Part shown: one piece after another, positions 1 to 64,000 of the stretch
Position numbering within the stretch: the first letter of the stretch is position 1
Layout of the letters: every line of letters starts with the position of its first letter
DNA from: Ulvibacter antarcticus
GTDB taxonomy: Bacteria; Bacteroidota; Bacteroidia; Flavobacteriales; Flavobacteriaceae
Direction of reading: 5' to 3'
Assembly: GCF_003688405.1 (NCBI RefSeq)
Contig: NZ_REFC01000011.1
Span: 372,001-436,000, forward strand
Length of the DNA: 64,000 nt
The notes under the pieces: model-generated
The model's database searches: none
Seen by the model: the letters and a program-made list of their open reading frames with translations, nothing else
What the model was told of the DNA's origin: nothing
Translations under genes and position numbers: made by a program

Positions 1-369
1 CGGTACGGTGCTCTTATCGACAATAACTTTATACGTTTTTATTTTTTTTCCTATCTCTTCGGAAACATTTAAAACATAAGAAAGATCTGCAGAACCATCT
101 TCGTCTTCCGGAGTTGGAAGTGCTAAAAATATAATTTCTCCATGCTCAAGACCTTCGTCTAAAGAAGTTGTAAATTTTAATCGATCGGCATTAATATTTC
201 TTTCAAAGAGTACGTCAAGGTGTGGTTCGTATATGGGAACAACACCATTTTGCATTTTCAATACTTTTTCGGCATCAATATCTACACAAACTACTTCATT
301 GCCTGTTTCAGCAAGACATGTTCCAGTTACTAATCCGACATATCCAGTTCCAACAACGGTTATTTTCAT
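1..369 (-). CDS. ugd: UDP-glucose 6-dehydrogenase, N-terminal part (runs off the window)
   Basis: The first 123 codons of a UDP-glucose/GDP-mannose dehydrogenase, whose family oxidises UDP-glucose to UDP-glucuronate with NAD. The ATG is at 369 and the C-terminal part lies beyond base 1. Seen: an N-terminal Rossmann dinucleotide site VGTGYVGLVTG (residues 5-15), VCVDID at the end of the second strand, a substrate-side IYEPHL, and LALPTPEDEDG near residue 85. Its start overlaps the stop of the upstream glycosyltransferase by 4 bases (ATGA), so the two are probably translationally coupled. In this locus it likely supplies a uronic acid sugar nucleotide. UDP-GlcNAc or UDP-ManNAc dehydrogenases share this N-terminus, so exact substrate is not proven. 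Confidence 0.85.
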   Translation of the reverse strand, partial: MKITVVGTGYVGLVTGTCLAETGNEVVCVDIDAEKVLKMQNGVVPIYEPHLDVLFERNINADRLKFTTSLDEGLEHGEIIFLALPTPEDEDGSADLSYVLNVSEEIGKKIKTYKVIVDKSTVP

Positions 370-1493
370 TTTTTTCTTTCTTTAATATAAATGGCCTCCA
401 GGGAGGAAATTGTATTTTCTATGTTGAAATTCTTATCAAAAATTTCTAGTGAAGCATTTTCAAACTCAGTACGTTTTTGATCATCCTTTAAGAGTGAATC
501 GACTTTATTTGCAAACTCCTTTACGTTTTCATCAAAAATAACATATCCATTGGTATTATGTGTAATTAAATCCCGGTTTCCATCGGCATCTGTAACGACA
601 CACGCCTTTCCTAAGGCAAGTGCCTCAATAACCGAATATGGTAGCCCTTCATAACGAGCGGTTGATATATATAATTTTGAGTTTTTGATAATGTTAAAAA
701 TATCTTCACGCTGCGTCCATTCCAGCAATGTAATATTAGATTCTAAATTATAGTTGGCTATAAGTGATTTCACTTGCCCCAAATTTGGTGCGTGATAACC
801 TACCCCCATTAAAACCAAATGTATATTAGGTTTTGTTTGTTTGATTTGATGCAAGATTTCGATCATCAATTCAATATTTTTTTGAAATGATGGGCGTCCT
901 ACCGAGCAGATATAATCATCAGGCCAGGTTTTTTCAATACTTAAATTTGAAATATTATCAATTGCATTAATAGAGTTATTGAAAAGTAATACCCGATCAG
1001 TATTATATCCTACCTCTTCTAATGCTCTATTTTTTTCTGAATTGGAAGAAGCAAGGATCTTATTATTCCATTTTGAAAGAAATTTTTCCAAAGTAAGAAA
1101 GACATTCTTTTTAAATTTGGAATTGGCGCTTAAAAACGAATAGGCCTGTGGCGTATGTAGCACCGGAATATTGTTCATTTTACCTACAATTTTACCAATA
1201 ACACCTCCCTTGGCGCTGTGTACATGAATTAATTCCGGCTTTTCGTTTTTAATAATTTTATTTGCTTCTTTAATTGCTTTGTAATCTTTGGAAGGGTTTA
1301 TGTTCCTAATAATCGAAATTGGATAATTTTTTATGGGAATATTTTTATCGTTTAGAAAAGGTTCATTCTTATCAGAATCACCATGAATCACGATAGACTC
1401 AAATTTATCTGAATCGATATTCGCTAGAATTAATCTTAATGATACATCTACACCGCCAACTGCATGAAGAATATGGACAATTTTAATTTTCAA
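366..1493 (-). CDS. Glycosyltransferase family 4
   Basis: A 375-residue GT-B retaining glycosyltransferase of the GT4 type, probably adding one sugar of the surface polysaccharide repeat on the cytoplasmic face. The N-terminus has the VGGVDVSLR acceptor-side loop typical of GT4 enzymes. The C-terminal nucleotide-sugar domain shows VGRPSFQKNIELMI and the EX7E motif in YEGLPYSVIEAL (around residues 290-302). There is no ATG near the 5' end: translation appears to begin with TTG at 1493, where the usual family N-terminus lies. A 135-bp gap and a TACTTTTG -7 element upstream suggest that this gene and ugd form their own unit. The sugar donor cannot be told. Confidence 0.88.
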   Translation of the reverse strand: MKIKIVHILHAVGGVDVSLRLILANIDSDKFESIVIHGDSDKNEPFLNDKNIPIKNYPISIIRNINPSKDYKAIKEANKIIKNEKPELIHVHSAKGGVIGKIVGKMNNIPVLHTPQAYSFLSANSKFKKNVFLTLEKFLSKWNNKILASSNSEKNRALEEVGYNTDRVLLFNNSINAIDNISNLSIEKTWPDDYICSVGRPSFQKNIELMIEILHQIKQTKPNIHLVLMGVGYHAPNLGQVKSLIANYNLESNITLLEWTQREDIFNIIKNSKLYISTARYEGLPYSVIEALALGKACVVTDADGNRDLITHNTNGYVIFDENVKEFANKVDSLLKDDQKRTEFENASLEIFDKNFNIENTISSLEAIYIKERKK

Positions 1494-1525
1494 AGTATAG
1501 ATGTTAAGAATATTAAATGAAGGCG

Positions 1526-1533
1526 CAAAAGTA
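1526..1533 (-). promoter_or_regulatory. Candidate -7 promoter element (TACTTTTG) for the GT4-ugd unit
   Basis: On the minus strand this reads TACTTTTG, matching the Bacteroidota -7 consensus TAnnTTTG, about 33 bases before the TTG start at 1493. It lies in the only gap above 100 bp inside the polysaccharide locus. No convincing -33 TTG is seen at the proper distance. Inferred from consensus only. Confidence 0.4.
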
Positions 1534-1628
1534 AAAAAAACAAAGCTGAAAAATGTAAAATTTCAACTGTAAACTGTTATTCCTGAAAAACATCATTTCA
1601 ACACCGCAACAGAAGGTTGAAATAATAT

Positions 1629-2852
1629 TTATTTATTGGTTGATTTTGACAAAACTGGATTCCATATTAAAAGCGAGGTGATAACACAAAAGTAAAAAAG
1701 TCCTTGTTGCAATTCTAGATAGCTTTCTGTAATCATTGAAATAAACATAACTACGACAATTAAAATTCGGGGTAAGTTTTTGTTTTTTATTGTTGTCCTA
1801 AACAAAAGAATGAAAACGATTAATAGCCAAGTGATTCCAAAAACACCATATTGGATTATAACTGATAGAAATTGATTGTGTGAATTATATGTTGGTGGAA
1901 TATCATAACCCTTTCGTTTATTTATAATAGCCAGAGGCTTTTTCTCAACTCCAGCACCTCGACCCAAAATCGGTCTTTCCTTAATTAAATCAATACTGGA
2001 GGTCCATATTTTTTCCCTCAATCCTATTTTATGATATTTTGCGCCAATTTCTGAAACTTGATCTCCGGTATTAAATCCTATTTTTTGAAGGGTATCATAA
2101 AATTTATCGTTCGCATACCTACTCTGATTAATCAAAACTATTGAAAAAAGCACGATGCCAATTAAAGTAACTACACTTCTTAAATTGAATAAGGTTTTAA
2201 TATTTGATATAAAATATACCGCTATTATTAATACATATACAAACAGTCCTAAGCGAACCGCGAACAATACTATTACCGAGAGAAAGAGTATCCCGATAAA
2301 AAGTTTAAAGTTTTTAGAATAGTTTCCGAAGAGTAAAAAAACCAGCCCTGTATTTAAATACATAGCATCCTCTGGCATATATTTATGGTACATAGAATCC
2401 TGTAAGAAATTGTACCAGTTTCTATTATCGAAGTTGACAATGTAATTATACCCTAGCTTAAGCAATGAAAAGGCACAAAATGCGATAAGGGCATATAAGA
2501 AAACCTTTTTTGCTTTTTCAATCAATTCATTTGAAGGATTTACCAATAAAAAGAGCAATGGAACTAAAATAAAGGCAATGAGCCTTGACAATTTTTTAAA
2601 ACTTTCAGGAAAGTCCTGGGAGTAAGAGAGGCTTACTGTAGCAAGAAGAAAATAAAAAAACAGTAGATAGAACTTTCTATTACCCGCTAATCGTTTCAGA
2701 AATCCCTTTTGAGATTTAAAGAAAAGAGCAAGAACTAATGCAATGCCTAGCACTATTGGAGATAATACATCTACAAAAGGCAAGACGGCAAAGAAAGTCA
2801 GAAAACTATAATCTGCAATTTTAGTTTTGGAGTTCTGGAAGGTGTGAGTCAT
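1629..2852 (-). CDS. O-antigen ligase / polymerase family membrane protein
   Basis: About 407 residues from the ATG at 2852, with roughly ten to twelve hydrophobic segments and a large polar loop around residues 240-340. This is the architecture of the Wzy/WaaL (O-antigen ligase) superfamily. The loop carries RPILGRGAGVEKKP and YNSHNQFLSVIIQYG. The latter resembles the H-N-x-(Y/F)-L motif of the WaaL/Wzy_C domain, so ligation or polymerisation of the undecaprenyl-linked glycan in the periplasm is likely. An in-frame ATG at 2885 would lengthen it by 11 residues but would overlap the upstream gene by 65 bases instead of 32. It is the last gene of the long run and is followed by a 135-bp gap. 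Confidence 0.75.
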   Translation of the reverse strand: MTHTFQNSKTKIADYSFLTFFAVLPFVDVLSPIVLGIALVLALFFKSQKGFLKRLAGNRKFYLLFFYFLLATVSLSYSQDFPESFKKLSRLIAFILVPLLFLLVNPSNELIEKAKKVFLYALIAFCAFSLLKLGYNYIVNFDNRNWYNFLQDSMYHKYMPEDAMYLNTGLVFLLFGNYSKNFKLFIGILFLSVIVLFAVRLGLFVYVLIIAVYFISNIKTLFNLRSVVTLIGIVLFSIVLINQSRYANDKFYDTLQKIGFNTGDQVSEIGAKYHKIGLREKIWTSSIDLIKERPILGRGAGVEKKPLAIINKRKGYDIPPTYNSHNQFLSVIIQYGVFGITWLLIVFILLFRTTIKNKNLPRILIVVVMFISMITESYLELQQGLFYFCVITSLLIWNPVLSKSTNK

Positions 2853-4104
2853 TTTTTCTTTTTCTGAAATACACGTAAAATCCATAAACTACAAAAAAGA
2901 ATATGGTAAAGTAAAGCTTATAAAAGTAACCCATAACAAAGGCATAAAGTACCCAGTTAAATAACTGATATGCTATAACTGATAAAAACCATGCGCCTTG
3001 AGTCATGAATTCTTTTAACATCCATCCCATTAATGCTAAGAAACAAATTGTTAAAAATGTATGAAACACTAAAGCCATTGAAAGGGGAAAGATTTGAAAA
3101 AGAATTCCTGGATAAGCATTTGTGAAATTATATCCTCCTTCGGCATTAGCATTCAAAACCATTTTTTTATCTTTTGCATATTCTTTCATCATAACTGGCA
3201 TCCCATAAAGCAAGTCGGTTGGATTAAAAGATTTAGGGTTATCGTTTATAACATATCGCTCTGTCGCACCCCACAAAAGATGTCCTTGTAAGCCAAAAAT
3301 TCTATAAACCATTGCTTCATTGGGATCATAAATTTGAATATTCGCGAAAGGTCGAGTCTCTTCGTATTTTGTATATGTTATTTGATACATGACCCCTACT
3401 AAAATAACGAAAATTAGAAACAAGGGTAGTAATGCTCTTTTTATATAAACTGTAAGATTTTTTCGATAATAAAAAACAAGTGGCAATAGGAAAGAATAAG
3501 TTCCAGCTAGAATTGGAGAGAATTTTTGTCCGATTAAAAAATTATACCCATAAAATAGGAATAACATAAAGATTGAAAATTTCTTATATTTTGGAAAGAG
3601 CACTCCCAAAGCAAATGGTATAAAAATTCCAGTATTTCCGAATATTTTATTCAAAAACGGAAGCCTAGAACTAGACCAATATGTAAAGCGGTCTACCGAA
3701 GAACTGAACATAGGCAATGGCGACAATGCAGCATTTAAAAGTAACAACGCCATGGAGATTATTACTATGACTACAAGTAAAGTGAGGTCAATATTTCTTC
3801 CTTTAGATACTAAATTGAATGTTGGCAGTTTCTTTTTATTAAAACTTTTAAAAGCCATTGCAATGATTATCAAAGTAAAAATGAAATACAGGACTGATAA
3901 GATTGTTGCGCCCGTAAAAAAACTATACCTACCTTGTTCGTTGATGTATATCCCTTGTTCCAAATAAATAAGGGATGGTATGGTACTAAAGGCTTGGTAA
4001 AAAATTAAACCGTACAAAAATGATAATGTAAAGCTATTCTTAGCATAAAAATAGGCAAAGACCCCGAAAAGCACTGCAAATAATATGTTTATTAAGAATT
4101 CCAT
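2821..4104 (-). CDS. Polytopic membrane protein, putative oligosaccharide repeat polymerase (Wzy-like)
   Basis: A 427-residue protein with about ten to twelve transmembrane segments and one long hydrophilic stretch around residues 255-330 (includes YEETRPFANIQIYDPNEAM and NAEGGYNFTNAYPG). Membrane layout, size and position next to Wzx, glycosyltransferases and an O-antigen ligase family protein point to an O-antigen/capsule repeat polymerase. Wzy proteins have little conserved sequence, so the call rests on topology and context. Its 3' end overlaps the next gene. If this is Wzy, the adjacent 1629-2852 protein may be the ligase, or the reverse. Confidence 0.6.
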   Translation of the reverse strand: MEFLINILFAVLFGVFAYFYAKNSFTLSFLYGLIFYQAFSTIPSLIYLEQGIYINEQGRYSFFTGATILSVLYFIFTLIIIAMAFKSFNKKKLPTFNLVSKGRNIDLTLLVVIVIISMALLLLNAALSPLPMFSSSVDRFTYWSSSRLPFLNKIFGNTGIFIPFALGVLFPKYKKFSIFMLFLFYGYNFLIGQKFSPILAGTYSFLLPLVFYYRKNLTVYIKRALLPLFLIFVILVGVMYQITYTKYEETRPFANIQIYDPNEAMVYRIFGLQGHLLWGATERYVINDNPKSFNPTDLLYGMPVMMKEYAKDKKMVLNANAEGGYNFTNAYPGILFQIFPLSMALVFHTFLTICFLALMGWMLKEFMTQGAWFLSVIAYQLFNWVLYAFVMGYFYKLYFTIFFFVVYGFYVYFRKRKNDSHLPELQN

Positions 4105-4117
4105 TGACAGTTTTTTT

Positions 4118-5131
4118 CTAATTTAAAAATTTAAAGTTAAGCTTTTTAAACAAGGGAGAGAGTTCATCTTTCCTAAGCGGATATATATAAAACTCGAACA
4201 AATCTCGCTCTTCTTTTCGCAATTTTGAAAAGATATTAATCAGGGTACTTGAGTTAAAACTTGAAATATACGCACACTGAATTTCTTCAAAATACACTTC
4301 CTCTGATGTTTTTGTAGTATTTAAAAAAACAACTTCTTTTTCAGGAAAGAAATCCGATATATACTCTTTACTCAATCTAATCCCATTCCTATGAGGTTTA
4401 TAATATATTTTAGAAACCGTGTCATAAAAATCTTGTTTACGCAATTCGGAGAAGTAATTTGCCAATTCTTTCAAAAAGTACTCATTTCCTACTATAGCCC
4501 CAAAAGCTTCCTGACCAATAATATATAATTCCGGTACTGGATTCTCAATAGTTTCTTTAATTATAGGGAGCTGCTTTGCGTTTTTGGAGACATAAGCCTC
4601 TTCCGGAAAAGTTAAATACTGCTCTACTACTTTCGAATATGCTGCACCAGAAGAATGACCCTCATATTCCTGAAACCGCAAACCATGCAATTTAGCAATC
4701 AGTTTTTTTAGTTTGAATTTTAACCCATCAATATTTGACATTGTGTGATTATAATAATTCAAGGTCCCATCTTCAACAACTACTATTTCAGCCTCCTTAT
4801 TAAAATTAAAGAACAAATAATTGCTTAAAACATCTTCAATATAAGCCAGATAGATTCGACAAGGTTGATTCCTATAAGAATTCAGTTTTTTAACAATAAC
4901 TGAATATTCCTTTACCTTAGAATACATTGTTTGCAATTGCTTATACTTAGAAACCGCATTGTTGTTAAATGAGACTTTTGAAACTATTGTATGGCTCCAA
5001 AGTTTTGCGTTATAGGTGATTCCTGCTCCGCAGATTAATACATATTCCCCCCCTTCGACGACTTTATTTATAAGCAGTGTTTCAAAGTTGTTTAGGTGAT
5101 TTTGTCCTAATGCAAAAAATATGTGTTTCAT
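4118..5131 (-). CDS. Putative sialyltransferase-like (nonulosonic acid) glycosyltransferase
   Basis: A 337-residue soluble protein. I do not recognise it at the family level with certainty. Three short motifs appear in the order used by bacterial GT-B sialyltransferases (GT38/GT52/GT80): an acidic VEDG at residues 119-122 (D/E-D/E-G motif), YKPH at 244-247 (the HP motif position, here followed by Arg rather than Pro), and a serine-rich SSFNSSTL at 290-297 (S/S-T motif). It overlaps the wzx stop by 4 bases and lies two genes from pseI, so transfer of CMP-pseudaminic acid onto the repeat unit is a reasonable inference. It could instead be another GT-B enzyme. Confidence 0.5.
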   Translation of the reverse strand: MKHIFFALGQNHLNNFETLLINKVVEGGEYVLICGAGITYNAKLWSHTIVSKVSFNNNAVSKYKQLQTMYSKVKEYSVIVKKLNSYRNQPCRIYLAYIEDVLSNYLFFNFNKEAEIVVVEDGTLNYYNHTMSNIDGLKFKLKKLIAKLHGLRFQEYEGHSSGAAYSKVVEQYLTFPEEAYVSKNAKQLPIIKETIENPVPELYIIGQEAFGAIVGNEYFLKELANYFSELRKQDFYDTVSKIYYKPHRNGIRLSKEYISDFFPEKEVVFLNTTKTSEEVYFEEIQCAYISSFNSSTLINIFSKLRKEERDLFEFYIYPLRKDELSPLFKKLNFKFLN

Positions 5132-6369
5132 ACACTAAATGCTTTATTTTTAGCTGCATTTCTTCGCAGTAAATACATTAATACGGCAGTTATTAAAAAT
5201 GCTCCAGCTGCACCATAAAGACCATAAAATTTGCATAGCCCGTAGGTAATAACAACATTTATAATTCCTGATATAACTACAATTTCAAGTAGTTTCTTTT
5301 CTTTGTGTTTTATATAAAGATAGGAATGATAAACTAATGAAATGTTCATTAAACACATTCCAACTGTAAACAATACAATCAACGGCCAATATGAAATAAA
5401 CTCTGGTTTACCCTGCCAAATTAGGATCGGATACATAAAAATAAGTACTGCAAAAGATGCCACTAAAGAATGAACGATTAATAGTTTTTTAAAATTTTTC
5501 AATTTAGAATTGAAGTTGTCGCCTGTACTACTTTCTATTAAATCCGGCAGTTCGTATGAAACAACAATGGTGCTCACATAAATTCCAATTACCATAGCAA
5601 AATTTGAGTAAAAAGAAAAGATTCCCGCCGCGGCTTCTCCTAAAACTCCTTCGACTATATACCGATTCGAATATTCAATGATTTTTAAAAATATGGTTGC
5701 TACATAAAAGATCATACTAATTCGAATTCCCTTTAAAAGCCAATCCTTTTTAAAACGAATTGAACTTAACGCACTTGATATGATTTTCCAAAATAAAACG
5801 AAAGTTAAAAGAAGCGTCATAATATTGAACCACATCCAAATTAATAGAACGTCTCTAATTGTAACTTCAATTCCAACAGCATAAATTTGATATAACACAA
5901 ACAATGTCCATCCAGCTACTCTCACGAATAATAATATATTCGCAACTAGTACCTTCTTAAAAGCCAAAAGAAGTCTATAAATTTCTTGGTTTAAGTGTTC
6001 GGTAATACAAATAATGATGAGTAAAAATGTAAAATCGGCAAAATAATCGATACTTGTAAATAGAAAATACCCAATAATTGTAAAGAGTAAATAACTAGTA
6101 ACATATAGCGATAATGAAGTAAAAATCTTCGAGGAGGTATTTTCTTTATTTATTAAAATATCTCGAATCGTATAGTTATAAAAATCGAAACCCAATATGA
6201 AAATTGCAATGGTAATTGTTGTGGCCTGCAGAGAATAAACACCGTAGGTCTCTGTATCGAAGTATTTAGAAAGAATTGTGAAAATAATAAATTTAGATGC
6301 CATTGCCGATATCCTCAGAAAGAAAGATGATAATTTATTAAAGGGCAGGCTTCTAAGTTTAATTGGCAT
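5128..6369 (-). CDS. wzx: Wzx-type polysaccharide flippase
   Basis: A 413-residue protein with about twelve to fourteen transmembrane helices, of the polysaccharide-biosynthesis MOP/MATE superfamily. It would flip undecaprenyl-diphosphate-linked repeat units across the inner membrane. The N-terminal half shows the common pattern of a basic, serine-rich start (LPFNKLSSFFLRISAMASK), then FDTETYGVYSLQ, which resembles the LGPEDYGLYS motif of Wzx proteins. It sits 47 bp downstream of pseI and overlaps the next gene by 4 bases (ATGA). Specificity for a Pse-containing unit is inferred from context only. Confidence 0.85.
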   Translation of the reverse strand: MPIKLRSLPFNKLSSFFLRISAMASKFIIFTILSKYFDTETYGVYSLQATTITIAIFILGFDFYNYTIRDILINKENTSSKIFTSLSLYVTSYLLFTIIGYFLFTSIDYFADFTFLLIIICITEHLNQEIYRLLLAFKKVLVANILLFVRVAGWTLFVLYQIYAVGIEVTIRDVLLIWMWFNIMTLLLTFVLFWKIISSALSSIRFKKDWLLKGIRISMIFYVATIFLKIIEYSNRYIVEGVLGEAAAGIFSFYSNFAMVIGIYVSTIVVSYELPDLIESSTGDNFNSKLKNFKKLLIVHSLVASFAVLIFMYPILIWQGKPEFISYWPLIVLFTVGMCLMNISLVYHSYLYIKHKEKKLLEIVVISGIINVVITYGLCKFYGLYGAAGAFLITAVLMYLLRRNAAKNKAFSV

Positions 6370-6416
6370 TTCTGAAACTTTCGATATTATTTTCTCGATT
6401 AAAGGAGTTGTAGCTG

Positions 6417-7457
6417 TTAGTTTTTAAAACTTTTTTTAGATAACCTTTCTCCTTTTTTTACATCACTACTAAATTTTTTCCCAAGTACTTCTTTATAATA
6501 TTTTGGGTGCATTCCAAAACCAGGTCGGATTATTCTAATATTTTCTTCGGAAACTAATTCCCCGGCTTTACTGTCTTTAACCACATAAATAGATCTACTG
6601 AACTCTCGTCCCTTTTCTTGCTTTTTGGTTAAAGAATAATCTATTTTTCCAATGGCCATTTCAGCTTCACGCACTGCTTTTACCATTCCGGTGAATTCTT
6701 CCAGATTCATTGAAAATGAAGCGTCAGGGCCTCCAATTGCTCGATCTATAATGAAATGTTTTTCGATGATTTTTGCTCCAAAGCAGGTTGCAACCACCGG
6801 TGCTGTACTGCCCATAGTATGGTCAGACAATCCTGAAATTACACCATACCTTTCTGCCAGATCTTTCACCATAACCATATTTGCTTCTTCTATTGGAGCA
6901 GGATATGATGATGTACATTTTAACAATGCAATATTTTTATTTCCCATTCTATGACAAGCGTCCAAAGCCAACTCAATATCTTCAGTTGTCGCTATTCCGG
7001 TTGAAATAATAACAGGTTTCCCTTTTGAAGCTACATACTCTATTAAAGGAATATCGGTAATTTCAAAAGAAGCTATTTTATAAGCAGGCACATTAAGCTC
7101 TTCCAAAAAATCTACCGCTGATTTATCAAAAGGAGATGAAAAACAAATGAGTCCTTCGTCTTCTGCAACCTTAAAAAGTTCTTTGTGCCATTCCCATGGC
7201 GTATAAGCTTCTTTATATAGGTCGTGAAGATATTTTCCATCCCATACGGTTCCTTGTTTAAGCAGAAAATCATCAGATTTTGCATCTATGGTCATGGTAT
7301 CTGCAGTGTAAGTCTGCAGTTTTATAGCATCAGCACCGGTTTTTTTAGCGGCTTTAATGGTTTCAATCGCTGTTTCTATGCTTCCATTATGGTTCGCGGA
7401 TAACTCCGCAATTATGAAAACTTTGTTTCCAGTAAGGTCAAAATCTTTAATTTTCAT
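6417..7457 (-). CDS. pseI: Pseudaminic acid synthase
   Basis: A 346-residue NeuB-family enzyme. It condenses phosphoenolpyruvate with 2,4-diacetamido-2,4,6-trideoxy-L-altrose to give pseudaminic acid. The N-terminal TIM barrel has IAELSANHNGS (residues 15-25), the form typical of PseI, then GADAIKLQTYT, CFSSPFD, YKIASFEITD, STGIAT, LKCTSSYPAP, GLSDHT and IEKHF with the metal and PEP ligands. A C-terminal SAF (antifreeze-like) domain covers about residues 285-346 (IIRPGFGMHPK). Length matches the Campylobacter PseI family well. The paralogue LegI/NeuB is less likely because the pathway genes here are PseB/C/G/H-type. Confidence 0.92.
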   Translation of the reverse strand: MKIKDFDLTGNKVFIIAELSANHNGSIETAIETIKAAKKTGADAIKLQTYTADTMTIDAKSDDFLLKQGTVWDGKYLHDLYKEAYTPWEWHKELFKVAEDEGLICFSSPFDKSAVDFLEELNVPAYKIASFEITDIPLIEYVASKGKPVIISTGIATTEDIELALDACHRMGNKNIALLKCTSSYPAPIEEANMVMVKDLAERYGVISGLSDHTMGSTAPVVATCFGAKIIEKHFIIDRAIGGPDASFSMNLEEFTGMVKAVREAEMAIGKIDYSLTKKQEKGREFSRSIYVVKDSKAGELVSEENIRIIRPGFGMHPKYYKEVLGKKFSSDVKKGERLSKKSFKN

Positions 7458-7461
7458 TGTT

Positions 7462-8172
7462 CTAATTTATAATTCGCACTATGGAAAAAGCTTCAGCATA
7501 ATTTTTCCCAACTACAATTCCCCATCTTTGAGCCTGTATTTTTAAAGCCTCAGGAGATCTGGGATGCGGATATCCTCTTTTTTCAAACTCGTAGGACTCC
7601 ATTCCTTTTATTTTTGCGTCAATATCCTCTTCTAATACTTCCACAAAAAAGTTTGGTATAAAGTGTTTTGGATCTGTGGCTGCGCGCCATTCAGTTCCAG
7701 AAGGCGTTTCAAAAGAAATTATAGTCGTCACATTTTCATGTTCCAATGGACGCGTTGCTGTAACAACTGCTTCAAAAGTACGTTGGTGGTCTATGTTAAC
7801 ATCGCCTCCGTGATGTGTAAATATTACTGAAGGCTTGAAACTTTCCTTTTCTTTTTCTATGATTTTTACAATATCCAACAAAGCCACCGTATCGAATCGA
7901 TTATCCGGAAAATCATAAACACCAACAGATTCATATCCAATAGCTTTTCTTGCAGACTCAATGTTTTCTTTATGGATTCTCAAGCTTTCTGCCCACTTCT
8001 CAGTATCTCTATTATCAGATCGTGATGTTATTCCTTCACCTAAAATAACAACCCTTATTTTGCATGAATAGGATTTGATCAATTTGTGCATAGTGGCTCC
8101 TAAACCCAATAACTCATCATCGGGATGTGCAACTACAACAAGTATTTTTTTACTTCTTAATGATTCTAACAT
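7462..8172 (-). CDS. PIG-L (LmbE-like) family deacetylase
   Basis: A 236-residue zinc-dependent N-deacetylase of the PIG-L/LmbE family, members of which remove N-acetyl groups from GlcNAc-containing compounds. Seen: the zinc/catalytic motif AHPDDE at residues 16-21 and a second histidine motif HHGGDVNIDH near residues 115-124. It lies 4 bp upstream of pseI and overlaps the formyltransferase gene by 23 bases, so it belongs to the pseudaminic acid cluster. Its likely substrate is a Pse precursor or the finished sugar, whose acetamido group could be exposed for another acyl group. This substrate assignment is inference. Confidence 0.8.
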   Translation of the reverse strand: MLESLRSKKILVVVAHPDDELLGLGATMHKLIKSYSCKIRVVILGEGITSRSDNRDTEKWAESLRIHKENIESARKAIGYESVGVYDFPDNRFDTVALLDIVKIIEKEKESFKPSVIFTHHGGDVNIDHQRTFEAVVTATRPLEHENVTTIISFETPSGTEWRAATDPKHFIPNFFVEVLEEDIDAKIKGMESYEFEKRGYPHPRSPEALKIQAQRWGIVVGKNYAEAFSIVRIIN

Positions 8173-8833
8173 TGGCTATTATTTCGTTGTTTGATGACTC
8201 TGTCGCATTGAAAAATTCGAATTTAAAAGATTCATTTTCAAGGTATGCATTTGGATAGCCCTCGCAGTCCAACATTCTAATATAATCATAAACCTCTTTG
8301 GTTTCAGAAATGCTTTCAATATTACTCTCTTCAGGTTTTCGTCTTTGAAACAATACTATCTCACCCTCTTGTTTTTTTGGTGATGGATTTTCTGAAACTA
8401 TTTCTTCAATCATTTGTTCTATAATACTTGAACTACGTATAAAGATCTCTTCTGCAGTTCCGGATAGACTTAACGGCTTCTTTAAATATATATCTCCAGT
8501 ATCCAATCCTTTTTCAACACGTAACGCTGATATTTTAGTTTCAGTTTTCCCTCTAACAATAAGATTTTGAAGCGGACTTCCACCTCTTCCATAAGGCAAA
8601 TCTGTCATATGAAAAACGATACATTCGTAATTTTCATATATAGAAGCAGGAATGATATAGGACCAATGGGGTATAAAAATTTTCTCAGGTTTTAAATTTT
8701 CAAGATTAACAAGATTAAATTCTTCCTTTTGGTCTATTAAAACCCATTTAAACTCACCAAATTTTAATTTTAGTGCTGCGTATACCTGCTTATGCCATTT
8801 CTTTTCAGAAAGTACTATGAACGTCTTTTCCAT
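8150..8833 (-). CDS. Formyltransferase-like protein of the nonulosonic acid cluster
   Basis: A 227-residue protein related to the formyl-THF-dependent transferase fold (methionyl-tRNA formyltransferase, sugar N-formyltransferases). The core block FHMTDLPYGRGGSPLQNLI (near residues 75-93) aligns with the NVHPSLLPRYRGAAPIQ region of Fmt, and GLDTGDIYLKKPL holds the conserved aspartate. The Asn of the usual N-x-H catalytic pair appears replaced by Val (IVFH). It lies between the pseG-pseH fusion (19-bp overlap) and the deacetylase (23-bp overlap). Likely role: N-formylation of a Pse amino group. The missing Asn leaves catalysis uncertain. Confidence 0.72.
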   Translation of the reverse strand: MEKTFIVLSEKKWHKQVYAALKLKFGEFKWVLIDQKEEFNLVNLENLKPEKIFIPHWSYIIPASIYENYECIVFHMTDLPYGRGGSPLQNLIVRGKTETKISALRVEKGLDTGDIYLKKPLSLSGTAEEIFIRSSSIIEQMIEEIVSENPSPKKQEGEIVLFQRRKPEESNIESISETKEVYDYIRMLDCEGYPNAYLENESFKFEFFNATESSNNEIIANVRIIKK

Positions 8834-10224
8834 TTTTTTTGATATACGTTTATATTTCCTTCATTCGTATTGGTAAAGCCGAGGTTCTCGAAAACTTTGC
8901 ATGAACCTATGTTATCAACTTTTACAATTGCTTTTACGTCTTCCTTCAAATGTTCTATTCCGAGTTCAATAATTCTTCCTCCTAAACCTAAACCTCTGTA
9001 TTTTGCGTCTATGGAATAATCGATTGTCCAATTGTCATCTGTCTTATCAAACCTAATTTGACCTAAAGGAAGTTCGTCCTTCTCCAATATAAGAATCTTA
9101 GTGTTTGCATCTTTAATTTTGTTTGAATACCATTTTTTATGGTTCTCCAGTTCTATTTTTTCTGAATTAAAAGCGTTTTTTCGCACATCCGGATCATTCG
9201 CCCAATCAAACAACAAGAGCATGTCTTTTTCATTTGCTGGTCGTAAACTGACTGAATATTTAAAAAATACAGCTTTAAATCGTTTTCCCGACAAGCCGTC
9301 AATCGTGACTTCCTTTTGTTGAGTTTTCGTTTGAAAAAACTTGTTAATAGCCTTTTTAAGGTCATTTTCACTAAAATGCTTAGTGTCTATTATTAAATCG
9401 GCTTTTTTGGCGCCATCATATAGAATACTTTGATTATCCACATAAGTACCAGCAATCACTGTTAATTTTAACGCTAGTGCTTCTAGTAAAATTCCGCTAC
9501 AAGGTAAGATTGCCAATTGAGTCATTTTCATTAAGGAAATCATCTCATCTGCGTCGAGAGCTTCATGTATTTTTACATTTCTATGTGCCTTACTTAATAA
9601 TTCTAAACTCGTTTTGTGACTATAAGAGGAGCCAACTACTACATTTATCTCATTGAAACGAGAATCATTTAATACGATAGATACAGTTTTTTCGGTTAGA
9701 TTATTAACATCACTTCCCCCAAAACAAATAAATACCGAATTTTCCTTTTTTGGAAGTTTTGCTTTTTTTGCAGCTTCAATAAAAGGAGTTCTTAATAATA
9801 CATAATCTAAACCAAGAGCAAATTTAGTATAAGGTTGAGCCTGATACATTGCTTTGGTAATATTTGGTGCGTGGTTTATAATTAAATCTGCATAGAATTC
9901 TTTATCAAAAACATCATCAATACATACTAGCTTATTTCCTTGCGATTTGATTCTCTTTTGAAATTCAGTGTTTAAACCATAATGATCTAAAACTACAGTT
10001 TCGTCACCTGTGAGTATTTTTATAAAATCGTCATTATTATCAATACACTTAACTTTAAATCCTTTAGATGTAAAGTCATTTGATATTTGTTCTGGAATAT
10101 GAATGCAATAGAAGCTTATTTCAAAATCTGACAAAAGCATTTCGGCCAAAGCTGAACATCTTATAAGATGCCCTAGTCCTATATCTGTATTCCCGTCAGC
10201 TCGTATAAATAATTTCCGCTTCAT
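8815..10224 (-). CDS. Fused PseG-PseH: UDP-sugar hydrolase plus GNAT N-acetyltransferase
   Basis: A 469-residue two-domain enzyme covering two steps of pseudaminic acid synthesis. Residues 1 to about 320 are PseG, the GT-B-fold hydrolase that removes UDP from UDP-2,4-diacetamido-trideoxy-altrose: RADGNTDIGLGHLIRC at 8-23 with the active-site His, FGGSD near 170, and ALPCSGILLEALAL near 238. Residues about 323-469 are a GNAT domain (SLRPANEKDM start, acetyl-CoA loop YRGLGLGG near 408), fitting PseH, which acetylates the 4-amino group. The two activities are separate genes in Campylobacter and Helicobacter. The open reading frame is continuous, with no frameshift sign. The 3' end overlaps the formyltransferase start by 19 bases. 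Confidence 0.88.
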   Translation of the reverse strand: MKRKLFIRADGNTDIGLGHLIRCSALAEMLLSDFEISFYCIHIPEQISNDFTSKGFKVKCIDNNDDFIKILTGDETVVLDHYGLNTEFQKRIKSQGNKLVCIDDVFDKEFYADLIINHAPNITKAMYQAQPYTKFALGLDYVLLRTPFIEAAKKAKLPKKENSVFICFGGSDVNNLTEKTVSIVLNDSRFNEINVVVGSSYSHKTSLELLSKAHRNVKIHEALDADEMISLMKMTQLAILPCSGILLEALALKLTVIAGTYVDNQSILYDGAKKADLIIDTKHFSENDLKKAINKFFQTKTQQKEVTIDGLSGKRFKAVFFKYSVSLRPANEKDMLLLFDWANDPDVRKNAFNSEKIELENHKKWYSNKIKDANTKILILEKDELPLGQIRFDKTDDNWTIDYSIDAKYRGLGLGGRIIELGIEHLKEDVKAIVKVDNIGSCKVFENLGFTNTNEGNINVYQKKWKRRS

Positions 10225-10264
10225 TTTTCAGAATTTAAATCGATTGTACTCCCTAGAAACTGCC

Positions 10265-10969
10265 CTACTTTTGATTTACTTTTTTAAGGATTTGAGCCAA
10301 TTCTAAATCTTCAAAATTATCAATATCAACTGCTCGTTTCCAATCGATTGGATGAAATCTATGCCCAGAACCGTAGAATGTTCCTTCGCTTTTTAACTTT
10401 TTAACATTGGCAATCCAAATGGCGCCTGTTGGTGAATAGAGTTCCGGCTGATCTTGCGACCTTTCCTTAACGGTGTCAAATATCCATTCTGGCTTACCAC
10501 TTTTGTCTAGTTTAACAGCCCACCACGGGTTCATCCATGTGTATTTATAGCAGGATATCTGTAATTTTAAGTCGTTTTCTTTAAAATTTGAATATGCCTC
10601 AATTATATCTTGCTCATTTCTAAGAGGACAAACCGCAAATAATTGGATAACCTCATCAAAATACAATCCATTTTCCTCAAGTTGCCTAATTGTTGAGAGC
10701 GTCCCTTCGCTAACTGGACTATGATCGTCTGCATGCTGATCTCTTAAAAAGGGTACTTCTGCTCCGTGTTCTATGCTAACTTTTGCAATTTTTTCACTAT
10801 CTGTACTTACAACTACTTTATCAAATAATCCGCTTTTCAATGCGGCTTCAATAGTCCAAGCTATTAAAGGTTTTCCATCAAAATCTATAATATTTTTATG
10901 CGGAATTCTTTTAGATCCACCTCTTGCTGGAATTATAGCAACTATTTTCTTTTTTACCAAATCGTCCAT
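10265..10969 (-). CDS. pseF: CMP-pseudaminic acid synthetase (acylneuraminate cytidylyltransferase family)
   Basis: A 234-residue nucleotidyltransferase that activates the nonulosonic acid with CTP. Seen: the mononucleotide-binding loop IPARGGSKRIPHKN at residues 13-26, DGKPLIAWTI, VVVSTDSEKIA and QLFAVCPLRNEQDI, all standard for the NeuA/PseF/LegF family. It is 16 bases overlapped with the SDR gene upstream. Of the family members, PseF fits because the remaining pathway is PseB/C/G/H/I. The order SDR then cytidylyltransferase also resembles the ptmA-ptmB pair of Campylobacter legionaminic acid loci, so specificity should be regarded as inferred. Confidence 0.85.
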   Translation of the reverse strand: MDDLVKKKIVAIIPARGGSKRIPHKNIIDFDGKPLIAWTIEAALKSGLFDKVVVSTDSEKIAKVSIEHGAEVPFLRDQHADDHSPVSEGTLSTIRQLEENGLYFDEVIQLFAVCPLRNEQDIIEAYSNFKENDLKLQISCYKYTWMNPWWAVKLDKSGKPEWIFDTVKERSQDQPELYSPTGAIWIANVKKLKSEGTFYGSGHRFHPIDWKRAVDIDNFEDLELAQILKKVNQK

Positions 10970-11697
10970 CCTCCATCAATTTTAATGTTTTCACCTGTAA
11001 TAGGTAATTCTGCATTGTCAAGAAGCATTTTTATAGGGGGATAAATATCATCAAGCTTCAGCATTCTTGACAAGGGTGTTAAACGAGCATATCTTTTCTT
11101 AAATTCTACATCTACGCGTCCTTCAATTCCTCCATAGGATATTGTATTACACCTAATCTTTGAAGGAGCCAACCTTACCGCCAGTTCTTTTGATAAATGG
11201 ATTTGAGCTGCTTTCGCGATTCCATAATTTATTGGAGATTGACCCTCGAAATTGTCATAAAGCTGCGGATTTGGAGCAACAGAACCATACATAGAACCAA
11301 TAAATATGATATCTCCTACTTTATGTCCTTCATCAAGAATCTTATTGGTAATGAGGTATGGAATAGTCACTGCCATTGCAAATTCATCTTGAAATTGTTT
11401 AGCGCTTACTTTTCCATTGTTGTCTATTTTCAGATTATCCAAATTTCGGGCATTAAAAATAAGAACATCAAACTGAATAGAAATTTGACTCATCAATTCA
11501 TCTTCAAAGTTTTCCGAAGAAAAATCAATTTCAATTACACTAACATTTTTGCGGTCAAGATGATTTTCATCTAATAAGTTATCTGCCTTCTCTTTGCTTC
11601 TTGTGGTAAAAACAACTTTATGGCCTTCATTAAGCATAGATTTAACCATATGAAATCCTAACAAACCTGTTCCTCCTGTAATTAAAATGTTAGCCAT
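10954..11697 (-). CDS. SDR family oxidoreductase
   Basis: A 247-residue classical short-chain dehydrogenase/reductase. Seen: GGTGLLG nucleotide loop at residues 8-14, FNARNL in the NNAG position, serine in FIGSMYG, the YGIAK catalytic Tyr/Lys, and the usual C-terminal ITGENIKIDGGW. It overlaps pseF downstream by 16 bases and the Gfo/Idh gene upstream by 8 bases, so the three are tightly coupled. Comparable SDRs (PtmA-type) sit beside cytidylyltransferases in flagellin-glycan loci. It could oxidise or reduce a sugar or a side-chain substituent of the nonulosonic acid. The substrate is unknown. Confidence 0.82.
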   Translation of the reverse strand: MANILITGGTGLLGFHMVKSMLNEGHKVVFTTRSKEKADNLLDENHLDRKNVSVIEIDFSSENFEDELMSQISIQFDVLIFNARNLDNLKIDNNGKVSAKQFQDEFAMAVTIPYLITNKILDEGHKVGDIIFIGSMYGSVAPNPQLYDNFEGQSPINYGIAKAAQIHLSKELAVRLAPSKIRCNTISYGGIEGRVDVEFKKRYARLTPLSRMLKLDDIYPPIKMLLDNAELPITGENIKIDGGWTIW

Positions 11698-12592
11698 TGA
11701 TTCCCTTTTCTATAATGTTAATAATTTCAAGTGTTTCATTCCTTGGGATTGGTAAATCGTTCTTCCCAATATTTAAGACAAAAGTCTCTAAGGATTTTTT
11801 GAATGAAGGAAAAGCGGATGTAAACCTATTCGTCTGTGCTTGTCCATTTGAACCAAAATATTTAATTTCAATAGGGCTAGAAAAAACACCATACGCACTA
11901 ATAACTGCCGTAAGATTTTCCCATTCAACCAAGACTTTTTTTAATCCTTCGCGTTTATATATAACCTTAACATTGAGCAAATTTCCTCTACTCGGATTTC
12001 CAGCAATTATAGGCTCAATAACATGGATAGCGTATTTTTCCCAACTTTTAGGAACTGTAGCCTCGATAAAGTAAACATCTCCCAGAGTCTTGATTTGCTC
12101 TTCACTTAACAAAAGCTCAGTAGAATATCTTAAAGAAGAACAGGTGTAAAGCTGTCCTTCATATGTTTGATAGCTTAATATGTCTTGAGCCGTCTTTAAA
12201 GAGTACGCCAATGGTTTATCAATAAATATCGGTATTCCAGCCTGAAGAAATGATTTTGACATTCTTAAATGATTTTCGGCATCATCACGGGCTAAAAGAA
12301 CGGCATCAACATTTCCAATCATATCTTCAAGTTTGTTGACAACATGTGGAATTTTGGCAGATTTAGCAATCATATTTGATTCTTCAACATCTTGAGACCA
12401 AACATGGGTAACCTCACCCAAATCCACTAGAAAGTCCTCGGGATATTTTTCTTCGGAAAGATATTGAGGTATAACAGGAAATGGACATTTAGACATCTCA
12501 TCATGGTCAAAACCGTTAAAAATGGCCGCCCAGGAATAAGGATGTCCATTCCCTTCACTAATTCCGATAACGCCTAAATTTAATTTTTTCAT
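11690..12592 (-). CDS. Gfo/Idh/MocA family oxidoreductase
   Basis: About 300 residues from the ATG at 12592. An upstream in-frame GTG would add four residues, but the ATG gives a clean ATGA overlap with the preceding aldo/keto reductase. N-terminal Rossmann domain begins LNLGVIGISEGNGH, an unusual form of the family's GxGxxG loop. DAVLLARDDAENHL and IPIFIDKPLAYSL carry the family EKP-like motif as DKP. These enzymes are NAD(P)-dependent sugar or cyclitol dehydrogenases, often on nucleotide sugars. Being enclosed between pseC and pseF, it probably acts on a Pse intermediate or on a substituent attached to it. This is inference. Confidence 0.75.
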   Translation of the reverse strand: MKKLNLGVIGISEGNGHPYSWAAIFNGFDHDEMSKCPFPVIPQYLSEEKYPEDFLVDLGEVTHVWSQDVEESNMIAKSAKIPHVVNKLEDMIGNVDAVLLARDDAENHLRMSKSFLQAGIPIFIDKPLAYSLKTAQDILSYQTYEGQLYTCSSLRYSTELLLSEEQIKTLGDVYFIEATVPKSWEKYAIHVIEPIIAGNPSRGNLLNVKVIYKREGLKKVLVEWENLTAVISAYGVFSSPIEIKYFGSNGQAQTNRFTSAFPSFKKSLETFVLNIGKNDLPIPRNETLEIINIIEKGING

Positions 12593-13437
12593 GCCGTGGG
12601 CCACTTTGAAGGTGTTAAAATATCTGGATTGAAACTCATGTTCTTTGGTCTGTCCAGGATTAGAGCCTTATTAAGTCCTTCAATATTGGATTCTAATTGA
12701 GCCAAGCTATTTACTCCAAAAACTACACAATCAATATTTTCATTACTCAGTGCGTATTTTAAAAGTGAACTCGCAAGAGACGAACCTAATTTTTGTACTT
12801 CTTGAATTTCAGCTTTCACTGGCTCAAAGAATGAATGAAGTTCGCTGGTTTTCATAAAAAATAGACCTTGTAAAAAAACAGACCTCGTGTGTATTTCGCA
12901 GTTATATTTTTCTTTTAGCTCTAAAAAACCGGGGGCAAATCGGTTGTCAAAAAAATTATACGGTACCTGAATTAAATCTGGAATCATTTTCTTTTCTAAC
13001 AATGCCCTTAATTCTTGTGGCTCATTAAATGAAAAACCAATTTTCTTTACTAATCCTATACTTTTTAATCTATTTAGTTCTTCCCATTGTTCACTGTTTT
13101 CGCATACATCTAAGGATCTATGAGCTAAATATCCATAAAGCGAATTTTGGTCTAAATTGGCCAGAGATTTCAATAATTGCTGTTCAATATTTAGTCCGGT
13201 ATCCTTAAATGGGAGGAATTTCGAGACAATTTTAAAAGACTCTAAATTATTCTTTCCTAGCTTAATTTCACTTTCCCCATAACCAAAAGCGGTATCTAAT
13301 ATGTTGATTTGTTTTTGAGAGCAATACTCTAAAATATTACTTATCTCGCTTAATGGTGTGACACCTGTTGTATTTGAAATTCCATATTTTTGCCCAAACT
13401 GTACTGTACCTAAACCTATTTTGTTTAATAGATTCAT
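12589..13437 (-). CDS. Aldo/keto reductase
   Basis: A 282-residue AKR-superfamily protein (TIM barrel, NADPH dependent). Seen: GLGTVQFG at the start, ILDTAFGYGESE with the catalytic Asp and Tyr, IVSKF with the Lys, and YLAHRSLD with the His. So the catalytic tetrad appears intact. It overlaps the pseC stop by 4 bases (ATGA) and is overlapped in the same way by the next gene. Its position directly after pseC suggests a role in tailoring the sugar or making a modifying group, together with the Gfo/Idh and SDR enzymes. No specific reaction can be assigned. Confidence 0.82.
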   Translation of the reverse strand: MNLLNKIGLGTVQFGQKYGISNTTGVTPLSEISNILEYCSQKQINILDTAFGYGESEIKLGKNNLESFKIVSKFLPFKDTGLNIEQQLLKSLANLDQNSLYGYLAHRSLDVCENSEQWEELNRLKSIGLVKKIGFSFNEPQELRALLEKKMIPDLIQVPYNFFDNRFAPGFLELKEKYNCEIHTRSVFLQGLFFMKTSELHSFFEPVKAEIQEVQKLGSSLASSLLKYALSNENIDCVVFGVNSLAQLESNIEGLNKALILDRPKNMSFNPDILTPSKWPTA

Positions 13438-14597
13438 AAGAAACTTTTTACCGTTTCAATTACATAATCCTGTTCATCATTAGTAAGACTCGGATACATA
13501 GGTAAGCTTATACATTTTTTATAATAGTTTTCTGCATTTGGGAAATCTCCTTCTTTCCACCCAAATTTTTTGTAAAATGGCATTAAATGTACCGGAATGT
13601 AGTGGATCTGTGCATAGATATTTTTAACTCTCAAGTGATCATATAAACCTTTTCTATCACTGACTTCAATTACAAAAAGATGATGAGCATTATATGCATC
13701 TTTGCTTCTCTTTTGTACTTTAATACCTTTGTTTTCTGAAAAAGACGCGTAATATTTTTCTGCTATTTCTTGTCGCCTTTCTAAGCCTTCATCTGCTCTT
13801 TTTAGCTGACTGTTCCCTAAAGCAGCTTGAAAATCTGTAATTCTATAATTATACCCTAGTTCCTGCATTTCATAATACCAACCACCCTGTAATTCGGGGT
13901 TTGGAAAATCTTTGATAAGATTCTCTCTAGTGATCCCATGAGTCCGCAAAACCAAAAGTTTTTCATATACCTCTTTACTATTGGTGGTAATCATTCCTCC
14001 TTCACCTGAAGCAATATGCTTTACTGGATGAAAGGAAAAAATTGCAGCATCAGCGTAGTTCGAATTACCACAACCTTGTTTTTGTCCTTTACTATCAATG
14101 AAAAAGCCTCCTGGTGCATGACAGGCATCTTCCAAGATCCACATTCCATATTCGTTAGCCAATTTTTTTAATTCTTCAAGATTGACAGGATAACCTGTAA
14201 AATCAACAGGAACAATACCCTTAAAATATCCTTTGGGATGCGCTTTTAATAACTTTTCTACTGCTTCTAATGAAATTGTATATGTTTCTGGATCTATATC
14301 AGCAAAATAAACCTCACCTCCACAATACAGAACACAATTTGCAGAAGCGGCAAAAGTAATAGGTGTTGTAATAATTCTATCGCCGGGCTCAATTCCTAAA
14401 GCCATAGCGGCTAAATGCAAGGCGGCAGTACCATTAGACACTGCTACAGCATAGCTTGAACCGATATAAGTAGCAAAATTTTCTTCGAACTCTGCTATCC
14501 TTGGGCCTTGGGTTAAAAAATCAGCCTTAAGAACGTCTACTACAACTTCTATATCTTCTTGAGTAATGTTTTGTTTTCCGTAAGGTATTGCTTTCAT
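13434..14597 (-). CDS. pseC: UDP-4-amino-4,6-dideoxy-N-acetyl-beta-L-altrosamine transaminase
   Basis: A 387-residue DegT/DnrJ/EryC1-family PLP aminotransferase. It converts the 4-keto product of PseB into the 4-amino sugar using glutamate. Seen: the N-terminal IPYGKQNITQEDIE typical of PseC, AVSNGTAALHLA, the EDACHAPGG Asp region, and the PLP lysine in SFHPVKHIASGEGG. The C-terminal part has YNYRITDFQAALG. It starts one base inside the pseB stop (TAATG), consistent with translational coupling of the first two pathway enzymes. Confidence 0.92.
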   Translation of the reverse strand: MKAIPYGKQNITQEDIEVVVDVLKADFLTQGPRIAEFEENFATYIGSSYAVAVSNGTAALHLAAMALGIEPGDRIITTPITFAASANCVLYCGGEVYFADIDPETYTISLEAVEKLLKAHPKGYFKGIVPVDFTGYPVNLEELKKLANEYGMWILEDACHAPGGFFIDSKGQKQGCGNSNYADAAIFSFHPVKHIASGEGGMITTNSKEVYEKLLVLRTHGITRENLIKDFPNPELQGGWYYEMQELGYNYRITDFQAALGNSQLKRADEGLERRQEIAEKYYASFSENKGIKVQKRSKDAYNAHHLFVIEVSDRKGLYDHLRVKNIYAQIHYIPVHLMPFYKKFGWKEGDFPNAENYYKKCISLPMYPSLTNDEQDYVIETVKSFL

Positions 14598-15613
14598 TAT
14601 ATGGTAAATGATGGGTCTACATATTTTTTTATTTGTTCACGTAAGGACTCTATTGTTTCCCATTCTGAGTTTGAGCCAGAATTGTAATAAAATCCTTCTT
14701 CAACACTTTTAGCATTGAAATTAGCAATATAATTTTCTAAATTGAAAATTGGTTTTTGTGGCAAAATTGCATAGTATTTGCCTAAATCCCAAGTGTTAAA
14801 AGAATCTGAAGCAGTTATCATCTCTTCATGTAGTTTTTCCCCTGGTCGAATACCCACAATTTTTAATTCACAGTCTGGAGCTATTGCCTTGGCCACATCT
14901 ACAATTTTATAAGAAGGTATTTTTGGTACAAAAATTTCTCCTCCCCAAGCATTTTCTATAGCGTAAAACACCATTTCACAACCATCTACAAGACTAATGT
15001 TAAAACGCGTCATACGTTCGTCTGTAATTGGCAAAACTCCTTCTGCTTTTTTATCCAAAAAGAAAGGCATGACTGAACCATTAGATCCCATTACATTCCC
15101 ATAACGTACTACAGAAAATTTTAGTTTTCTATTACCTTTTATATTATTTGCTGCCACAAAAAGCTTGTCTGAAGCTAACTTTGTTGCCCCGTAGAGATTT
15201 ATTGGTGCCGCAGCTTTATCTGTTGAAAGTGCAACAACATTTGAAACGCCACAAGCAATCGCAGCATTTATAACGTTTTCAGCACCGAGAATGTTTGTTT
15301 TTATACATTCCATAGGATTGTATTCGGCAATATGAACATGTTTCATTGCCGCCGCATGTATTACAATATCAACACCTTCAAATGCACTAAAAAGTCTATC
15401 CTTATCTCTTACATCCCCTACAAAATATCTTATCGCAGGATACTTTGTGTCTGGAAATTCCATTGCCATCTGATAATGCTTCTGCTCATCTCTGGATAAT
15501 ATAACTAGTCGTTTAACATTAGGATATCTCTCGAAAATCAATCGTGTAAACTCTTTACCAAACGATCCGGTACCTCCCGTAATTAATACGGTTTTATCAT
15601 TTAAATCTAACAT
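14597..15613 (-). CDS. pseB: UDP-N-acetylglucosamine 4,6-dehydratase (inverting)
   Basis: A 338-residue extended SDR of the PseB/FlaA1 type, catalysing the first committed step of pseudaminic acid synthesis (4,6-dehydration with C5 inversion of UDP-GlcNAc). Seen: TGGTGSFGKEF NAD loop at residues 12-22, HAAAMKHVHIAEYNP, STDKAAAPINLYGATK with the catalytic Tyr/Lys, and RYGNVMGSNGSV. The length is usual for the soluble inverting dehydratase without membrane domains. It lies 29 bp after the Wzz-like gene and is followed without gap by pseC. Confidence 0.92.
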   Translation of the reverse strand: MLDLNDKTVLITGGTGSFGKEFTRLIFERYPNVKRLVILSRDEQKHYQMAMEFPDTKYPAIRYFVGDVRDKDRLFSAFEGVDIVIHAAAMKHVHIAEYNPMECIKTNILGAENVINAAIACGVSNVVALSTDKAAAPINLYGATKLASDKLFVAANNIKGNRKLKFSVVRYGNVMGSNGSVMPFFLDKKAEGVLPITDERMTRFNISLVDGCEMVFYAIENAWGGEIFVPKIPSYKIVDVAKAIAPDCELKIVGIRPGEKLHEEMITASDSFNTWDLGKYYAILPQKPIFNLENYIANFNAKSVEEGFYYNSGSNSEWETIESLREQIKKYVDPSFTI

Positions 15614-15642
15614 TTAATTTATTTTTGAATAGTCTCCTAGTT

Positions 15643-16614
15643 TTAATCGTTGTCTTCTGCTAAAATTCTTAATTGCAAATAAAGAAATCGAAAAAAGAAA
15701 ATGATTGAAAAGAAAACAACAAGTAGTAATGGAATTTTAATTATGCTTTTTATAGTTGCAAATCCACCTTCCAAAATATTATAATTTATACTTACAGGTT
15801 TTATAATCTCCCCTTCATCTTTACTCCTTTTTAATAACTCCAATTGATCTGTTAGTAATACTTGTTTATAACGAAATATACTGTAAAAATCGTTGTTGAA
15901 ACTGGCATAAACCGGAGGGTTAGCTGAACTTCCATCACTGGCCGATGCTATCGATTTAATCACTGAATCAGCCTGAGCAAGCATTTTATCCGTTTCGGAT
16001 AATCTTTTTGAAGTATTCTGAATATAAATATCCTGATATTGTTTAAAGTGCTCATTCTCATTCAAATAACTCAAAAGGCTATCCATTAATTTTTCTGAAT
16101 CTTTACCCGCTATAAAAACCTTGAGTTTTTGATATTTATACTGTTTGCTTGTTGTCAAATCATCAACAAACTCTTTCATGTCCTGGTTTTCAAAAAGTAT
16201 TCTGAATACATCAATGTTTTCACGTGACTTTGTGGTAAAACTATATATGTCAATGATTGGTTCTATTTCTATCTTTTTAACGGCTTTGTAATTATCTCCA
16301 AATACCATTTTTAAACCCAATGAATCCCCTGAGCGCATTTTGAAATTGAGTTCTTCCGTTTTATCGTAAAGATATTCAACACTCTCAAAATTTGGAATGA
16401 CAATCAATCGATTTTCATAAACCTGTTTTGAATTTCGATCAAGAAAATATCCCAAAATAACACCCACTACTATGATTCCGATGAATAAGAATAGATACTT
16501 TTTGAAAAAAGCAATTACAAGAAAAAGTAACTTTGCTAATTTTTTAAAAAAACCACCAATCGATTTAAACAAATATCCCAAATCAACCTCTTCTGGTGAA
16601 TTATGCTGTGTCAT
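15643..16614 (-). CDS. Wzz-like polysaccharide chain-length protein
   Basis: A 323-residue inner-membrane protein with two transmembrane helices: about residues 42-62 (LFLFIGIIVVGVILGYFLD) and 292-314 near the C-terminus. They enclose a periplasmic domain with coiled-coil character around residues 205-275. This is the layout of Wzz/polysaccharide co-polymerases, which set glycan chain length together with Wzy. Sequence similarity to known Wzz is not obvious to me: there is no clear proline-rich motif before the second helix. The gene sits between rfbD (11 bp) and pseB (29 bp), which supports the role. Confidence 0.6.
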   Translation of the reverse strand: MTQHNSPEEVDLGYLFKSIGGFFKKLAKLLFLVIAFFKKYLFLFIGIIVVGVILGYFLDRNSKQVYENRLIVIPNFESVEYLYDKTEELNFKMRSGDSLGLKMVFGDNYKAVKKIEIEPIIDIYSFTTKSRENIDVFRILFENQDMKEFVDDLTTSKQYKYQKLKVFIAGKDSEKLMDSLLSYLNENEHFKQYQDIYIQNTSKRLSETDKMLAQADSVIKSIASASDGSSANPPVYASFNNDFYSIFRYKQVLLTDQLELLKRSKDEGEIIKPVSINYNILEGGFATIKSIIKIPLLLVVFFSIIFFFRFLYLQLRILAEDND

Positions 16615-16625
16615 AAATAAGATTA

Positions 16626-17486
16626 TTATAGATTACTAACTGTATTTTTTATTAATGATTGTAAGCTCCTAGTCCAATCCCTGTTTTTTATAGCCAAGTT
16701 TTTATTCGTCTTTGTATTATCCAAAATACTATACTTAGGTCTTCTCGCAAAAGTACGGTAATGGTTGGTTTTTGCAAGAGTTGTTTTTTCTAAATTAGAA
16801 TATTCCAATATCTTTTTTGCAAAATCATACCAGGTCGCTTCTCCTTCATTGCTGAAATGATACAAGCCATAATCCTTAGAATTGGATTTAATAATTTGCA
16901 CCAAGCAATTTGCAAGATCATTCGCGTTAGTCGGAGTCCCGGTTTGCTCTGTGGTGATGCTAAGCGATCGTCCTTCCTTTGCCCAATTTAAAACCGAATT
17001 CAGAAAGTTATGTCCATATTGAGAATACAACCATGAAGTTCTGATTATAAAGTACTTATCGCATATTTCCTGAATAAAAACTTCACCCTCTAATTTAGAA
17101 GCTCCATACACATTAATAGGATTCGTTTTGTCTGTTTCTTTATACGGAATCGAGCTTTCTCCATCAAAAACATAGTCGGTAGATATATGAAACAAGGTCG
17201 TATTACTTTTTTTACACGCTTCGGAAAGGTCCTTCACCCCATAAGCGTTGATGGCAAAAGCAGCATCCGATTCACTTTCTGCCTTCTCCACATTAGTGTA
17301 GGCCGCAGTATTAATGCAATAATCAAATGTATGCTGACTGAAGATTTTGTCAATCGAAGATTTTGAAGCTATATCTAAGTCGTTTCGTGTTGCAAATACC
17401 ATCTCAAATTCAGGATAGGCCAGAAACGCGTCTTTTAAACACTGTCCTAATTGTCCGTTAGCTCCTGTTACTAGTATCTTTATCAT
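16626..17486 (-). CDS. rfbD: dTDP-4-dehydrorhamnose reductase
   Basis: A 286-residue SDR enzyme for the final NADPH-dependent step to dTDP-L-rhamnose. Seen: VTGANGQLGQ at residues 6-15, NTAAYTNVEKAE, HISTDYVFDG, and NVYGASKLEGE with the catalytic Tyr/Lys, all standard for RmlD/RfbD. It overlaps the rfbC stop by 4 bases (ATGA). It is the last of the four rhamnose genes in this unit. Confidence 0.93.
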   Translation of the reverse strand: MIKILVTGANGQLGQCLKDAFLAYPEFEMVFATRNDLDIASKSSIDKIFSQHTFDYCINTAAYTNVEKAESESDAAFAINAYGVKDLSEACKKSNTTLFHISTDYVFDGESSIPYKETDKTNPINVYGASKLEGEVFIQEICDKYFIIRTSWLYSQYGHNFLNSVLNWAKEGRSLSITTEQTGTPTNANDLANCLVQIIKSNSKDYGLYHFSNEGEATWYDFAKKILEYSNLEKTTLAKTNHYRTFARRPKYSILDNTKTNKNLAIKNRDWTRSLQSLIKNTVSNL

Positions 17487-18028
17487 GAAGTTACTTCCTT
17501 GAATGTAGGAAGTTGTTTGTCTTTTTCTGAAACTATAAATTCATTATCAGACAGATGCCAATTCAGTGCTAAGGTTGCGTCGTTGTAGATTATTCCACCT
17601 TCGGAAGGGCCATGATAGAAGTTATCACATTTATAGGCAAATACAGATTCTTCAGACAACGTAATAAAGCCATGTGCAAAGCCTCGCGGTACGAATAGTT
17701 GCATCTGGTCTACGTCATCAAGTATTACCGAAAAACTCTTTCCGAAGCTCACAGAATCCTTCCGAAGATCCACAACTATATCCAATACTTTACCTTTTAT
17801 CACCCGAACAAGCTTCGCCTGAGCCATCTTTCCGGTTTGAAAATGAAGTCCTCGAAGCACGCCATAGGTAGATTTCGACTGATTATCCTGTACAAAGTCA
17901 ATATCAAGTCCTGTAACTTCCTTAAAGGTGTTGGCGTTATAGGTCTCGTAGAAAAATCCGCGCTCATCCTTAAAAACTCTGGGTTCTAGTAAAAAGCAAT
18001 CGGTAAGTGGTGTTTGTTCTATTTTCAA
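17483..18028 (-). CDS. rfbC: dTDP-4-dehydrorhamnose 3,5-epimerase
   Basis: A 181-residue cupin-fold epimerase. Seen: PRVFKDERGFFYETYN, FVQDNQSKS, GVLRGLHFQ with the catalytic His, and PRGFAHGF. No ATG occurs before the conserved N-terminus: translation seems to begin with TTG at 18028, only 2 bp after the rfbA stop. Length is as expected for RmlC. It provides dTDP-6-deoxy-L-lyxo-4-hexulose for rfbD. Confidence 0.93.
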   Translation of the reverse strand: MKIEQTPLTDCFLLEPRVFKDERGFFYETYNANTFKEVTGLDIDFVQDNQSKSTYGVLRGLHFQTGKMAQAKLVRVIKGKVLDIVVDLRKDSVSFGKSFSVILDDVDQMQLFVPRGFAHGFITLSEESVFAYKCDNFYHGPSEGGIIYNDATLALNWHLSDNEFIVSEKDKQLPTFKEVTS

Positions 18029-18030
18029 AG

Positions 18031-18888
18031 CTAGTCCAGTTGTATAAGGTGTTTTCCATAGCCACTTTTTAAAAGTGGTTCGGCTAATGCGATTAATTGT
18101 TCTTTGTTGATAAAGCCCATTTCATAGGCAGCTTCTTCAATTGCTCCAATTTTAAGCCCCTGACGTTCTTCAATCACTTCCACAAATTGAGCGGCTTGCA
18201 TCAACGATTCAAAAGTTCCTGTATCCAACCAGGCCGTGCCCTTATCGAGTATACTCACATTCAATTTTCCCTTCCGTAGGTACACATTATTCACATCAGT
18301 AATTTCTAATTCTCCTCTGGCACTTGGCTTAATGTTTGCCGCAATTTCGACTACAGAATTATCATAAAAGTAGATTCCGGGAACTGCGTAATTGGATTTA
18401 GGATTAACCGGTTTTTCCTCTATTGACAAGGCTTTACCGTTGGCATCGAAATCCACCACTCCATAACGCTCCGGGTCATGAACATGATAGGCATATATCA
18501 TTCCACCATCCGGATTGCTATTAGATTGAAGTAATTCTTTAAGTCCCGAGCCATAGAAAATATTGTCACCAAGAATCAGTGCTACTTTATCATTTCCAAT
18601 AAATTCTTTACCAATAATAAAAGCTTCGGCCAGTCCATTTGGATCTGCTTGCTCAGCATACTTAAACGTACAGCCCAGCCTTTTCCCGTCGCCCAAAAGT
18701 TTTTCAAATAAAGGAAGATCCTGAGGTGTAGAAATAATTAAAATCTCTTTAATCCCGGCATACATAAGGGTTGACAAAGGATAATAAATCATCGGCTTGT
18801 CGTAAATCGGCATGAGTTGCTTACTTACAGCTAGGGTAATTGGGTGTAATCGCGTACCGGAACCTCCGGCGAGTATGATTCCTTTCAT
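18031..18888 (-). CDS. rfbA: Glucose-1-phosphate thymidylyltransferase
   Basis: A 285-residue nucleotidyltransferase making dTDP-glucose from glucose-1-phosphate and dTTP. Seen: [11 protein letters not shown] loop at residues 6-16, [25 protein letters not shown] with the metal Asp, and GTAWLDTGT. It overlaps the rfbB stop by 4 bases. Length and motifs match RmlA throughout. Confidence 0.94.
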
Positions 18889-19901
18889 AGTCTATCTGTG
18901 TTTTTTAAATACCAGGCTATCGTTTTTTTGATTCCGCTTTCAAAATTCTCTTCGGCCTTCCAACCTAGATTATTTTCTATCTTATTGGCATCGATCGCAT
19001 ACCTAAAATCATGTCCAGGTCTGTCGGTGACAAACGATATTTGCTCTTTATACGACAACTTTTGTGGCTTCATTTCGTCTAATAGATCACAAATTGTGTG
19101 CGCTATATAAAGATTTTCTCGTTCGTTACGTCCGCCAATATTGTAAGTTTCACCAAGTTCTCCATTATCAATTGCCAATTTGATTCCGGTACAATGATCT
19201 TTCACATATAACCAATCCCGAATATTCTTGCCATCACCATAAATTGGTATAGGTTCTCCCGAAATTGCTTTTCTAATAATCGTCGGAATTAATTTTTCTT
19301 TATGCTGATTAGGGCCGTAATTATTGGAGCAGTTAGTAGTAACCACAGGCAGTCCGTACGTATGGAAGTAACTTCTGACAATAAAATCTGAGGATGCTTT
19401 CGATGCGCTATACGGGCTATTTGGTGCGTATGGAGTCTCTTCAGTAAAAAGCCCGGTGGCTCCTAAAGTTCCATAAACCTCATCGGTCGAGACATGTAAA
19501 AACCGCGCATCATTAAAGTCGGGTTTCAAGTCGTTAGGACCATTCATCCATAATTTGTAGGCTCCTTGTAACAAATTAAAAGTACCAACGATATTTGTTT
19601 CAATAAATGCTCCGGGGCCGGAAATAGAATTATCCACATGGGATTCGGCTGCAAAGTGAATCACTTTATTGAAGCGGTGTTTTTTAAACAATTCCATAAT
19701 ACTAGCTGCTTCACAGATGTCTATTTGTAGGAAATTGTAGTTAGGGTAGTGCGAAAATTCTTCGAGATTTCTTACATCTCCTGCGTAGGTAAGTTTATCC
19801 AACACGAATACCTCATCCTTGGTATCTTCTAGGATATATTGCACATAATTGGACCCTATAAATCCTGCGCCGCCGGTAACTAAGACTTTATTGTTTTCCA
19901 A
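18885..19901 (-). CDS. rfbB: dTDP-glucose 4,6-dehydratase
   Basis: A 338-residue extended SDR. Seen: [12 protein letters not shown] at residues 8-19, [22 protein letters not shown] with catalytic residues, and [11 protein letters not shown]. The first codon appears to be TTG at 19901, since no ATG precedes the conserved VLVTGGAG strand. It follows the DUF6909-like gene by 14 bp, so the rhamnose genes may be read from promoters further upstream. It gives the 4-keto-6-deoxy intermediate for RfbC/RfbD. Confidence 0.94.
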
Positions 19902-19915
19902 AACTTTTTTTTAGA

Positions 19916-21595
19916 TTAAGCTAAAATTGACCTTAACATTTTATCAGTGATTAGATATGTAGGTTTTACCCCACTTGCTCCCAATCCGCCGGATGCGAGT
20001 GTACTTCCGGTCTCTAAAGGGTTATCTGAGGCATAATATGCATACATTACCTTCACTTTTTCGTTGATACTTCCTCTTATTTTTGCCGCGGCTTGTATTG
20101 CCTTTTGATAGTGTGCACCCTCCATTTCGAGTCCAATTACATTCCATGTGGAATTATGAAAGAAACGAAGTACATCTCTGTTCTGTAAGGATGTTCCCAG
20201 AACGGTAATCATAGTTCCGGTACAAACTGCTACATCGTCATCTGCAAAATCACTCTTTTTCAGTTTATTTTTAAAAGGATAATTGTCTGCTGTCCCTTCA
20301 AATACGTGGGCTGAAGGGATCATGATGTCGCCTTTCCCTCCAACAAGTATCCCAGCTTTCCCCATAATAGAGATCGAAACTACGTCCAGAAAGTGTCGTG
20401 TACCATTTTCATATGGTTTTAACAGCTCATCCATTGTTTCATAGGCTTGCTCGCCAAAAGCATAATCCATTACAATAATAACTGGTTTCTTATCCGTTGG
20501 AGTGTCATTTCCGGAAGAATAGACAGTGTTATTTAACTTTGCTGTATCAAAAATTTGCACATCGATATTGGTTCCACTTGTGTCGTCAATAAAAGTCATG
20601 CCGTTCTTCTGCGCCAGTTTTAACACCTTATCACGCTGCTTATGACTCCCAGATTTGCTTAACAACTCGTACAGCTTCATACGATCCCCCGATTTTGCTT
20701 CCGAAGGAAGCGCTTCAGCGGCGAATAGCGTGTTCATTACACTGTGCATATTTGAACTTACAATATGTAATGGCCGTTTTAAAAGCCCTTTTTCGTCCAG
20801 AATATGCTTAATCTTTAATGCCCATCGTTCTCCATGTAAATGGTGTCCCAATCGCTCGCGTAACACGGGACTAAACGTAATTATCCTTTTGTTATCATCA
20901 ACAATCTCCTCAATTGCCCTCTTTCCGAGGTAATAAATAATATTTAAAAAACGATCTTCATTTTTACTGTCGGCAAAGGCTCCATAGACTTCGCTAACCT
21001 CTTCGAATGTGCGTCCCAGGAAATTGGCGGTGTGCGTAAGTGCAATTTCTTTCTCCTTCTGCGTTAGCTTTCCTTCCTTTAATACCGCAGCTTCCAGCTT
21101 TTTCCAATCTCTTATAACCCCTCCCGATTCATCGATCATTACTTGCTTCATGATCTTATGCGATTCAATATACAAAAAGGTAAGGTGGGTTAGAATATCA
21201 TAGATTTCAGAACGTCCACGCGTAATTTCAATGTTCATCTGCTCATCATCAATTCGATAGCAATTTCTTCTACGTTTGGCTGGAATTATCGCTTCAAAAT
21301 GAGAGTTTTTATAGCCTTCGTCGCTTGTTAAGTTGATAAAACGACATTCTTCGATACCCATGGGCAATCGATCAATCACGTACAGCAAACCTTGTAATTC
21401 AATTTTATCTTCGGCAATAGACCCATAGATTTCAGGCCGTAGAATAAGTAAGGATTCTCGCAGACTATCTCCTGAAACGCCCATTGGCTTGTAAAACCCA
21501 CGGTTGTATAAATGGCGCATGGTGATATAGAGCCTTTCAATGGCTCCCGTACTTTCCTGTGCTCGAGTTCTTGTATGTTTCTTTTTCTGAGTCAT
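19916..21595 (-). CDS. DUF6909-like protein with a nucleoside phosphorylase-like C-terminal part
   Basis: About 559 residues from the ATG at 21595. I believe it belongs to the Bacteroidota family labelled DUF6909, from memory. The N-terminal half is helical and charged (RLYITMRHLYNRGFYKP near residue 22). The C-terminal third has features resembling the purine nucleoside/uridine phosphorylase superfamily: SIMGKAGILVGGKGDIM, SAHVFEGTADNYPF and VIGLEMEGAH, the last like the conserved M-E motif binding ribose. An intracellular nucleoside- or phosphosugar-related enzyme is possible, but unproven. A TATCTTTG element lies 7 bp before the ATG. It sits between the GH3 gene (22 bp) and rfbB (14 bp). 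Confidence 0.6.
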   Translation of the reverse strand: MTQKKKHTRTRAQESTGAIERLYITMRHLYNRGFYKPMGVSGDSLRESLLILRPEIYGSIAEDKIELQGLLYVIDRLPMGIEECRFINLTSDEGYKNSHFEAIIPAKRRRNCYRIDDEQMNIEITRGRSEIYDILTHLTFLYIESHKIMKQVMIDESGGVIRDWKKLEAAVLKEGKLTQKEKEIALTHTANFLGRTFEEVSEVYGAFADSKNEDRFLNIIYYLGKRAIEEIVDDNKRIITFSPVLRERLGHHLHGERWALKIKHILDEKGLLKRPLHIVSSNMHSVMNTLFAAEALPSEAKSGDRMKLYELLSKSGSHKQRDKVLKLAQKNGMTFIDDTSGTNIDVQIFDTAKLNNTVYSSGNDTPTDKKPVIIVMDYAFGEQAYETMDELLKPYENGTRHFLDVVSISIMGKAGILVGGKGDIMIPSAHVFEGTADNYPFKNKLKKSDFADDDVAVCTGTMITVLGTSLQNRDVLRFFHNSTWNVIGLEMEGAHYQKAIQAAAKIRGSINEKVKVMYAYYASDNPLETGSTLASGGLGASGVKPTYLITDKMLRSILA

Positions 21596-21601
21596 TGAAT
21601 G

Positions 21602-21609
21602 CAAAGATA
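21602..21609 (-). promoter_or_regulatory. Candidate -7 element (TATCTTTG) directly before the DUF6909-like gene
   Basis: Reads TATCTTTG on the minus strand and ends 6 bases before the ATG at 21595. Transcription would therefore begin at or within a few bases of the start codon. The 22-bp gap after the GH3 stop leaves little other room. No good -33 element is seen. Confidence 0.4.
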
Positions 21610-21617
21610 GTATTATT

Positions 21618-23114
21618 TTAAGCTTGTAATTGGATTAGTTGATCTGCAATTATACGGTCGTTAGAGAGCCTCGGCACTTTATTTTGGCCTCCCAGTTTTC
21701 CCTGCGATTTCATGAAATGATGAAAACTATCTTTTTTAAGGGCGGTTATTTTTAACGGTTGAAGCACCTTACCAGTGATCAAGTCTTTATAGTAGCTATT
21801 TTGTTCCTGCATTAAATTATCCAGCGTTAGGGCTATCTTCGGAAGGTCTTTCGGCTCCGTTTCAAATTCGACCAACCATTCATGATAAGGCAATTCGTTT
21901 TGCTTCGGAAGGATTTGCGGCGCCACAGTAAATTCTGAAATAGAAAATTGAAACTGTTGCATTGCATCTTGCATACTTTGTTCCACTTCCTTGCCTATAA
22001 CATGTTCCCCAAAAGCCGAAATAAAGTGTTTTATTCGCCCGGAAACTATTACACGATAGGGTCTAGTAGAAGTAAATTGCACAGTATCTCCCAAATTATA
22101 TGCCCATAATCCGGCGTTTGTAGAGATAATCATCACATAATTTACATCCGTTTTAACTTCACCAATGGTGAGTCGCCTTGGATTCTCGTCAAAAAAAGAG
22201 GCTGCTTCAACAAACTCATAGAAAATTCCGCTATCGAGCAATAACAACATCCCTTTCACATCTTGTTTATCCTGATACGCAAAAAAGCCTTCACTTGCAG
22301 GATAAAGCTCAATACTATCCACTTTTCTTCCGATTAATGCTTCAAATTTCGCTCGGTATGGTTCATAATTCACCCCGCCATAAATGAAAAGGTTGAAGTT
22401 TTTAAATAATGTTCCTACATCTTTTTGTGTGACCTTCCGAAGGCGTTCAAAATACATTTGAACCCAGGAAGGAATTCCGCTAATGACGGTCATATCACGG
22501 TCTTTGGTTTCTTCCACAATTACATCCACCTTGGTTTCCCAGTCTTCAATGCAATTGGTTTCCCAACTAGGTAGTCGGTTCTTCTGAAGGTAAGAGGGTA
22601 CAAAATGTGCTACTATTCCTGATAATCTTCCAATTTTAACTCCGTTTTTTTCTGTCAGCTCCGGACTTCCTTGCAAAAAAATCATATTGCCATCTACAAA
22701 ATCAGATTTCCCGGTTTCATGTATATAACATAGAATCGCATCTCGGGCTGCTTCCATATGAAAAGGCATAGATTCCTTAGTAAGCGGAATGTACTTAGCA
22801 CCTGAAGTCGTTCCTGAAGTCTTCGCAAAATACAGTGGTTTTCCCGGCCATAGCACGTCGGCTTCCCCATCAACCATACGATTTACATATGACTTTAACG
22901 CTTCGTAATCCCTTATGGGTACGCGGTTCGCGAAATCTTTAGGTGATAAAATTGCTTCGAAATCGTGATCCCTTCCGAAGCTGGTATCCTTCGCATCTGA
23001 AATTAGAGAATTAAATACTTTTTGTTGTGTTTCAATCGGGTTCGATGCCCATTTATCGATTCGTGAAACTACAATCTTAGCGAAAATTTTTGCTCCAAAA
23101 GATTTTAAAGACAT
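21618..23114 (-). CDS. GH3 auxin-responsive promoter family protein (acyl-adenylate-forming enzyme)
   Basis: A 498-residue full-length GH3-family protein. Plant members conjugate amino acids to carboxylic acids such as jasmonate or auxin through an acyl-adenylate. Seen: the ATP loop FAKTSGTTSGAKYIPLT near residues 90-106, LYPASEGFFAYQ near 270, the NLGDTVQFTS motif with conserved Asp, and HVIGKEVEQ in the C-terminal cap. All catalytic motifs look intact. It lies 6 bp after the M23 peptidase gene and is followed by the DUF6909-like gene. The function in bacteria is not established, and the substrate here is unknown. Confidence 0.85.
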   Translation of the reverse strand: MSLKSFGAKIFAKIVVSRIDKWASNPIETQQKVFNSLISDAKDTSFGRDHDFEAILSPKDFANRVPIRDYEALKSYVNRMVDGEADVLWPGKPLYFAKTSGTTSGAKYIPLTKESMPFHMEAARDAILCYIHETGKSDFVDGNMIFLQGSPELTEKNGVKIGRLSGIVAHFVPSYLQKNRLPSWETNCIEDWETKVDVIVEETKDRDMTVISGIPSWVQMYFERLRKVTQKDVGTLFKNFNLFIYGGVNYEPYRAKFEALIGRKVDSIELYPASEGFFAYQDKQDVKGMLLLLDSGIFYEFVEAASFFDENPRRLTIGEVKTDVNYVMIISTNAGLWAYNLGDTVQFTSTRPYRVIVSGRIKHFISAFGEHVIGKEVEQSMQDAMQQFQFSISEFTVAPQILPKQNELPYHEWLVEFETEPKDLPKIALTLDNLMQEQNSYYKDLITGKVLQPLKITALKKDSFHHFMKSQGKLGGQNKVPRLSNDRIIADQLIQLQA

Positions 23115-23120
23115 AGGCTA

Positions 23121-23987
23121 TTAATCAAAATCAATGAAATTAGTTGGATTTATTGGGTAGCCATTGCTCCACAATTCGAAGTGCAAATGCGGTCCGGTAG
23201 TATGCTCACCACTATTACCTACGATGGCGATCACTTCACCCTCTTTTACTTGTTGTCCCTGCTGTTTATTAAGAACGGCGTTATGCTTATACACCGATAA
23301 TAAATTATCTTTATGCTCCAAAATAATCACATAACCCGTTTCTGCCGTCCATTCTGCGAAGATAACCGTGCCATCTGAAGTGGCTTTCACCGGTGCATCT
23401 TTTACAGCAACAACATCTACACCGAAATGCTTTTTCAAGGGATCGTATTTTTCTGAAATCATGCCTTTAACTGGCGCAAACAATCTGTAGTTTACTTCAG
23501 AAACATTGGTTAATGGATTGTATTTATCCTCTTGAGCCACTTTGTCCCTTAGCAGTGAATCCTGCTTGGACGCTGTTAGAATAGCAATTGTTGTATCTCT
23601 CTTCGCAGCCTCGATGATCGAATCCTTGTTGAAATCAACCATTTTAACGTCCCCAGTGAGCACTTTGCGTATAGAAGCGACGTATTGCTCATTTATGGTA
23701 ATAAGTCGCTGCAAAGAGTCTGTTTTGAAGGTAAGGTCGGTCGCCTTCTTCTTTAAAGCAGTAGAAGAATAGCCGGGAATATACTCTCGTAAGGGTGTAA
23801 ATGCAATGAGTAATGTAGTAAAGCCAATTAGAAAAAATGCCAGAATTGTACTGAAAACAAAGACGTTAAGCCTGTTTAGCTTAAAGGAAAATCGTTCTTC
23901 AAAAGTGTCTTCATTAAGCACTACCAGGCGGTACTTATGAAGCAGCTTTTTCCTTATTTTTCTCGATCTCTTTTCTTTTTCAGCCAT
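23121..23987 (-). CDS. M23 family metallopeptidase (LytM-type, membrane anchored)
   Basis: A 288-residue protein with a basic cytoplasmic tail, one transmembrane helix near residues 38-62, a coiled-coil-prone periplasmic linker and a C-terminal peptidase_M23 domain. Zinc ligands are visible as HFGVD (residues about 188-192) and HLHFE (about 269-273), with HTTGPH just before. The layout resembles peptidoglycan endopeptidases or their regulators that act during elongation or division. A TATATTTG element lies 20-27 bp before its ATG, so it is probably the first gene of the long run reaching the polysaccharide genes. Confidence 0.88.
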   Translation of the reverse strand: MAEKEKRSRKIRKKLLHKYRLVVLNEDTFEERFSFKLNRLNVFVFSTILAFFLIGFTTLLIAFTPLREYIPGYSSTALKKKATDLTFKTDSLQRLITINEQYVASIRKVLTGDVKMVDFNKDSIIEAAKRDTTIAILTASKQDSLLRDKVAQEDKYNPLTNVSEVNYRLFAPVKGMISEKYDPLKKHFGVDVVAVKDAPVKATSDGTVIFAEWTAETGYVIILEHKDNLLSVYKHNAVLNKQQGQQVKEGEVIAIVGNSGEHTTGPHLHFELWSNGYPINPTNFIDFD

Positions 23988-24006
23988 TTTTTGAGCTTGT
24001 GGATTA

Positions 24007-24014
24007 CAAATATA
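24007..24014 (-). promoter_or_regulatory. Candidate -7 element (TATATTTG) for the M23-GH3 unit
   Basis: On the minus strand this reads TATATTTG, an exact TAnnTTTG match, about 20 bp before the ATG at 23987. It is divergent from the tatA element at 24079-24086. All genes downstream to 1629 follow without a gap above about 50 bp. Confidence 0.5.
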
Positions 24015-24078
24015 AAATAAACTGCTTGGCCTGTACGCTAAACTTTATTTGAAAACGTTCTTTCTTAGTATTTCTTAT

Positions 24079-24086
24079 TATCTTTG
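24079..24086 (+). promoter_or_regulatory. Candidate -7 element (TATCTTTG) for tatA
   Basis: An exact TAnnTTTG match ending 19 bp before the tatA ATG at 24106. A TTTG at 24048-24051 is too far (27 bp) for the usual -33 spacing. The in-frame ATG at 24049 lies upstream of this element, which supports 24106 as the true start. Confidence 0.5.
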
Positions 24087-24105
24087 TGCTTTAAAATTAA
24101 ATACA

Positions 24106-24294
24106 ATGAGCTTAGCAATAATACCATTAGTGATAGGTTGGCCACAAATAGTGCTCATCGCAGTTGTAATATTACTGTTATTTGGTGGAAGAAAAATCCC
24201 TGAATTGATGAGAGGATTAGGAAGTGGTATCAAAGAATTTAAAGATGCTTCAAAAGAAGATGAAGCTGGAAATAAAATAGACGATAAAAAATAA
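24106..24294 (+). CDS. tatA: Sec-independent protein translocase TatA/TatE family protein
   Basis: A 62-residue protein: a short N-terminal hydrophobic helix (about residues 8-25), the [20 protein letters not shown] hinge and amphipathic helix, then a charged tail. This is the TatA/E type that forms the twin-arginine translocation pore in the inner membrane. The ATG at 24106 is chosen over the in-frame ATG at 24049 because the added 19 residues have no TatA character and contain the promoter element. No tatC is seen in the window. A strong terminator follows at 24337. Confidence 0.92.
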
Positions 24295-24336
24295 TTTCTT
24301 CTGAAATAAGAATCGTTTTATGGTTCTCTTCGGAAT

Positions 24337-24376
24337 AAAAAACCCTGCTGGATACTGTATCAGCAGGGTTTTTTAT
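24337..24376 (+). terminator. Rho-independent terminator after tatA
   Basis: The stem AAACCCTGCTG / CAGCAGGGTTT with a 10-base loop is followed by a run of T. The A-rich left flank makes it usable from the minus strand as well, where it could close the DUF4837-like transcript's antisense side. Confidence 0.88.
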
Positions 24377-24425
24377 TTTAGTCTTCTGAAAATGACAACG
24401 GTAAAATAAAGAGGGCTTAATTACT

Positions 24426-24447
24426 CCTTCCCTTCGAAGGGGAGGCC
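24426..24447. repeat. Short G/C-rich palindrome between tatA and the DUF4837-like gene
   Basis: CCCTTCGAAGGG (24431-24442) is a perfect 12-base palindrome, flanked by CTCC on the left and GAGG on the right. It stands out from the AT-rich surroundings and looks like a REP-type element. A single copy is seen here. It lies at the 3' end of the minus-strand gene and may act in transcript ending. Confidence 0.4.
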
Positions 24448-24461
24448 GGGAGCGGATGTTT

Positions 24462-25436
24462 TTAATTTATTTTTGCCGATTTCAGAATAGATTCCAACTC
24501 AAACTGAAGGTCTCTTTTTTCAACTGAAGGGGCATAGGTAAAGCCTTCCAGAATCAAATATCTATTGTGAGCTTCATCACGGATGGCATAATTAAGAAAT
24601 GGTCCTGCCATAAATTGATCTTTTACCTGCCAAATTCCTTTTGTTTCGAATGCGGGTTTTCCATCTATCTCAGATGTAAAAAAGTAAGGTGCATAATCGT
24701 CTGCGGTCATAAAAACGCCATCATCCTCCACAGGAAGAAACTTCAAGCCAATTGAATCTCGCACTTTTATTATATCAGCAACGGTAGTACTGTCATTTCC
24801 TATCATATTGAGAGGTACTTGATAAACAATGATATTTGTGCTTCCCGACTTTAACTCTTTTCTTATCCAATAGAAATTATCTTCTGCCTTGGCGATATGG
24901 TATGCCGATGGAATTTTCATAGTAACTCCCATTTTTTCTCCCAGCGAATCCAATTTCATCATAGATACAGTAGTTCTACGTTGTCGTTCCTCAATTTCAG
25001 AATTAAGAAATGCTTTAATCATTCTGGCGTGATTCTCCTTTATTAATTTTGCTAATCCTTCCTTTGTAGTAGCGGTAACGAAAGCAATGGTTTGAGGTTT
25101 AGAATAAGCGTCTTTTTTTAGAATAACCGTATCCTCATTCGCCAGAGTAGCATGTAATACTAACCTATATTTACGCGCGAATCCCGTATAGGTTTCCGGC
25201 GGCATCTGATTCATAGAAAACAATGGCTCATCCTGAGGAAGTCCGTCTGCCGGAGCAGCAAAATAAGTTCTGATTTCTTCTCCAACCTCTCCATTCCAAA
25301 GATCGTTTGGAGTGATAACTTGTAAGGTATTGATATTTCCAAGTGATGTTGGTAAATAGGAATTGTCTTTCTTAGCCCCATCGTTGCAGGAAACTAAAAA
25401 CAAAACTGTAAGAAGAGTGTAAAATATGGGTTTCAT
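24462..25436 (-). CDS. DUF4837-like lipoprotein
   Basis: About 324 residues from the ATG at 25436. An in-frame upstream start at 25478 would hide the signal peptide. The N-terminus is a lipoprotein signal: hydrophobic FYTLLTVLFLVS followed by the lipobox Cys (about residue 17), so it is anchored in the outer or inner membrane. The rest (ANEDTVILKKDAYSKPQTIAF, FYWIRKELKSGSTNIIVYQ) matches my memory of the Bacteroidota DUF4837 family, whose role is unknown. It is followed by the small palindrome at 24431 and preceded 107 bp upstream by the lytic transglycosylase. Confidence 0.65.
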   Translation of the reverse strand: MKPIFYTLLTVLFLVSCNDGAKKDNSYLPTSLGNINTLQVITPNDLWNGEVGEEIRTYFAAPADGLPQDEPLFSMNQMPPETYTGFARKYRLVLHATLANEDTVILKKDAYSKPQTIAFVTATTKEGLAKLIKENHARMIKAFLNSEIEERQRRTTVSMMKLDSLGEKMGVTMKIPSAYHIAKAEDNFYWIRKELKSGSTNIIVYQVPLNMIGNDSTTVADIIKVRDSIGLKFLPVEDDGVFMTADDYAPYFFTSEIDGKPAFETKGIWQVKDQFMAGPFLNYAIRDEAHNRYLILEGFTYAPSVEKRDLQFELESILKSAKIN

Positions 25437-25543
25437 AAAGCGGTATAATATAGTTCTACTTTGCGATGGTGCTTCCACGCCTAACTTTTGAATACAAATT
25501 AAGGGCTTTGAAAAGGAATTTCCTTGAGAATAAAAGTAGAAAA

Positions 25544-27112
25544 TTAACCTTTTTGAATTTTGAGTTTCGTGCCCGGTTTTAAATTGTTACCACTAATATC
25601 GTTCCAACTTTTAATTTTATCGACAGTAACACCAGGATATTTTTGAGAAATACTCCATAAAGAATCTCCGTTTTTAACGGTATAGGTGCTCGCAGTTTCA
25701 TCTGCCTTAGGTTTAGCGCTGGATGTCTTTGGTTTAGATGAAGCTACTGTTTTTCTAGGATGAATGGTTAGTCTCTGACCTATTTTTAATCTATTACTCC
25801 GCAATCCATTCCATCGCATAATTTGTGATACTGAGACGCCATAACGGTTCGCGATTTTACCTAAATAATCTCCGCTTCTTACTCTATAACGAATACGATC
25901 TGATTGTTCCAATAATTCGGGCATTGCCTTTTCACGTTTATTGAATTCTGAATCGGCGTAGGCGTAAATAGCCTCCTCATTAGTTATGAATTTGCCTACC
26001 AAATCTACCGGTAAACGCAACATATACTCTTCATCTTTTACAACCGGAATAATCCCTAGTTTATACGACGGATTTAAAAACTCTAATTCCGCCAGGTCCA
26101 TATTGGCTACCTGAGAGACTTGTTCTAATGATATTCTTTTCTTTACTCGAATTGTATCGGTTGCGATATAAGGAATTCTGGGGCCATTGCTTTCAAAACC
26201 ATGTTCTTCGGCAAATTCGAAGATATACATGGTCGCCAAAAAAGCGGGTACATAACCTGCTGTTTCACGTGGAAGATGTGGTCTTAGATTCCAGTAATTG
26301 GTCTTTCCGCCAGATCTTCTTATGGCTTTAGAAACATTTCCGGGACCCGAATTGTAGGCTGCCAGCGCCAAATCCCAATCCTCTAAACTACCATAAAGAC
26401 TTTTTAGATACTTACAGGCCGCTTCGGTCGCCAAAATAGGATCCGAACGCTCATCTACATACGAACTTACGTCCAATCCAAACATTTTACCGGTAGCGTA
26501 CATAAATTGCCAAAGACCCGTAGCGCCAACCCTGGACTGGGCCCGTGGGTTTAATGCAGACTCGACAATGGCGAGATATTTCATTTCCAATGGTAAGTTG
26601 TGCTTATCAAGTTCCTGCTCGAACATAGGAAAGTAATAATCGCTCAATGCCATTAAGTTCGCAAATGATTTGCGACGATGTTTTAAATATCCCTTGATCA
26701 CACTCTCCAAAGAAGGATTGTACTCTACGTTAAATGGAGTTCGTGCATTTAGTTCTTCAAGGCGTTGTTTCAGAAGTTCGGTGGGTAATTCTTCGTAGTC
26801 GACCGGCACAAAATTCTGATTGGAAACGAGACCATAAACTTCCTCAAATAATTCAGAATTATACAATTCCTTTAGCCAAAGACTGTCGTATTTTCTGGCA
26901 TTTGCCATATCTTCCAAAGCAAAAACCATTGTGTCCTTTACTTTAGTTGCGATCACAGTTGTAGGTAAATCACTCGAAACTTGTTGAACGGTGATCGAAT
27001 CTATAATTTGTATGTGTTTTTTCGGAAGGGAATCGGTTTTAACAACAACTTCTTGAGCCATGCTAACGCCAAAACTAAAAAGAAGTATACCAAGAATTGA
27101 TTGTAGATTCAT
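25544..27112 (-). CDS. LysM-containing membrane/periplasmic lytic transglycosylase (MltD-like)
   Basis: A 522-residue cell-wall enzyme cleaving peptidoglycan glycan strands. A signal peptide (about residues 1-19, ending SMAQ) is followed by an SLT domain: catalytic Glu in VESALNPRAQS, GATGLWQFM, and ALAAYNSGPGNV near residues 250-262. Two C-terminal LysM repeats follow (RVRSGDYLGKIANRYGVS and YTVKNGDSLWSISQKYPGV), joined by a Ser/Lys-rich linker. MltD proteins have this order. It lies upstream of the DUF4837-like gene on the same strand. Confidence 0.92.
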   Translation of the reverse strand: MNLQSILGILLFSFGVSMAQEVVVKTDSLPKKHIQIIDSITVQQVSSDLPTTVIATKVKDTMVFALEDMANARKYDSLWLKELYNSELFEEVYGLVSNQNFVPVDYEELPTELLKQRLEELNARTPFNVEYNPSLESVIKGYLKHRRKSFANLMALSDYYFPMFEQELDKHNLPLEMKYLAIVESALNPRAQSRVGATGLWQFMYATGKMFGLDVSSYVDERSDPILATEAACKYLKSLYGSLEDWDLALAAYNSGPGNVSKAIRRSGGKTNYWNLRPHLPRETAGYVPAFLATMYIFEFAEEHGFESNGPRIPYIATDTIRVKKRISLEQVSQVANMDLAELEFLNPSYKLGIIPVVKDEEYMLRLPVDLVGKFITNEEAIYAYADSEFNKREKAMPELLEQSDRIRYRVRSGDYLGKIANRYGVSVSQIMRWNGLRSNRLKIGQRLTIHPRKTVASSKPKTSSAKPKADETASTYTVKNGDSLWSISQKYPGVTVDKIKSWNDISGNNLKPGTKLKIQKG

Positions 27113-27224
27113 AGGGGAATTATAACGTAGGGAAATGTTTTAAATTTTGCTAAAAATAGGAAATTGAAATTTAAAGACAAATATATGTCACAAATAATTG
27201 AAAACTAAGCTTTTATATTGCTTA

Positions 27225-28412
27225 TTAATCGAGAATTGCCTGAATTCCGGGAAGTGTTTTTCCTTCCAGCATTTCCAACATAGCACCTCCTCCAGTAGAA
27301 ACATAACTAACTTTTTTGTCAAAATTGAACTTTTTAACAGCTGCAACAGAATCACCTCCACCCACTAACGAGAAAGCACCATTGGCAGTTGATGCTGCAA
27401 TCGCTTTTCCCAAAGATATCGTTCCAGCGGCAAATGACTCCATTTCAAAAACACCCACCGGACCATTCCATAGGATGGTCTTCGATTCTTTAATGACATT
27501 AGCAAAAATTTCATTTGTTTTAGCACCAGTATCTAATCCCATCCATCCATCAGAAATTTTATCTATAGGCTCGGTCATTATATTGGCCATATCTGAAAAG
27601 CTATCGGCCACTATCGCATCTACTGGTAAATGAACAGCGACATTCTTCTTTTTCGCCATTTCAAGAATCTCTAACGCAAGCTCTTGCTTATCTTCTTCCA
27701 CAAGCGAACTTCCAATACTTCCTCCTTTTGCTTTTATAAAAGTAAACGCCATTCCGCCACCTATAATAAGGTGATCTATTTTATCTAGAATATTTTCAAT
27801 AATGGTTATTTTTGAAGAAACTTTTGCGCCGCCAATCACTGCTGTCACTGGTTTCACACTATTATTAAGAACCTTATTGATATTGTTTATTTCTGAAGCC
27901 AATAGTAAACCGAAGCATTTATCTTCAGGGAAAAATTCTGCAATAACAGCTGTAGATGCATGTGCTCTGTGAGCTGTTCCGAAGGCGTCATTTACGTAGA
28001 TATCCCCTAATTTTGAAAGACTTTCAGCAAAATCTTTGTCGCCTTTTGTTTCTTCTTCATGATATCGAAGGTTTTCCAGCAAGATAATTTCACCCGGATG
28101 ACAGGAACTAACGGCTTCTTCGGCCATCGGCCCCACACAATCATCAACAAAGCGCACACTAACGCCCAGAATGTCACTTGTAGTTTCGACGATATTTTTT
28201 AAAGAAAATTCAGCCTCTTTATTTTTTGGACGACCTAAATGAGACATAAGAATCACACAGCCTCCATCTTCAAGTATTTTAATAATTGTTGGTTTTGCAG
28301 CTTCAATCCGACTTGCATCTGTTACCTCTAAATCATCATTCAACGGGACGTTAAAATCGACTCTTATTAGTGCTTTTTTATCTTTAAAATCAATGTCATT
28401 AACTGTTTTCAT
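27225..28412 (-). CDS. pgk: Phosphoglycerate kinase
   Basis: A 395-residue glycolytic enzyme transferring phosphate between 1,3-bisphosphoglycerate and ADP. Seen: RVDFNVPLN, SHLGRPK, LLENLRYHEEE, DAFGTAHRAHAS in the N-domain, and the GGAKVSSKI and VGGGDSVAAV nucleotide sites in the C-domain. The ATG at 28412 is preferred to an upstream TTG at 28421. The gene is transcribed away from holB, with a 61-bp shared intergenic region holding both promoters. Confidence 0.97.
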   Translation of the reverse strand: MKTVNDIDFKDKKALIRVDFNVPLNDDLEVTDASRIEAAKPTIIKILEDGGCVILMSHLGRPKNKEAEFSLKNIVETTSDILGVSVRFVDDCVGPMAEEAVSSCHPGEIILLENLRYHEEETKGDKDFAESLSKLGDIYVNDAFGTAHRAHASTAVIAEFFPEDKCFGLLLASEINNINKVLNNSVKPVTAVIGGAKVSSKITIIENILDKIDHLIIGGGMAFTFIKAKGGSIGSSLVEEDKQELALEILEMAKKKNVAVHLPVDAIVADSFSDMANIMTEPIDKISDGWMGLDTGAKTNEIFANVIKESKTILWNGPVGVFEMESFAAGTISLGKAIAASTANGAFSLVGGGDSVAAVKKFNFDKKVSYVSTGGGAMLEMLEGKTLPGIQAILD

Positions 28413-28429
28413 AGGCTTCAATTGAGATG

Positions 28430-28437
28430 CAAATATA
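28430..28437 (-). promoter_or_regulatory. Candidate -7 element (TATATTTG) for pgk
   Basis: An exact TAnnTTTG match on the minus strand, 18-25 bp before the pgk ATG. It is 25 bp from the opposite-facing holB element, so the two promoters overlap in their upstream parts. Confidence 0.5.
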
Positions 28438-28462
28438 GCTTTTTTTTAGACCACAATTTGAT

Positions 28463-28470
28463 TAGTTTTG
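28463..28470 (+). promoter_or_regulatory. Candidate -7 element (TAGTTTTG) abutting holB
   Basis: A TAnnTTTG match that ends just 3 bases before the holB ATG at 28474. If used, the mRNA would be leaderless or nearly so. Confidence 0.4.
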
Positions 28471-28473
28471 TGA

Positions 28474-29628
28474 ATGGATTTTTCCGAAGTCATAGGTCAG
28501 AAACACCTCAAGTCACATCTTATAAAAACCATTGAAAATGGCCGTATTCCACACGCTCAATTGTTTGTTGGGAATGCCGGAAGCGGACTGCTACCACTGG
28601 CCATTGCTTATGTGGCGGAATTACTTTGTAGTTCACATGAAAAAAGCAGCGAATCCTATAAAAATTGTAGAAAAAAGGTGGATAACTTATCGCATCCCGA
28701 CCTACATTTTATTTACCCAGTAAACACTAACGATTCTATTAAAAAGAACGCCGTTTCAGCCAACTTTTCTCAGGAATGGAGAAGTTTTGTTCTCAACAAC
28801 CCCTATGGATCACTGTTTGATTGGTTACAATCTTTAGGAATAGAAAATAAGCAAGGAAATATTAGTGTAAATGAAGCCCAGGATTTACTAAAAACCCTAG
28901 CTTTAAAGTCGTATGAAGGAGGTTATAAGGTAATGATCATTTGGATGGCTGATAAAATGAACACCGAATGCTCTAATAAAATTCTAAAAATTGTCGAAGA
29001 ACCGCCTGCTAAAACATTGCTTCTTTTACTTACTGAAAGCGAAGAACAAATAATAACTACTATAAGGTCCCGATGTCAAAAAATCCAACTTCCATTGCTT
29101 TCGGAATCTGATATTCTTAATTCTTTAGTAGAGAAACGTTCAGTTCCAGAAGCAAAAGCCGCAAATATTAGCAGACAAGCGAATGGAGATTTTAATAAAG
29201 CCTTGCATATACTCGAAAACGACAGCGACGATCTTGTCTTCGAAGAGTGGTTTGTTTCCTGGGTTCGAACTGCCTTTAGAGCCAAAGGAAATAAAGGGGC
29301 CATAAATGAATTGTTGGTCTGGAGTGAATCAATCGCCGGAAAAGGAAGAGAAACACAAAAGAAATTTCTTTCGTACTGTAACGAAATATTTAGACAGGCC
29401 TTATTAAAGAATTATAAGGCTGACAGCTTGTTGTATTTTGAATCTGCCAATTCTGGCTTTTCAATCGAAAAATTTGCTCCATTTATACATCAGAACAATA
29501 TTTTTGAAATTACCGAAGCTATCGAAGAAGCGAGCTATCATATTGAAAGAAATGGAAACGCGAAAATAATTCTAACCGATCTTTCCATCAAATTAACCAG
29601 GCTAATTCACAAAAAGGAATTGGCATAA
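28474..29628 (+). CDS. holB: DNA polymerase III, delta' subunit
   Basis: A 384-residue clamp-loader subunit. Seen: IGQKHLKSHLIKTIENGRIPHAQLF, a P-loop-like GNAGSGLLPL lacking the Walker Lys as is usual for the ATP-inactive delta', HPDLHFIYP, KVMIIWMADKMN with EPPAKT (sensor region), and RSRCQKIQLP. The C-terminal part is the collar domain. The gene stands alone between pgk (divergent) and a methyltransferase (convergent). Confidence 0.88.
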   Translation: MDFSEVIGQKHLKSHLIKTIENGRIPHAQLFVGNAGSGLLPLAIAYVAELLCSSHEKSSESYKNCRKKVDNLSHPDLHFIYPVNTNDSIKKNAVSANFSQEWRSFVLNNPYGSLFDWLQSLGIENKQGNISVNEAQDLLKTLALKSYEGGYKVMIIWMADKMNTECSNKILKIVEEPPAKTLLLLLTESEEQIITTIRSRCQKIQLPLLSESDILNSLVEKRSVPEAKAANISRQANGDFNKALHILENDSDDLVFEEWFVSWVRTAFRAKGNKGAINELLVWSESIAGKGRETQKKFLSYCNEIFRQALLKNYKADSLLYFESANSGFSIEKFAPFIHQNNIFEITEAIEEASYHIERNGNAKIILTDLSIKLTRLIHKKELA

Positions 29629-29773
29629 GTACTATTTATTCAACATCTGGTTTGATATAAATAATTTTTATTGAAAACAATTGAAATCCGACGGCATATT
29701 AAGCCTGTTCCAGAAAATAAGGCGCTGATTGTCCAACGTCAAGTAAAATTCGTTTAAAACACCCTAAAAACGT

Positions 29774-30622
29774 CTAGTTTGCCTTTCTGAAGCAATAAAT
29801 ATGAGAAGAATACTCTTTTGTTCTAATTCCGGAGACATTCGACCACAAACCAACTAAAAGTGCCTTTATGGAAAAATTGTTCTTTGTTTTGTATTTCTCT
29901 GAAAGTAGGCTCACATAAAAAGAATCGAAATACATTGGTTTGATCTTTTCGAGTTTCATTTCCGAAGAAAATAATCCTTTCATTGACTCCTTAGAAAAAT
30001 GCCATAAATGTCGGGGGACATCATAGGCCGCCCAAAATTCTTTATAATAGTTAGCATCGTAAGATTTATAATTCGGAACAGCGATAATTAAAACTCCACT
30101 CGGCTTCACCAAGGCTTCAATCTTTTTAATGGTAGTTTCCAAATCCGGAAGATGTTCCAAAACATGCCATAAGGTAACCACATCAAATTCGGAAGATTTA
30201 AAATCATCGATTTGCGATTTCAAATTCATGCCTTTTGAGTTTGCTAGCATGCGAGCTTTTTCATTGGGTTCTACTCCGGCAATTTCCCAATTTCGATCGG
30301 AAGCTAATTTTAAAAATTCACCAGTACCTGCGCCAATATCCAAAACGGAAGTCGTTCCATTATTTCGAGATTCAATTAAACTCATCTTAGATTCCAGGGC
30401 GTAGCTTTTAACTTTTTGATAGAGCCAAGCCATCAAACCTTTAGTGTCATCTGTATGAGAAATATAAGAGTCACTCTCGTAATACCTAGCTAAGTTTTCA
30501 GCTTTGGGTTGCGGAGATGTACACAGTAAATTCTTCTGGGGGTTGTATATTAAATCGAAAGACTCCCCACTAACAAGGAAGTCTTTTGTGCTCAAATGTT
30601 TTTTATTCTGAAGGTTTTCCAA
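29774..30622 (-). CDS. Class I SAM-dependent methyltransferase
   Basis: A 282-residue methyltransferase. Seen: motif I VLDIGAGTGEFL near residues 93-104, VEPNEKAR (acidic residue binding ribose), motif IV FDVVTLWHVLEHLPD near 140, and the post-motif segment PSGVLIIAVPNY. There is no zinc ribbon, and CTSPQPKAENLARYYES at the N-terminus is like the Methyltransf_23-type family. No ATG precedes the conserved region, so TTG at 30622 is the likely start. It is the next gene downstream of mnmG, with a parS-like site in between. The substrate cannot be told. Confidence 0.82.
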   Translation of the reverse strand: MENLQNKKHLSTKDFLVSGESFDLIYNPQKNLLCTSPQPKAENLARYYESDSYISHTDDTKGLMAWLYQKVKSYALESKMSLIESRNNGTTSVLDIGAGTGEFLKLASDRNWEIAGVEPNEKARMLANSKGMNLKSQIDDFKSSEFDVVTLWHVLEHLPDLETTIKKIEALVKPSGVLIIAVPNYKSYDANYYKEFWAAYDVPRHLWHFSKESMKGLFSSEMKLEKIKPMYFDSFYVSLLSEKYKTKNNFSIKALLVGLWSNVSGIRTKEYSSHIYCFRKAN

Positions 30623-30636
30623 TTCTTTATTTTAAA

Positions 30637-30652
30637 CGTTCCACGTGGAACA
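30637..30652. other. parS-like palindrome (ParB-binding site), one mismatch at the edge
   Basis: CGTTCCACGTGGAACA contains the 14-base perfect palindrome GTTCCACGTGGAAC, the core of bacterial parS sites. It lies between the mnmG stop and the methyltransferase start. A second, perfect 16-base copy lies 1.9 kb away at 32542. Confidence 0.8.
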
Positions 30653-30658
30653 TATACG

Positions 30659-32530
30659 CTAACGCCCCATATAGACTAACAACACGGAAATGTCGTTTGG
30701 AGAAACGCCACTTATACGTGATGCCTGTGAGATGGTTGCGGGTTGAATAGCAGTTAGCTTTTCCCTTGCCTCATACGATAAGGATTTCAGTTTCGTATAA
30801 TCAAAATCTGAAGGGATCTTTAATCCTTCCAAACGATTTAATTTATCGGCATTATTCTTTTCCTTGTTTATATATCCGGCATACTTTACTTGTATTTCTG
30901 CCTGTTGTAAAATATCATAATCCAATTCATTTTCCGAAATAAACACATCGACATCTTCTATCTTTCGCATATCATCCATGGTGATTTCCGGTCTGGAAAA
31001 CACCTTAAACATCTTATCACTTTGATGAACTGTTGCCGATTCCTTTGATTCCAAAATCGGATTTATAACTTCAGGAATAACACTTGTGTCTTTAAAAAAC
31101 GTTACAAAAGCATCCGACTTTTTCTGTTTCGCTTCCATCTTTTTCATTCGCTCATCACTAGCTAAACCAATTTTATGCGCCATCGGTGTAAGTCTGAAAT
31201 CGGCATTATCCTGTCGCAACAAGGTTCTATATTCAGCTCTGGAAGTAAACATTCGATATGGTTCTTCTGTTCCCTTCGTAATTAAATCATCAATCAAAAC
31301 TCCGATATAAGCTTCATTTCTTTGTATGATAAATGGATCCTTTTCCTGTACTTTTAAGTGTGCATTTATTCCAGCCATCAATCCCTGAGATGCCGCTTCT
31401 TCATATCCAGTTGTACCATTAATTTGTCCCGCGAAGAACAAACCATCAACCAACTTTGTTTCTAAAGTATGCTTTAATTGCGTAGGCGGGAAATAATCAT
31501 ACTCAATCGCATAGCCTGGTCTGAAGAATTTTACATTCTCAAAACCTACCACCTGACGTAATGCTTTAAACTGAACATCCTCAGGTAAAGAAGTAGAAAA
31601 TCCGTTGATATAATACTCAACTGTATTCCAACCTTCCGGTTCGACAAACAATTGATGTCTGTCTTTATCTGCAAATCGATTGATCTTATCTTCTATGGAT
31701 GGACAGTAACGCGGCCCAATACTTTTTATGGAACCATTAAACATGGGTGAACGATCGAACCCTTCTTTCAACATCTCATGCACCAATGTACTAGTATAAG
31801 ACATATGACAAGGACGTTGTGTTTTTAGTGCTTGTGTTTCATCTGAAAAAGAGAATTTTTCAGGTCTTTCATCTCCTGGCTGAATGAGCATTTTTGAAAA
31901 GTCTAAGGATCTACCATCAACTCTTGGAGGCGTCCCGGTTTTCATTCGGCCACTTTCAAAACCTAGATCGACCAATTCCTTTGTAATACCTGTAGAAGCA
32001 GATTCACCTGCTCGACCACCGCCAAATTGTTTTTCACCAATATGTATAAGTCCGTTTAGAAATGTACCGTTTGTAAGAACTACAGTTTTTCCCCGAACTT
32101 CTAAACCTAAAGAAGTTCGAACCCCGACAATCTTTCCATCTTCCACAATAATACCTGACACCATTTCCTGATAAAAATCAAGATTCTTCGTTTTCTCTAA
32201 CATCAATCTCCAGGTTTCAGAAAAACGCATGCGATCACTCTGTACTCTCGGACTCCACATTGCAGGTCCTTTAGATTTGTTGAGCATCTTAAATTGTATA
32301 GCAGTCTTATCAGAAATAATCCCGCTATAACCACCTAGAGCATCAATCTCACGTACTATTTGACCTTTAGCAATTCCTCCCATAGCAGGATTGCAGGACA
32401 TTTGCCCAATATTCTGAAGGTTCATGGTAATTAGCAGTGTGCTAGAACCCATATTTGCAGCCGCAGCCGCAGCTTCAGAACCAGCATGACCGCCACCTAC
32501 TACAATTACATCGTACTCTTGTCCAAACAT
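30659..32530 (-). CDS. mnmG: tRNA uridine-5-carboxymethylaminomethyl modification enzyme MnmG (GidA)
   Basis: A 623-residue FAD enzyme that with MnmE modifies U34 in tRNAs reading split codon boxes. Seen: VVGGGHAGSEAAAAAA FAD loop at residues 10-25, MSCNPAMGGIAKGQIVREIDALGG, GRMKTGTPPRVD with Cys-free substrate loop, ARYCPSIEDK-type region (GPRYCPSIED), and LFFAGQINGTTGYEEAA. The C-terminal helical MnmE-binding domain is present, ending SGVSPNDISVLLVYMGR. A parS site lies in its 5' leader and another directly behind its stop. gidA genes are often close to replication origins. Confidence 0.96.
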   Translation of the reverse strand: MFGQEYDVIVVGGGHAGSEAAAAAANMGSSTLLITMNLQNIGQMSCNPAMGGIAKGQIVREIDALGGYSGIISDKTAIQFKMLNKSKGPAMWSPRVQSDRMRFSETWRLMLEKTKNLDFYQEMVSGIIVEDGKIVGVRTSLGLEVRGKTVVLTNGTFLNGLIHIGEKQFGGGRAGESASTGITKELVDLGFESGRMKTGTPPRVDGRSLDFSKMLIQPGDERPEKFSFSDETQALKTQRPCHMSYTSTLVHEMLKEGFDRSPMFNGSIKSIGPRYCPSIEDKINRFADKDRHQLFVEPEGWNTVEYYINGFSTSLPEDVQFKALRQVVGFENVKFFRPGYAIEYDYFPPTQLKHTLETKLVDGLFFAGQINGTTGYEEAASQGLMAGINAHLKVQEKDPFIIQRNEAYIGVLIDDLITKGTEEPYRMFTSRAEYRTLLRQDNADFRLTPMAHKIGLASDERMKKMEAKQKKSDAFVTFFKDTSVIPEVINPILESKESATVHQSDKMFKVFSRPEITMDDMRKIEDVDVFISENELDYDILQQAEIQVKYAGYINKEKNNADKLNRLEGLKIPSDFDYTKLKSLSYEAREKLTAIQPATISQASRISGVSPNDISVLLVYMGR

Positions 32531-32541
32531 ATTTTATAAAA

Positions 32542-32557
32542 TGTTCCACGTGGAACA
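32542..32557. other. parS-like palindrome (ParB-binding site), perfect 16-mer
   Basis: TGTTCCACGTGGAACA is a perfect 16-base palindrome matching the parS consensus of chromosomal ParB systems (arms GTTCCAC/GTGGAAC as in Pseudomonas). It lies 12-27 bp before the mnmG ATG, downstream of the candidate -7 element, so it would be inside the transcribed leader. Confidence 0.88.
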
Positions 32558-32578
32558 TCGATTTCGTTAAAAGGGGTG

Positions 32579-32586
32579 CAAATATA
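32579..32586 (-). promoter_or_regulatory. Candidate -7 element (TATATTTG) for mnmG
   Basis: An exact TAnnTTTG match on the minus strand, about 49 bp before the ATG. The parS site lies between it and the gene, so ParB binding there could affect mnmG transcription. Confidence 0.5.
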
Positions 32587-32642
32587 CGCTAAATTACTTA
32601 TAATCAGCAAGTTAAATGTTTAAAATGTTGAATATCAGCTAA

Positions 32643-33059
32643 CTACAGGAATGTTCGTGACTTTAATGCCGAATTTTCCTTTTCCCGCATCAAAGTCGCA
32701 TCAGCTTTAGATTTATCTTTGTAACCACAATAGTGAAGTATTCCATGAATCATTACGCGGTGTAATTCATCAATAAAAGCAGTTTCAAAAGTCTTAGAAT
32801 TATCCAGTACCCTATCAACTGAAATATAAATTTCGCCATGAATTTGCTTTCCGAGGGAATAATCGAAACTAATAATATCGGTAAGCGTGTCGTGGTCTAA
32901 AAACTCCTTGTTGAGATTATGAAGATAATCATCATCGCAAAACACATAACTAATATCTCCTTCTGCAAATTCTTCCGAAGCAATTATAGTCGAAATCCAT
33001 TTTGAAACTTCTCCTTCTTGCTGAAGTTCATAATCTGTCTGACTCGAAAAATCAATCAT
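32643..33059 (-). CDS. ybeY: Endoribonuclease YbeY (rRNA maturation factor)
   Basis: A 138-residue zinc metalloprotein of the UPF0054/YbeY family, which acts in 16S rRNA 3' maturation and ribosome quality control. Seen: the zinc motif HGILHYCGYKD (H-x3-H with a further downstream ligand; here the last His position is taken by Asp in GYKDK), FLDHDTLTDIISFDY, and GEIYIS. Its start overlaps the DUF4175 stop by 8 bases. The canonical motif is HGxLHLxGxDH; the final His after Asp reads Lys here. Confidence 0.88.
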   Translation of the reverse strand: MIDFSSQTDYELQQEGEVSKWISTIIASEEFAEGDISYVFCDDDYLHNLNKEFLDHDTLTDIISFDYSLGKQIHGEIYISVDRVLDNSKTFETAFIDELHRVMIHGILHYCGYKDKSKADATLMREKENSALKSRTFL

Positions 33060-36000
33060 CTTTAGTTTTAAAATAAGTCTGTACTTTCTGCTTATATTCC
33101 TGGCGCAAAGGTAAAGCCTCCCGATTCAAAATCTCTGTAGTATTGAAGTATTTTTTTACGTCTTCAGGCGACATTCTAAGTTTGTTTTGAAAACTGTTCC
33201 TGTTGGTTTGAGATTCTCGTTTAGTCTCTTGGCCTTGTTCAAAATCTGCTTTGTCCAATTTCAATAACTCATATTGCAATTCTAGCATCTTTTTAAGAGT
33301 TTGCTCATTAAACCCTTTATCTAACAACTGCTGTTCTACACCTTCCATTTGCCTCAAGAGGTCACTATTGCCTTTTAAACCTTCCTTGCTCAATCTGTCT
33401 TCTAATTGCTGTCTTAATTGCTGTTGTTGCTTATATATCTCATAGAGCTCGCCGTTCATGTCTTCATTATCTCCTTCTCCTTTACCCTCTTTTCCGTCCT
33501 TGCCTTCTTTTCCATCGCGACCATTTTCGCCTTCCTGACCTTCCCCGTCACCATCTCCATCACCTTCACCTTTACCTTCTCCTTCACCCTTGCCTTTGCT
33601 ACCTTTACCTTCTTTTCCCTGTCCTTCCTTCTTTCCCTTTTCCATTCCTTCTTTCATTTTTTCTGAAAGACTTTCCTGCTTTTTAATAATGTCGGGTAAC
33701 TGAAAACCTTGTCCGCCCTCACCATCACCCATTCCGGGTTTTCCCTTTCCACCACTACCCGAACCTTGTCCCATCATCTGCATCTGCATACTGTTAAGCA
33801 AATCACTCAATAAAATTGCCAATTCGTTGGCACCTGTAACAGTGTATTGCTGACTAGATATTCCCTGACTCATCTGGTTTTCTGCCAATCGCTCCAAAGA
33901 CTTTTCGAGATTGTATTGAACATCGGTCAGCGACTCGTTGATTTTCGTACTAATTAAGGGCTGTCGTAATGATAAAGAAAACAAGCTGTCATCAATATGT
34001 TCGAAATTCAGTTTAAGGTCATTCTGTACATTCAACTTTTTCCCAAAGATCGGATTTCCATAATCCGTCTTCTTAAATTCTTTCATCAAATCTTCCTGTT
34101 CGAAAGAAAATACCACAAGGTTGTCGAGAATTTGTCGCAGCATTTCAACATCTTCTTCCAGGGTTTCCCCTTGTCCCTGTTTCATGCTCGCCTGCATCTT
34201 TTTACCCATCGCCTTCATCTTCTTCCCGGCTTTCTTCTGACTACCTTTCGCAGCTTCCTTCTTCTCTTGATCTAGGCTTTCAGTAGCCTTTTGCTGTTCT
34301 TTATCCACTTCTTGTTCATCACCCTTATCATCGGGCATGTCCATAGGTTTCTTTAATTCCTCATTTTCCTTTTCAAGTTCTTCTTTTTCCTTCTTATACT
34401 CATCGAACTTCTCGTTCAATTTCTCTTGCTCCTCTTTAGTGTTTTTTTCCTCAGGTTCGTCAGCTAGTTTTTCCTGCTCTTCTCCTAATTTAAAAATCTC
34501 TTCAGCCAATTTCTCAGCCTTTTTAGTTACATAATACCGCTTAGTTAACTCAAGTAGCTGCTCCAGATTCTTTTCCTGATTTTTATTCTGTTTGTCTAGT
34601 TTATCGAGTTTATCGCCTAATTCTTCCTTTTCTATTTTCTCCTGAAGTTTTTCTAACTCGTCCAAAAGCTTTTCATTCTCCTTAAGTTTCTCTTCGTTCT
34701 CTTGTAAGCGATCTTTTAGTTGTTCTTTGAAAGGATCTTTCTCTTCATTCTCCGGCTGAAAATTCTCCAAATTCTCTTTCAATTCTTTGGAAAAATTTTT
34801 CATCATTTCTTCCTGTTGCTTCTGCCTCTTGATGAAATTCTCAAGTTTCTTTTTGTCATTCCAATTCAGTTCCTTTTTCTCTTTCTGAGTTCTTTTCAGT
34901 TCTTCTAAAGTTTTATCCTGATCTTTTAATTGTTCTAAAGTTTTATCTAATCCTTTTATAGAGTTATCCTGATTCTGAAGCTGCTCATTCTCCAATTCAT
35001 CTTTAGTTAATTTTCGGTACGAAAAAATTGCCGATTTACTGGATTTGTATTTATGAATAGCATCATTGTCGAACACTTCGAAATAGTATTCATAGGCCGT
35101 TCCTTCAGTGAGAGGCAAGTTCCCCGGGAATGTATAAACAAACTGATCAAAATTTGTTTTGTTTAACTGAAGCGGCTGCGATTTCATTTGTTGTTCTTCC
35201 CCTTCAGGAAAATAAACCAATCGCAGTTTTGTCAGCCCGTAATCATCACTCACACGTCCTAAATAATAGATTATCTGACTTTCGGTACTGTCTTGTTTTG
35301 ATTGTACGTCTATTTCAGGATAGGCATCCTTTACCACCCCTAAAGTAAACGACAAATTTTCATAATCTTTTAATCGCTCGTTCGAAGTAGTAATGGCATA
35401 ATCCAGTTTTGAATAAATCCCTTTCTGAAAATTGAATTGTCTGTCTTTTTCTGAAAATTGGTAGCTTGTATCTTTTACTTTCAATGCGACACTAGAAGTG
35501 TTTTTTGTATTTACATTCCAGGTGACTCTAGTCCCTTCAGGAACTGTTGCATTTCCGGAGCTTTTAAGCACTTCATCTCGTTTTCCTGTATAGCCGGGGT
35601 AATCAAGAACCATCTCGAACCCAAGTAAAGACGGGGTTTTAATCACGTCCAAGTGATAATCTTTAGAAGTGACTTTATTTCCAATTAATTTAAAATCAAT
35701 TGCTTCCGAAGGTTGTAAAAAGGTGTATTCGAACATCCCCGGAGCAGTCTGTTGTAGATAGTAAGATTCATCGTTAAAACTTATGCTGGCATTTTCGGGC
35801 AATACCGTTCCTTCTGTTCGCACCTTGATAGTATAACTCTTGTTTTCTATAGCACTTAGCTCACTATTTAAAACATAAAAGCTGAAAGGTGCAGGTGGTT
35901 CATAAGCAGTATCGTAATTAACCACTCTTTTGTAGCTACTTGAAAAAGTATCTTTGTCACCTATCACACTTACCAAAACGAAAATAAGAACCGGGATGGC

Positions 36001-36468
36001 AGCATATTTTAGGTATTTAATGTTTTTTCTGAAGTTGATGGCGCTTTTAAAAGGAACCGGTTGTATTTCTGAAGCTTTTTGATCGATACTAGCCAAAAGC
36101 AACTCAGATTCTCGCTGATTCTGATTTAACTGTATGACATTCAACAACTTATCACTTACCTGCGGAAAATGACTGCCAATAATTGTTGAAGCTTCTTCGT
36201 GAGTTATCCCTTTCTGAAGCTTAAACAACTTAGCCAGTGGTTTTGCGATAAACCGAAAAAATAAGCCTGCTTCCACCACGACAAAAGTCCAGAAAAGAAC
36301 CGTCCTTCCTGTTGGGCTTAACCATAGAAAGTACTCCACAAGTAATGTGAGCAAAAAGTATAGCAGTCCAATCGCGAAAAAAAGAATAGTTCCTTTAATC
36401 AACTCATTAGTATAGTACTTCTTTATAAATTGTTCCAGCTTTTGCTGAATGACGCCAAATGTGCTCAT
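33052..36468 (-). CDS. DUF4175 family large membrane-anchored coiled-coil protein
   Basis: A 1138-residue protein of the Bacteroidota DUF4175 type. Three hydrophobic segments lie near the N-terminus (about residues 22-42, 50-68 and 132-150). A beta-rich extracytoplasmic region follows to about 480, then a long Lys/Glu-rich coiled coil (about 490-730). A low-complexity Gly/Lys/Glu/Asp stretch (about 925-1010, coding bases 33480-33740) precedes a charged C-terminus. The function is unknown; the architecture suggests a periplasmic or envelope scaffold. ybeY follows with an 8-base overlap. The G/K/E-rich tract has a low-complexity G+A bias but stays in frame. Confidence 0.85.
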   Translation of the reverse strand: MSTFGVIQQKLEQFIKKYYTNELIKGTILFFAIGLLYFLLTLLVEYFLWLSPTGRTVLFWTFVVVEAGLFFRFIAKPLAKLFKLQKGITHEEASTIIGSHFPQVSDKLLNVIQLNQNQRESELLLASIDQKASEIQPVPFKSAINFRKNIKYLKYAAIPVLIFVLVSVIGDKDTFSSSYKRVVNYDTAYEPPAPFSFYVLNSELSAIENKSYTIKVRTEGTVLPENASISFNDESYYLQQTAPGMFEYTFLQPSEAIDFKLIGNKVTSKDYHLDVIKTPSLLGFEMVLDYPGYTGKRDEVLKSSGNATVPEGTRVTWNVNTKNTSSVALKVKDTSYQFSEKDRQFNFQKGIYSKLDYAITTSNERLKDYENLSFTLGVVKDAYPEIDVQSKQDSTESQIIYYLGRVSDDYGLTKLRLVYFPEGEEQQMKSQPLQLNKTNFDQFVYTFPGNLPLTEGTAYEYYFEVFDNDAIHKYKSSKSAIFSYRKLTKDELENEQLQNQDNSIKGLDKTLEQLKDQDKTLEELKRTQKEKKELNWNDKKKLENFIKRQKQQEEMMKNFSKELKENLENFQPENEEKDPFKEQLKDRLQENEEKLKENEKLLDELEKLQEKIEKEELGDKLDKLDKQNKNQEKNLEQLLELTKRYYVTKKAEKLAEEIFKLGEEQEKLADEPEEKNTKEEQEKLNEKFDEYKKEKEELEKENEELKKPMDMPDDKGDEQEVDKEQQKATESLDQEKKEAAKGSQKKAGKKMKAMGKKMQASMKQGQGETLEEDVEMLRQILDNLVVFSFEQEDLMKEFKKTDYGNPIFGKKLNVQNDLKLNFEHIDDSLFSLSLRQPLISTKINESLTDVQYNLEKSLERLAENQMSQGISSQQYTVTGANELAILLSDLLNSMQMQMMGQGSGSGGKGKPGMGDGEGGQGFQLPDIIKKQESLSEKMKEGMEKGKKEGQGKEGKGSKGKGEGEGKGEGDGDGDGEGQEGENGRDGKEGKDGKEGKGEGDNEDMNGELYEIYKQQQQLRQQLEDRLSKEGLKGNSDLLRQMEGVEQQLLDKGFNEQTLKKMLELQYELLKLDKADFEQGQETKRESQTNRNSFQNKLRMSPEDVKKYFNTTEILNREALPLRQEYKQKVQTYFKTKDD

Positions 36469-36537
36469 AGTTCAACTCCTTAAAAGGAAAACTTCTAAAT
36501 TACAATTTTATTTCAACAGCAAAAATTACTCCACAAG

Positions 36538-38040
36538 CTATTCTACGATCATTTTTATGGTTGCTTCGGAAGTATTAGAAACAACATTCACAAAATAAAC
36601 CCCAGCTGTGAAGTTATGATCTATTTCAAAAGTACTACTCGGGATATTTCTTTCAGAATAAACAATCTTCCCTATAGCATCAACAACTGTCACTGCGGTA
36701 ATATCAATTTCTTCAGAAAAATTAAGAGAAAACCTGCCGTTGTTTGGGTTGGGAAAGAGTTGTATTCCAAATTCAGAAGAACTCAGATTCGGAATTGAGA
36801 GAATACTGTCATTTTCATAAACGATCACACTCCCTACATTACTTGAATTTATTTTCTTCAGGGGTACACCCACTGCAATTTTATTTCCAAGATCATTTAT
36901 TGCAGTACACCAACCAAATGCTGTGGGCGGTGACTCATTAATGGTAGAAAGTGTCTCACCCGCCTGCATCCAAATTGATCCATCGTACCTAAAAACACGT
37001 GCACTACCATGGGGATCAGTCCCATCGAACGGAGCGCCAATTGACACAATATTTCCCAGTCTATTTAATTCTACCGACTGACCAAAATTACCACTTTCGA
37101 CAGTACCCGGGATACTAGTGCCCAACTGATTCCAGATTGCATTTTGAAATTCGAAAACCTGAACTTTTCCATGGATATTGTTTTGGTTATGCCCCATGGA
37201 TGAAATTGCTAGTATCGTTCCATTATCATTTAGGTCGATTGCACTCCCGCCAACAATACAATAACCCATAACTTCATCTTCATTCTCACCATAAATCGAA
37301 TTTCCTTTTAAGGCCCAACTGTTACCATTAAACTCAAAGACCTCTACTTTGCCAGCATTTGAGCCTGCAGTATCATTTTCTGGTGAAGAAACGGCAATAA
37401 TCTCACCATTATCACTTATTGAAACAGAGGTTCCTGTATTATCTTCATTGGCCGTCCCAACAATACGCTGACCTTTCAGTATCCATACGTTGTTGTCAAT
37501 TTCAAAAACTTCTGCAAAACCAGGTGCTGAAACAAAAGCAGTAGTTTGATTCGCTCCAACAATTATCGTAGTTCCTGCTTCGTCAATCCCTACATCAATG
37601 CCATACCAATAATCTTGCTCAGCACCATATAATGTATTGCCTACTTGTACCCAAAAATCGTTCAGTAATTCAAAAACACGCACACCACCTGAGTATTCTC
37701 CATTAAACTCGTGATTCGAATTGCCAAGAATAATGTGTGTTCCCGAGGAATTCATTTGCACCCGTCCATCGCTTAGTCCATTACCGAGCAAACCTGGAAT
37801 ATCGTTGCCAATTTGTGTCCAAACATTATTCTGAAGCTCAAAAACTCTAACGCGACCTGCATTTGTTCCATTAATGAAAGAATCGTAAACAGCTACTACA
37901 TCCCCTGTACCATTCATAGCTACGGAAGTCCCAGTGAAAAAATCATCGGTCTCTCCAAAAATTTCTTGTCCCAATTCTACCCATTGAGCCGTACAAATGG
38001 AGGCAATAGAAAATAATAATAAAGTGAAAAGAGTTTTCAT
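36538..38040 (-). CDS. Secreted repeat protein with type IX secretion (Por) C-terminal sorting domain
   Basis: A 500-residue protein: signal peptide (residues 1 to about 18, ending CTAQ), then about seven repeats of roughly 50-60 residues with the pattern VFE-x2-NNxW-x3-G-x2-I-G and GxxxAVxxP, and finally a T9SS type A sorting domain from about residue 424 (LFPNPNNGRFSLNFSEEI ... GVYFVNVV). The repeats resemble FG-GAP/beta-propeller blades found in Flavobacteriia surface proteins. It is probably exported through the outer membrane and anchored or released. A near-consensus TATCTTTC element lies upstream. Confidence 0.85.
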   Translation of the reverse strand: MKTLFTLLLFSIASICTAQWVELGQEIFGETDDFFTGTSVAMNGTGDVVAVYDSFINGTNAGRVRVFELQNNVWTQIGNDIPGLLGNGLSDGRVQMNSSGTHIILGNSNHEFNGEYSGGVRVFELLNDFWVQVGNTLYGAEQDYWYGIDVGIDEAGTTIIVGANQTTAFVSAPGFAEVFEIDNNVWILKGQRIVGTANEDNTGTSVSISDNGEIIAVSSPENDTAGSNAGKVEVFEFNGNSWALKGNSIYGENEDEVMGYCIVGGSAIDLNDNGTILAISSMGHNQNNIHGKVQVFEFQNAIWNQLGTSIPGTVESGNFGQSVELNRLGNIVSIGAPFDGTDPHGSARVFRYDGSIWMQAGETLSTINESPPTAFGWCTAINDLGNKIAVGVPLKKINSSNVGSVIVYENDSILSIPNLSSSEFGIQLFPNPNNGRFSLNFSEEIDITAVTVVDAIGKIVYSERNIPSSTFEIDHNFTAGVYFVNVVSNTSEATIKMIVE

Positions 38041-38100
38041 ACATCAAATTTAGATAGCGAAAGATAACAATTCCTACAAAATAGTCTCTTACATAATTAT

Positions 38101-38108
38101 TACCTTTG
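38101..38108 (+). promoter_or_regulatory. Candidate -7 element (TACCTTTG) for gltX
   Basis: An exact TAnnTTTG match about 98 bp before the gltX ATG. It would give a leader near 90 nt that contains the hairpin at 38182. Confidence 0.45.
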
Positions 38109-38181
38109 CCGCTTCAATTAAGTTTCATCTTTTAAACAGTTTCTGTGCTTGCTGCAGATGACTAGGTTTAATTAAAAAAGA

Positions 38182-38199
38182 TACCTGCTTTCGCAGGTA
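38182..38199 (+). promoter_or_regulatory. Hairpin directly before the gltX start codon
   Basis: TACCTGC-TTTC-GCAGGTA forms a 7-bp stem with a 4-base loop that ends 6 bases before the ATG, where it would sit over the ribosome entry region. There is no U-run, so it is not a normal terminator. The core CCTGCYTTCGCAGG recurs before tRNA-Cys (44940). It may be a repeat or a translational control element; the sequence alone does not decide. Confidence 0.45.
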
Positions 38200-38205
38200 G
38201 TTATT

Positions 38206-39714
38206 ATGTCTCAAAAAGTACGTGTACGTTTCGCTCCAAGTCCAACAGGCCCCCTTCATATTGGTGGGGTAAGGACCGCCTTATTCAATTATTTGTTTGC
38301 TAAGAAACATGGGGGTGATTTTCTATTGCGAATAGAAGATACCGACCAAAACAGATATGTAGAAGGCGCCGAAGATTATATCGTTGAAGCGTTAAACTGG
38401 ATGAATATTCCTTTTGATGAAGGTCCAGGAAAGGAAGCCGATTGTGGTCCTTACCGCCAAAGTGAGCGTAAGGATTTATATAAGCAATACGCCGATGAGT
38501 TGATTAACTCCGGAAATGGGTATTATGCCTTTGATACTTCGGAAGAGCTTGACGCACACCGAAAAGATCACGAGGCAAAAGGAAAGACCTTTATTTATAA
38601 TTGGCACAATCGTCTAAAACTAAAGAACTCTTTGGCTCTTTCTGAAGCTGAAGTACAAGAACTACTAAACAAAGGTACTGACTATGTTATTCGTTTTAAA
38701 TCTCCGGAAGCTGAGACTTTGCATTTAAAAGATATGATTCGTGGAGATATTCAAATCGACACTAATGTATTGGATGATAAAGTGTTATTTAAAAGTGATG
38801 GGATGCCAACTTATCATTTAGCTAACATAGTTGATGATCATTTAATGAAAATCAGTCATGTGATTCGTGGGGAAGAATGGCTTCCTTCGATGGCATTGCA
38901 CGTTTTATTGTATAGAGCTTTTGGGTGGGATGCGCCTCAGTTTGCACATTTACCTTTGATTATGAAGCCTGAAGGAAAAGGGAAATTAAGTAAGCGCGAT
39001 GGCGATAAAATGGGCTTTCCGGTATTTCCTTTGGAATGGAAAACTGCAGATGGTGATGTTTTTTCAGGTTATCGAGAAGACGGGTATTTACCGGAAGCTG
39101 TGCTAAATATGTTGGCATTTTTAGGATGGAACCCGGGTACGGAGCAGGAAATTTTTAGTTTAACTGAATTGGTAGAAGCTTTCGAAATAGAACGTGTTCA
39201 CAAGGCAGGTGCGAAGTTCGATCCCGAGAAAACGAAGTGGTTTCAGCATCAGTATCTTCAGCAAATGGACAACGATGTATTAGCTGCGCAATTCAAAGGT
39301 CTATTAAAGGAGAAAGAGGTTTCGACTGTGCTCAACCTGACATTGATAGTCTCTATGTTAAAAGAGCGGGCCACCTTTGTTGAAGATCTGTGGGAGCAAG
39401 GAAGTTTCTTTTTTGTCACTCCTGAAAACTATAACGAAAAAGCTTCAGCTAAAGCATTCAAGCCAGAAACACCCGAACTATTAAACAGTGTTTTAGACAT
39501 TGTAAAAAGTACAGAAGATTTTTCCGCAGCAAATCTTTCCGAAGCTATAAAAGGATGGATCACTTCAAAAGATATTGGTTTTGGAAAAGTAATGATGCCT
39601 CTCCGACTTGCTTTAGTTGGTGATATGAAAGGCCCTGATGTTTTTGAAATTGCTTCACTTTTAGGAAAAGAAGAAACGATCAAGCGTATTGAGAATGCGT
39701 TAAAAGTAATTTAA
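38206..39714 (+). CDS. gltX: Glutamyl-tRNA synthetase
   Basis: A 502-residue class I aminoacyl-tRNA synthetase. Seen: RFAPSPTGPLHIGGVRTA at residues 6-23 with the HIGH-type signature, RIEDTDQNR, RGEEWLPS, and KLSKRDGD (KMSKS-type). The C-terminal anticodon-binding domain is present. Because glnS is also in the window, Gln-tRNA is charged directly and this enzyme is probably discriminating. It is convergent with the beta-barrel gene, 4 bp apart at the stops. Confidence 0.96.
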   Translation: MSQKVRVRFAPSPTGPLHIGGVRTALFNYLFAKKHGGDFLLRIEDTDQNRYVEGAEDYIVEALNWMNIPFDEGPGKEADCGPYRQSERKDLYKQYADELINSGNGYYAFDTSEELDAHRKDHEAKGKTFIYNWHNRLKLKNSLALSEAEVQELLNKGTDYVIRFKSPEAETLHLKDMIRGDIQIDTNVLDDKVLFKSDGMPTYHLANIVDDHLMKISHVIRGEEWLPSMALHVLLYRAFGWDAPQFAHLPLIMKPEGKGKLSKRDGDKMGFPVFPLEWKTADGDVFSGYREDGYLPEAVLNMLAFLGWNPGTEQEIFSLTELVEAFEIERVHKAGAKFDPEKTKWFQHQYLQQMDNDVLAAQFKGLLKEKEVSTVLNLTLIVSMLKERATFVEDLWEQGSFFFVTPENYNEKASAKAFKPETPELLNSVLDIVKSTEDFSAANLSEAIKGWITSKDIGFGKVMMPLRLALVGDMKGPDVFEIASLLGKEETIKRIENALKVI

Positions 39715-39718
39715 CTGC

Positions 39719-40378
39719 TTAAAAATAGAAGGTTGCAGCAAATACTATGGTGCTACTGTGACCTTCAAAATCCTTGCTCTCCAGACCCTGGTCGCTTAGT
39801 TTTCCAAGCATGTTTGAAACGCCATATTGGTACATAGCACTTAATCTAAATACTTCTAGTCCAGCTGTAATTCCAGCGGCAGCACGAAAATTAATTCTGT
39901 TGATATCCTGAATATCTTTCGCTGTTAGGGTAGAATAGCCCTCTAAAATGTAGTCGTTAAATCTATCGTTATCTACTTCTAACTTACTATTTACATTGAG
40001 GATAGGGCCAAATTCTAAACTCAGATGGTGTTTAATAATATTTAAACTTCCAAGTATTCCAACCTGTGCAGCCATTAAATTGTAATTTATAAAAACTGGA
40101 TCGCCAGTTAGAATGGGTCTTCCCTGTATCCCAATATTACTATCGTAAAAGCTAACCCCAAAAATGAGGTCGAATGGTCCCCTGAAAGAACCTCTGGTTG
40201 TAAGTCCGCCCTCAAATCCATTTCCTTGTTCTGTCACCAAATTATCGGTATTAATGTCGAACAAGATGAGTCCTCCAGTTAAACCAATCCGGTTGTATTC
40301 TTCGTAATTTCGTTGTGCGTTCGCTTGTTGAAATAAAAGGAAACAAATAGTAACAAACGTAAGAGATTTAAGACTCAT
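39719..40378 (-). CDS. Outer-membrane beta-barrel protein
   Basis: A 219-residue protein with a signal peptide (residues 1-21, ending ANAQ), alternating hydrophobic strands and a C-terminal aromatic residue (VFAATFYF). These are the marks of an eight- to ten-stranded outer-membrane beta-barrel of the PorT/outer membrane protein beta-barrel type. Segments such as NRIGLTGGLILFDI and GITAGLEVFRLSAMYQYG suit barrel strands. Cargo or function cannot be assigned. It is transcribed away from the SPFH gene and converges with gltX. Confidence 0.72.
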   Translation of the reverse strand: MSLKSLTFVTICFLLFQQANAQRNYEEYNRIGLTGGLILFDINTDNLVTEQGNGFEGGLTTRGSFRGPFDLIFGVSFYDSNIGIQGRPILTGDPVFINYNLMAAQVGILGSLNIIKHHLSLEFGPILNVNSKLEVDNDRFNDYILEGYSTLTAKDIQDINRINFRAAAGITAGLEVFRLSAMYQYGVSNMLGKLSDQGLESKDFEGHSSTIVFAATFYF

Positions 40379-40413
40379 ATAAGGATGGAATTTAGAGCTG
40401 ATAAAAGTAGCTT

Positions 40414-40421
40414 TATTTTTG
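40414..40421 (+). promoter_or_regulatory. Candidate -7 element (TATTTTTG) for the SPFH gene
   Basis: An exact TAnnTTTG match about 36 bp before the ATG at 40458. It overlaps an in-frame TTG (40419) that could be mistaken for a start. Confidence 0.45.
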
Positions 40422-40457
40422 TATCTTCAAAAATGTAACCAATTTAAAAATTATAAT

Positions 40458-41450
40458 ATGGGATGGTCAATTTTATTAATACCTTTTTTACTGTTCGGAT
40501 TTTTTGTTCTAATCGCTAGTGTATTTACCGTTAAGCAGCAAACATCTGCAATTGTAGAACGCTTCGGAAAGTTTTTAAGTATTAGAAACTCGGGACTTCA
40601 TTTTAAAATTCCTGTTTTTGATCGGATTGCAGGAAGAATTAATTTAAAAATTCAGCAGTTAGATGTGATGGTTGAAACTAAAACGAAAGATGACGTTTTT
40701 GTTCGACTAAAGATTTCCGTACAATTTCAGGTGCTAAAAGAGAAGGTATATGATGCTTTTTATAAGCTTGAAAGTCCTCACGATCAAATTACTTCCTACG
40801 TGTTTGATGTAGTACGTGCCGAAGTTCCTAAAATGAAACTAGATGATGTTTTTGAAAGAAAAGATGATGTTGCCATTGCAGTTAAAACGGAGCTGAATGA
40901 AGCTATGATCAATTATGGTTACGATATTATTAAAACTTTAGTGACGGATATTGATCCGGATATACAAGTAAAAGCCGCTATGAATCGTATAAACGCTGCC
41001 GAACGAGAAAAAGTGGCCGCCGAATACGAAGCTGAAGCTGAACGAATTAAAATAGTTGCTAAAGCACGTGCCGAAGCAGAGAGTAAACGCTTACAAGGAC
41101 AGGGTATCGCAGATCAACGACGAGAAATTGCCAGAGGACTAGAAGAAAGTGTAGATGTATTAAACAATGTTGGTATTAATTCTCAGGAAGCTTCAGCATT
41201 AATTGTGGTTACACAACACTATGATACACTTCAATCCATAGGAGAACATACCAATAGCAATCTTATTTTACTGCCTAATTCTCCACAGGCAGGAAGTAAT
41301 ATGTTAAATGAAATGATCGCTTCTTTTGTTGCGAGTAATCAAATTGGGGAACAGATGAAAAAGGACAATGAAGCAAAGGGTATTACCAATAAACAGAAAA
41401 GAACACCGCCGCCACCGAGAGCACCAGAAGGTGAAGATCTAACGTATTAA
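40458..41450 (+). CDS. SPFH/Band 7 (stomatin-like) membrane protein
   Basis: About 330 residues from the ATG at 40458; an in-frame TTG at 40419 lies within the promoter element. One N-terminal transmembrane helix (about residues 3-24) is followed by an SPFH domain (TVKQQTSAIVERFGKF, LDVMVETKTKDDVFVRL) and a coiled coil rich in Ala/Glu (AAEREKVAAEYEAEAERIK). The family assembles into membrane-associated rings and modulates proteases or membrane microdomains. The tail ends in a proline-rich TPPPPRAP. It is closed by a strong terminator. Confidence 0.9.
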   Translation: MGWSILLIPFLLFGFFVLIASVFTVKQQTSAIVERFGKFLSIRNSGLHFKIPVFDRIAGRINLKIQQLDVMVETKTKDDVFVRLKISVQFQVLKEKVYDAFYKLESPHDQITSYVFDVVRAEVPKMKLDDVFERKDDVAIAVKTELNEAMINYGYDIIKTLVTDIDPDIQVKAAMNRINAAEREKVAAEYEAEAERIKIVAKARAEAESKRLQGQGIADQRREIARGLEESVDVLNNVGINSQEASALIVVTQHYDTLQSIGEHTNSNLILLPNSPQAGSNMLNEMIASFVASNQIGEQMKKDNEAKGITNKQKRTPPPPRAPEGEDLTY

Positions 41451-41453
41451 ATC

Positions 41454-41488
41454 AAAAAACCCTTCAGTTAAACTGAAGGGTTTTTTTT
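41454..41488 (+). terminator. Rho-independent terminator after the SPFH gene
   Basis: ACCCTTCAGTT / AACTGAAGGGT stem followed by eight T. The A-run on the left makes it bidirectional, so it can also end the minus-strand YtxH-holin-DUF6327 transcript. Confidence 0.92.
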
Positions 41489-41504
41489 GCTGGTAAACAT
41501 CCCC

Positions 41505-41741
41505 TTAGGATTTGCGTCTTAAATATCTATTTATTGCAAACCCAATAATTGGGGTTAATAATTTTAAAAGAATTGCACTTGTTGTTAAGCTTCCAACAAG
41601 ACCAGTTATCAGTTTAGATGGAGATAAGCTTTCTTTTGTCTCCGATAAGTTAAGTTTTAACTCTTCCTTATTGATTTCAGATTGCAACTGAAGTATTTTC
41701 AGGTCTTTATCTACCTCCTCGAATGTTCTATATCTCCTCAT
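41505..41741 (-). CDS. Small hypothetical protein of the DUF6327 type
   Basis: A 78-residue protein with an N-terminal MRRYRTFEEVDKDLKILQLQ, a helical charged part and a hydrophobic segment near residues 45-68. I believe this is the family called DUF6327, from memory. It is the last gene of a three-gene unit (YtxH-like, holin-like, this) and overlaps the holin-like gene by 14 bases. The same small trio is common in Flavobacteriia, where stress or envelope roles are suspected but unproven. Confidence 0.65.
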   Translation of the reverse strand: MRRYRTFEEVDKDLKILQLQSEINKEELKLNLSETKESLSPSKLITGLVGSLTTSAILLKLLTPIIGFAINRYLRRKS

Positions 41742-42159
41742 TCTTTTCCTCTTTCTTTTCCTCTTTGTTGGCCATAATACTAGTTAATACATCCGGCTCC
41801 GGATCTGAATCATTATCGAAGAAAATATCTGAAAACTTCGTCAGTATAAGTTTTTCAATTGATTTTTTACCAAATAGTAAAATGATCAGTATGATTAAAA
41901 TATAAAATCCACCGACAATAAAATATCCAGCATATCTACTGTCAATGATATCTCCTAACCAAAGAGCCGCACCTACCGAAAAAAAGAATAAAACCAACAA
42001 TAGAAAAATCCCTACTGTTAAAAAGGTTACCAAGGATATTACTGTCTTGGAAATGGTTTTAAAGGATCGAAGCTTATAATACTCCGAACTGTTTTTTAGG
42101 TACTCTTGTGCTTTACTCCCCGACTTTTCTATGTTGTCTGAAAGGGAATCAAATGCCAT
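41728..42159 (-). CDS. Phage holin family-like (PF07332-type) membrane protein
   Basis: A 143-residue protein with two transmembrane helices (about residues 38-62 and 72-96) and a charged C-terminal tail. This matches the chromosomal 'phage holin family'/putative holin-X proteins of Bacteroidota. Despite the name there is no phage context: neighbours are YtxH-like and DUF6327-like genes, spaced by 1 bp and overlapped by 14 bp. The role is unknown. Confidence 0.72.
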   Translation of the reverse strand: MAFDSLSDNIEKSGSKAQEYLKNSSEYYKLRSFKTISKTVISLVTFLTVGIFLLLVLFFFSVGAALWLGDIIDSRYAGYFIVGGFYILIILIILLFGKKSIEKLILTKFSDIFFDNDSDPEPDVLTSIMANKEEKKEEKNEEI

Positions 42160-42160
42160 A

Positions 42161-42538
42161 TTAAACTGTCGCCTTTTTTATTTTTGCTTTTGCATTAGCA
42201 AGAGTCGAATCCTTCTGAAGTCTTGCATTCTGTACTCGCAATGCTTCTAATTTCTCTTCCATTGCAACTAAAATGTCATCTGCCTTATAACTTGCAGAAG
42301 ACAAAGTGCTTTCTAGTTTTTGCTCGAAGTTTAATCTTGCTTTCTGAGCTTTTTCACTTAAGTTTTCGGTCGTTGCCTTCACTTGTTTGTTAAGCTGTTT
42401 TTGAGCTTTTTTTGTCTCTTTGCTTATTTTGCTTCTGGTTTTTGAACCCTTATCTGGAGCGTATAAAATTCCTATTCCTGCTCCAATTGCTGCTCCTGTT
42501 AAGATAGCCAATAATGTTTGTCCGGTATTTGATGCCAT
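42161..42538 (-). CDS. YtxH domain-containing protein
   Basis: A 125-residue protein: a short Gly-rich hydrophobic N-terminus (LLAILTGAAIGAGIGILYAPDKGSKTR), then a Lys/Ala-rich amphipathic coiled coil. This is the standard YtxH/general-stress-protein layout. It is the first gene of the trio, and a TATCTTTG element lies about 33-41 bp before its ATG. Stress-related membrane tethering is usual for the family; the exact function is unknown. Confidence 0.85.
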   Translation of the reverse strand: MASNTGQTLLAILTGAAIGAGIGILYAPDKGSKTRSKISKETKKAQKQLNKQVKATTENLSEKAQKARLNFEQKLESTLSSASYKADDILVAMEEKLEALRVQNARLQKDSTLANAKAKIKKATV

Positions 42539-42571
42539 GTTTTTTGTTTTAATTGATTAATAACTGTCTCT

Positions 42572-42579
42572 CAAAGATA
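42572..42579 (-). promoter_or_regulatory. Candidate -7 element (TATCTTTG) for the YtxH unit
   Basis: An exact TAnnTTTG match on the minus strand, 33-41 bp before the YtxH ATG. The intergenic region of 194 bp to glnS is AT-rich and otherwise shows nothing. Confidence 0.5.
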
Positions 42580-42732
42580 CAAATGTTAAAACTCAGGCAT
42601 TGTTAATAACCGGTTAATAGTTGAATTACAATGTATAAAATTGTCTTAAAATCAGAGTTTTATAGCCAATTATTCTTAAACTCTTCCCTAAACAAATCAT
42701 TCAATGTTAAAACCGTAACCCAATTAACTTTA

Positions 42733-44409
42733 CTAATTCAGCTTTGCCCAGGAGTCACGAAGTGCGACCGTTCTATTGAAAACTATTTTATCTGGCCCAC
42801 TATCTTTGTCAACGACGAAATATCCTAACCGCTGAAACTGAAATTTATCTTCCGGTTTTGCCTCTTGTAAACTGGGTTCTGCGTATCCGGTAATAACTTG
42901 AAGAGAATCCTGGTTTATAAACTCCATAAAATCCTTGTCCTTATGAGTATCCGGTGAAGGATCGGAGAACAAACGGTCATAAATTCTAACTTCAATTTCT
43001 AATGCTTCCTTAATAGAAACCCAGTGTAATGTACCTTTTACTTTCCGAAGAGAAGCTTCGCTACCACTGCCACTTTTGCTATCAAGGTCGTAGGTACAAT
43101 GTATTTCTGTAATATTTCCTTCGGAATCTTTTACAACACTTTCACCTTTAATAATATAAGCATTCTTCAATCTAACCTCTTTGTCGATAGTAAGTCTGAA
43201 GTATTTTCTATTCGCTTCTTCTTTGAAATCTTCTCTTTCAATATACAATTCTCTAGAAAATGGTACTTTTCGGAAGCCAGCAGCTTCATCTTCCTGATTG
43301 TTCTCTGCATCTAACCATTCTGTTTCACCTTCAGGATAATTGGTAATCACCAATTTCACAGGGTCCAGCACTGCCATTACTCTTGGTGCTATCTTGTTTA
43401 AATCCTCCCGAACATTAAATTCCAAATGTGATACATCTATAAGATTATCACGCTTTCCAACGCCAATACTCTCAACGAAATTCCGAATCGATTCGGGTGT
43501 ATATCCTCTTCTCTTTAAACCGGAAATTGTAGGCATACGAGGATCATCCCAACCGTTAACAACACCTTCTTCTACCAATCTAGCCAGTTTTCGTTTGCTA
43601 ACCACTGTATGACTTAAATTCCTGCGGGCAAATTCACGCTGCTTAGGGCGTAGTTTATCACTATCGTACACTTGGTCCAAAAACCAATCATAAAGCTCTC
43701 TATGAGGCTGAAATTCGAGTGTACAGAACGAGTGAGATACCTGTTCTATGTAATCACTTTCGCCATGGGTCCAATCGTACATTGGGAATATTTTCCAATC
43801 GGTTCCCGTTCGGTGATGATGCTTGTGCAACGTTCTATACATTACTGGATCTCGCATCAACATATTAGGTGAGCTCATATCGATTTTTGCGCGCAAAACA
43901 TGTTCGCCAGCTTCCGATTCACCATTCTTCATTTTCTCCAAAAGCGAGAGGTTTTCTTCAATAGGACGATCGCGAAAAGGGCTTGCGGTTCCTGTGGTTG
44001 TTGGAGTTCCTTTCTGTTGTGCCATAGCTTCGGAAGTTTGAGAATCTACGTAAGCTTTACCTTCTTTTATCAATTGAACAGCCCAATCATACAACTGTTG
44101 GAAATAATCTGAAGCATAACATTCGGTATCCCATTCAAATCCCAGCCATTCAACATCTCTTTTTATTGCATCGACAAATTCCTGTTCTTCCTTTGCCGGA
44201 TTCGTATCGTCAAACCTTAGATTTACAGGAGCATTATACTTTTTTCCTAATCCAAAATTTAGACAGATAGCCGAAGCATGTCCAATATGCAAATAACCAT
44301 TGGGTTCAGGCGGGAATCTAAATCGGAGTTTGTCCTTGGAATGTGTGGAAGATAAGTCGTCTTCAATGATATGCTCAATAAAATTGAGGGATTCTGTTTC
44401 GTTTGCCAT
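42733..44409 (-). CDS. glnS: Glutaminyl-tRNA synthetase
   Basis: A 558-residue class I synthetase. Seen: PPEPNGYLHIGHA at residues 32-44 (HIGH), RFDDTNPAKE, SYCT-less DWTHGESDYIEQVSHS, and the VVSKRKL form of KMSKS. A C-terminal beta-barrel anticodon domain follows. The ATG at 44409 is chosen; an upstream in-frame GTG (44427) lies inside the promoter element. Presence of glnS beside a discriminating gltX means no need for GatCAB-made Gln-tRNA. It is transcribed divergently from folB. Confidence 0.95.
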   Translation of the reverse strand: MANETESLNFIEHIIEDDLSSTHSKDKLRFRFPPEPNGYLHIGHASAICLNFGLGKKYNAPVNLRFDDTNPAKEEQEFVDAIKRDVEWLGFEWDTECYASDYFQQLYDWAVQLIKEGKAYVDSQTSEAMAQQKGTPTTTGTASPFRDRPIEENLSLLEKMKNGESEAGEHVLRAKIDMSSPNMLMRDPVMYRTLHKHHHRTGTDWKIFPMYDWTHGESDYIEQVSHSFCTLEFQPHRELYDWFLDQVYDSDKLRPKQREFARRNLSHTVVSKRKLARLVEEGVVNGWDDPRMPTISGLKRRGYTPESIRNFVESIGVGKRDNLIDVSHLEFNVREDLNKIAPRVMAVLDPVKLVITNYPEGETEWLDAENNQEDEAAGFRKVPFSRELYIEREDFKEEANRKYFRLTIDKEVRLKNAYIIKGESVVKDSEGNITEIHCTYDLDSKSGSGSEASLRKVKGTLHWVSIKEALEIEVRIYDRLFSDPSPDTHKDKDFMEFINQDSLQVITGYAEPSLQEAKPEDKFQFQRLGYFVVDKDSGPDKIVFNRTVALRDSWAKLN

Positions 44410-44426
44410 AGTATAAAAATAATGCA

Positions 44427-44434
44427 CAAAGGTA
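44427..44434 (-). promoter_or_regulatory. Candidate -7 element (TACCTTTG) for glnS
   Basis: An exact TAnnTTTG match on the minus strand, 18-25 bp before the ATG at 44409. It overlaps the in-frame GTG at 44427, which argues against that codon as a start. Confidence 0.5.
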
Positions 44435-44487
44435 ACTATTTCACTAATAACTTAACGCATTAAATACCCCAACTACAACGGGATTCG

Positions 44488-44495
44488 TATCTTTG
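44488..44495 (+). promoter_or_regulatory. Candidate -7 element (TATCTTTG) abutting folB
   Basis: An exact TAnnTTTG match ending 5 bp before the ATG at 44501 and 14 bp before the ATG at 44510. Transcription would begin close to the first ATG, which favours the second ATG or a leaderless message. Confidence 0.45.
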
Positions 44496-44509
44496 CCAAA
44501 ATGCCATTT

Positions 44510-44866
44510 ATGAGTACCATACGTTTAAAAAACATAAAGATCTATGCTTTTCACGGTTGCCTAATTGAGGAAGGTAAAATTGGATCAGATTATTTAGTAA
44601 ATCTTTCAGTAAAAGCCGATCTCACTCATGCTGCAAAGAGTGACGAGTTAAATGATACAGTTGATTATGTTCACCTTCAGAAAATAGTTAAAGTAGAAAT
44701 GGCAAAACGGTCCAAATTACTAGAGCATGTAGGACAGAGAATTATTGACAGCATATTTACTCAACTTGAATTGGTTACCTCTGTAAAAGTAACTGTGGCT
44801 AAGGTCAACCCACCTATTGGAGGCGATGTTGCAGAAGTAAGTGTGACTATGAAAGCCAAACGGTAA
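44510..44866 (+). CDS. folB: Dihydroneopterin aldolase
   Basis: About 118 residues. It converts dihydroneopterin to 6-hydroxymethyl-dihydropterin in folate synthesis. Seen: AFHGCLIEEGKIGSDYLVNL with the catalytic Glu, VDYVHLQKIV, and VAKVNPPIGGDVAEVSV carrying the catalytic Lys near the C-terminus. There are two in-frame ATGs, at 44501 and 44510. The second is preferred because it leaves room for a transcription start. It supplies the folate pathway, and so 10-formyl-THF. Confidence 0.9.
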   Translation: MSTIRLKNIKIYAFHGCLIEEGKIGSDYLVNLSVKADLTHAAKSDELNDTVDYVHLQKIVKVEMAKRSKLLEHVGQRIIDSIFTQLELVTSVKVTVAKVNPPIGGDVAEVSVTMKAKR

Positions 44867-44900
44867 TTGAAATAAAATGCGGTATTTGTATTAATATTTT

Positions 44901-44908
44901 TATATTTG
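44901..44908 (+). promoter_or_regulatory. Candidate -7 element (TATATTTG) for tRNA-Cys
   Basis: An exact TAnnTTTG match about 54 bp before the mature tRNA 5' end. The leader holds the CCTGCCTTCGCAGG hairpin at 44940-44955. Confidence 0.4.
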
Positions 44909-44939
44909 CAGCCATCTTTTGAGCCTCGGTTTAGGAGAT

Positions 44940-44955
44940 TCCTGCCTTCGCAGGA
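44940..44955 (+). repeat. TCCTGC-CTTC-GCAGGA hairpin before tRNA-Cys
   Basis: A 6-bp stem with a 4-base loop just 6 bp before the tRNA 5' end. It shares the core CCTGCYTTCGCAGG with the hairpin ahead of gltX (38182). It may belong to the tRNA precursor leader. Confidence 0.5.
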
Positions 44956-44961
44956 TTTTAA

Positions 44962-45035
44962 GGCATCATGGCCGAGTGGCTAGGCAGAGGTCTGCAAAAC
45001 CTTCTACAGCGGTTCGAATCCGCTTGATGCCTCCA
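44962..45035 (+). tRNA. tRNA-Cys (anticodon GCA)
   Basis: Cloverleaf recognised by eye: 7-bp acceptor stem GGCATCA/TGATGCC, D-arm with GCCGAGTGGCTAGGC, anticodon stem GAGGT/ACCTT around loop CTGCAAA giving anticodon GCA (Cys), T-arm GCGG-TTCGAATC-CGC with the GTTCGAATC box, discriminator T and an encoded CCA. A terminator-like hairpin follows at 45039. The 3' end is repeated in tandem downstream. Confidence 0.95.
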
Positions 45036-45038
45036 AAG

Positions 45039-45067
45039 AACCTTCAGTGAAAACTGAGGGTTTTTTT
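45039..45067 (+). terminator. Terminator after tRNA-Cys (first copy)
   Basis: CCTTCAGT-GAAA-ACTGAGGG stem followed by seven T. The same hairpin is repeated at 45133-45161 as part of the 94-bp unit. Confidence 0.88.
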
Positions 45068-45098
45068 ATGGAGTTGAGTGGTTATTCTACAGTGGTTC

Positions 45099-45114
45099 CC
45101 CCGAGGCGTCGGGG
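45099..45114. repeat. 16-bp G/C palindrome in the second tRNA-end copy
   Basis: CCCCGA-GGCG-TCGGGG, a 6-bp stem with a 4-base loop. It lies where the tRNA T-loop should be. A near-copy with loop GGCT is at 45193-45208. Confidence 0.75.
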
Positions 45115-45132
45115 CGCTTGATGCCTCCAAAG

Positions 45133-45161
45133 AACCTTCAGTGAAAACTGAGGGTTTTTTT
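45133..45161 (+). terminator. Terminator hairpin (second copy)
   Basis: Identical to 45039-45067, shifted by exactly 94 bp as part of the tandem repeat. It may be redundant. Confidence 0.8.
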
Positions 45162-45192
45162 ATGGAGTTGAGTGGTTATTCTACAGTGGTTC

Positions 45193-45208
45193 CCCCGAGG
45201 CTTCGGGG
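45193..45208. repeat. 16-bp G/C palindrome in the third tRNA-end copy
   Basis: CCCCGA-GGCT-TCGGGG; one base differs from 45099-45114 in the loop. The unit stops after CTTGATGCC and the sequence then becomes unrelated. Confidence 0.75.
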
Positions 45209-45250
45209 CGCTTGATGCCGCTACTATAGTTTCAGAAAAAATAAAACAAA

Positions 45251-45967
45251 TTAATGGGATACATCTTCCACCGGTGGAATTGGTTTTTCTAAAGGATGTT
45301 CTTGTCCTGGAATTCGCTCAAGGCCTGCTTTCACTTCATTTGGAAAAATACCCTGTAATAACATTAATACACCAAAACCAGCGATAAGTATACTTACCCA
45401 TTTTTTTGTTTTAAAGATAAAACGAGGCGTCATTTTACTTTTCAATTTTTTAGCTAAAGTTATCTTCAGAAGGTCGGTTGAGAAAAATGTAACTAGGACA
45501 GTAGTAAGAAACCAAAACACCCCGTTATCTGAAGTTGTTAATGCATTTGCCATTATAATTGTTCCTATCCAACCGGCTAATACACCAAAATTTACGAAAT
45601 TGAGGAGAAAACCTTTCAGAAATAAACCTCCTAAATTCTTCTTTACGTTTACAGCGTAATGTTCCCTTGCTATTTTTATAAAAGATTTGGCAGTTCGGAT
45701 ATAAGATATGATTCCATAAGCGATTAAAACAGCACCTCCAAAAATGAGTAATCCTGGATCATCTTTTACTTTTTCAAGAATTTTACTTGTACTATAAAAG
45801 GCAATTAAAATAAAGATTATATCGGCTGCCATAGCCCCAAGATCGAAGAATAATCCTGCTTTAAAACCTTTGGTAATACTGGTTTCTATAAGTGTAAAAA
45901 AGACAGGTCCTATCGCAAACGCCAATAGGAATCCGTAAAATGCCGCATACAACAAACCATCAAACAT
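45251..45967 (-). CDS. LysE family translocator (amino acid exporter-like)
   Basis: A 238-residue inner-membrane protein with about six transmembrane helices. Seen: AAFYGFLLAFAIGPVFFTLIETSI at the N-terminus, the LysE/RhtB-type GPVFF motif, GFKAGLFFDLGAMAADI, and LNFVNFGVLAGWIG. The family exports amino acids or related solutes. The substrate here is unknown. It is convergent with the tRNA-Cys repeat region, its stop lying 30 bp after the truncated copy. Confidence 0.85.
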   Translation of the reverse strand: MFDGLLYAAFYGFLLAFAIGPVFFTLIETSITKGFKAGLFFDLGAMAADIIFILIAFYSTSKILEKVKDDPGLLIFGGAVLIAYGIISYIRTAKSFIKIAREHYAVNVKKNLGGLFLKGFLLNFVNFGVLAGWIGTIIMANALTTSDNGVFWFLTTVLVTFFSTDLLKITLAKKLKSKMTPRFIFKTKKWVSILIAGFGVLMLLQGIFPNEVKAGLERIPGQEHPLEKPIPPVEDVSH

Positions 45968-46025
45968 ATTTCGTAAAAATACAAATTTGTTTTTTCTGAA
46001 AGTGGCTTTCTAACGAATTATCGAA

Positions 46026-46700
46026 TTAATTGATAACTCGAATCCTTCCTCCGGCAAACTTCTTTTTGTTTACTTCTTTTGGGTTACCGTAGATATCAAT
46101 ATCTCCTCCAGCAGTAACCTTTGCAGTAACTTTTTCCGAAGCATTTACTTCAGCTTCACCTGCTGCGGTCACTTTAACTGTAGTATCCTGAGTTTGTAGT
46201 TCTCTTCCCTCAAAAATTCCACCTGTGTTTAATACAATATTTTGACTTTCAGCCATACCGGAAGCTTCAATAATACCTCCCGATACGGCCTTTATTTCTG
46301 CATGATTCACTTGTAAACCAACTTTTATCCTTCCACCCTCCTGCGATCTCAACTCGATCTTTTCCTGTTCTATCGCTTCATTAGACACGATTTTGGCACC
46401 TTCATTAGCGTCCAGGATATCAATGCTTGTGTAATAGACCTCAACAAAGGTTTTGTTTCCGTCGAAACGCTCGTCGAGATTCATGCGTATTTTAAGTGTG
46501 CCGTTGTCATTTATCACCTTTACACTTTCCGTTTTTTCTCCTTTAATTGCTACCTGATTTACATCAGATTTAATAAAGTTTACTTCAATAAGATCATATA
46601 CTTTGAGCTCATTAAAATCTCCGATATTTTTTTCAACTGTAGATTGTGCAAAAAGTGTTGCAGAAATAAAGAAGACTAATAAAAGTTGTGCTGATTTCAT
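46026..46700 (-). CDS. DUF2807 (head GIN-type) secreted protein
   Basis: A 224-residue protein with a signal peptide (residues 1-18, ending LFAQ) and a repetitive right-handed beta-helix-like domain typical of DUF2807: DFNELKVYDLIEVNFIKS, KIRMNLDERFDGNK, and then VTAAGEAEVNASEKVTAKVTAGGDIDIYGNPKEV at the C-terminus, with the G-G-D-I-x-I-x-G ending. It is expected in the periplasm or outside. The function is not established. Confidence 0.82.
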   Translation of the reverse strand: MKSAQLLLVFFISATLFAQSTVEKNIGDFNELKVYDLIEVNFIKSDVNQVAIKGEKTESVKVINDNGTLKIRMNLDERFDGNKTFVEVYYTSIDILDANEGAKIVSNEAIEQEKIELRSQEGGRIKVGLQVNHAEIKAVSGGIIEASGMAESQNIVLNTGGIFEGRELQTQDTTVKVTAAGEAEVNASEKVTAKVTAGGDIDIYGNPKEVNKKKFAGGRIRVIN

Positions 46701-46752
46701 ACCAATAGTTTTTAGTTTCTATAAAGACCTTTGAGTACTGGAAATGTTACAG

Positions 46753-48990
46753 TTAATTCTCGTAATCTTCTTTAGATCCCAGCATAATGAAGTCCAAATG
46801 TTTCTTTACCAGATCTGCATTTTTCACCTTCACATACACTTCATCACCCAGAACATATGTATTATTTGTTCGTTGACCCACTACAGCATACTGTTCCTGG
46901 TCGAAGGTATAATGATCGTCTCTTAAATCCTGTAAACGAACCATTCCTTCGCATTTATTAGAAACGATTTCTATATAAATTCCCCAATCAGTTACACCCG
47001 AAATTACTCCTAAAAAGTCCTGATCCTTGTGATCCTGCATATACTTAACCTGCATGTATTTTACACTGTCTCTTTCGGCATTAGCTGCGAGGTTTTCCAT
47101 TTCACTGGAATGCCCACATTTTTCCTCATAATCATCCTGTTTGGCAGATTTTTTACCGTCTAAATATCGTTGTAATAATCGATGTACCATTACATCCGGA
47201 TATCTTCTAATTGGTGAAGTAAAGTGAGTATAATAATCGAAAGAAAGTCCGTAATGCCCAATATTATTAGTAGTATACACAGCCTTACTCATACTTCGTA
47301 TTGCCAAAGTATCGATTAAATTTTGTTCTTTTTTACCTTGTACATCACTCAATAATTTATTCAAAGATTGAGAAGTAGATTTTCTATCTCGCGTATCCAA
47401 TTTATACCCAAAACGTTTGATTATATTCTCCAAAGCTGCAATTTTCTGATCATCCGGTTCGTCATGAACTCTATAAACAAAGGTCTTTTTCTCTCCTCCT
47501 TTATCGTGTTTTCCGATAAATTCGGCAACCGATCGATTTGCTAAAAGCATAAATTCTTCAATTAGCTTATTAGCATCTTTACTTTCTTTGAAATACACGC
47601 CGGCTGGATTACTATTTTCATCCAACTTAAATTTTACTTCCACTTTATCGAAAGAAATAGCACCATCCCGCATCCTATCTTTCCGAAGAATCTTAGCAAG
47701 GCGATCCATTTCTAAAATAGCCTCTGCAATTGGTTTATCTACCGCGTATTCTTTGTCGATAATCGAAATATCTGCAGGTATTTTTAATTGTAGATTATTA
47801 TTATTTTGGTTTGAAGAATCATTTGTTTCAATAATATGTTGTGCTTCCTCATACGCAAATCTCGCATCACTGTAGGTAACCGTTCTTCCATACCATTTTT
47901 TAACAACTTCTGCCTTTTTATTCATTTCGAAAACTGCAGAAAAAGTGTATTTTTCTTCATTAGGACGCAACGAACAAGCGCCATTTGATAATACTTCAGG
48001 CAACATTGGAACTACTCTATCTACTAAGTAAACTGAAGTTGCTCTTTCGTAAGCTTCATCGTCCAGAATTGTTCCTGTTTGTAAATAATGCGATACATCT
48101 GCAATGTGAATTCCGATTTCATAATTACCATTCTCCATTGTTTCAAACGATAAAGCATCATCGAAATCCTTAGCATCTTTTGGATCAATCGTAAACGTCA
48201 GCGTTTTTCGCATATCCCGACGTTTTTTAATTTCTTCGGAATTGATTTTCGTATCTATCTTATTTGCGAATTCTTCAACTTCAGCTGGAAACTCATAAGG
48301 TAAACCATACTGTGCTAAGATTGAATGAATCTCTGTATTATGCTCTCCCGGCATTCCAAGAACTTTCAGAACAGATCCAAAAGGAGAATCGGCTTTTTCG
48401 GGCCAATCTTCCATAAGAACCAACACTTTTTCACCATTTTTAGCGCCATTGATTTTATTCTTTGGAACAAAAATATCGGTGTGCATTTTATGATCGGTAA
48501 TATCCACAAAAGCGAAATTTTCCTGAACTTGAATAGTTCCTACAAATTCAGTTTTCTTACGTTCGATTATTTTAGTAATCTCACCTTCAGATTTACCTCC
48601 CTTTTTTCGTTTGAAAACGTAGACTTCAACAATATCACCGTTTAAGGCTTTATTTAGATTTTTATTGCTAACAAAAATATCGTCTTCCAGATCTTCAACA
48701 ATAATATAACCTTGACCACGTCCTGCAATATCAACCCTTCCGGTATAATAATTTTTGGAAGGTGTAAGTATATATTTTCCCCTTTCAATTTCTTGAATGG
48801 TTCCTTTTCCTTGAAAATCTTTGAGTTTTTTAATGATTTGATTGCGGCTACTTGCATCGTCTACTCCTAATTTTGCTGCAATCTGTTTGTAATTGTATGG
48901 CTGAGAATGGTCCTTCCGAAGAATCGCTAATATGCTTTGTGAAAGGTTTCCTATTTTCTGTTTCTTAGCCGTTTTTTTATTTTTTGGCAT
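46753..48990 (-). CDS. rnr: Ribonuclease R
   Basis: A 745-residue 3'-5' exoribonuclease. An N-terminal winged-helix-like part (LSQSILAILRKDHSQPYNYKQIA) is followed by two cold-shock domains (YYTGRVDIAGRGQGYIIVED), then the RNB catalytic domain with FTIDPKDAKDFDDALSF carrying the Asp residues, YEIGIHIADVSHYL, and a C-terminal S1 domain (VISGVTDWGIYIEIV). Roles: rRNA and mRNA decay, tmRNA-linked turnover. A near-consensus TACTTTTA element lies upstream. Confidence 0.95.
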   Translation of the reverse strand: MPKNKKTAKKQKIGNLSQSILAILRKDHSQPYNYKQIAAKLGVDDASSRNQIIKKLKDFQGKGTIQEIERGKYILTPSKNYYTGRVDIAGRGQGYIIVEDLEDDIFVSNKNLNKALNGDIVEVYVFKRKKGGKSEGEITKIIERKKTEFVGTIQVQENFAFVDITDHKMHTDIFVPKNKINGAKNGEKVLVLMEDWPEKADSPFGSVLKVLGMPGEHNTEIHSILAQYGLPYEFPAEVEEFANKIDTKINSEEIKKRRDMRKTLTFTIDPKDAKDFDDALSFETMENGNYEIGIHIADVSHYLQTGTILDDEAYERATSVYLVDRVVPMLPEVLSNGACSLRPNEEKYTFSAVFEMNKKAEVVKKWYGRTVTYSDARFAYEEAQHIIETNDSSNQNNNNLQLKIPADISIIDKEYAVDKPIAEAILEMDRLAKILRKDRMRDGAISFDKVEVKFKLDENSNPAGVYFKESKDANKLIEEFMLLANRSVAEFIGKHDKGGEKKTFVYRVHDEPDDQKIAALENIIKRFGYKLDTRDRKSTSQSLNKLLSDVQGKKEQNLIDTLAIRSMSKAVYTTNNIGHYGLSFDYYTHFTSPIRRYPDVMVHRLLQRYLDGKKSAKQDDYEEKCGHSSEMENLAANAERDSVKYMQVKYMQDHKDQDFLGVISGVTDWGIYIEIVSNKCEGMVRLQDLRDDHYTFDQEQYAVVGQRTNNTYVLGDEVYVKVKNADLVKKHLDFIMLGSKEDYEN

Positions 48991-49089
48991 TGTTTTAATT
49001 TAATTCCGGTAAAAGTACGCTTTCTAAATCAATAGAATAGCGATATTAATAAAGATTTAGTACCTTGTTAATGCCTCAGTAATGATAGT

Positions 49090-49329
49090 ATGGAAGACTT
49101 TGAAACCATTGCAATATTTACTTTTCCCAGCGAATACGTAGTACTTAAATTACTTTTCGACCAGCACGAAATTCGGTATGTTTTTTTACACGAAACTATG
49201 ATAGGTGTACTACCTTTTCACTCAAACGCTTTTGGCGGAATTAGATTACAGGTGCATAAAAACGATATAGAAGAAGCTAAACAAATTATGAGTGATCTCA
49301 ATAATCCTTCAGAAATGAGAATTGTTTAA
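49090..49329 (+). CDS. DUF2007 domain-containing small protein
   Basis: A 79-residue protein of the DUF2007 'putative signal transducing' type: ETIAIFTFPSEYVVLKLLFDQHEIRYVF and GGIRLQVHKNDIEEAKQIM. It is cytoplasmic and without signal peptide. The family resembles the GlnB/ACT-like ferredoxin fold, and the function is unknown. It is divergent from rnr and is followed by a 540-bp gene-free region. Confidence 0.78.
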   Translation: MEDFETIAIFTFPSEYVVLKLLFDQHEIRYVFLHETMIGVLPFHSNAFGGIRLQVHKNDIEEAKQIMSDLNNPSEMRIV

Positions 49330-49870
49330 ATCTTAGTTATCAACATCTATTACATATACATCTTTCTTTTTTTAAAAATTAAAATATAAAATGGTGATGA
49401 TGATAGGGTGTTAATATGTAGTATAACTTTTTCTATGTTTCCTTTGAATGAAAGTTTTCGCTAGTTACAGATAGCTTATCAACAAGTTGTGAGTTGTATT
49501 TTCTTCTGAAAAATAAGTGTTTAGCATATTTAATGAACAACTGTTTATAACCTTGTTGAACAACTCATTTTTAATAAGATTTTTCATTAAACTTGTTTGA
49601 AAATTACAATTTAGACCTCATAAGTTGAACATAACTGAAGCAGTTAAAAATTGTATTATCTACTTATTAATTGGTATTGTAAATAAAAGGGAACTTAGCA
49701 ACTTTAGTTTTAATAATCGCAACCTTATATATCAACAGCCTTGTTAACTAAATTGAGAGCTAAAGGTTAAGAACTAGTGAACGCTATGAAATTGAAATAA
49801 TTTACTGTGCCAATCCCTTCTAATTGGGTACTTATTAGAACTAAAGAGTATATTTGTAAAAACTTTCAAG
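49330..49870. other. 541-bp AT-rich gene-free region with DnaA-box-like words
   Basis: No ORF of note. TTATCAACA, one mismatch from the DnaA box TTATCCACA, occurs at 49337-49345 and 49476-49484, with a related ATATCAACA near 49728. Inverted repeats such as GTTGAACAAC (49555-49564) are present. The region is strongly A+T-rich. It could be a replication origin, a regulatory leader for rpiB, or simply a spacer. The window also carries mnmG, rnpA and two parS sites, all commonly origin-linked. This is inference. Confidence 0.4.
49849..49856 (+). promoter_or_regulatory. Candidate -7 element (TATATTTG) for rpiB
   Basis: An exact TAnnTTTG match 15 bp before the ATG at 49871. A TTG at 49824-49826 lies 22 bp upstream, close to the -33 spacing of the Bacteroidota promoter. 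Confidence 0.55.
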
Positions 49871-50302
49871 ATGAAAATAGCAATTGGTAATGATCACGCT
49901 GGAACCGAGTATAAAAATACAATTTCAGATTTTCTTAAAAAGGAAGGTCATGAGGTTGTAAATTATGGAACCAATACTAACGATAGTGTAGATTATCCAG
50001 ATTTTGTGCATCCGGTTGCCCAGGATGTTGAAAATGCAAAGGTAGATTTCGGAATTATTATCTGCGGAAGTGGAAATGGAGCGAATATGACTGCTAATAA
50101 ACATCAAAAAGTTCGTTCAGCGCTTTGTTGGACTAAAGAAATTACAGCCTTAGCCAGAGAACATAATGATGCGAATATTTTAAGTATTCCAGCACGTTTT
50201 ACAAGTGAACACCAAGCTGTGGAAATGGTTCAAACATTTTTAGACACTCCTTTTGCCGGTGGCCGTCATAAACTTCGTGTTGAAAAAATAGCCTGTTCAT
50301 AA
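49871..50302 (+). CDS. rpiB: Ribose-5-phosphate isomerase B
   Basis: A 143-residue enzyme of the pentose phosphate pathway interconverting ribose-5- and ribulose-5-phosphate. Seen: IAIGNDHAGTEYK at residues 3-15, DYPDFVHPVA, IIICGSGNGANMTANK with the catalytic Cys, and HNDANILSIPAR. The length is usual for RpiB. The CDF transporter starts 9 bp after its stop, probably co-transcribed. Confidence 0.93.
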   Translation: MKIAIGNDHAGTEYKNTISDFLKKEGHEVVNYGTNTNDSVDYPDFVHPVAQDVENAKVDFGIIICGSGNGANMTANKHQKVRSALCWTKEITALAREHNDANILSIPARFTSEHQAVEMVQTFLDTPFAGGRHKLRVEKIACS

Positions 50303-50311
50303 CTATAATGT

Positions 50312-51217
50312 ATGGCGCATTCTCATGATCATGCATCAACCGATTTAAAAGGTAGAAAACTTCTTGTTTCTATATTTTTAAATATTCTTATTACAGTGGC
50401 GCAAGCTGTTGGAGGTATCATTTCCGGTAGTTTGTCTTTACTATCCGATGCGCTTCATAACTTTAGTGATGTCCTTTCACTGATAGTGAGTTATGTAGCC
50501 GATCGCTACTCAAAAAAGGATGCTTCGACATCAAAGACATTTGGTTATAAGCGGGCTGAGATTATGGCGGCATTTATAAATGCTGCATCCTTAGTTATTG
50601 TTGCAATATATCTTATTTATGAGGCAGTGCTTCGGTTTCTTGATCCGCAAGAAATTGAAAGCGGGATTGTTATCTGGTTAGCATTATTAGGCATTATTGT
50701 GAACGGATTAAGTGTTTTATTGCTTCGGAAAGACTCTAAAGACAATATGAATATGCGTTCAGCATATCTGCATCTTTTTACTGATATGGCTGCATCTGTG
50801 GCTGTTTTAGTGGGCGGTTTGCTTATGAAATACTATGGTTGGTTTTGGGTAGATAGTGTTCTTACAGTTCTAATTGCCGCCTATCTATTAATTATGGGTT
50901 ACGATTTATTAAAAAGCTCATATCGGGTACTAATGCTTTTTACACCTAAAGAAGTTGATCCTGAAAAAATAAATACAGCACTTTCAGTAATCCCGGAAAT
51001 TAGTAATCTCCATCATATGCATATCTGGCAGCTCAATGAAAGTGAAACTCACCTTGAAGCTCATGTCGAATTTAAAAAAGATATCACTATTTCTGAATTT
51101 GATGGCATTTCAGAAGAAATAGAGGAGATTTTATTTCATAAATTTGGCATAAATCACGTGACAATTCAGCCGGAATACAACAAAGATGATCCCAAGGATA
51201 TTATTGTACAGGATTAA
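50312..51217 (+). CDS. Cation diffusion facilitator family transporter
   Basis: A 301-residue inner-membrane metal/proton antiporter (Zn, Co, Cd or Mn/Fe-type). An N-terminal histidine-rich HSHDH stretch precedes six transmembrane helices. The metal site HNFSDVLSL (H-x3-D) is in helix II and HLFTDMAAS (H-x3-D) in helix V. A cytoplasmic C-terminal domain has HHMHIWQLNES and LEAHVEF. The H/D pairs suggest a zinc-type CDF. It sits 9 bp after rpiB. Confidence 0.92.
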   Translation: MAHSHDHASTDLKGRKLLVSIFLNILITVAQAVGGIISGSLSLLSDALHNFSDVLSLIVSYVADRYSKKDASTSKTFGYKRAEIMAAFINAASLVIVAIYLIYEAVLRFLDPQEIESGIVIWLALLGIIVNGLSVLLLRKDSKDNMNMRSAYLHLFTDMAASVAVLVGGLLMKYYGWFWVDSVLTVLIAAYLLIMGYDLLKSSYRVLMLFTPKEVDPEKINTALSVIPEISNLHHMHIWQLNESETHLEAHVEFKKDITISEFDGISEEIEEILFHKFGINHVTIQPEYNKDDPKDIIVQD

Positions 51218-51298
51218 GCTTTAAATCTAAGTCCTAAAGCAAGTCAATAACCACCTAGGATTTAGCTTAAACTAAAAATATATTTAAGACGGTTTAAA

Positions 51299-51739
51299 AT
51301 GGATATAAGTATACAAGAGTTCGATGCGCTAGATATTTATGAGCTGTATGACCTGCTACGACTTCGTTCTGAAGTCTTCGTTGTTGAACAGGACTGTGTG
51401 TACCAAGATCTCGATGATAAAGACAGTAAAGCCTTACACATTATAGGTAAAAAAGAAGGTAGGGTTGTTGCTTATACCAGATGTTTTAAACCCGGAATCT
51501 ATTTTGAAGAAGCGTCAATTGGTAGAGTGGTTGTAGATGAAAAAGAGAGAAAATACGGATACGGACATGATATTATGAAAGCCTCCATAAAAGCCATAAA
51601 TGACCTATATAGAGTTAAAAAAATTAAACTTTCAGCTCAGACATATCTTATAAAATTCTACGAATCTCACGGATTTCAAACTACTGGCGAGGGATATTTA
51701 GAGGACGGTATCCCCCATATTGCAATGGTTACAGCTTGA
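51299..51739 (+). CDS. GNAT family N-acetyltransferase, ElaA-like
   Basis: A 146-residue acetyltransferase. Seen: LYDLLRLRSEVFVVEQDCVYQDLDDKD, the signature of the ElaA subgroup, YTRCFKPGIY, IGRVVVDEKERKYGYG with the acetyl-CoA loop, and FYESHGFQTTGEGYLEDGIPH. The target is not known. Its 3' end overlaps that of the opposite-strand 51729 gene by 11 bases. Confidence 0.88.
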   Translation: MDISIQEFDALDIYELYDLLRLRSEVFVVEQDCVYQDLDDKDSKALHIIGKKEGRVVAYTRCFKPGIYFEEASIGRVVVDEKERKYGYGHDIMKASIKAINDLYRVKKIKLSAQTYLIKFYESHGFQTTGEGYLEDGIPHIAMVTA

Positions 51740-52100
51740 TGAGTTTTTTCTGAAGGTTTAAATCTTCGAGCATTTCCTGAGTGAATTTATAATGTCCTTT
51801 CCGCGTAATTATTTTGAAACGCTGATTTCGCATCCGTGAAATAACGTCTAAGAACCTCCATTTTGATTTTAGTAAAATGGGCTTTTTAGACTTCAAACTA
51901 ATTTCAAAGTAATGCTTAATTCCTGCGCGTTCTGCGACTATATCCGGTGTGATAGTTTCATCACTACCTTTTTTGTGATAGGATTTTGGAGTTTCGAATC
52001 CTTCAAAATCGGCTTTAATGTTTTCGAAACCGTGATTTTCTAAATATGTAATTGAATCTTGGAGAATTTCTTCATTCTCAGCTTTATCTACTTGTACCAT
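51729..52100 (-). CDS. Hypothetical protein with PD-(D/E)XK nuclease-like core
   Basis: A 123-residue protein I do not recognise by family. The centre has TPDIVAERAGIKHYFEISLKS, which follows a P-D ... E-x-(hydrophobic)-K pattern reminiscent of the PD-(D/E)XK nuclease/endonuclease-like fold, with Glu and Lys in the right order, and a later basic helix (RNQRFKIITRKG). Most such small proteins are uncharacterised. It is convergent with the ElaA-like gene, overlapping at the 3' ends by 11 bases. Confidence 0.6.
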   Translation of the reverse strand: MVQVDKAENEEILQDSITYLENHGFENIKADFEGFETPKSYHKKGSDETITPDIVAERAGIKHYFEISLKSKKPILLKSKWRFLDVISRMRNQRFKIITRKGHYKFTQEMLEDLNLQKKLIKL

Positions 52101-52147
52101 AACCTACATGATACGAAAAATAAGGTGGAATCACTGTTAACGCGCTG

Positions 52148-52969
52148 TTAACTCTTTTTTGAACGTACCTCTCGATTAAAAGGAATTCCTAATTGTACTC
52201 CAATATTTTCGTCATCAGTAAGATCTGAAATATCAAGTCCGTATTGTATTTGAGAAGTATCGCTATAAACAAAAGTACCAAACATCCTATCCCAAATAGA
52301 AAGCATGTTTCCATAATTAGAATCGGTCCATGGAAGTTGGTAGTGATGGTGAAATTTATGCATATCAGGTGTGACAATTACATAGCTAAGCCCTTTGTCC
52401 ATCCAAATTGGCAAGGAAATATTGGCGTGAGTAAAGTAGGTGAAAATTACAGACAGTATGCGATAAAAGAAATAGAATGCAATTGGCATTCCGGTTATTA
52501 TTACCGCAACCAAAGCAAAACTCTCACGGATAATAAAATCGAATGGATGATGCCTCGTTCCCGTGGTAGCATCCACATTTTTATCGCTATGATGAACAAT
52601 ATGAAGTCGCCACATCCATTTTACCTTATGCAGTAAATAATGAACACCATATTGAGCAATAAGATCTAAAATCATGATGGATACCAGTAATTTTATCCAA
52701 ACAGGCGCTTCAAAAAGGTGTAAAAGACCAAATTTACTTTCGTCCAACCAAATAAAGATGCCCACGGTAGTTATTCCGAAGAGGGCATTGATAATCATTA
52801 CAAATAGAAGTAAAACAAGGTTTGTTCTTGCATGTCGCCATTTTTTGTAGGGAAGCTTCACTAAGCTGTAATAACCTTCTAATAGCCAGAAAAACGCCAG
52901 ACAAAAAAACACCCATCCGGCTTTCATCCAAATGGGCATGGTTTCAAAAAAGTTCAAAAAAGACTCCAA
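52148..52969 (-). CDS. Sterol desaturase/fatty acid hydroxylase family protein
   Basis: A 273-residue membrane enzyme with four or five hydrophobic segments and the eight-histidine di-iron signature: HYLLHK, HIVHHSD, HHPFD and HKFHHHY in order. The family hydroxylates or desaturates lipids or sterol-like compounds. The likely start is TTG at 52969, as homologues have a similar short N-terminus before MPIW; the alternative ATG is at 52939. The real substrate is unknown. Confidence 0.87.
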   Translation of the reverse strand: MESFLNFFETMPIWMKAGWVFFCLAFFWLLEGYYSLVKLPYKKWRHARTNLVLLLFVMIINALFGITTVGIFIWLDESKFGLLHLFEAPVWIKLLVSIMILDLIAQYGVHYLLHKVKWMWRLHIVHHSDKNVDATTGTRHHPFDFIIRESFALVAVIITGMPIAFYFFYRILSVIFTYFTHANISLPIWMDKGLSYVIVTPDMHKFHHHYQLPWTDSNYGNMLSIWDRMFGTFVYSDTSQIQYGLDISDLTDDENIGVQLGIPFNREVRSKKS

Positions 52970-53069
52970 ATTAGCTTTTCATTTTGTTTACTGATATAAA
53001 TATAAAGCATGTCAGTTCGAGTGAATTGGAAAGAGCGTTACGAATTTCCAATAAGTATCGAGGACCAGC

Positions 53070-54692
53070 TTACTTCAATATTTTCTGATATCGTTTTTCG
53101 TTGTTCAAAACCGAAACAGCCTCCAAAATTTCAGGATTATGTACGATTTGATAATTATATAAACCCTCACGGTAGAAATAACGCTTCAGAATCTCATCTG
53201 AAAGTAAGGACATAATCTCTGCTTTTTTAGCAACAACAGCCTTGTCCTTGGCCAAATCAACAGCAGCCATTAATTGGTTATAACTCGCAGCAATTTCAGT
53301 GTTTAGATCATCATCTTCCGCGCGACGAAGCGCTTCTGCAAATTCTTTCTCGGTTTCCGTCTCATATTCGAAGCTATTGTTCTTCAGAAAACGTATAAAT
53401 TTCTGAAATTCGGCTTCATCAAATTTAAAATTGTTCCAGTCGCTTAGTTCATGACCATAATAATATTCCGTGGCATAATCGAAAATAGCATTGTCTTTTA
53501 GCAAAGCCGTGGTCACCGGACTAAAAACAGCCGTTTCCAATTCAATATCAGGTAAAATTCCACCGCCGTCAAAAACGGTTCTACCCCCTTTAGTTTTGAA
53601 CGAATTGTATTCTTTGGCATCCTTACGAACCGGATCACCATTTTCATCGCGATTCCAGTAATCTAAAGCCTGAATACATCTTCCACTAGGCGTATAATAT
53701 CGAGAAATTGTAACCTTTAATTGAGTACCATAGGTTAGTTTTTTGGGACGTTGTACCAAGCCTTTTCCAAAACTTCTGGCACCCACAACTACAGCACGGT
53801 CCAAGTCTTGTAAGCCTCCTGAAACAATCTCACTGGCGGACGCACTTCGACCATTTACAAGAACAACCAGAGGAATTTCAGTATCTATAGGCTCGTTGCG
53901 GGTTTTATAGGTCTTGTTGTATTTTTCAATTACCGATTTCGTGGTCGTAATAACTTCGCCTTTGGGCACAAAAAGATTAACCACATCAATAGCTTCGTTT
54001 AAAAGTCCGCCGGGATTTCCTCTAAGATCTAAAATGATCTTCTTCGCTCCTTGAGTCTTTAATTCCTGAAGAGCCGCCTTGGTTTCGGAAGTAGTTTTAC
54101 GGTTGAATTTTGTAAGAACGATATACCCAATATCATTGTTAATAAGCTTAAAAAACGGAACCGCGTGAACATCGATAGCCTCCCTTGTAAGTGTTGTAAC
54201 ATTTGTTTTTCCTTGTCTTAGGTATGTAAGTTCTACTTTAGAGCCCGGAGCACCTTTTAGTAATTCTCCCGCATCATCTTCAAAATCTGATACGTTCACA
54301 GCGCCAATTTTAATAATTTCATCACCAGCCTTTAATCCTGCTTTATCTGCCGGATAATCTTTAAAAGGCTCCATGATAATGATCTTTTTATCTATCGTTC
54401 TGGCCGTCGCACCTATCCCGGTATACACCCCTGAATTGTTGATTCGTGCATCTTCCACTTGCTGCTCATTCCAATATACGGTATACGGATCGAGATCGTC
54501 CAGCATTCCTTTTATCGCTTTATCCATAAGGGTTGCAGGCGTTACCTCATCCACATAATTCATGTTTAATTCCTTATATAGGGTAGTAAAAATTTCAATC
54601 TGTTTGGCAATTTCAAAGAAATCACTTTTAAAACTCACAGTTGTCAAAAGGATTCCTAAGGCGAGAATGGGTAGTAATATTTTCTTTTTCAT
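53070..54692 (-). CDS. S41 family C-terminal processing peptidase (CtpA-like)
   Basis: A 540-residue secreted protease. N-terminal hydrophobic signal (about residues 3-20), then a PDZ domain (IIMEPFKDYPADKAGLKAGDEIIKIGA), then the S41 catalytic core: LVNGRSASASEIVSGGL with the nucleophile Ser and RSFGKGLVQ with the Lys. It probably trims periplasmic proteins in wall metabolism or stress. The C-terminal region is helical. The ATG at 54692 is chosen; an in-frame GTG at 54710 extends upstream. Confidence 0.92.
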   Translation of the reverse strand: MKKKILLPILALGILLTTVSFKSDFFEIAKQIEIFTTLYKELNMNYVDEVTPATLMDKAIKGMLDDLDPYTVYWNEQQVEDARINNSGVYTGIGATARTIDKKIIIMEPFKDYPADKAGLKAGDEIIKIGAVNVSDFEDDAGELLKGAPGSKVELTYLRQGKTNVTTLTREAIDVHAVPFFKLINNDIGYIVLTKFNRKTTSETKAALQELKTQGAKKIILDLRGNPGGLLNEAIDVVNLFVPKGEVITTTKSVIEKYNKTYKTRNEPIDTEIPLVVLVNGRSASASEIVSGGLQDLDRAVVVGARSFGKGLVQRPKKLTYGTQLKVTISRYYTPSGRCIQALDYWNRDENGDPVRKDAKEYNSFKTKGGRTVFDGGGILPDIELETAVFSPVTTALLKDNAIFDYATEYYYGHELSDWNNFKFDEAEFQKFIRFLKNNSFEYETETEKEFAEALRRAEDDDLNTEIAASYNQLMAAVDLAKDKAVVAKKAEIMSLLSDEILKRYFYREGLYNYQIVHNPEILEAVSVLNNEKRYQKILK

Positions 54693-54805
54693 AATGAGGT
54701 TTTTTAGCACCGATTTTAAAATAGGTGTTGATTTTTTTCCTTCGGAAGGAAACGAAACTGAATTACAATTTTTTTCTTGTGTACTTCGGAAGCGATTGAA
54801 ACTGA

Positions 54806-55636
54806 CTACTTTTTATTGCGTTTCAAGATTTTCCGAAGCACAAAAACAACTATCAATGCAACGACAAAAAGTGGCCAAAGGTATAAAACACCCAATAAAA
54901 ATACTGAAACACCATCCCATCCACCTTTAAGGGAATTGATCATTTTCTGACCATAGGATTGTGTAATTCCCGTTTCTGCAGTCAATTTATAAAATTCTAA
55001 GCTAATAGTACTCATGGAAACCCGGTTTTCGAGAAATTGCAAACGTCCTTGTTTGGCTTCGATCTCTTCCCGAATAGTAGAAAGCTCCCTTTCTATCTCC
55101 AGCATTTCCTTTACATTTTTAGCTTGTTTCAACAATTCAAGATAGCGGTTTTCGAGCTCACGCTTTGCTTTTAAACGAGCCTGTAGATCTACAAATTCTT
55201 CGGAAACATCCTGACGATTAATCTCCTTTTGATCGAAATACGAAACGCCTTCAGAAATACCATCAATAAAAATTTGAAAACTCTCTGTAGGTACTCTTAT
55301 CACCATATTCCGATACAATCTGTTATAGCTTTTCCCCGAATTATCACTTTGAATAAACCCTTTATACTGGCCCGCAACTTTTAAAATATTTGTTTGAGTT
55401 GCCTCCACATCTTTAGTTTCGAACACTAAGCGGGCGGTTTTAATGATTTTTTGTTCTTGAGGTGTTGGAACCAGACCTTGAGTAAAAGCGTCGTCTGAAG
55501 CTTCTATCATAGATACTTCCGATTCCGACATCTCTTTATGTGAAATTTCGTTTGTTTCTCCCAGAGGGCCGGGAGTGCTTGAGTTGTCGTTGCACGACAA
55601 AAGAATTACGAATAATAAAACACTAACTATTTTCAT
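54806..55636 (-). CDS. DUF4349 domain-containing lipoprotein
   Basis: A 276-residue protein. A lipoprotein signal peptide (VSVLLFVILLSC, lipobox Cys near residue 15) is followed by a DUF4349 domain (TARLVFETKDVEATQTNILK, YNRLYRNMVIRVPTESF), a coiled coil (DVSEEFVDLQARLKAKRELENRYL) and one C-terminal transmembrane helix (about residues 245-266) with a basic tail. This is the usual DUF4349 arrangement. Function unknown. It overlaps the rnpA stop by 14 bases. Confidence 0.85.
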   Translation of the reverse strand: MKIVSVLLFVILLSCNDNSSTPGPLGETNEISHKEMSESEVSMIEASDDAFTQGLVPTPQEQKIIKTARLVFETKDVEATQTNILKVAGQYKGFIQSDNSGKSYNRLYRNMVIRVPTESFQIFIDGISEGVSYFDQKEINRQDVSEEFVDLQARLKAKRELENRYLELLKQAKNVKEMLEIERELSTIREEIEAKQGRLQFLENRVSMSTISLEFYKLTAETGITQSYGQKMINSLKGGWDGVSVFLLGVLYLWPLFVVALIVVFVLRKILKRNKK

Positions 55637-55988
55637 CCTCTAATTTTTTAAGCAAGGCTATCATGGATTTTTCCAATTGAGCATATTGCGGTTTATCTTT
55701 ACCTACGAATAGAATGAGCAATGCAAAATTCTTGCCGCTATTTAACAAGTAATGAGGTTTTTGGAGACGGTAGACTTCGCGAAGTTGTCTTTTTATACGA
55801 TTTCTAGTTACTGCGAATTTAAAATTACGCTTTGGTACCGCAAACGCAGCTCTTGTTTTTTGAGTGTTTTCGAGAGGAATAAAAATAAACTTAATAGGAA
55901 ATTTTGAAAAAGACTTCCCCTCATCGAAAATTTGTGCGATGGTTTTTGAACTTTTTAGTTTTTCGGACGGAGGGAGACGAAAATTCAT
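55623..55988 (-). CDS. rnpA: Ribonuclease P protein component
   Basis: About 121 residues from the ATG at 55988 (an in-frame TTG upstream at 56003 is not needed). The protein subunit of RNase P aids the RNA in tRNA 5' processing. Seen: RLPPSEKLKSSKTIAQIFDEGK and the RNR motif VTRNRIKRQLREVYR near residues 56-70. Note that rpmH and dnaA are not beside it here. The next gene overlaps by 14 bases. Confidence 0.92.
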   Translation of the reverse strand: MNFRLPPSEKLKSSKTIAQIFDEGKSFSKFPIKFIFIPLENTQKTRAAFAVPKRNFKFAVTRNRIKRQLREVYRLQKPHYLLNSGKNFALLILFVGKDKPQYAQLEKSMIALLKKLEDENS

Positions 55989-56013
55989 TGGGTAAAGGTA
56001 CAATTTTAGGATA

Positions 56014-56050
56014 ATAAAAAACCCCGTAATCTATGGAGAACGGGGTTTTT
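56014..56050 (-). terminator. Rho-independent terminator between the M1 peptidase and rnpA
   Basis: AAACCCCGT / ACGGGGTTT stem with a 14-base loop, flanked by an A-run on the left and T-run on the right. On the minus strand it ends the S8-M1 peptidase transcript just before rnpA. Confidence 0.88.
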
Positions 56051-56068
56051 CAGAATTTAAAAAAAGAA

Positions 56069-57904
56069 TTATTGCTCTTCGTAAATGTTATTTTCAGGAT
56101 TGATATCTGCCATTCTAAGACTCGCGTCAATCATCATATTTCTTACTTTTTTACCATTGTTGATCTCGAAAACATATTCGGGATACGACCAGGCCCAATC
56201 ACTTAAGACAACCCGTGTAAGATTAGGAAATGGATTCGGTTTTTCGGCACGTGCCATTTGTAACGGAATGTAAAAAGACTCCTGAGAGCCGTCTTCATAC
56301 GTTACATAAAGATCGATAGGCATTGGCATTAGGCCATTTCTCCCTAGAGTTACCGTTGTTTTGTTGCCATCATTTACCACACTTTTTATTTCATAATCAA
56401 TAGTGTTAGTAGTTTGAGTCCAGTCTGTTAAATACCAACCCAATTCGAATCCTGAAACTTTTTCAGCAACTCGAATGAAGTCATTCGGCGTTGGGTGCTT
56501 AAATGCGAAATCTTTAAAATAACGTTTAATTGTTTTCTTTAAGTTCTCATTTCCTATTACATATCCCAATTGTGCCAAAAACACAGATCCTTTTGAATAG
56601 GCGGTGATTCCATATGCACGATTACTGGCATAGCGATCCGCCTGTGTCGATTGTGGTTGTTCTTTACCACTCGTGGCCAGATATAAATAACCTCTGTAAG
56701 AACCTGCATGAGGGTTAGGATTTTCCTCCTTCATAATCACGTTCATGGCTTCATCAGAAATATAGGAAGTGAAACCTTCGTCCATCCATTCGTGTTTAAG
56801 TTCGTTGGTAGCCAATAAGAATTGAAACCAAGAGTGAGCCATTTCATGTGCAGTTACACCAACCAAACTTTCAAACTTTCGGTTTCCGGTGATTAAAGTA
56901 CACATCCCATACTCCATTCCACCATCACCTCCTTGAATTACAGAGTACTGTTTGTATGGATAAGGACCAATGTTTTCATTGAAAAACACCATCATTTCGG
57001 CAGTTTTCGCTTGCAAATTTTTCCAATTCTCTTTTATCTCAGGATTGTCCTTATAGAAAAAATGAAGTTCAACATCATTCGGACCAGTAATCATATCATG
57101 AATATACTCGTTATCGGCAGCCCATGTAAAGTCATGTACATTGGGAGCTACAAAATGCCAGGTATATTTGCCTTTTTTAGGCTTCATGGTCTTTTGTCCT
57201 GGTAATGAATAACCGTGTCCAACGGCTGCAGGATTTTGTAAATATCCGGTACCTCCAATAGTATAGTTTTCATCAATTGTAATGGTCACATCAAAGTCAC
57301 CCCAAACACCGTGAAATTCACGTCCGATGTAGGGATCGGCATGCCATCCTTCGAAATCGTATTCGGCCAATTTAGGGTACCATTGTGCCATAGACAAAGC
57401 AACTCCTTCGGCATTATCGCGACCACTTCTTCGTATCTGAAGTGGAACTTGTGCATCCCATTCCATTTTGAAAGTAGTACTTGCTCCGGGTAAAATAGAT
57501 TTGTTCAAACTTACTTCAAGTACAGTTCCAACTACTTCATAATCTAAAGCAACTCCATCTTGAGTTAAAGAAAGTGGTTTGATAAAGCCAATTTCCGAAG
57601 GCATTAACTTCGCAATACGATCTGCTACTCGACCATCAGGATCTTCGATGGTTCGCGAACGAACATCCATCTCACTTCCCGGTTGAAAAGCATTAAAATA
57701 CAAGTGATAAAAAACCCTGTTTAAAGTATCGGGTGAATTATTCGTGTACACTAATTCCTGTTTTCCTTTATACTGATGGGTTTTCACATCCATATCGATT
57801 TCCATCTTGTAATCGACTTTTTGTTGCCAGTAAGAGAAATTATTTTGTGCAACAGCCGGAGCCATTAGCACTATTGTTAATATACTGCTTAAAAGTAATT
57901 TCAT
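56069..57904 (-). CDS. M1 family metallopeptidase
   Basis: A 611-residue secreted aminopeptidase-type protein. Signal peptide residues 1-20. The zinc motif is HEMAH (353-357) with the third ligand Glu at 376 (HEWMDEGF), giving HExxH-x18-E. The exopeptidase motif is GGMEYGM (residues 328-334), in place of the classical GAMEN. A beta-rich C-terminal part (from about 510) has TVTLGRNGLMPMPIDLYV. It overlaps the upstream S8 stop by one base (TAATG), so the two secreted peptidases are likely co-translated. Confidence 0.9.
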   Translation of the reverse strand: MKLLLSSILTIVLMAPAVAQNNFSYWQQKVDYKMEIDMDVKTHQYKGKQELVYTNNSPDTLNRVFYHLYFNAFQPGSEMDVRSRTIEDPDGRVADRIAKLMPSEIGFIKPLSLTQDGVALDYEVVGTVLEVSLNKSILPGASTTFKMEWDAQVPLQIRRSGRDNAEGVALSMAQWYPKLAEYDFEGWHADPYIGREFHGVWGDFDVTITIDENYTIGGTGYLQNPAAVGHGYSLPGQKTMKPKKGKYTWHFVAPNVHDFTWAADNEYIHDMITGPNDVELHFFYKDNPEIKENWKNLQAKTAEMMVFFNENIGPYPYKQYSVIQGGDGGMEYGMCTLITGNRKFESLVGVTAHEMAHSWFQFLLATNELKHEWMDEGFTSYISDEAMNVIMKEENPNPHAGSYRGYLYLATSGKEQPQSTQADRYASNRAYGITAYSKGSVFLAQLGYVIGNENLKKTIKRYFKDFAFKHPTPNDFIRVAEKVSGFELGWYLTDWTQTTNTIDYEIKSVVNDGNKTTVTLGRNGLMPMPIDLYVTYEDGSQESFYIPLQMARAEKPNPFPNLTRVVLSDWAWSYPEYVFEINNGKKVRNMMIDASLRMADINPENNIYEEQ

Positions 57905-59571
57905 TATTTAGACATTTTATCAGCCATAATCAAGGCGTTGTAAAGATTTACCATTTTTCCAGACTTCGAAATATTCGAAAAGTTGTCCTGGTTTGAAGGG
58001 TCACCACCAAGAATAACAGGTGAGTTTGATGATAATCCGCTATTCATTAAGATCTGCTTCACTTGTTTTGCTGAAAGGTTTGGGTATTGAGACCTTACAA
58101 CTGCGGCAACACCAGCTACTGCTGGAGAAGCCATAGAAGTTCCCTGTAAGTATTCGTAAGTATTTAAAGGAGTTGAAGACCAGATTTTTACACCTGGAGC
58201 AAAAGCGTCTACATTCGATTTTCCAAAGTTAGAAAAGGTCGCTACCAATTCACTTCCGTATTTATAATTGAGAGCTCCAATTGTGATAAAAGTATCACCC
58301 ATTTCAGCTCCGGTACCTTCTTGATCGTTCGGATAAACTTGTTTAGCATCTAAATTGATTCCTTCATTTCCAGCAGCGTTAACAATTAACACATCCTTTG
58401 AAGAAGCATATTTTATAGCATCCCAAACCCATTCAGGATGAGGAGAATAATATTTTCCGAAGCTGGTATTAATCACTTTTGCGCCATTATCTACTGCATA
58501 TCGAATTGCGAGTGCGATGTCCTTATCGTACTCATCACCGTCAGGAACAGCACGAACTACCATGATTTCAACATTGTTTGCTACACCGTCCATTCCAATA
58601 CCGTTGTTACGTTGTGCAGCGATAATTCCTGCTACGTGAGTTCCATGTTTAGCATCTTCTTTTTTAGGATCTGGTCCGTCAACATCGTTGTTACCGTAAT
58701 ATTTGTCATTTATATCTTCTGGATTATCTCCCAATACACTTCTAAAATTAGATGTCATACTAAAGTGAGAATCAAGTCTTCCACCAAAATATTCAATCCC
58801 TCCTTCAAGTTGTTCAATTACTTCCGGAACACTGCCACCAAAGCTCAGCATTTGCGTTAAGCTTGCGATTTGCTGTTGTTCCTCTTCCGAAGCATTTGTA
58901 ATAGCATTTAAGTCTTTTGTAGTATAATCTGCTTTCCCTAATTTTTTAGTAATAGCGGCATGAGCCGGCTTTACCTGCGAAAGTATCTGTTCGTAACGCG
59001 CTTGATTAGCCATTGCCTCCTGAGCGTCTTTTTCGTATTCGGCCATTGCTTGTTGGTACATCGCGAATTCGGCTCTATCTGAAGCTCCAATAGAACTGTC
59101 AGTTTTTCCTTCATATTTTGGCTTAAGTTTCTTTATGATACGAACATACTCCATATTCTCGGCTACAATATCACCAAGAAAATTCCAGCCATGAATATCG
59201 TCTACGTATCCATTTTTATCATCATCTATACCATTTCCGGCTATCTCCTTTGGATTAGTCCAGATTATATTTTTAAGGTCTTCATGTTCGATATCAATAC
59301 CACTATCAATTACTGCAACAATTACTTTCTGTCCCGTTCTTTTACTTAAGATTTCGTTATACGCCCTGTCAACACTCATTCCTGGAATAGTGTCTCGTAA
59401 AAGGTCGAATGCGCCCCATTTTTTGGTTTGAGATTCCGTTAAAGGAGCCACTTTCAATGGAAGCGTGTCTATATTAGCAATAGGAGTTGAAATAATGGGA
59501 GCTACACCTCCACCACAACTGGTAATAATTGCAGCAGCGGCTACAAGCAATGCAGATTTGAAAATTTTCAT
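57904..59571 (-). CDS. S8 (subtilisin) family peptidase, lipoprotein
   Basis: A 555-residue secreted serine protease. Lipoprotein signal peptide with Cys at about residue 19. The catalytic triad is Asp89 (AVIDSGIDIEHEDL), His309 (HGTHVAG) and Ser479 (GTSMASPAVAG). The gap between Asp and His is about 220 residues, with a charged helical insert (about residues 140-270) rather than the usual short connection. The next gene is the M1 peptidase, overlapping by one base. Confidence 0.92.
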   Translation of the reverse strand: MKIFKSALLVAAAAIITSCGGGVAPIISTPIANIDTLPLKVAPLTESQTKKWGAFDLLRDTIPGMSVDRAYNEILSKRTGQKVIVAVIDSGIDIEHEDLKNIIWTNPKEIAGNGIDDDKNGYVDDIHGWNFLGDIVAENMEYVRIIKKLKPKYEGKTDSSIGASDRAEFAMYQQAMAEYEKDAQEAMANQARYEQILSQVKPAHAAITKKLGKADYTTKDLNAITNASEEEQQQIASLTQMLSFGGSVPEVIEQLEGGIEYFGGRLDSHFSMTSNFRSVLGDNPEDINDKYYGNNDVDGPDPKKEDAKHGTHVAGIIAAQRNNGIGMDGVANNVEIMVVRAVPDGDEYDKDIALAIRYAVDNGAKVINTSFGKYYSPHPEWVWDAIKYASSKDVLIVNAAGNEGINLDAKQVYPNDQEGTGAEMGDTFITIGALNYKYGSELVATFSNFGKSNVDAFAPGVKIWSSTPLNTYEYLQGTSMASPAVAGVAAVVRSQYPNLSAKQVKQILMNSGLSSNSPVILGGDPSNQDNFSNISKSGKMVNLYNALIMADKMSK

Positions 59572-59582
59572 AAGATTCTTAA

Positions 59583-60476
59583 TTAATTAAAAAGTTCGCT
59601 AAAAGTAAATGATTCATTCAGTCTTACACCTTTTTCAGTGTGTTTAACTGTAATTATTTGATTATGAGCATCATGCTCTAGAAATAAATAGTAATTATTG
59701 TCGGCAGCCTTATTCAGAAAAATCTCCTTTTCGGGCATGGTTAATAAAGGTCTGGTATCGTATCCCATCACAAAAGGAAGGGGTAAATGTCCGGCGGTAG
59801 GTAATAGATCTGCCATAAAAGCAACAGTTTTACCTTTATAATTGATTTGGGGTATCATTTGCTTTTCGGTATGTCCGTTTGCAAAGAAAATACTGAAATC
59901 CATTTCTTTTGCTTCGGAAAAATTCGCATCTCCATTGTTTTTTTCCGAAGAAAGAAAACTATGTGCATCGCCTACAAAACGCAGTTGACCACTCTCTTGC
60001 ATAGGAAGAATGTTCTCTTTCAGAAAAGAAGCCTGCTCACGACGATTCGGCTTGGTTGCCCATTCCCAATGACGTTCATTACTCCAATAAGTAGCATTTT
60101 TAAAAGCTGGTTCGTAGCCGGTTCTATCTTTATTCCATTGTACGCTTCCACCACAATGATCAAAATGAAGGTGCGTCATAAAAACATCGGTTATATCATC
60201 TCGATGAAAACCATGTTTTTTTAAAGAGTCATCGATATTGAAATCACCCCATTGGAAATAATAACCAAAGAATTTATCACTTTGCTTATTTCCCATACCG
60301 GTGTCGATAAGAGTTAGGCGATCGCCGTTTTCAATTAGTAAACAGCGGGCTGCAATATCGATCATATTATTGCTATCTGCAGGATTGGTTCTGGACCAAA
60401 GGGACTTCGGAACAACACCAAACATGGCGCCTCCATCTAATTTAAAATTCCCCGCTTCAATTGGATATAACTTCAT
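59583..60476 (-). CDS. MBL-fold metallo-hydrolase
   Basis: A 297-residue protein of the metallo-beta-lactamase superfamily, from the ATG at 60476 (an in-frame TTG lies upstream at 60497). Seen: LTLIDTGMGNKQSDKFF, THLHFDHCGG (HxHxDH), FANGHTEKQMIPQI with the third His, and FMADLLPTAGHLPLPFVMGYD. The family includes lactonases, hydrolases and oxidoreductases. No membrane segment. It lies 11 bp upstream of the S8 gene on the same strand, but its role there is unknown. Confidence 0.88.
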   Translation of the reverse strand: MKLYPIEAGNFKLDGGAMFGVVPKSLWSRTNPADSNNMIDIAARCLLIENGDRLTLIDTGMGNKQSDKFFGYYFQWGDFNIDDSLKKHGFHRDDITDVFMTHLHFDHCGGSVQWNKDRTGYEPAFKNATYWSNERHWEWATKPNRREQASFLKENILPMQESGQLRFVGDAHSFLSSEKNNGDANFSEAKEMDFSIFFANGHTEKQMIPQINYKGKTVAFMADLLPTAGHLPLPFVMGYDTRPLLTMPEKEIFLNKAADNNYYLFLEHDAHNQIITVKHTEKGVRLNESFTFSELFN

Positions 60477-60638
60477 CTTCAATATTAGAAGTCGCAAAAT
60501 ACTAAAACTGTTGTAAATGAGGTAGGACGTTAAGGGTTTATTAAGAAAAAAGAACGTCCCAACGCCCTATAAAAACGCAATAATGAAATATTTTCTTTCC
60601 GAAGAGAACAAAAACAATCGAGAAAATTTGAAAACTAG

Positions 60639-62828
60639 TTAAGGAATTACTTCTCGCAGTCTTCTGCCAAAATCATATAAAGCTTTGATTTCTTTCACAC
60701 CCGCGACACGTTCTTTACCAAAAACAAGCAGTGAAGCTCCATTCGATTCTACGTGATAATAGGGATTGCTTTCAAAAAATTGAACGATTTTATCACTAAA
60801 AAACATCTGAATTTCGGTGCGATTTTCACCTAGCAGATAAAAGCGCTTTGAGAAGTCACTATGATTGTGAATAGGAATATCTGCAAATCCGGCCAATGCA
60901 TAAACCCGCTCCAAAAACCCCTCCCTGTCAAGTGTAAACTGTGGAATTTCATGATTCAATTTTATATGAAGCATAGTAGTTTTTACATTTTCCTTGGCTA
61001 TAAATTCTCCTTCTGAATAATTGATATCAAAAATACGAAATGTGTTTTCTGTATTAAACAAACGGTTGTAAACGTTTTCAACTTTTTTAGTTCTAAAAAA
61101 ATGAAAATTATCTAAAAAATGTGAATTCTGTGTCTTTTCTGATTCGTAATTAAGATTGAAATTGTCTGCTATTTCCTGAAGTGTTTTTTGCCTTTTCGTT
61201 AAATTACTCGTCAGGAATCCCAAGTCCGGGATCATTCTTCGCTGTGCAAAAGGATGGTTTGAATCTGCTCCATGAAGATCCAGACCAATCAATTCGAAAT
61301 GACCGCCTCTTTTTAAGAACAGATCTTGATATCCATGAAGGTTTTCCATTACCGTGTGATCCACAAATTCGCAAATTGAAAAATCGACCACCACATCGGC
61401 ACTTTCTGGAATGGCATTGAGCTTTTCTTTTAGTTTATAATAATTAAGAAAGCTGCAAAAATGTTTTACACTTAGATAGTAATTACCATTTTCCTCCCGG
61501 TACATAAGGACATTTGGTTTTAAGACATTTCTAAAAAACATCTGAAAACTTCTGTTCACGAGAATATGGAGGATAAATGTAACTAATACTCCGGCTGCTA
61601 TACCTGTGATTAAATCCACAAATAGAGTGACAAATAGCGTTACGAAGAATATTATTAGCTGTTCTTTTCCCACAGAAAATATCTTCCGAATCAACTTTGG
61701 AGACGCTAATTTGTATCCAGTATATACTAAAATCGCCATTAACGCAGGTAATGGAATCCGCGTTAATTGGGTTGAAAACAACGCTATGAAAAGTATAAGA
61801 AACAGGGCATGTGCCATGTTCGAAGATCGGTTAGTACCTCCGTTATTAGCGTTCACCGAACTTCGGGCAATTACGGTGACTACATTAAGACCTCCTAAAA
61901 AACCACTCCCTATGGTTGCCAGTCCTAGGGCCTTGAGATCACGATTTACGTTGGACCTCCTTTTAAGCGGATCGAGTTTATCCACCGCTTTTATGCTTAA
62001 TAAAGACTCTATACTCGCAATTAAGGTTAAAGCGAAAACACTGGCCCAAAAGGGGATGGTTGCAAAAAGTCCAAATTGCGGTGTTGGCAAATCTGATATA
62101 ATTTCATTGGCCGAAGGAATTCCCGAAAGCATGTATATAGGAGATATGGGATTGGGTTGTTGTAAAATATATTCGTAGTAATAACTAAATCCGATAGTAA
62201 TAATAACGATCCACATTGGAGCAGGAATCAGCTGCAGGTATTTATTGCGAATACGGGCATAAAATATCATGATAAGCAAGGAAATCACTCCTACGATAGC
62301 GGCATAAATAAGACCTTTATCCTGAAAGTGGATTACCGTTAGTAAGGTTTCAGGAATAGCAATTAAATAATCAATACTCGCTTCCAAAGACAACTTATTT
62401 GCAAGCATAATATGAAACTGTTTCCCTAAAATTATTAATCCAATTGCAGCCAACATCCCTTGAATGGCAGAGGAAGGGAAGAAATCTGCTAACTTTCCCA
62501 TTCGTAAAAAGCCTAATAAGATCATCACTACACCCGAGCAAATAATCGCGGCATAAGCGCCTTCTAAACCAAGTGTGGTTACGGCAACAAGCACAACACC
62601 AACCATTCCGTTCCCGGGACCGGTAATTGTAATATGACTGCCTCCTAGTATCGATACGACCAACCCTCCAACCACAGCAGTGATAATCCCGGCGATAGGT
62701 GGTGCTTCACTAGCCATCGCTAATCCCAAACCAAGTGGGAGCGCGATAAGGCTTACTACAAACCCCGAGAATATATTTTTTGGGAGTGTACTTAGAAAAA
62801 CTTTTATGGAGCTTTGTTTTTTACTCAT
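60639..62828 (-). CDS. SulP family inorganic anion transporter with STAS domain
   Basis: A 729-residue transporter: about eleven transmembrane helices in residues 15-430 (FSGFVVSLIALPLGLGLAMA near the start, IAGIITAVVGGLVVSILGG), then a STAS domain (ADVVVDFSICEFVDHTVMENL near 475) and a further 180-residue C-terminal extension. SulP proteins move sulfate, bicarbonate or other anions with sodium or by exchange. The substrate is unknown. Its ATG overlaps the stop of the upstream universal stress protein by 4 bases. Confidence 0.88.
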   Translation of the reverse strand: MSKKQSSIKVFLSTLPKNIFSGFVVSLIALPLGLGLAMASEAPPIAGIITAVVGGLVVSILGGSHITITGPGNGMVGVVLVAVTTLGLEGAYAAIICSGVVMILLGFLRMGKLADFFPSSAIQGMLAAIGLIILGKQFHIMLANKLSLEASIDYLIAIPETLLTVIHFQDKGLIYAAIVGVISLLIMIFYARIRNKYLQLIPAPMWIVIITIGFSYYYEYILQQPNPISPIYMLSGIPSANEIISDLPTPQFGLFATIPFWASVFALTLIASIESLLSIKAVDKLDPLKRRSNVNRDLKALGLATIGSGFLGGLNVVTVIARSSVNANNGGTNRSSNMAHALFLILFIALFSTQLTRIPLPALMAILVYTGYKLASPKLIRKIFSVGKEQLIIFFVTLFVTLFVDLITGIAAGVLVTFILHILVNRSFQMFFRNVLKPNVLMYREENGNYYLSVKHFCSFLNYYKLKEKLNAIPESADVVVDFSICEFVDHTVMENLHGYQDLFLKRGGHFELIGLDLHGADSNHPFAQRRMIPDLGFLTSNLTKRQKTLQEIADNFNLNYESEKTQNSHFLDNFHFFRTKKVENVYNRLFNTENTFRIFDINYSEGEFIAKENVKTTMLHIKLNHEIPQFTLDREGFLERVYALAGFADIPIHNHSDFSKRFYLLGENRTEIQMFFSDKIVQFFESNPYYHVESNGASLLVFGKERVAGVKEIKALYDFGRRLREVIP

Positions 62829-63673
62829 TGAATAATTAACACATCTGTAGGTAATTCTGTGAGAATATGCTCAATGTCATGTGGAAAAAACCGATCCCAA
62901 AAGCCTATTTTTCCGGGGGCGTTCATCACAAGTAGATCTGCACGAACTACTTTAGCATAGTGCCCGATAGAATATCCCCTTTTTCCAAATATAGGCTGGG
63001 TTTTTATGTACATGTTTTTTTTATGCTCCTCAGGAATTGTTTCAAGGATCTCTTTTATTCGATAATCTTCTCGTCTGCGAAGTTTTTCTTTCATTAGCGT
63101 GGCTCTTCTCAAAGATTTGTCATCGTCAACCTTCACCGCAATTTCTTCTTGTGATATTTCTTCAACGATGGTAAGCTGCTCACTTTGTAGAGCGTGCCCC
63201 ATATAAAATGCCGCGGCGATTGCATCTTGGGTTCTTTCGTCTTTTAAGCCGTTAACGACTATGTGTTTGCAAGGTATGCGCTCAATCGAAGGATTAATGT
63301 GCAATAACACAGAACAAAGCGCCTTACGAGTAATTTTACGTGCTATTGAACCGACATAATATTTTAGAAAATTTTCTCTCTGAAGCGCTCCAAGGATAAG
63401 CAAATCTACCTTTTTCTCAATTACACAAGCTAAAATGATTTCAACGGGATCGCCAGCTCTAAAAAGTAATTCGGTGGATATTCCTTCTTTAATAAAGGGT
63501 TCCAGAATTTCGTTTATCTTGCTTTTTTTCTCTTCGGAAGGCTCTCCAACGTGGATCAACACCAATTTTGAATTAAAAAAACCACTCAGACGTGCCGCCT
63601 CGTAAAGGTTAGCCTTCAAGTTGGGTGAAAAAGCTACTCCTATTGCAATGGTTTGAAAGGGGTTGGAGTTCAA
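62825..63673 (-). CDS. Universal stress protein (two-domain UspA family)
   Basis: A 282-residue protein with two Usp-like halves: IAIGVAFSPNLKANLYEAARLSG and VDLLILGALQRENFLKYYVGSIA in the first, and VVNGLKDERTQDAIAAAFYM with ADLLVMNAPGKIGFWDRFFPHD in the second. It sits directly before the SulP gene with a 4-base overlap (ATGA). Probably ATP-binding and regulatory. No ATG precedes the conserved N-terminus, so a TTG start at 63673 is likely. It probably modulates the transporter; this is inference. Confidence 0.83.
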   Translation of the reverse strand: MNSNPFQTIAIGVAFSPNLKANLYEAARLSGFFNSKLVLIHVGEPSEEKKSKINEILEPFIKEGISTELLFRAGDPVEIILACVIEKKVDLLILGALQRENFLKYYVGSIARKITRKALCSVLLHINPSIERIPCKHIVVNGLKDERTQDAIAAAFYMGHALQSEQLTIVEEISQEEIAVKVDDDKSLRRATLMKEKLRRREDYRIKEILETIPEEHKKNMYIKTQPIFGKRGYSIGHYAKVVRADLLVMNAPGKIGFWDRFFPHDIEHILTELPTDVLIIQ

Positions 63674-63815
63674 GTGAGTTTTTTTGATTTTTTTGAAAGA
63701 TAAGACTTTTTATAAAAACAGTTGGCAGATCGGCTTTTGATAATGTTTAGTTAAAATAAAAGCGCATATTTAAACAATTCCTGTAAATTTAATTTTTAAA
63801 GTTTAAAAGTAAAAA

Positions 63816-64000
63816 ATGGTAGAATTAGCGGGAATTATAATATTGGGAATATTCGCACAATGGGTTGCCTGGAAATTTAAAATACCGGCAATCTTGCCAC
63901 TTATTCTCATCGGATTATTTGTAGGTCCGATTTCCACCTTACTTTCTGATGACGGACAGCAATGGATCCAACCTATTTGGAACTCCGAAAAAGGTTTGTT
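63816..64000 (+). CDS. Cation/proton antiporter, N-terminal part (runs off the window)
   Basis: At least 61 codons from the ATG at 63816, cut by the window end. VELAGIIILGIFAQWVAWKF and KIPAILPLILIGLFVGP are two transmembrane helices with the sequence style of CPA-type (KefB/NhaP) antiporters, including the IPAILPLILIGLFVGP motif near the first half. Divergent from the USP-SulP pair, so ion homeostasis genes cluster here. The full-length identity is not visible. Confidence 0.7.
   Translation, partial: MVELAGIIILGIFAQWVAWKFKIPAILPLILIGLFVGPISTLLSDDGQQWIQPIWNSEKGL

Follow-up and report, generated by a model that had tools for sequence, protein, structure and literature searches.

Tandem copies of a tRNA-Cys 3′ end in Ulvibacter antarcticus as probable gene-less members of a GIY-YIG cassette family in Bacteroidota tRNA tails

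The tandem array behind the tRNA-Cys gene of Ulvibacter antarcticus is probably a gene-less member of a family of homing-like cassettes that carry a GIY-YIG nuclease gene, lie in the tails of Bacteroidota tRNA genes and are aimed at tRNA arms. What can be read from the sequences is the anatomy of the array, its recurrence at many tRNA genes, arrays that mix gene-less with gene-bearing units, an excess over the rest of the genus, a single empty site and the sorting of nuclease clades by tRNA; from these features we infer that the cassettes cleave and move. Whereas the original prediction had described a single locus, the phenomenon is genome-wide and extends across Bacteroidota.

Within the window, by which we mean the whole 64-kb stretch of DNA that was analyzed, ARAGORN called one tRNA, an intact tRNA-Cys(gca) gene, and an Rfam scan of positions 44000–46000 returned nothing above gathering score except a tRNA (RF00005, 44962–45032, 61.6 bits). 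Two 94-nt copies with a spacing of 94 (45021–45114 and 45115–45208) are 99% identical, with one G/T difference, and are followed by an 11-nt stub (Table 1). Each unit runs from the tRNA 3′ core CGCTTGATGCCTCCA through the terminator and a further 17 nt to TTCTACAGTGGTTC and the palindrome CCCCGAGGCKTCGGGG, so that the copies also include 14 nt from 5′ of the T-loop (the T-stem 5′ strand, with one C>T). The original prediction had correctly recognized the 94-bp repeat of the tRNA 3′ end and its terminator, the replacement of the T-loop GAATC by a 16-bp palindrome in both units and the truncation of the second copied core, which lacks the TCCA that follows the first; it had overlooked the 14-nt T-stem copy. 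Its view that the copies are no longer tRNAs also held, as ARAGORN found a single tRNA and no complete cloverleaf in the copies at 44900–45300. The listed open reading frames (ORFs) include none of at least 80 aa between 44867 and 45250, and the array contains no intact GIY-YIG domain gene of the kind that defines a GIY-YIG homing endonuclease element. A consensus terminator scan of 44800–45400 gave 0 sites, though the fold shows a hairpin with a T-run. A candidate D-arm remnant in the unit (GAGTGGTTA) was weak, with 22 of 2000 shuffles equally good, and was discarded. Upstream of the gene, at 44940–44955, stands a second palindrome, TCCTGCCTTCGCAGGA.

Table 1. Features of the tRNA-Cys array in window coordinates
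Feature	Position	Strand	Evidence
Intact tRNA-Cys(gca) gene, the putative target; T-loop GAATC at 45016–45020	44962–45035	+	ARAGORN; Rfam RF00005, 61.6 bits
Native-like terminator, a hairpin with a T-run (as also in L005, of the same genus)	45035–45067	+	fold; relatives' flanks
Copy 1 of TTCTACAGTGGTTC, stretch 5′ of T-loop	45085–45098	+	sequence
Palindrome 1, CCCCGAGGCGTCGGGG, replacing T-loop GAATC	45099–45114	+	sequence; palindrome search
Copied tRNA 3′ core 1, with TCCA	45115–45129	+	sequence; repeat search
Copied terminator	45129–45161	+	sequence; repeat search; fold
Copy 2, stretch 5′ of T-loop	45179–45192	+	sequence
Palindrome 2, CCCCGAGGCTTCGGGG	45193–45208	+	sequence; palindrome search
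Truncated copied core 2, CGCTTGATGCC, without TCCA	45209–45219	+	sequence

Chance does not account for the array, because it ranks first among the direct repeats of the window (best 20 of 21 families listed) and because the same pattern stands behind 18 of the 33 tRNA genes found and examined in this genome. The assembly is a draft (3.84 Mb in 18 contigs), which might prompt suspicion of an assembly artefact; given that the two copies differ by one base, that the array lies inside a 1.04-Mb contig and that like arrays are present in many other assemblies, this explanation is barely credible.

The genome-wide count was based on the last 13 nt of each tRNA recurring, with at most 2 mismatches, in the 2.5 kb that follow the gene, for which we estimate arithmetically a chance expectation of about 1 match in 33. 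The 18 tRNA genes have 1–5 copies of their own 3′ end (Lys 5; Phe, Asp, His, one Met and one Pro 3 each; the others 1–2), in units of 59–218 bp. Three types of sequence precede the copied core: a palindrome CCCCGA..TCGGGG or TCCCGA..TCGGGA in the T-loop, GAGAAGTTTATGCTGAGCGnAGTCGAAGTGAGCC, and GGATCACAT..TGTAATCC. The window palindrome, allowing 2 mismatches, was found at 18 places in the genome, of which 15 are in tRNA tails and three have no nearby tRNA. Short palindromes recurring in many copies are equally a feature of REP/RAYT systems, and the original prediction had offered a REP-like insertion followed by duplication. The recurrence agrees with that proposal; the enzyme does not, since the Y1 transposase domain PF01797 had 0 matches in U. 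antarcticus (the control search was positive in 5 of 14 genomes) and the gene carried by related units is a GIY-YIG gene. With the palindromes also concentrated in tRNA tails, REP elements moved by a RAYT transposase and located behind tRNAs by happenstance are disfavored as very improbable, and on the absence of the transposase we rejected them.

Three other genomes of the genus had own 3′-end copies at 1/35, 4/31 and 1/25 tRNAs. Copies could have escaped notice at 7 of these tRNAs (5 in G001, 2 in G002), whose flanks were shorter than 500 nt, and the 25 tRNAs counted for G002 leave out 3 of its 28 Rfam tRNA matches. Compared with 18/33, these figures make the spread in U. antarcticus look recent. 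At tRNA-Cys itself, none of the three same-genus genomes has an array, and among 30 tRNA-Cys loci arrays occur within 230 nt behind the gene at 3, namely the window's own, L009 and L022; a further locus (L031) has a second full tRNA-Cys in place of the array. A functional RNA locus, rtT-like or a decoy for processing and maintained for some role of short RNAs that bear a tRNA 3′ end, would fit the terminator and acceptor strand being identical between the copies, but this sparse distribution and the placement of the units behind a strong hairpin with a T-run leave it as little credence as the REP reading.

The case for a nuclease comes from longer units elsewhere. Behind tRNA-Phe in several genera, units of about 330–470 bp contain an ORF of about 93 aa, broken in a few. 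By pattern, a GIY-like ORF was seen at 24 scanned sites, including tRNA-Asp and tRNA-Gly units; the pattern missed some. A first ORF pattern missed 9 of 30 loci, and an HMM search took its place. All five proteins submitted to Pfam were GIY-YIG (E 9e-11 to 4e-19), drawn from Phe, Asp and Gly units and including a tRNA-Asn-linked ORF of U. antarcticus itself. In an alignment of 11 Phe-type proteins, the catalytic residues Y5, Y16, G18, R26 and E64 were invariant in all, and the median dN/dS was 0.18 (16 usable of 55 pairs). The structure model of a Phe-type protein (pLDDT 89.5) places it nearest to UPF0213 (1zg2), Slx1 and the I-TevI catalytic domain, which share the Pfam domain and are its nearest solved folds, although Foldseek gave no match at E 0.001 or better. 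These single-domain GIY-YIG proteins are not known to have tRNA-tail cassettes. A Phe-type query of phages, plasmids and viral contigs had no match. The gene lies between the intact tRNA and the palindrome-spoiled copy, and units occur with or without it.

We measured the linkage of nuclease and tRNA in two ways. For a blind test, PF01541 was searched in 30 genomes of the order, U. antarcticus included, and a small GIY gene was defined as an open frame of ≤160 aa. Outside U. antarcticus, 7 of 33 such genes (6 loci) had an upstream tRNA whose core was copied behind them; six lie 48–67 nt from the tRNA, and the seventh comes second in a tandem pair of such genes. One more gene was accompanied by a tRNA-like repeat of 69 bp at the start of a contig, one had a tRNA and no copy, two lay just upstream of a tRNA, and 22 had no tRNA in the stretch examined, several of them with other direct repeats around. 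UvrC-type GIY loci were near a tRNA in 0 of 13 cases. The second survey is not blind, since it started from tRNA-linked Phe proteins: an alignment search with the Phe type matched 75 of 296 genomes of the class, and an HMM search of 85 loci (four listed rows fall outside these, two from L240, one from L266 and one from G233) gave 105 GIY ORFs or fragments, including 4 duplicates. A same-strand tRNA lay upstream within 1200 nt in 86/105 and within 300 nt in 72/105, an opposite-strand tRNA within 1200 nt in 0/105. The tRNA core was copied after the GIY stop in 53/105, with 6/105 at a stretch edge. Sixteen isoacceptors were represented, most commonly Asn, Val and Met, and many of the Val, Arg, Lys and Asn cases have an intact T-arm, with the palindrome taking the place of the anticodon arm.

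In a quick tree of 104 proteins, made after exclusion of identical rows and rows <60 aa, and from 95 columns, a small number for a tree of this size, the nuclease tracks the tRNA more closely than it tracks the host family. The tRNA label required 25 changes (84 rows, 18 states, those without a label excluded) against a mean of 55.7 and a minimum of 50 in 100 shuffles; the host family required 55 (81 rows) against a mean of 64.7 and a minimum of 60, a count blurred by the lack of correspondence between family codes and NCBI names. The tie between nuclease lineage and target that marks homing elements is seen in the label test, on those few columns.

Gene-bearing and gene-less units also share arrays. 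Among 52 arrays with a GIY unit, 6 have in addition a gene-less unit of <300 bp, where one locus is counted twice and one of the six (L399) is included under an untyped tRNA call. In L441, which belongs to the window's own family, the tRNA-Ser(tga) array has successive units of 176, 177, 373 (GIY), 178 and 177 bp. The gene-less tRNA-Ser(tga) unit of U. antarcticus is homologous to the gene-less unit of L441: behind the terminator the two align with a score of 42, whereas none of 500 shuffles scored above 24. In U. antarcticus, the tRNA-Asn-linked gene is the only GIY gene in a tRNA tail; it stands behind a tRNA-Asn unit and no core copy follows it, and a Phe-type nuclease was not found in the genome at E 1e-14. 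The idea that the Phe units of U. antarcticus are internally deleted GIY genes found no support: 3 of 300 shuffles were as good as the best unit, and because an unrelated tRNA-Ser spacer, used as a control, scored 5 of 300, the Phe spacers are unconvincing as eroded genes.

Among 149 genomes of the family, 7, U. antarcticus included, have the exact palindrome pattern GTTCCCCCGANNNNTCGGGGC, which also occurs in at least 118 stretches of the named genome collection. We take 75 of 80 listed titles, judged by name, to be Bacteroidota, with one unnamed bacterium and 4 from other phyla. Together with one viral stretch, in which no tRNA was found, these stretches yielded 159 sites among the matches listed. 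A same-strand tRNA lies within 3 kb upstream at 86 of these 159, and its core is copied after the palindrome at 74; some of the remaining listed sites have tRNA-like cores, their tRNA lying beyond the stretch examined. At the 74 sites, again among the matches listed, all four T-stem bases are kept in 54, and T-stem pairs are kept in 247 of 296 cases, compared with at most 195 when partners were shuffled. Apart from these, 31 of the 159 listed sites form a separate kind of repeat, GTTCCCCCGAnnnnTCGGGGC followed by C[AG][AG]GC, which among the matches listed is mostly from Bacteroidales-type MAG titles and in most rows without a tRNA.

One locus offers an occupied and an empty allele of the same site. 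Past the copied core of the tRNA-Gly(tcc) unit of U. antarcticus, the flank (TAATAATTAGTAATCAT...) looks like the sequence that follows the tRNA immediately in L312 and L331, and by this likeness the 129-bp unit, which is gene-less, sits between the tRNA and its native flank. For gene-bearing units, a Pro cassette query in 41 genomes of one genus gave no clean empty site, as most matches covered only the tRNA end or a distant part of the query. The original prediction had named att remnants as one possibility, and the tRNA-Gly(tcc) unit does sit in the manner of a site-specific insertion, with a displaced 3′ copy. tRNA 3′ ends are the usual sites of integrases, and elements of tyrosine integrases insert at the T-loop or anticodon arm, leave the tRNA whole and displace a 3′ fragment. 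The cassettes differ in measuring tens to a few hundred bp, in having a GIY-YIG gene or none and in the palindrome of the displaced copy. Remnants of such elements that used the T-loop or anticodon loop and lost their interior are improbable here: the units of U. antarcticus are so short, related units carry a GIY-YIG nuclease, and GIY-YIG was the only gene recognized (by pattern only) in the short units scanned by ORF, with no integrase recognized.

The chief competitor is an origin without any enzyme. tRNA arms, terminators and palindromes might stall replication, template switching might then duplicate the 3′ end with its terminator, and the GIY-YIG genes would be passengers. At Cys, Ala, His and Ser(tga) the native-looking terminator is the proximal one, so local duplication fits these arrays as well as insertion does; near-identical units with fixed periods (at Lys, 104 bp five times) and the lack of a matching nuclease type in U. 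antarcticus point the same way. On the other side are the single orientation of GIY genes behind tRNAs (86/105, against none on the opposite strand), the nuclease clades that track the tRNA and the 18/33 tRNAs in U. antarcticus against 1–4 per genome in the genus. On balance, we consider an enzyme-free origin unlikely, and prefer the GIY-YIG cassette.

A full cassette directly behind a tRNA consists of a 3′ core with terminator, the GIY-YIG gene and a second 3′ part in which a palindrome replaces the T-loop or anticodon arm. As we envisage its spread, the nuclease would cut a tRNA gene that is still unoccupied, within the arm, and the break would be repaired from a copy that has the cassette. 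The cassette would thereby be inserted, the tRNA being rebuilt from the cassette's own 3′ part and remaining whole. The old 3′ end would be displaced downstream, where the palindrome would render it both uncuttable and non-functional. Because the intact tRNA would remain cuttable, tandem arrays could arise through further rounds, or else by repeat exchange, and gene-less units, those of the window included, would be non-autonomous or eroded members.

Among known systems, the rtT/tyrT repeats of Escherichia coli likewise follow a tRNA in tandem, and every repeat includes part of the tRNA 3′ end; they occupy one locus and are not known to have a palindrome or a nuclease gene. GIY-YIG genes beside phage tRNAs are already known. 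The closest system, as described in the accessible parts of two articles, is SegB of T-even phages. This GIY-YIG enzyme is free-standing, lies between tRNA genes and has its target in the tRNA region (PMC2988022); it cuts inside tRNA genes, with the motif RAWTSGAAC at 23 of 83 sites, and tandem amplification depends on it and on recombination proteins (PMC13096335). Judged by these descriptions, both have a small GIY-YIG enzyme beside tRNA genes of many isotypes, and cutting by the cassette enzyme is presumed. SegB is phage-borne and the Bacteroidota cassettes are chromosomal; the copied tRNA 3′ end with a palindrome is particular to the cassettes and is not described for SegB in the accessible text of PMC13096335. 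On the other strand, RAWTSGAAC reads GTTCSAWTY, which is the tRNA T-loop; this reading is our own, the terms 'T-loop' and 'T-arm' being absent from that text. The window has GTTCSAWTY at just two positions, 14058 and 45012; the second is the T-loop of tRNA-Cys, which neither copy retains. As a predictor of arrays the motif was dropped, showing no clear link (9 of 18 tRNAs with arrays, 4 of 15 without).

In the open-access part of the literature we found no paper dealing with GIY-YIG genes in the tails of bacterial tRNA genes, nor any account of chromosomal cassettes that restore a tRNA 3′ end next to a copy spoiled by a palindrome. The accessible text of the 2006 survey of the GIY-YIG superfamily (PMC1564403) contains no 'Bacteroid' and mentions 'tRNA' three times, in passages unrelated to tRNA-tail cassettes. 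We propose, tentatively and with less assurance than the assignment of the window array, that these could be a distinct class of minimal mobile element in Bacteroidota: a catalytic-domain-only GIY-YIG nuclease recognizing one tRNA gene by its arm, within a cassette of about 0.3–0.6 kb that would rebuild the tRNA, disarm the displaced 3′ end by a palindrome and spawn gene-less arrays in up to half of the tRNA genes of a genome. If so, essential tRNA genes would host a widespread minimal selfish element that brings the missing piece along; one explanation would cover the repeats in tRNA tails, the small GIY-YIG genes now seen as orphans and the palindromic repeats of Bacteroidota; SegB-driven tandem amplification in phages would have a chromosomal counterpart; and compact nucleases would be available in clades already sorted by tRNA target.

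Several minor observations concern the surroundings of these elements. Small GIY-YIG genes away from tRNAs (L277 = G000 C3:507500-511500, L278, L231, L238, L258 and L260) are often flanked by direct repeats of 24–79 bp, and by eye L278 has inverted CTTCGACAGGCTCAG-like repeats around its gene; such sites may be a second home of the same type of enzyme. In G156, tRNA-Leu(caa) and tRNA-Arg(tcg) are each closely preceded by a GIY-YIG gene (L263 and L265), and their 5′ ends are repeated over 13 and 22 bp, possibly a 5′-end version of the arrangement. A contig of Candidatus Neomarinimicrobiota (L159) has tRNA-Gly units with a GIY-YIG gene outside Bacteroidota, by transfer or as a misbinned contig. 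On contig20 of Maribacter aquimaris (L180), three tRNA-Asp-like palindrome units lie 1.65 and 3.05 kb apart in a stretch in which no tRNA was found. In the tRNA-His array of U. antarcticus (L070), the proximal terminator loop AAAT becomes TCCCGATGCTTCGGGA in the copies, and the hairpin before the copied core contains TCCCGATAGCTATCGGGA where other arrays have a short loop; palindromes may thus insert into hairpin loops generally. Finally, matches to the tRNA-Pro GIY cassette recur with a period of about 350–360 bp, six times at G477 C24:34653-36610 and five times at G492 C1:181193-183020.
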